Assembly: GCA_020217035.1 (NCBI GenBank)
Contig: JAIWOG010000051.1
Span: forward strand, 1-10,000
Length of the DNA stretch: 10,000 nucleotides
Reading direction: 5' to 3'
DNA from: Magnetospirillum sp.
Lineage (GTDB): Bacteria; Pseudomonadota; Alphaproteobacteria; Rhodospirillales; Magnetospirillaceae
The notes under the pieces are model-generated. The model made no database searches. It saw only the letters and a program-made list of their open reading frames with translations, and had not been told where the DNA came from. Position numbers and translations under genes: made by a program. Of the stretch, positions 1-10,000 are shown in pieces. How positions within the stretch are numbered: position 1 is the first letter of the stretch; every line of letters starts with the position of its first letter.

Positions 1-1049
1 ATGCGGCCGACCACCTGGATGAAGGCGTCGCGTTCCTTGCCCGGGTCGTTGCGGTAAAGCGGATTGGGCGAGCGCAATTGGCGGTGCGCCCGGTCGATCA
101 GGATGTTGCGGCTTTCCGGCAGCTTCTGTTCCAGGAACAGCTTGTTCAGCATTCCCGCCGATTCGCCCAGCTCGCTTTTGTCGGAAACGAACTTGCCCTC
201 GGCCAGATCCAGCATGGCGCAGATGGCGGCCGCCAGACTGGGCTGGAAACCCAGGATTTCCTGGACCACGTTCGACCCCAACACGTCGGCGATGACACCG
301 TCGAGCAGGGCGAGCGAGTGCTTGTCGCCTTCGGTATCGGCCAAGGTGCACAAACGTTCCAGCTTGCCGGCCCAGGACCGGGCGTCCACCAGGTCGCGCG
401 ACAGCACCACCATGGCCAGGAAGTCGGCTTCGGTGGGTTCGGCGGCCAGGCCCGCCACGTGGTCGTACATGTCCTTGAAGGCGCCGTTCAGCTTGGGCAG
501 GTTCATGCCGTCGGCCTTGCGGGCCTTGGCCGACATCTGGTCCAGCGACTTGTAGATCTCGTCACGCCGCGCCTTGGCGTCACCCTGGCCGTCCTTGGTC
601 TGCAACATGGCGACGCGGTCGACGGCAGACGGCAGCAGGGAATCCTTCTCCTGCAGGCGCTTCAGCTCCTTGTAATTGTGCATCAGCTCGGTGGGGGTGA
701 CGTAAGCCTTTTCCATGTAGTTGCGGAACAGGCGGTTGGTCACCGCGCGGCTTTGCGGCCCGTAATAATCGGTGGGCGCCTCGCATTTGGGCGGGGCTTC
801 GTCGATGTTGACGATGTAGACGGGGCCGTCGTCGCGCACCTGCTGGGTTTGCGAGAAGATTTCCTTCTCGTCGTAGGTGCCGTCGGAACGCGCCCAGTTG
901 CGAATGACGCGCGCACCTTCGCAGGTTTTGTCCTTCAGCAGCTTCTTGGCAGCAGAAACGGCCGCGTCCTGATCGTCGATCAGGGATTGCTGAATCCATC
1001 GGCCATTCTTCATGACCTGGACTTCAAAACTGGCGCGGTCAGACGCCAT
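1..1049 (-). CDS. Conserved-looking hypothetical protein, 3' end outside the window
   Basis: The frame is open from 1049 to the left edge, giving 349 complete codons without a stop, so the gene continues outside the window. I do not recognise the family. Residues about 7-70 look like a small alpha/beta domain: a strand starting FEVQVMKNGRW, a helix rich in Ala and Lys around 27-40, then EGARVIRNW and a final strand near EKEIF. From about residue 100 the protein is mostly helical and charged, with no signal peptide or membrane segment, so it is probably cytoplasmic. Two in-frame ATGs compete (1055 and 1049). The AAGGAG at 1062-1057 lies 7 nt before 1049 but only 1 nt before 1055, so 1049 is chosen. 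It is divergent from the small membrane protein gene at 1258. Coding is well supported by the long frame, ribosome binding site and codon bias; function is unknown. Confidence 0.85.
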   Translation of the reverse strand, partial: MASDRASFEVQVMKNGRWIQQSLIDDQDAAVSAAKKLLKDKTCEGARVIRNWARSDGTYDEKEIFSQTQQVRDDGPVYIVNIDEAPPKCEAPTDYYGPQSRAVTNRLFRNYMEKAYVTPTELMHNYKELKRLQEKDSLLPSAVDRVAMLQTKDGQGDAKARRDEIYKSLDQMSAKARKADGMNLPKLNGAFKDMYDHVAGLAAEPTEADFLAMVVLSRDLVDARSWAGKLERLCTLADTEGDKHSLALLDGVIADVLGSNVVQEILGFQPSLAAAICAMLDLAEGKFVSDKSELGESAGMLNKLFLEQKLPESRNILIDRAHRQLRSPNPLYRNDPGKERDAFIQVVGR

Positions 1050-1056
1050 GCCCATT

Positions 1057-1062
1057 CTCCTT
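1057..1062 (-). promoter_or_regulatory. Ribosome binding site deciding the start of the left-edge gene
   Basis: Read on the minus strand this is a perfect AAGGAG. Its 7-nt spacing to the ATG at 1049 is ideal, while the ATG at 1055 is only one base away. It therefore decides between the two in-frame starts. Confidence 0.7.
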
Positions 1063-1103
1063 ATCCCGATCCCATTCTGACGACCGGTACCTTCCGACCC
1101 AAT

Positions 1104-1116
1104 GTATCTTTGATAC
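1104..1116. promoter_or_regulatory. 13-bp palindrome GTATC-TTT-GATAC, possible operator
   Basis: Two perfect 5-bp arms (1104-1108 and 1112-1116) flank a TTT spacer. The palindrome lies 55 bp upstream of the leftward gene start and covers the -10-like hexamer of its candidate promoter, a position typical for a repressor site. The arms are short, so chance is a real alternative. Confidence 0.3.
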
Positions 1117-1139
1117 GGTCCAGGGTGGCAGGTTGTCAC
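1110..1139 (-). promoter_or_regulatory. Candidate sigma-70-type promoter for the left-edge gene
   Basis: On the minus strand GTGACA (1139-1134, five of six matches to TTGACA) is followed after 18 bp by TATCAA (1115-1110, four of six matches to TATAAT). Transcription would start near 1103, leaving a leader of about 54 nt before the ATG at 1049. It was assigned by eye only and overlaps the palindrome at 1104-1116. Confidence 0.3.
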
Positions 1140-1202
1140 GGAAAGATTGGCCGCTTACCCTTAATTTTCCGTGTATTACCGCCATATCACCCTGAAGTTG
1201 GA

Positions 1203-1231
1203 TTGTCACTACGCCTTATGAAGCGCACAAT
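1203..1231 (+). promoter_or_regulatory. Candidate sigma-70-type promoter for the small membrane protein
   Basis: TTGTCA (1203-1208, five of six) and CACAAT (1226-1231, four of six) are separated by 17 bp. Transcription would start near 1238, about 20 nt before the ATG at 1258, with the purine-rich AAAGGGGG ribosome binding site in between. A second TTGTCAC lies 70 bp upstream at 1133-1139 but has a poorer partner hexamer. Confidence 0.4.
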
Positions 1232-1257
1232 CGAAACGTGGTCGAAAGGGGGATACC

Positions 1258-1581
1258 ATGTCGGTGCGCTTTACATGGTTGAGACCGGGCGGCTGGGGTC
1301 GTCTGGGCGTGGTCGTCGCCGTCGGGATCTTGTTCCTGACCCCGATGCTGTGGGCACTGGGCGCGTTCGGCGACGGTGACGACGCCATCCGCCGGGCTCT
1401 GATCTTCCTGTTCGCCGGCCTGTGGTTCGGCGTGGGTGTCGGCTATTCCATCGGGTGGGCCTTGCACGGCTTCGTCATCCGCAGCCGTGACCATGACGAA
1501 GACGAGGAGGCCGGCCGCCCCGCCGCCCGGCCCGGTCCATCCTCGCCGCCGCGTCCGGCGGCCCATCCGCCGGGGCGGTAA
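1258..1581 (+). CDS. Small two-helix inner-membrane protein, unknown function
   Basis: The frame encodes 107 residues. Two hydrophobic stretches, about 15-35 and 46-72, should both span the inner membrane, joined by a short acidic loop (DGDDAIRR). Residues 75-107 form a tail that is first acidic (DHDEDEE) and then rich in Pro, Ala and Arg, probably disordered. Several Arg residues before the first helix and after the second favour both ends in the cytoplasm. The Gly-rich second helix suggests helix packing. AAAGGGGG a few bases before the ATG is a good ribosome binding site, and a plausible promoter lies just upstream. The gene is transcribed alone and converges on the 1585-1893 gene with only 3 bp between the stops. 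I do not recognise the family. The start and membrane topology are fairly secure; the function is not known. Confidence 0.75.
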   Translation: MSVRFTWLRPGGWGRLGVVVAVGILFLTPMLWALGAFGDGDDAIRRALIFLFAGLWFGVGVGYSIGWALHGFVIRSRDHDEDEEAGRPAARPGPSSPPRPAAHPPGR

Positions 1582-1584
1582 GTC

Positions 1585-1893
1585 CTAGCGACCGGCGCGG
1601 CCGGCCGATTCGATTTCCAGTTCCAGCCGGGCCAAGGCCGCTTCCAACTGCGCCCGCAGGGATTGGCGCTTGCCGGGCTCGGCGGCGCGGTACTGGCGCA
1701 GCAGGTTTTCCACTTCGATCAGCGTGGTCGCGGGCGTCGCCGAGGGCGCCATGGCGGCGCGGGCCCGCATGGTTTCCACCTGGGCGCTCTTGGCCGCCAG
1801 ATCTGCTTCGTAGGTCTGGTCGGCGGGGGCCGCCAAGACGGCGGGGGCGGTCAGCAACAGTGACAGGGTCAAGGCGAGCATGGTGCGGATCAT
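1585..1893 (-). CDS. Small secreted coiled-coil protein, last gene of the adaptor/M50 operon
   Basis: The gene encodes 102 residues. A classical Sec signal peptide (MIRTMLALTLSLLLTAPAVL, then AA) predicts cleavage near residue 21-22, leaving a mature periplasmic or exported protein of about 80 residues. The mature part is Ala, Glu and Arg rich with no cysteine and no second hydrophobic segment. Residues 25-48 and 57-97 look like two helices with coiled-coil character, joined by a Pro/Thr linker (APSATPATT). GGGAG at 1905-1901 lies 7 nt before the ATG. The gene begins 26 bp after the M50 gene ends, so it should be the distal gene of that operon. It could be a substrate, a periplasmic chaperone or a structural partner of the adaptor complex. 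No known family was recognised, and the same frame upstream of 1893 is only a shadow of the M50 gene. Confidence 0.75.
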   Translation of the reverse strand: MIRTMLALTLSLLLTAPAVLAAPADQTYEADLAAKSAQVETMRARAAMAPSATPATTLIEVENLLRQYRAAEPGKRQSLRAQLEAALARLELEIESAGRAGR

Positions 1894-1919
1894 GTGTTTT
1901 CTCCCATGGCACGGGGGCG

Positions 1920-4016
1920 TCATGCCCCCCATTCGCGAAGCAAGATGGCGGCGGCGGCACGGAACGTCCGACCCAGAAACGACCGCCTTTCCCCTTGCAA
2001 ATTGGCTTGGCCGCGCAGCGGTGCCAGGACCGTGATCTCGGGCTGGGGCCGCAGCCTGACACGGAACACCGCATGATCGGGGACCAGCCCCTTGTGGTCG
2101 AAGCGGGCTTCGATGCCACCGCCATATTGGGTGGCCAGGATGGGTTCCGACAAGGTCTTGACCGCCACCCGGTCGATGACGTCGATGGTGGCGGCGATGG
2201 CTTTGCCGCTGCCTTCGGGGATGAATTGGGCCGAATCGCCGGCTTTCAGCCCGGCCAGGTCGGCTTCGTCCACATAGGCTTCGATGGTCGCCCCCTGGCG
2301 CAATCCGGCCACGGCCTCTTGCGGGTTGATCCATTGGCCGGGCTGCAATCCGGGCGACACGTCGATGACGGTGCCGGATTGCGGGGCCCGCAGGGTCAGC
2401 CGCTCCAACTCGGCCCGCAGCGCGGCTTGGGCGGCCAGGGTGGTTTCCAGTTCCTCGGCGACGGCCTTGCTGCGGGCGCGGAATTCGTCGTCGAACCCCA
2501 TGGCCGACAACTCGTATTTCAGGATGGCGACGCGGTTGTCGATCTGGGTCAGACGCAAGGCGGTGTCGGGGTTGGACAAGGTGGCGACGATGGCGCCGGC
2601 CTCGACCTGCTGCCCTTCGACGACGGCGATCTTGTCCAGCAGGGCCGGTTGCGGCGGATAAAGCCCCACATGGCTTTGCGCCTTCAGCACCGCCGGGGCG
2701 GCGACCCGGCCGCTGACGGGGGCGGCCAGCAACGCCAGCACGATCAGCCCGCCTGCCAGCGGCCACCGCCAGCGGCGGGCGGCGCGGATGGCCGGCCAGC
2801 GTTTCTGCCATTCCGCCAGTTCGCCGGCGATGGGGCGCAGGACGAACCAGCCGATTTCCACCACGAACAGCACCACGCCGACCACCTTGATGAAGAAGTG
2901 GTAGACCAGCAGCGCGATGCCCAGGAACAGCGCCAGGCGATAAACCCAAACCGCCCAGGCGAAGACGGTCATCCACAACCGGGTGGCGTTGGGCAGCGGC
3001 TCGGGCGGCGCCTCGTTCAGGCCGAACAGCACCTCGCGCAGGTGCCAGCGGGCCAGGGCGAAGCTGCGCGGGTGCAGGTTGGGCTGGTCCAGCGCGTCCA
3101 TGGCCAGGAAATAGCCGTCGAAGCGCATGAACGGCGACAGGTTGATGGCCAAGGACGACACCCAGGTGGTGGCGGCCAGGGTGAAGGCCAGGGATTTCAG
3201 CGTCCCGTCCGGCAACAGCCCCCAAGCCAGCGTCGCCCAGGCGGCGACCATCAGTTCCGACACGATGCCGGCGCCGCCCACCCACAGACGTTGGCGGCGG
3301 TCGGTCAGCTTCCAGGCTTCGTTGACGTCGGTGTACAGCATGGGCCACAGCACCAGGAACGCCACCCCCATGGCCGGCACCCGGCAGCCGAAATGCTTGG
3401 CGGTGAAAGCGTGCCCCAGTTCGTGCACCATCTTGACCAGGCCCAAGGCGATTCCGAAAGCGGCCAGGCCGGGCAGCGACACCTGGTCCACCAAGGTGGC
3501 GGCGAAGGCATCCCATTGCCGGGCCACCAGGAACAGGCCCGCCAGCAACGCCAACAGGGTGGCCCGCCGGAATCTGGAGGACCCCAGCCAGCGCACCCAC
3601 GGCACGGTCCGTTCCAGCACCGCGTCGGGACGCACCAGCGGCAGGCGGAAGAACAGGTAATGGTGCAGCAGCCAAGTCAGCCACGAGGTCTTGGCGGCGT
3701 CGTGACTGGCCAGCAGGCGGTCCACGTCCCGGCTTCCTTGCGGTTTCAGTAACTGACTGCGGGCCAGGAAAGCGGCAAGGCCCTGCACGTCTTCCTCGTC
3801 CACCTCCAGCAGGGTGTGGCGACGGATGTCGGCGACCACCGCCCGGGCGGCGCCCAGATGCCAGCGGCTCAGGATTTCGAAGGCGCTCCAGGTCAGGCGG
3901 AAGAACCGGTTGGTCAACGGATCGTGCAAGGTCCAGGTGGGGGCGCCGTCATGGGCGGCGGGGCCGGGCAGCACCGCCAGTTCGTCGCGCAGGGCGGGAA
4001 GCAGGGCGGCGGCCAC
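1920..4016 (-). CDS. PqqD-like domain + M50 zinc metalloprotease + HlyD-type adaptor fusion
   Basis: The 698-residue membrane protein has three parts. Residues about 22-95 resemble a PqqD-like winged-helix (RiPP recognition) domain: WTLHDPLTNRFFRLTWSAFE, then a helical end. Residues about 145-395 form a multi-helix M50 (site-2 protease type) domain with a complete active site: HELGH at 198-202 (His198, Glu199, His202) and NLSPFMRFDGY at 292-302 (Asp300). TDVNEAWKL near 229-237 is typical of the YydH-like 'peptide zinc metalloprotease' branch. After a further helix (about 417-432), residues 455-660 form a HlyD-like adaptor with two lipoyl half-motifs around a short coiled coil and a beta-barrel. 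GTG at 4016 is chosen because it sits 2 bp after the upstream stop and starts just before the conserved-looking N-terminus. A GTG at 4073 would add 19 residues overlapping the upstream gene. Neither start has a clear ribosome binding site, so coupled translation is likely. The cleaved substrate is unknown. Confidence 0.88.
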   Translation of the reverse strand: MAAALLPALRDELAVLPGPAAHDGAPTWTLHDPLTNRFFRLTWSAFEILSRWHLGAARAVVADIRRHTLLEVDEEDVQGLAAFLARSQLLKPQGSRDVDRLLASHDAAKTSWLTWLLHHYLFFRLPLVRPDAVLERTVPWVRWLGSSRFRRATLLALLAGLFLVARQWDAFAATLVDQVSLPGLAAFGIALGLVKMVHELGHAFTAKHFGCRVPAMGVAFLVLWPMLYTDVNEAWKLTDRRQRLWVGGAGIVSELMVAAWATLAWGLLPDGTLKSLAFTLAATTWVSSLAINLSPFMRFDGYFLAMDALDQPNLHPRSFALARWHLREVLFGLNEAPPEPLPNATRLWMTVFAWAVWVYRLALFLGIALLVYHFFIKVVGVVLFVVEIGWFVLRPIAGELAEWQKRWPAIRAARRWRWPLAGGLIVLALLAAPVSGRVAAPAVLKAQSHVGLYPPQPALLDKIAVVEGQQVEAGAIVATLSNPDTALRLTQIDNRVAILKYELSAMGFDDEFRARSKAVAEELETTLAAQAALRAELERLTLRAPQSGTVIDVSPGLQPGQWINPQEAVAGLRQGATIEAYVDEADLAGLKAGDSAQFIPEGSGKAIAATIDVIDRVAVKTLSEPILATQYGGGIEARFDHKGLVPDHAVFRVRLRPQPEITVLAPLRGQANLQGERRSFLGRTFRAAAAILLREWGA

Positions 4017-4018
4017 GG

Positions 4019-5287
4019 CTAGAAGCCCACGAATTGGCGGATGGTGGCCAGCGGGCGGCGGAACAGCCACCACACCAACGGCACGGTGTCGCCGTCGATG
4101 CGGGCGGTGCCCTTCAATCCCAGCCGGGGTTTTTCCTCGGCCGGGTCCAGGCTGGCCCGCAGGCGGTGGGCGATGGAATTGTCGGGCCGCGCCACGGCTT
4201 CATAGGCCAGGCTGCGCACTTGCGCCCGCAGCGGCGACAACGGCCGGCTGTTCAGGAACAGGGTGACGTGGCCGCCGGTCTTGACCTCGCCCACATCGGC
4301 CACCGACACCCAGGCTTCGATCTCGCTGTCGGTTTCGTCGGCCACCGCCATGACCTTCTCGCCCAAGGCCACCGGCCGGCCGATCCAGTCGGCGGCGTCG
4401 TCGAACAAGGCGATGCCCGCCTTGGGGGCGCGGACCTGCACCCTTTGCAACTGGGCTTCCAGCAAGCGGACCTCGGCGGCTTTTTCCTCGGCCTTGCCGG
4501 CCAGGATGGCCACCTGGGCCTTGGCCTTGGCGTCGAACACCATGGCCTGGGCCACCTGACGGTATTCCGCTTCGGCGGTGGCGTGGCTTTGCCGCGCCAC
4601 GTCCAGGCGCCCGGTCAAGGTGGTGGCGTCCAACTGAAACAGTATGTCGCCTTCCGCCACCAACTGGTTGGGTTCCACCAGAACCCGGTCGACGACGCCG
4701 TCCAGCGGCGAGCGCACCACCACCGGATGGGCCGGAACACTTTCCGCCGGGGCCAGCACCGAGCCGGTGACCGGGAACAGCGCCGCCAGCAGCAAAACGG
4801 CGGTCAACAGCCTTTTGCGTTTGGTCTTGGGCAGGGATAGCCCGGCCCGTCGTGGGGCCAGCGCGGCGCGGGCCACTCGGCCCAGGTCGGCCAGACGTTG
4901 CAGCAAGGCGACCTCGTCGGCGCTGAACGGCGTTTCGCGGGCGAACAACAGCCGCGCCTGTCCCATGGGCACGACCAGGGCATGGGATGGCAGCCAGTCA
5001 TGCCATTGCGCGGCCAGAGCGGCGTCGACGCGGGTGGAATCCAAGGGCAGCGGCGCCTCGGCGGGATGGCCGCGCATCAGCTTGTCCAGCCACAAGGCGT
5101 AAGGGGCGTGGCCGTCCACCGACGACACCCCCGACAAGGCGATGACGGCCCCCTGCCACAATGCCGCCTGGCGATATTCCACCATTCCGGCACCCAGGTT
5201 CAGGATGGCGAAATCGACCTCGACCGGCCGCGTCGCCTTCAGGATGCGGCCTTCCAGTTCCAGCCATGCCAGGATGGCATCGCTCAT
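4019..5287 (-). CDS. Inner-membrane HlyD-type adaptor with GAF-like cytoplasmic N-domain
   Basis: The protein has 422 residues. Residues 1-145 are soluble and GAF-like in length and pattern, including WQGAVIALSGVSSVDGHAPY and a closing FSADEVALLQRLADLGRVA helix. A basic stretch (KTKRKR, 154-159) and one membrane helix (about 159-176) follow. The rest is periplasmic: lipoyl half-motif 189-220, alpha-hairpin about 222-283, second lipoyl half 284-317 and a beta-barrel to about 400. This is the architecture of membrane fusion proteins that link an inner-membrane transporter to an outer-membrane channel. The cytoplasmic head may bind a small ligand or contact the M50 partner; this is inference. 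The ATG at 5287 overlaps the upstream stop by 4 bp (ATGA), and the stop is 2 bp before the next gene's GTG, so the three genes are translationally coupled. A longer frame upstream of 5287 is a shadow of the preceding gene. Confidence 0.87.
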   Translation of the reverse strand: MSDAILAWLELEGRILKATRPVEVDFAILNLGAGMVEYRQAALWQGAVIALSGVSSVDGHAPYALWLDKLMRGHPAEAPLPLDSTRVDAALAAQWHDWLPSHALVVPMGQARLLFARETPFSADEVALLQRLADLGRVARAALAPRRAGLSLPKTKRKRLLTAVLLLAALFPVTGSVLAPAESVPAHPVVVRSPLDGVVDRVLVEPNQLVAEGDILFQLDATTLTGRLDVARQSHATAEAEYRQVAQAMVFDAKAKAQVAILAGKAEEKAAEVRLLEAQLQRVQVRAPKAGIALFDDAADWIGRPVALGEKVMAVADETDSEIEAWVSVADVGEVKTGGHVTLFLNSRPLSPLRAQVRSLAYEAVARPDNSIAHRLRASLDPAEEKPRLGLKGTARIDGDTVPLVWWLFRRPLATIRQFVGF

Positions 5288-6012
5288 GGCGGCGGCGCCA
5301 GCAGGACCTTGCCGCTCATGCCGGCGGCCAGTTCGGGAAAGCTGCCGCCGATGGTGCCGGTGACCCGCACCGATTGGCTGACCGGGTCGATGCGGGCGCC
5401 GACCCGCACCAGCTTGACCGGATAGGTCCGCGCGGTTTCGTCGATTTCGACCTTGAAGGCGTGGCCGGGTTTCAGCCAGACCAGCCATTTGGACGGCACG
5501 ACGAAATCCAGTTCCAGCTCGGAATCGTCGATGATGTCCAACAGCGCCTGGCCCGGTTGGACAAATTGCTGGGCGCGGACCTTCTGTTCGGCGACCCGGC
5601 CGTCGAACGGGGCCGGCACTTGGCACTTGCCCAGCACGGCGGCGCTGGCGTCCAGCTTGGCGCGGGCCTTGTCGCGTTCGGCCTGGGCGACGTCGCTTTC
5701 CAGCTTGCCGATGGTTTGCAGTTCCAAAAGCCGGGCGTTGACCGCCACCGTCTTCTCGGTGGCGGTCAACGCCGCCTTGGCCTCGGCCACCTGGGCGCGT
5801 TGGATGGAACAGTCGAAGGACACCAGAATCTGGCCCTTCTTGAACCGCTCGCCTTCGCGTACCGGGATGCGTTCGACCTTGGCGCCGATCTCGGCGGCCA
5901 GGGTGGTGTAGTCGCGGGGCGACAATTGCGCCCGCAATTCCTGGGCCTGGCTGGCGGTCGCCACGGCGACAGCCAGACCGGCGATGAGCAGAAGAAGTCT
6001 TATCATGCCCAT
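5284..6012 (-). CDS. Secreted periplasmic adaptor (RND/HlyD-type membrane fusion protein), short
   Basis: The 242-residue protein is the first gene of the operon. Residues 1-23 form a signal peptide (RLLLLIAGLAVAVATASQA), with no lipobox Cys and no later membrane helix, so the mature protein should be soluble in the periplasm. A lipoyl half-motif (about 35-68, VREGERFKKGQILVSFD) is followed by a short alpha-hairpin (about 70-127), the second lipoyl half (PAPFDGRVAEQKVRAQQFVQ, 133-152) and a beta-barrel (about 160-238) ending GMSGKVLL, typical of RND adaptors. It is clearly shorter than the usual 350-400 residues and lacks the C-terminal membrane-proximal domain. AAGG six bases before the ATG at 6012 supports that start over the ATG at 6006. 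No pump is encoded next to it. Together with the following two adaptors it probably forms a mixed trans-envelope assembly. Confidence 0.87.
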   Translation of the reverse strand: MGMIRLLLLIAGLAVAVATASQAQELRAQLSPRDYTTLAAEIGAKVERIPVREGERFKKGQILVSFDCSIQRAQVAEAKAALTATEKTVAVNARLLELQTIGKLESDVAQAERDKARAKLDASAAVLGKCQVPAPFDGRVAEQKVRAQQFVQPGQALLDIIDDSELELDFVVPSKWLVWLKPGHAFKVEIDETARTYPVKLVRVGARIDPVSQSVRVTGTIGGSFPELAAGMSGKVLLAPPP

Positions 6013-6050
6013 ATTCAGCCTTCAGTTGCGGCTATTGGGCAAGCATCAAT

Positions 6051-6099
6051 TCATGTGGTGCTCTGGAAAACACATGACACTTCATGCGGAGGCATGCGG
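6051..6099. promoter_or_regulatory. Cluster of CATGYGG-like half-sites upstream of the adaptor/M50 operon
   Basis: CATGTGG at 6052-6058 and CATGCGG at 6083-6089 and 6093-6099 are direct copies, spaced 31 and 10 bp, about three turns and one turn of the helix. CACATGA at 6071-6077 is an inverted partner, forming a perfect 7-bp inverted repeat with TCATGTG at 6051-6057 across a 13-bp gap. The cluster lies 39-87 bp upstream of the first operon gene. Only a weak promoter (GTGTCA then CATGAA, minus strand) can be proposed here. It may bind a regulator; it is unproven. Confidence 0.35.
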
Positions 6100-6110
6100 C
6101 ATCTGGTCGT

Positions 6111-6148
6111 TCCCAAGCCGGGAGACGGCGGGGGCGACTTCACGCCGT
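6111..6148 (-). terminator. Weak inverted repeats at the end of the chemoreceptor gene
   Basis: ACGGCG (6125-6130) and CGCCGT (6143-6148) pair across the chemoreceptor stop codon, and TCCC-N5-GGGA follows at 6111-6123. Neither is followed by a T-tract on the minus strand, so this is at best a weak or Rho-assisted end. Read-through into the adaptor operon remains possible. Confidence 0.2.
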
Positions 6149-8110
6149 GGCCGAACGCACCGCCTGGACAAGCACCGACCTTAGCCCGGCCACCGCCTCG
6201 GCGACTTGGGCGGTGGTGCTGCTGACGGCGTTGGCGCGCTGGCCGGTGGATTCCGCCTCTTCCGTGACTTCGGTCATCCGTTCCGTCACCTCCTGCACCG
6301 CGACCGAGGTCTGGGCGACGTTGCGGGCGATCTCGGCGGTGGCCGCCTCCTGTTCCTCGATGGCGGCGGCCACGGCGGCGGCGACCTCGCGCACGGTGTG
6401 GACGGACTGGACGATGGTCGCCATGGCCTCGACCGCGTCGGCGGTGGTGGCGGCGATGTCGGATGTCTGGGCGGCGATTTCCTCGGTCGCCTGGGCGGTC
6501 TGCTGCGCCAGGGCCTTGACCTCTGACGCCACCACGGCGAAGCCCTTGCCGGCCTCGCCCGCCCTGGCCGCTTCGATGGTGGCGTTCAACGCCAGCAAGT
6601 TGGTCTTGGCGGCGATCAGGCTGATCAGGTGGGCGACCTCGCCGATGCGGGTCACCGATTGCGACAGGTGGCCGATGGTTTCCTCGGCGCAGGCGGCGGT
6701 GGTGGCGGCCGATTGGGTCGCCTCGGCCGCGTGGGTGACCTGGGATGAGATTTCGCGGATCGACGCGGCCAATTGTTCCGAGGCGGACGCGACCCCTTGG
6801 GCGTTGTCCATGGCGGTGCGCGAGGCGACGGTGACCGACCGGCTGTCGGCGCTGACCGAGTTGGCTGAGCCGGCCATTTCGCCGGCGTCGCCAGCCATCC
6901 GCGACGTCAACGCCCCCACATGGGCGACGGCGCGGCCGATTTCTTGTTCCACCGTGTCGGCCATGTCCCGCAGCAGCTTGCGCCGCTCGGCTTCGCCGCG
7001 CTCGCGGGCTTCGTCCTGGGCGCGGCGCAGGCGGTCGGACTCGACCATGGCGTCGCGGAACACGGCGACGGAACGGGCCATCGAGCCGATCTCGTCGCGC
7101 CGCTCGCCCCCAGCGATGTTGACGCCGGTATCGCCGCCGGCCAGCGCTCCCATCACCTCGGACAGGGCATCGATGGGGCGGTAGATGGAACGGGCGATCA
7201 AAGTTCCCAGCACCACCAGCAGGGCGACGCCGACCACCATGGTGGCGGTCATGGCGGTGGCGACGTCGCGGCCGATGCGCCAGGCCCGCTCGCCGGCCGC
7301 CTTGGCCTCGGCGGTGGCTTCGGCGACAAGGGCGGCCAGCACCGGCTCGATGGCCGCCTGCTGCTCGGGCAGGGTGCGCGAGACCCGGGTCAACTCTTTG
7401 ACGGCGGTGGCGGCGGCCTCGAAGCCTTCGGCGTAGCTGTCCATGGCCGACTTGATCGCCGCGCGGCCGTCGGCGGGGATGCCCGAGGCCGGCAACGCCT
7501 TGGCGAACTCGCGCTGGCGCCGGTCCATCTCGTCGACGTATTTGGATTCGATGCGGGCGAAATAGTCCTTCTCGTGCCGCCGCATCTGCAGCATCAGCAC
7601 CATCAGGCGCGGCTCGTCGTAGTGGCGCAAAGCGTCCTCGACCGCGTGCACGGCACCGCGCAGGTCGCCCATGAGGCCGTCCTTCTCGGTCAGCCCGACC
7701 TCGCGCTGGTTGGCCACCACCAGGGCGAAGGCACCGCCATAGGTGGCCACGGCGGCACGGATTTGCTCGATCTGGCGCGGTTGGTCCTGGTTGCCGGGGG
7801 CGACATGGCCGGCCATGGCGTCCAAAGCCGCCAGGATGTCGGCCATGGCTTCCTTGTGGCGGGTGATGTCGGCGGGACGGCGGTAAAGCAGGAATTCCTT
7901 CTCGATCGCGCTGACCCGCAATTGAGCGGCGGCCAGGCGTTCCCCCGCGAGGCCCAGTTGGCGGGCGCGGTCGGCGTCGGCGTCGGCGACAGCCTTCCAG
8001 CTTTGGCCGGCCCACATGGTCACCGCCAGGATGGTCATGATCACCGCGGCGATGGTCAGCAGCGAGCCAATTTGGACACGGATGGGGAAGCGGGCGAGAA
8101 AAACGGACAT
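6140..8110 (-). CDS. Methyl-accepting chemotaxis protein with long helical periplasmic sensor
   Basis: This 656-residue transmembrane chemoreceptor would control CheA autophosphorylation. TM1 is about 13-34. The sensor, about 35-285, is long and all-helical; KEFLLYRR (71-78) and [11 protein letters not shown] (176-186) resemble helical bimodular (HBM) sensors, which in known cases bind organic acids or amines. TM2 is about 283-306, HAMP about 307-360, and the methylation and signalling coiled coil runs to the C-terminus. The hairpin tip is near 498-525 with [17 protein letters not shown], where Lys502 replaces the Gln usual just before TN. There is no C-terminal CheR/CheB docking pentapeptide; it ends VRSATA. 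The AGGGGGGA stretch about 8 nt before the ATG at 8110 supports the start. The ligand is unknown. It follows the kinase gene after 166 bp and precedes the adaptor operon by 127 bp in the same direction. Confidence 0.95.
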
Positions 8111-8129
8111 GGATATGATCCCCCCTGGT

Positions 8130-8142
8130 CGGCGTTATGCCG
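8130..8142 (-). repeat. Small hairpin in the chemoreceptor leader
   Basis: CGGC and GCCG arms around a 5-nt loop lie 20 bp upstream of the chemoreceptor ATG, just before its ribosome binding site. It is short but follows the stronger hairpin at 8152-8177, so the leader could be structured. Confidence 0.25.
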
Positions 8143-8151
8143 TTATTTAAA

Positions 8152-8177
8152 TGGGAAATGCGCAATGGCATCTCCCA
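8152..8177 (-). terminator. Strong hairpin between kinase and chemoreceptor genes: terminator or leader element
   Basis: On minus-strand RNA, UGGGAGAUGC (8177-8168) pairs with GCAUUUCCCA (8161-8152) over 10 bp with one G-U pair and a 6-nt loop CAUUGC. The one irregular pair is a wobble only in minus-strand RNA and an A-C mismatch in plus-strand RNA, which favours a role in the leftward transcript. It is followed by UUUAAAU, a short imperfect U-tract. It lies 100 nt after the kinase stop and 42 nt before the chemoreceptor ATG, so it could end kinase transcription or act in the chemoreceptor leader. Confidence 0.45.
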
Positions 8178-8276
8178 CATGGACGAGCCCCCCTCCATCC
8201 ATGGTTGAAGTCAGATTAGATAGATTTTGCCCCAAACGGAAGGCGTATCCGCAGGGCAAGCGGCGGCAGATGGGAT

Positions 8277-9977
8277 TTATGAGTTTACGCCCTGTCCCGG
8301 CGCGGTGAAGTGGAAGGTCGATCCCTCGCCTGGGACGGACTCGACCCAGATGGTCCCTCCCCAGCGATGCACCATGCGGCGGCACAAGGCCAGACCGACG
8401 CCGTTGCCGGGATAGGAATCGACGGTGTGCAGGCGTTGGAAGATGGCGAAAATCTGGACCCAGTGCTCGCGGGCGATGCCGATGCCGTTATCCGTCACCC
8501 GGAAATGCCAAAACCCGCCATTGTCGGGCTCGGCGGTGACGGTGATTTCCGGGGGACGGCCCGGGTGGTGGTATTTCAGCGCGTTCTCGATCAGGTTGGT
8601 GAACAGGCTGGACAATTGGTGGGGACTGGTGGCGACCCACGGCAGGGGGCCCGCCTCGACCCGGCCGTCGGTGGCGCTGATCTGCGGCCCCAAATCGGCC
8701 AGCACCTGTTGCAACACGACGGCGGCATCGACGGGCGGCGGCGAGGCTTCGGCCCGCGACACTCGGGCATAGGCCAGTAGATCCTGGATCAGTCCCGACA
8801 TGCGGGTGGCATTGGTGACGATGAAATCGATGAATTCACGCCCCTCCTGGTCCAACTGGCCTTGATAGCGTCGTTCCAGCAATTGCGAGAAGCTGGCGAT
8901 GTTGCGCAGCGGCGTTTGCAGGTCGTGCGAGGCGATGTAGGCGAATTCCTCCAATTCGGCGTTGGACCGTTCCAGGTTCAGGTTGCTGCGCTGCAATTCG
9001 GTGGCCATGGCGACGGTGGCGCCATAGGCTTGGTTCAAGTGGCGGTAGACCGACAACTGGATGGCGGTCAGGATCAGCGCCAGGATGCCGGTCATCAAGG
9101 CTTGGCCGTGCCAGGTGCTGAGGTAGTGGCTGCTGCTCAGCGCGACGACCACCGCCAGCGGGAAATGCGGCAGGCCGCGGAAGGCGTAAAGACGGGTCAA
9201 CTGGTCGATGGCCGAGACGAATTCTCCGTCGGCCCGCATCACCGGCGACTGGTACAAAGGATAAAGGCCAGTGTTGGATTCGTTCAACTGCTCGACCACC
9301 TGCGGGCGGCGCAACACCAATTGCGCCTTGTCGCGCAGGCGCAGGGTGACCAATCCCTGGTCGCCGATATCCAGTTGGTCGATCAGCCTTTGCAGCCATT
9401 CCAGGTCGATATAGGCGATGACAGCCCCGGCGAAGCGTTGCGTCTGGTCCTGCAACGGCCGGGCCAGGACGATGCCCGCCTTGCCGTTGACCCGGCTGAT
9501 CAGCACCTCGGACAGCACGAAGTCGCGGCTGGGATCCTGGCTCAGCACCTGGAACCAGTGACGGTCGGCCACGTTCAGCTTCGCCTCGGGGCCAGAGCGG
9601 CCCACCCCCAGGACGGAATCGCCGTTGACGTCGATGACGCGGTAGTTCAGCACGGCGTCGAAGCCCCGCAGCGATTGTTCCATGGTGGCGCGGACCAGAC
9701 CGGGCCGGTGTTCCATGGTTTCGGCGTTCACCAGGGTGGCGAAGGCCCCCAGATCGGCGTGGATGCGCACCAGGGTGTTGTCGATGGTGTGGGTCAGGAC
9801 GTCGGCCAGGTTGGCGACGGCGCTGTGCGCCTCGCGCTTGGCCGCTTCGTAGGCGTTCCAGCTTTGCAACGCCATCAGCACCAGGATCAGCAACAAGGGG
9901 CCGAACAGCAGCACCCGACGAGCGCGGATGCGCAGGCTGGTTCTGGTCAAGTCCAGGGGTGACGGTGACGGCGTCAT
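8277..9977 (-). CDS. Membrane histidine kinase with dCache-like extracytoplasmic sensor
   Basis: The 566-residue protein is a sensor kinase. TM1 is about 22-40 and TM2 about 289-311, enclosing a roughly 250-residue sensor that looks like dCache (ADRHWFQVLSQ at 137-147, then VLSEVLISRVNGKAGIVLA). A coiled-coil linker (ELQRSNLNLERSNAELEEF) leads to the dimerisation domain with SHDLQTPLR: His351 is the phosphorylation site, and DxxT (Asp352-Thr355) fits a kinase/phosphatase. The ATPase domain is complete: N-box Asn465, G1 DNGIGI from 496, G2 GNGVGL at 524-529. It lacks a receiver, HAMP or PAS domain, so it must use a separate response regulator; none is in the window, though one could lie beyond 10000. 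The ATG at 9977 fits the N-terminus; only a weak purine stretch precedes it. The ligand is unknown. Being upstream of the chemoreceptor is consistent with sensing-related control but does not prove a link. Confidence 0.93.
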   Translation of the reverse strand: MTPSPSPLDLTRTSLRIRARRVLLFGPLLLILVLMALQSWNAYEAAKREAHSAVANLADVLTHTIDNTLVRIHADLGAFATLVNAETMEHRPGLVRATMEQSLRGFDAVLNYRVIDVNGDSVLGVGRSGPEAKLNVADRHWFQVLSQDPSRDFVLSEVLISRVNGKAGIVLARPLQDQTQRFAGAVIAYIDLEWLQRLIDQLDIGDQGLVTLRLRDKAQLVLRRPQVVEQLNESNTGLYPLYQSPVMRADGEFVSAIDQLTRLYAFRGLPHFPLAVVVALSSSHYLSTWHGQALMTGILALILTAIQLSVYRHLNQAYGATVAMATELQRSNLNLERSNAELEEFAYIASHDLQTPLRNIASFSQLLERRYQGQLDQEGREFIDFIVTNATRMSGLIQDLLAYARVSRAEASPPPVDAAVVLQQVLADLGPQISATDGRVEAGPLPWVATSPHQLSSLFTNLIENALKYHHPGRPPEITVTAEPDNGGFWHFRVTDNGIGIAREHWVQIFAIFQRLHTVDSYPGNGVGLALCRRMVHRWGGTIWVESVPGEGSTFHFTAPGQGVNS

Positions 9978-10000
9978 GGCGGCATGCTCGCTGCCTTTAT

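What the first reader, a model, noticed from the sequence alone, without database searches (positions are those of the whole stretch)
1585..6012. Four-gene operon with three different adaptors and an M50 protease but no pump or outer-membrane channel
A secreted adaptor, a GAF-like adaptor, a PqqD-like/M50/HlyD fusion and a small secreted protein are joined by a 4-bp overlap, a 2-bp gap and a 26-bp gap, so they form one unit. The 3' end is closed by a convergent gene 3 bp away. Adaptors normally accompany an ABC, RND or MFS pump; none is here. The set may be a self-contained export, processing or signalling machine that borrows its energy source and channel, or one in which the M50 protein is the inner-membrane component. 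From unverified memory, M50/HlyD proteins of this kind can occur in export clusters of very large exoproteins.
Basis: partly seen in the sequence, partly recalled or inferred. Interest (0 to 1): 0.7.

Follow-up and report, generated by a model that had tools for sequence, protein, structure and literature searches.

The report
Giant-protein exporter with no pump gene
These four genes look like the inner half of a little-studied bacterial machine that probably recognises, trims and exports giant surface proteins; most relatives sit beside such a giant protein, with no pump gene among them, so what powers export is an open question.

Summary
In detail: A (adaptor), B (GAF-adaptor), C (leader-reader/M50/adaptor fusion) and D (small secreted) form one tight unit, with no pump and no channel in the window. 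Comparison shows it is half of a larger, widespread module. Of 49 related loci with at least 7 kb upstream of C, 47 have a giant repeat protein nearby and 29 show a TolC-type channel. A motif scan found no ABC ATPase between the genes of any of 80 loci, several of them truncated. The giants share an N-terminal leader (LE[PQA]RxMFDGAA). In 299 genomes an exact pattern for it occurs in 14, all among the 71 with C. C begins with a predicted RiPP leader-recognition fold, then a RiPP-type M50 protease with invariant active site and a MacA-like adaptor. B begins with a GAF fold. In this genome a matching giant and channel lie on other contigs (C109/C51), so the locus looks split. Best reading: C reads and probably clips the giant's leader and, with A and B, passes it to the channel. 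Energy source unknown. Nine searches of open papers found no description. Mechanism is inferred, not shown.

The parts
5284..6012 (-). Gene A: periplasmic adaptor with a signal-peptide-like start (242 aa, HlyD/RND_mfp type)
   Evidence: TIGR01730 E 3.5e-37, above cut-off; HlyD_3; relatives in 33 of 80 loci; one other strong match in this genome, C35, 58% identity
4019..5287 (-). Gene B: GAF-domain adaptor (422 aa)
   Evidence: HlyD_3; AF2 model pLDDT 92; relatives beside C in 78 of 80 loci
4847..5287 (-). GAF fold of B (residues 1-147), probably cytosolic
4067..4771 (-). MacA-like adaptor part of B (residues 173-407), after one TM helix (about 158-178)
1920..4016 (-). Gene C: leader-recognition / M50 protease / adaptor fusion (698 aa, GTG start)
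   Evidence: Pfam M50 and HlyD_3 in 34 of 34 aligned relatives; AF2 model pLDDT 87
3741..4004 (-). RRE/PqqD-like N-terminal domain of C (residues 5-92)
3411..3425 (-). HELGH zinc-protease motif of C (residues 198-202)
   Evidence: H198, E199, H202 invariant in 34 of 34
3117..3119 (-). Asp300 of the second M50 motif (FDGY)
   Evidence: D300 invariant in 34 of 34
1986..2717 (-). MacA-like adaptor part of C (residues 434-677)
1585..1893 (-). Gene D: small secreted protein (102 aa), lineage-specific
   Evidence: No Pfam or NCBIfam hit; relatives after C in 5 of 80 loci, in L138, L139, L150, L151, L114 and L180

Best explanation
A-B-C-D is the inner-membrane and periplasmic half of an export-and-processing system for giant repeat exoproteins that carry an N-terminal leader (a basic stretch, then LE[PQA]RxMFDGAA). 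The giant (G) and TolC-type channel (O) that best match this unit lie on other contigs (C109/C51) of the same genome, so the locus is split. Proposed steps: C's cytosolic RRE domain binds the leader (inferred); C's M50 site clips it (inferred); the adaptor parts of C, B and A form the periplasmic conduit to O (inferred from family and fold); B's GAF domain gates the process on a cytosolic signal (speculative). Shown here: gene sets and order, predicted domains, conserved active site, co-occurrence of the leader motif with C, no ABC ATPase found between the genes, and separate contigs for G-O and A-D in this assembly. Not shown: export, cleavage, binding, energy source.
Against: No experiment. 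The assembly is fragmented and about 94% complete; the C109-C51 link rests on the same GGLG repeat at both contig ends. 57 of the 71 C-positive genomes lacked the exact motif pattern, as did G027 and G040, which have C; some C hits are distant and variant leaders would be missed, but I did not resolve each. L063's giant ORF lacks the motif. L005 and L038 have no giant nearby. On pMSR-1 the gene before the channel is a roughly 490-aa ELWxxDGT repeat protein, not a giant. No leader was found for the second set on C35. RRE and GAF roles rest on predicted folds; no Pfam PqqD hit in 34 C proteins. Energy source unexplained.
Confidence: 0.62

Rival explanations
1. The set is an accessory to a classical type I secretion system: an ABC transporter encoded elsewhere powers export, and A, B and C only add leader processing and the periplasmic bridge.
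For: TolC-type channels and MacA-like adaptors normally work with a pump (general knowledge). ABC proteins resembling type I ATPases, below the curated cut-off, are present in this genome (e.g. C40, C200), the C40 one beside an adaptor and a channel (my reading).
Against: No ABC ATPase between the genes in 80 loci (regex). Of 25 C-bearing genomes, 12 have no hit above cut-off to TIGR03375 or TIGR01842; 7 of those 12 were also searched with TIGR01846 and 5 (G220, G063, G282, G122, G081) have none above cut-off there either. G220 has a leader-bearing giant next to channel, B and C. But sub-threshold ABC proteins exist in all of them (596 bits against a cut-off of 726 in G081), and MacB-type pumps were not tested.
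Confidence: 0.35
2. The unit is a signalling device: GAF and M50 parts sense a signal and cut a membrane-bound regulator; adaptor parts are structural only.
For: GAF fold; M50 proteases often act in regulated proteolysis (general knowledge); a chemotaxis receptor and a histidine kinase lie upstream in the window.
Against: The recurring partners are a giant exoprotein and a channel. Relatives of the receptor and kinase appear only sporadically around the 80 loci and not in this position.
Confidence: 0.07
3. A peptide (RiPP-like) exporter in which D, or another small protein, is the substrate.
For: C's M50 module is closest to daptide and YydH/LiaK peptide proteases; D is small and follows C.
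Against: D has a hydrophobic signal-peptide-like start and was detected in only 5 of 80 loci, while the giant is nearly constant.
Confidence: 0.06
4. In this genome the unit is a decaying remnant of a split system.
For: G-O and A-D are on separate contigs; broken and partial copies occur in a related genome (G008: an A/C remnant in L176).
Against: All four frames are open with tight spacing and C keeps the full active site.
Confidence: 0.1

Closest known systems
Type I secretion systems for giant adhesins (LapBCE/BapA type; recalled)
   Same: TolC-type channel, HlyD-type adaptor, giant repeat substrate
   Different: No ABC transporter found in the cluster; three adaptors; M50 protease fused to an adaptor; conserved N-terminal leader in the substrate. 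A LapBCE-like set seems to be present separately on C40 of this genome (my reading)
RiPP maturation proteases: daptide HExxH (NF041824) and YydH/LiaK (NF058609)
   Same: M50 intramembrane module (34 of 34 relatives hit both)
   Different: Window protein scores below both curated cut-offs (169.4 of 300; 32.3 of 225 bits); adds RRE and adaptor domains; substrate appears to be a giant protein, not a small peptide
RRE/PqqD leader-binding domains (e.g. lasso-peptide B1, 6jx3)
   Same: Predicted fold of C residues 5-92
   Different: No Pfam PqqD hit; binding untested
LEPR-XLL giant proteins
   Same: Leader resembles the named domain (name seen in a passage of PMC10868602: a Vibrio giant of about 8000 aa with N-terminal LEPR-XLL and C-terminal RTX parts)
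   Different: No such hit for the three giants scanned with NCBIfam; here the motif extends to MFDGAA and goes with C
MacAB-TolC
   Same: Adaptor folds of B and C
   Different: No MacB in the cluster

Membership tests
Type I secretion system | ABC transporter encoded with the adaptor and channel | tested here: not met
   None among 8 window proteins. Regex scan of all ORFs of 80 loci: ATPase in 10 loci, none between the genes; 10 of the 11 ORFs lie downstream of C, one (L038) 7.8 kb upstream. The scan is a lower bound: an ATPase-like gene just downstream of C in L027 (seen) was not flagged
Type I secretion system | HlyD-type adaptor and TolC-type outer-membrane factor | tested here: met
   Adaptor domains in A, B, C; channel in 30 of 80 relative loci and on C51 (Pfam OEP)
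Type I secretion system | Uncleaved C-terminal secretion signal | tested here: inconclusive
   Many giants share a C-terminal SL(S/T)EQLR-like segment (read by eye), role unknown
Site-2 protease family M50 | HExxH plus distal Asp motif | tested here: met
   Invariant in 34 of 34; Pfam M50 in 34 of 34
Daptide HExxH protease (NF041824) | Score above curated cut-off of 300 bits | tested here: not met
   169.4 bits for the window protein
RiPP recognition element | Winged-helix PqqD fold | tested here: met
RiPP recognition element | Binds a substrate leader | not testable with these tools
   Needs a binding assay
GAF domain (B) | GAF fold | tested here: met
RND/ABC/MFS tripartite efflux pump | Dedicated inner-membrane pump in the unit | tested here: not met
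   No such gene among the window proteins scanned. In relatives only ABC was scanned for systematically; RND and MFS were not

The most novel reading that the evidence does not exclude
A pump-less secretion system: the RRE-M50-adaptor protein C is itself the inner-membrane core. It reads a RiPP-like leader on a giant protein, clips it, and feeds the chain into a three-adaptor conduit and TolC-type channel without a dedicated ATP- or proton-driven pump, for example by folding or calcium-driven pulling outside.
Probability: 0.2. Interest if true: 0.92.

Novelty: new variant of a known kind. Interest (0 to 1): 0.7.

Why it matters
The protein family of C is large (4,895 hits at E up to 1e-30 among 7,995 candidates scored) and is found in alpha-, beta- and gammaproteobacteria, Magnetococcales and on plasmids. 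In the rows shown it is named only as an adaptor, peptidase, peptide zinc metalloprotease, biotin/lipoyl-binding or unknown protein. If the reading holds, RiPP-style leader recognition is used to export giant surface proteins, which joins two fields and gives a testable handle (the LE[PQA]RxMFDGAA leader) on how such giants leave the cell and what powers it.

Tried and rejected
Rejected: 'no channel' as a system property (channel in relatives and on C51). Rejected: D as a core part (rarely detected, though small secreted ORFs after C in L005 and L008, look similar by eye). Doubted: Sec export of the giant. The N-termini around the motif have a median best 12-residue hydropathy of 1.28 (26 regex-selected giants) against 3.07 for A, but the highest giant value, 2.27, exceeds D's 2.17, so this is weak.

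Led nowhere: a stricter motif in the own genome (0 hits; the looser one gave 1); contig C85 as continuation of the window (frame does not fit; read by eye); promoter/terminator scan; Rfam (0 hits). Foldseek's shown rows listed only adaptors for B and C; the GAF and RRE matches came from the second look. First count of ABC ATPases (8 of 80 loci) used called ORFs only; the repeat on all ORFs gave 10 of 80. Giant calls used a GC filter that missed some giants and were redone without it.

Literature: nine searches listed no paper that I could tie to this gene set; only open-licence PMC papers are held. Passages read: one each in PMC12322963 and PMC10868602. All other papers were seen as search listings only.

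Full report
Observation. A is an RND_mfp-type adaptor with a signal-peptide-like start. B and C carry HlyD-type adaptor domains, and C also an M50 protease domain. None of the 8 window proteins scanned is a pump or channel.

Relatives. B lies beside C in 78 of 80; the other two have 44 and 62 bp upstream. Of 49 loci with at least 7 kb upstream of C, 47 have a giant repeat protein (called by length and composition) nearby, two of these on the opposite strand after C; L005 and L038 have none. The channel is seen in 29 of these 49; in most of the others the stored flank ends inside the giant. The usual orders are giant-channel-A-B-C in Rhodospirillales and channel-A-giant-B-C in many beta- and gammaproteobacteria, with further variants. 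Annotated plasmids show the same set: DUF4347 or Ig-like giant, TolC, adaptor, HlyD, C. On pMSR-1, however, a roughly 490-aa ELWxxDGT protein stands in the giant's place. Of three giants scanned, two carry DUF4347, and they show cadherin, VCBS or Ig-type repeats.

Leader. Of 24 giant ORFs that begin inside their locus, 23 carry LE[PQA]R followed by an MFDGA-like stretch within the first 120 residues, by eye behind a basic stretch; L063, which begins 154 bp from a contig end, does not. Three more, open at the locus edge, show it (L018, L036, L055). In 299 genomes of the phylum, C (E up to 1e-60) was in 71, and an exact DNA pattern for the leader was in 14, all among the 71; the reversed pattern gave none. 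The chance value is 6e-10, but the genomes are not independent (14 genomes in 8 genera). The other 57 C-positive genomes had no exact match; the pattern misses variants, and some of those C hits are distant. In 20 nearer genomes, with two mismatches allowed, 16 of 18 with C have the motif (not G027, G040) and neither of two without C does.

Pump. By regex, ABC-type ATPases occur in 10 of 80 loci, none between the genes of the unit. This is a lower bound, and several loci are truncated. Of 25 C-bearing genomes, 12 have no hit above cut-off to two type I ATPase families. Seven of those 12 were given to a third family; five still have none (G220, G063, G282, G122, G081). G220 has a leader-bearing giant beside channel, B and C (A not resolved). 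MacB-type, RND and MFS pumps acting in trans were not excluded.

This genome. The window is the whole of contig C84; C83 continues one reading frame at its left end. A second set (channel, A, B, C) is on C35, with C 50% identical. The only leader motif found is on C109, in a DUF4347 giant that runs off the contig end in a GGLG repeat. C51 begins in the same repeat, gives a giant's C-terminus and continues into a channel with no A after it. That channel is 73% identical to the one before A-B-C in L002 and about 81% to those directly before A in L139, L145 and L173. The genome has two C matches and two strong A matches. So the window's A-B-C-D most likely serves the C109/C51 giant and channel. 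In the related complete genome G008, giant-channel-A cassettes without B-C (L175, L177) stand beside full sets, which fits work in trans.

Mechanism. Shown: sets, order, predicted domains, active site, co-occurrence. Inferred: leader binding by the RRE, clipping by M50, conduit through A, B and C to the channel. Speculative: GAF gating. Unknown: energy.

Novelty. The parts are of known kinds. The combination (leader reader, protease and adaptor in one protein serving a giant, with no pump found in the unit) was not found in nine searches of open papers. I rate it a new variant of a known kind; a truly pump-less exporter would be categorically new but is not shown.

Noticed in passing
L168 (own contig C109) 12184-13125 and 13085-14041; also L139, L143, L150, L173, L051, L190: Small phage-tail-Collar (PF07484) proteins, several with signal-peptide-like starts and YPxRP-like tails, sit near the giants or the C gene (8 of 8 such proteins tested hit Collar); relatives in 7 of 80 loci by tblastn. 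Possible further partner of the system.
   Followed up: partly
L046 457-1332; L183 12039-12920: Sulfotransferase genes (PF13469) beside the giant in two distant species.
   Followed up: no
G008: L138-L142, L175-L177: One complete genome carries many copies of the system, with giant-channel-A cassettes lacking B-C, two giants in tandem (L142) and a broken copy (L176).
   Followed up: partly
plasmid records; L186, L187, L188, L190: The set is on plasmids: M. gryphiswaldense pMSR-1, Azospirillum, Kosakonia, and C relatives at 41.9% identity on E. coli and Citrobacter plasmids; 55 records in all.
   Followed up: partly
L140 4379-4705, L141 4358-4684, L179 12902-13228, L186 11663-11956: A small gene sits on the opposite strand between B and C, where most loci have none.
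   Followed up: no
window 6140-8110 and 8277-9977: Chemotaxis receptor and histidine kinase with a Cache-like sensor upstream on the same strand; not seen in this position in the 80 relatives.
   Followed up: no
giant C-termini: Many giants share a C-terminal segment like SL(S/T)EQLR, which may be a second signal.
   Followed up: no
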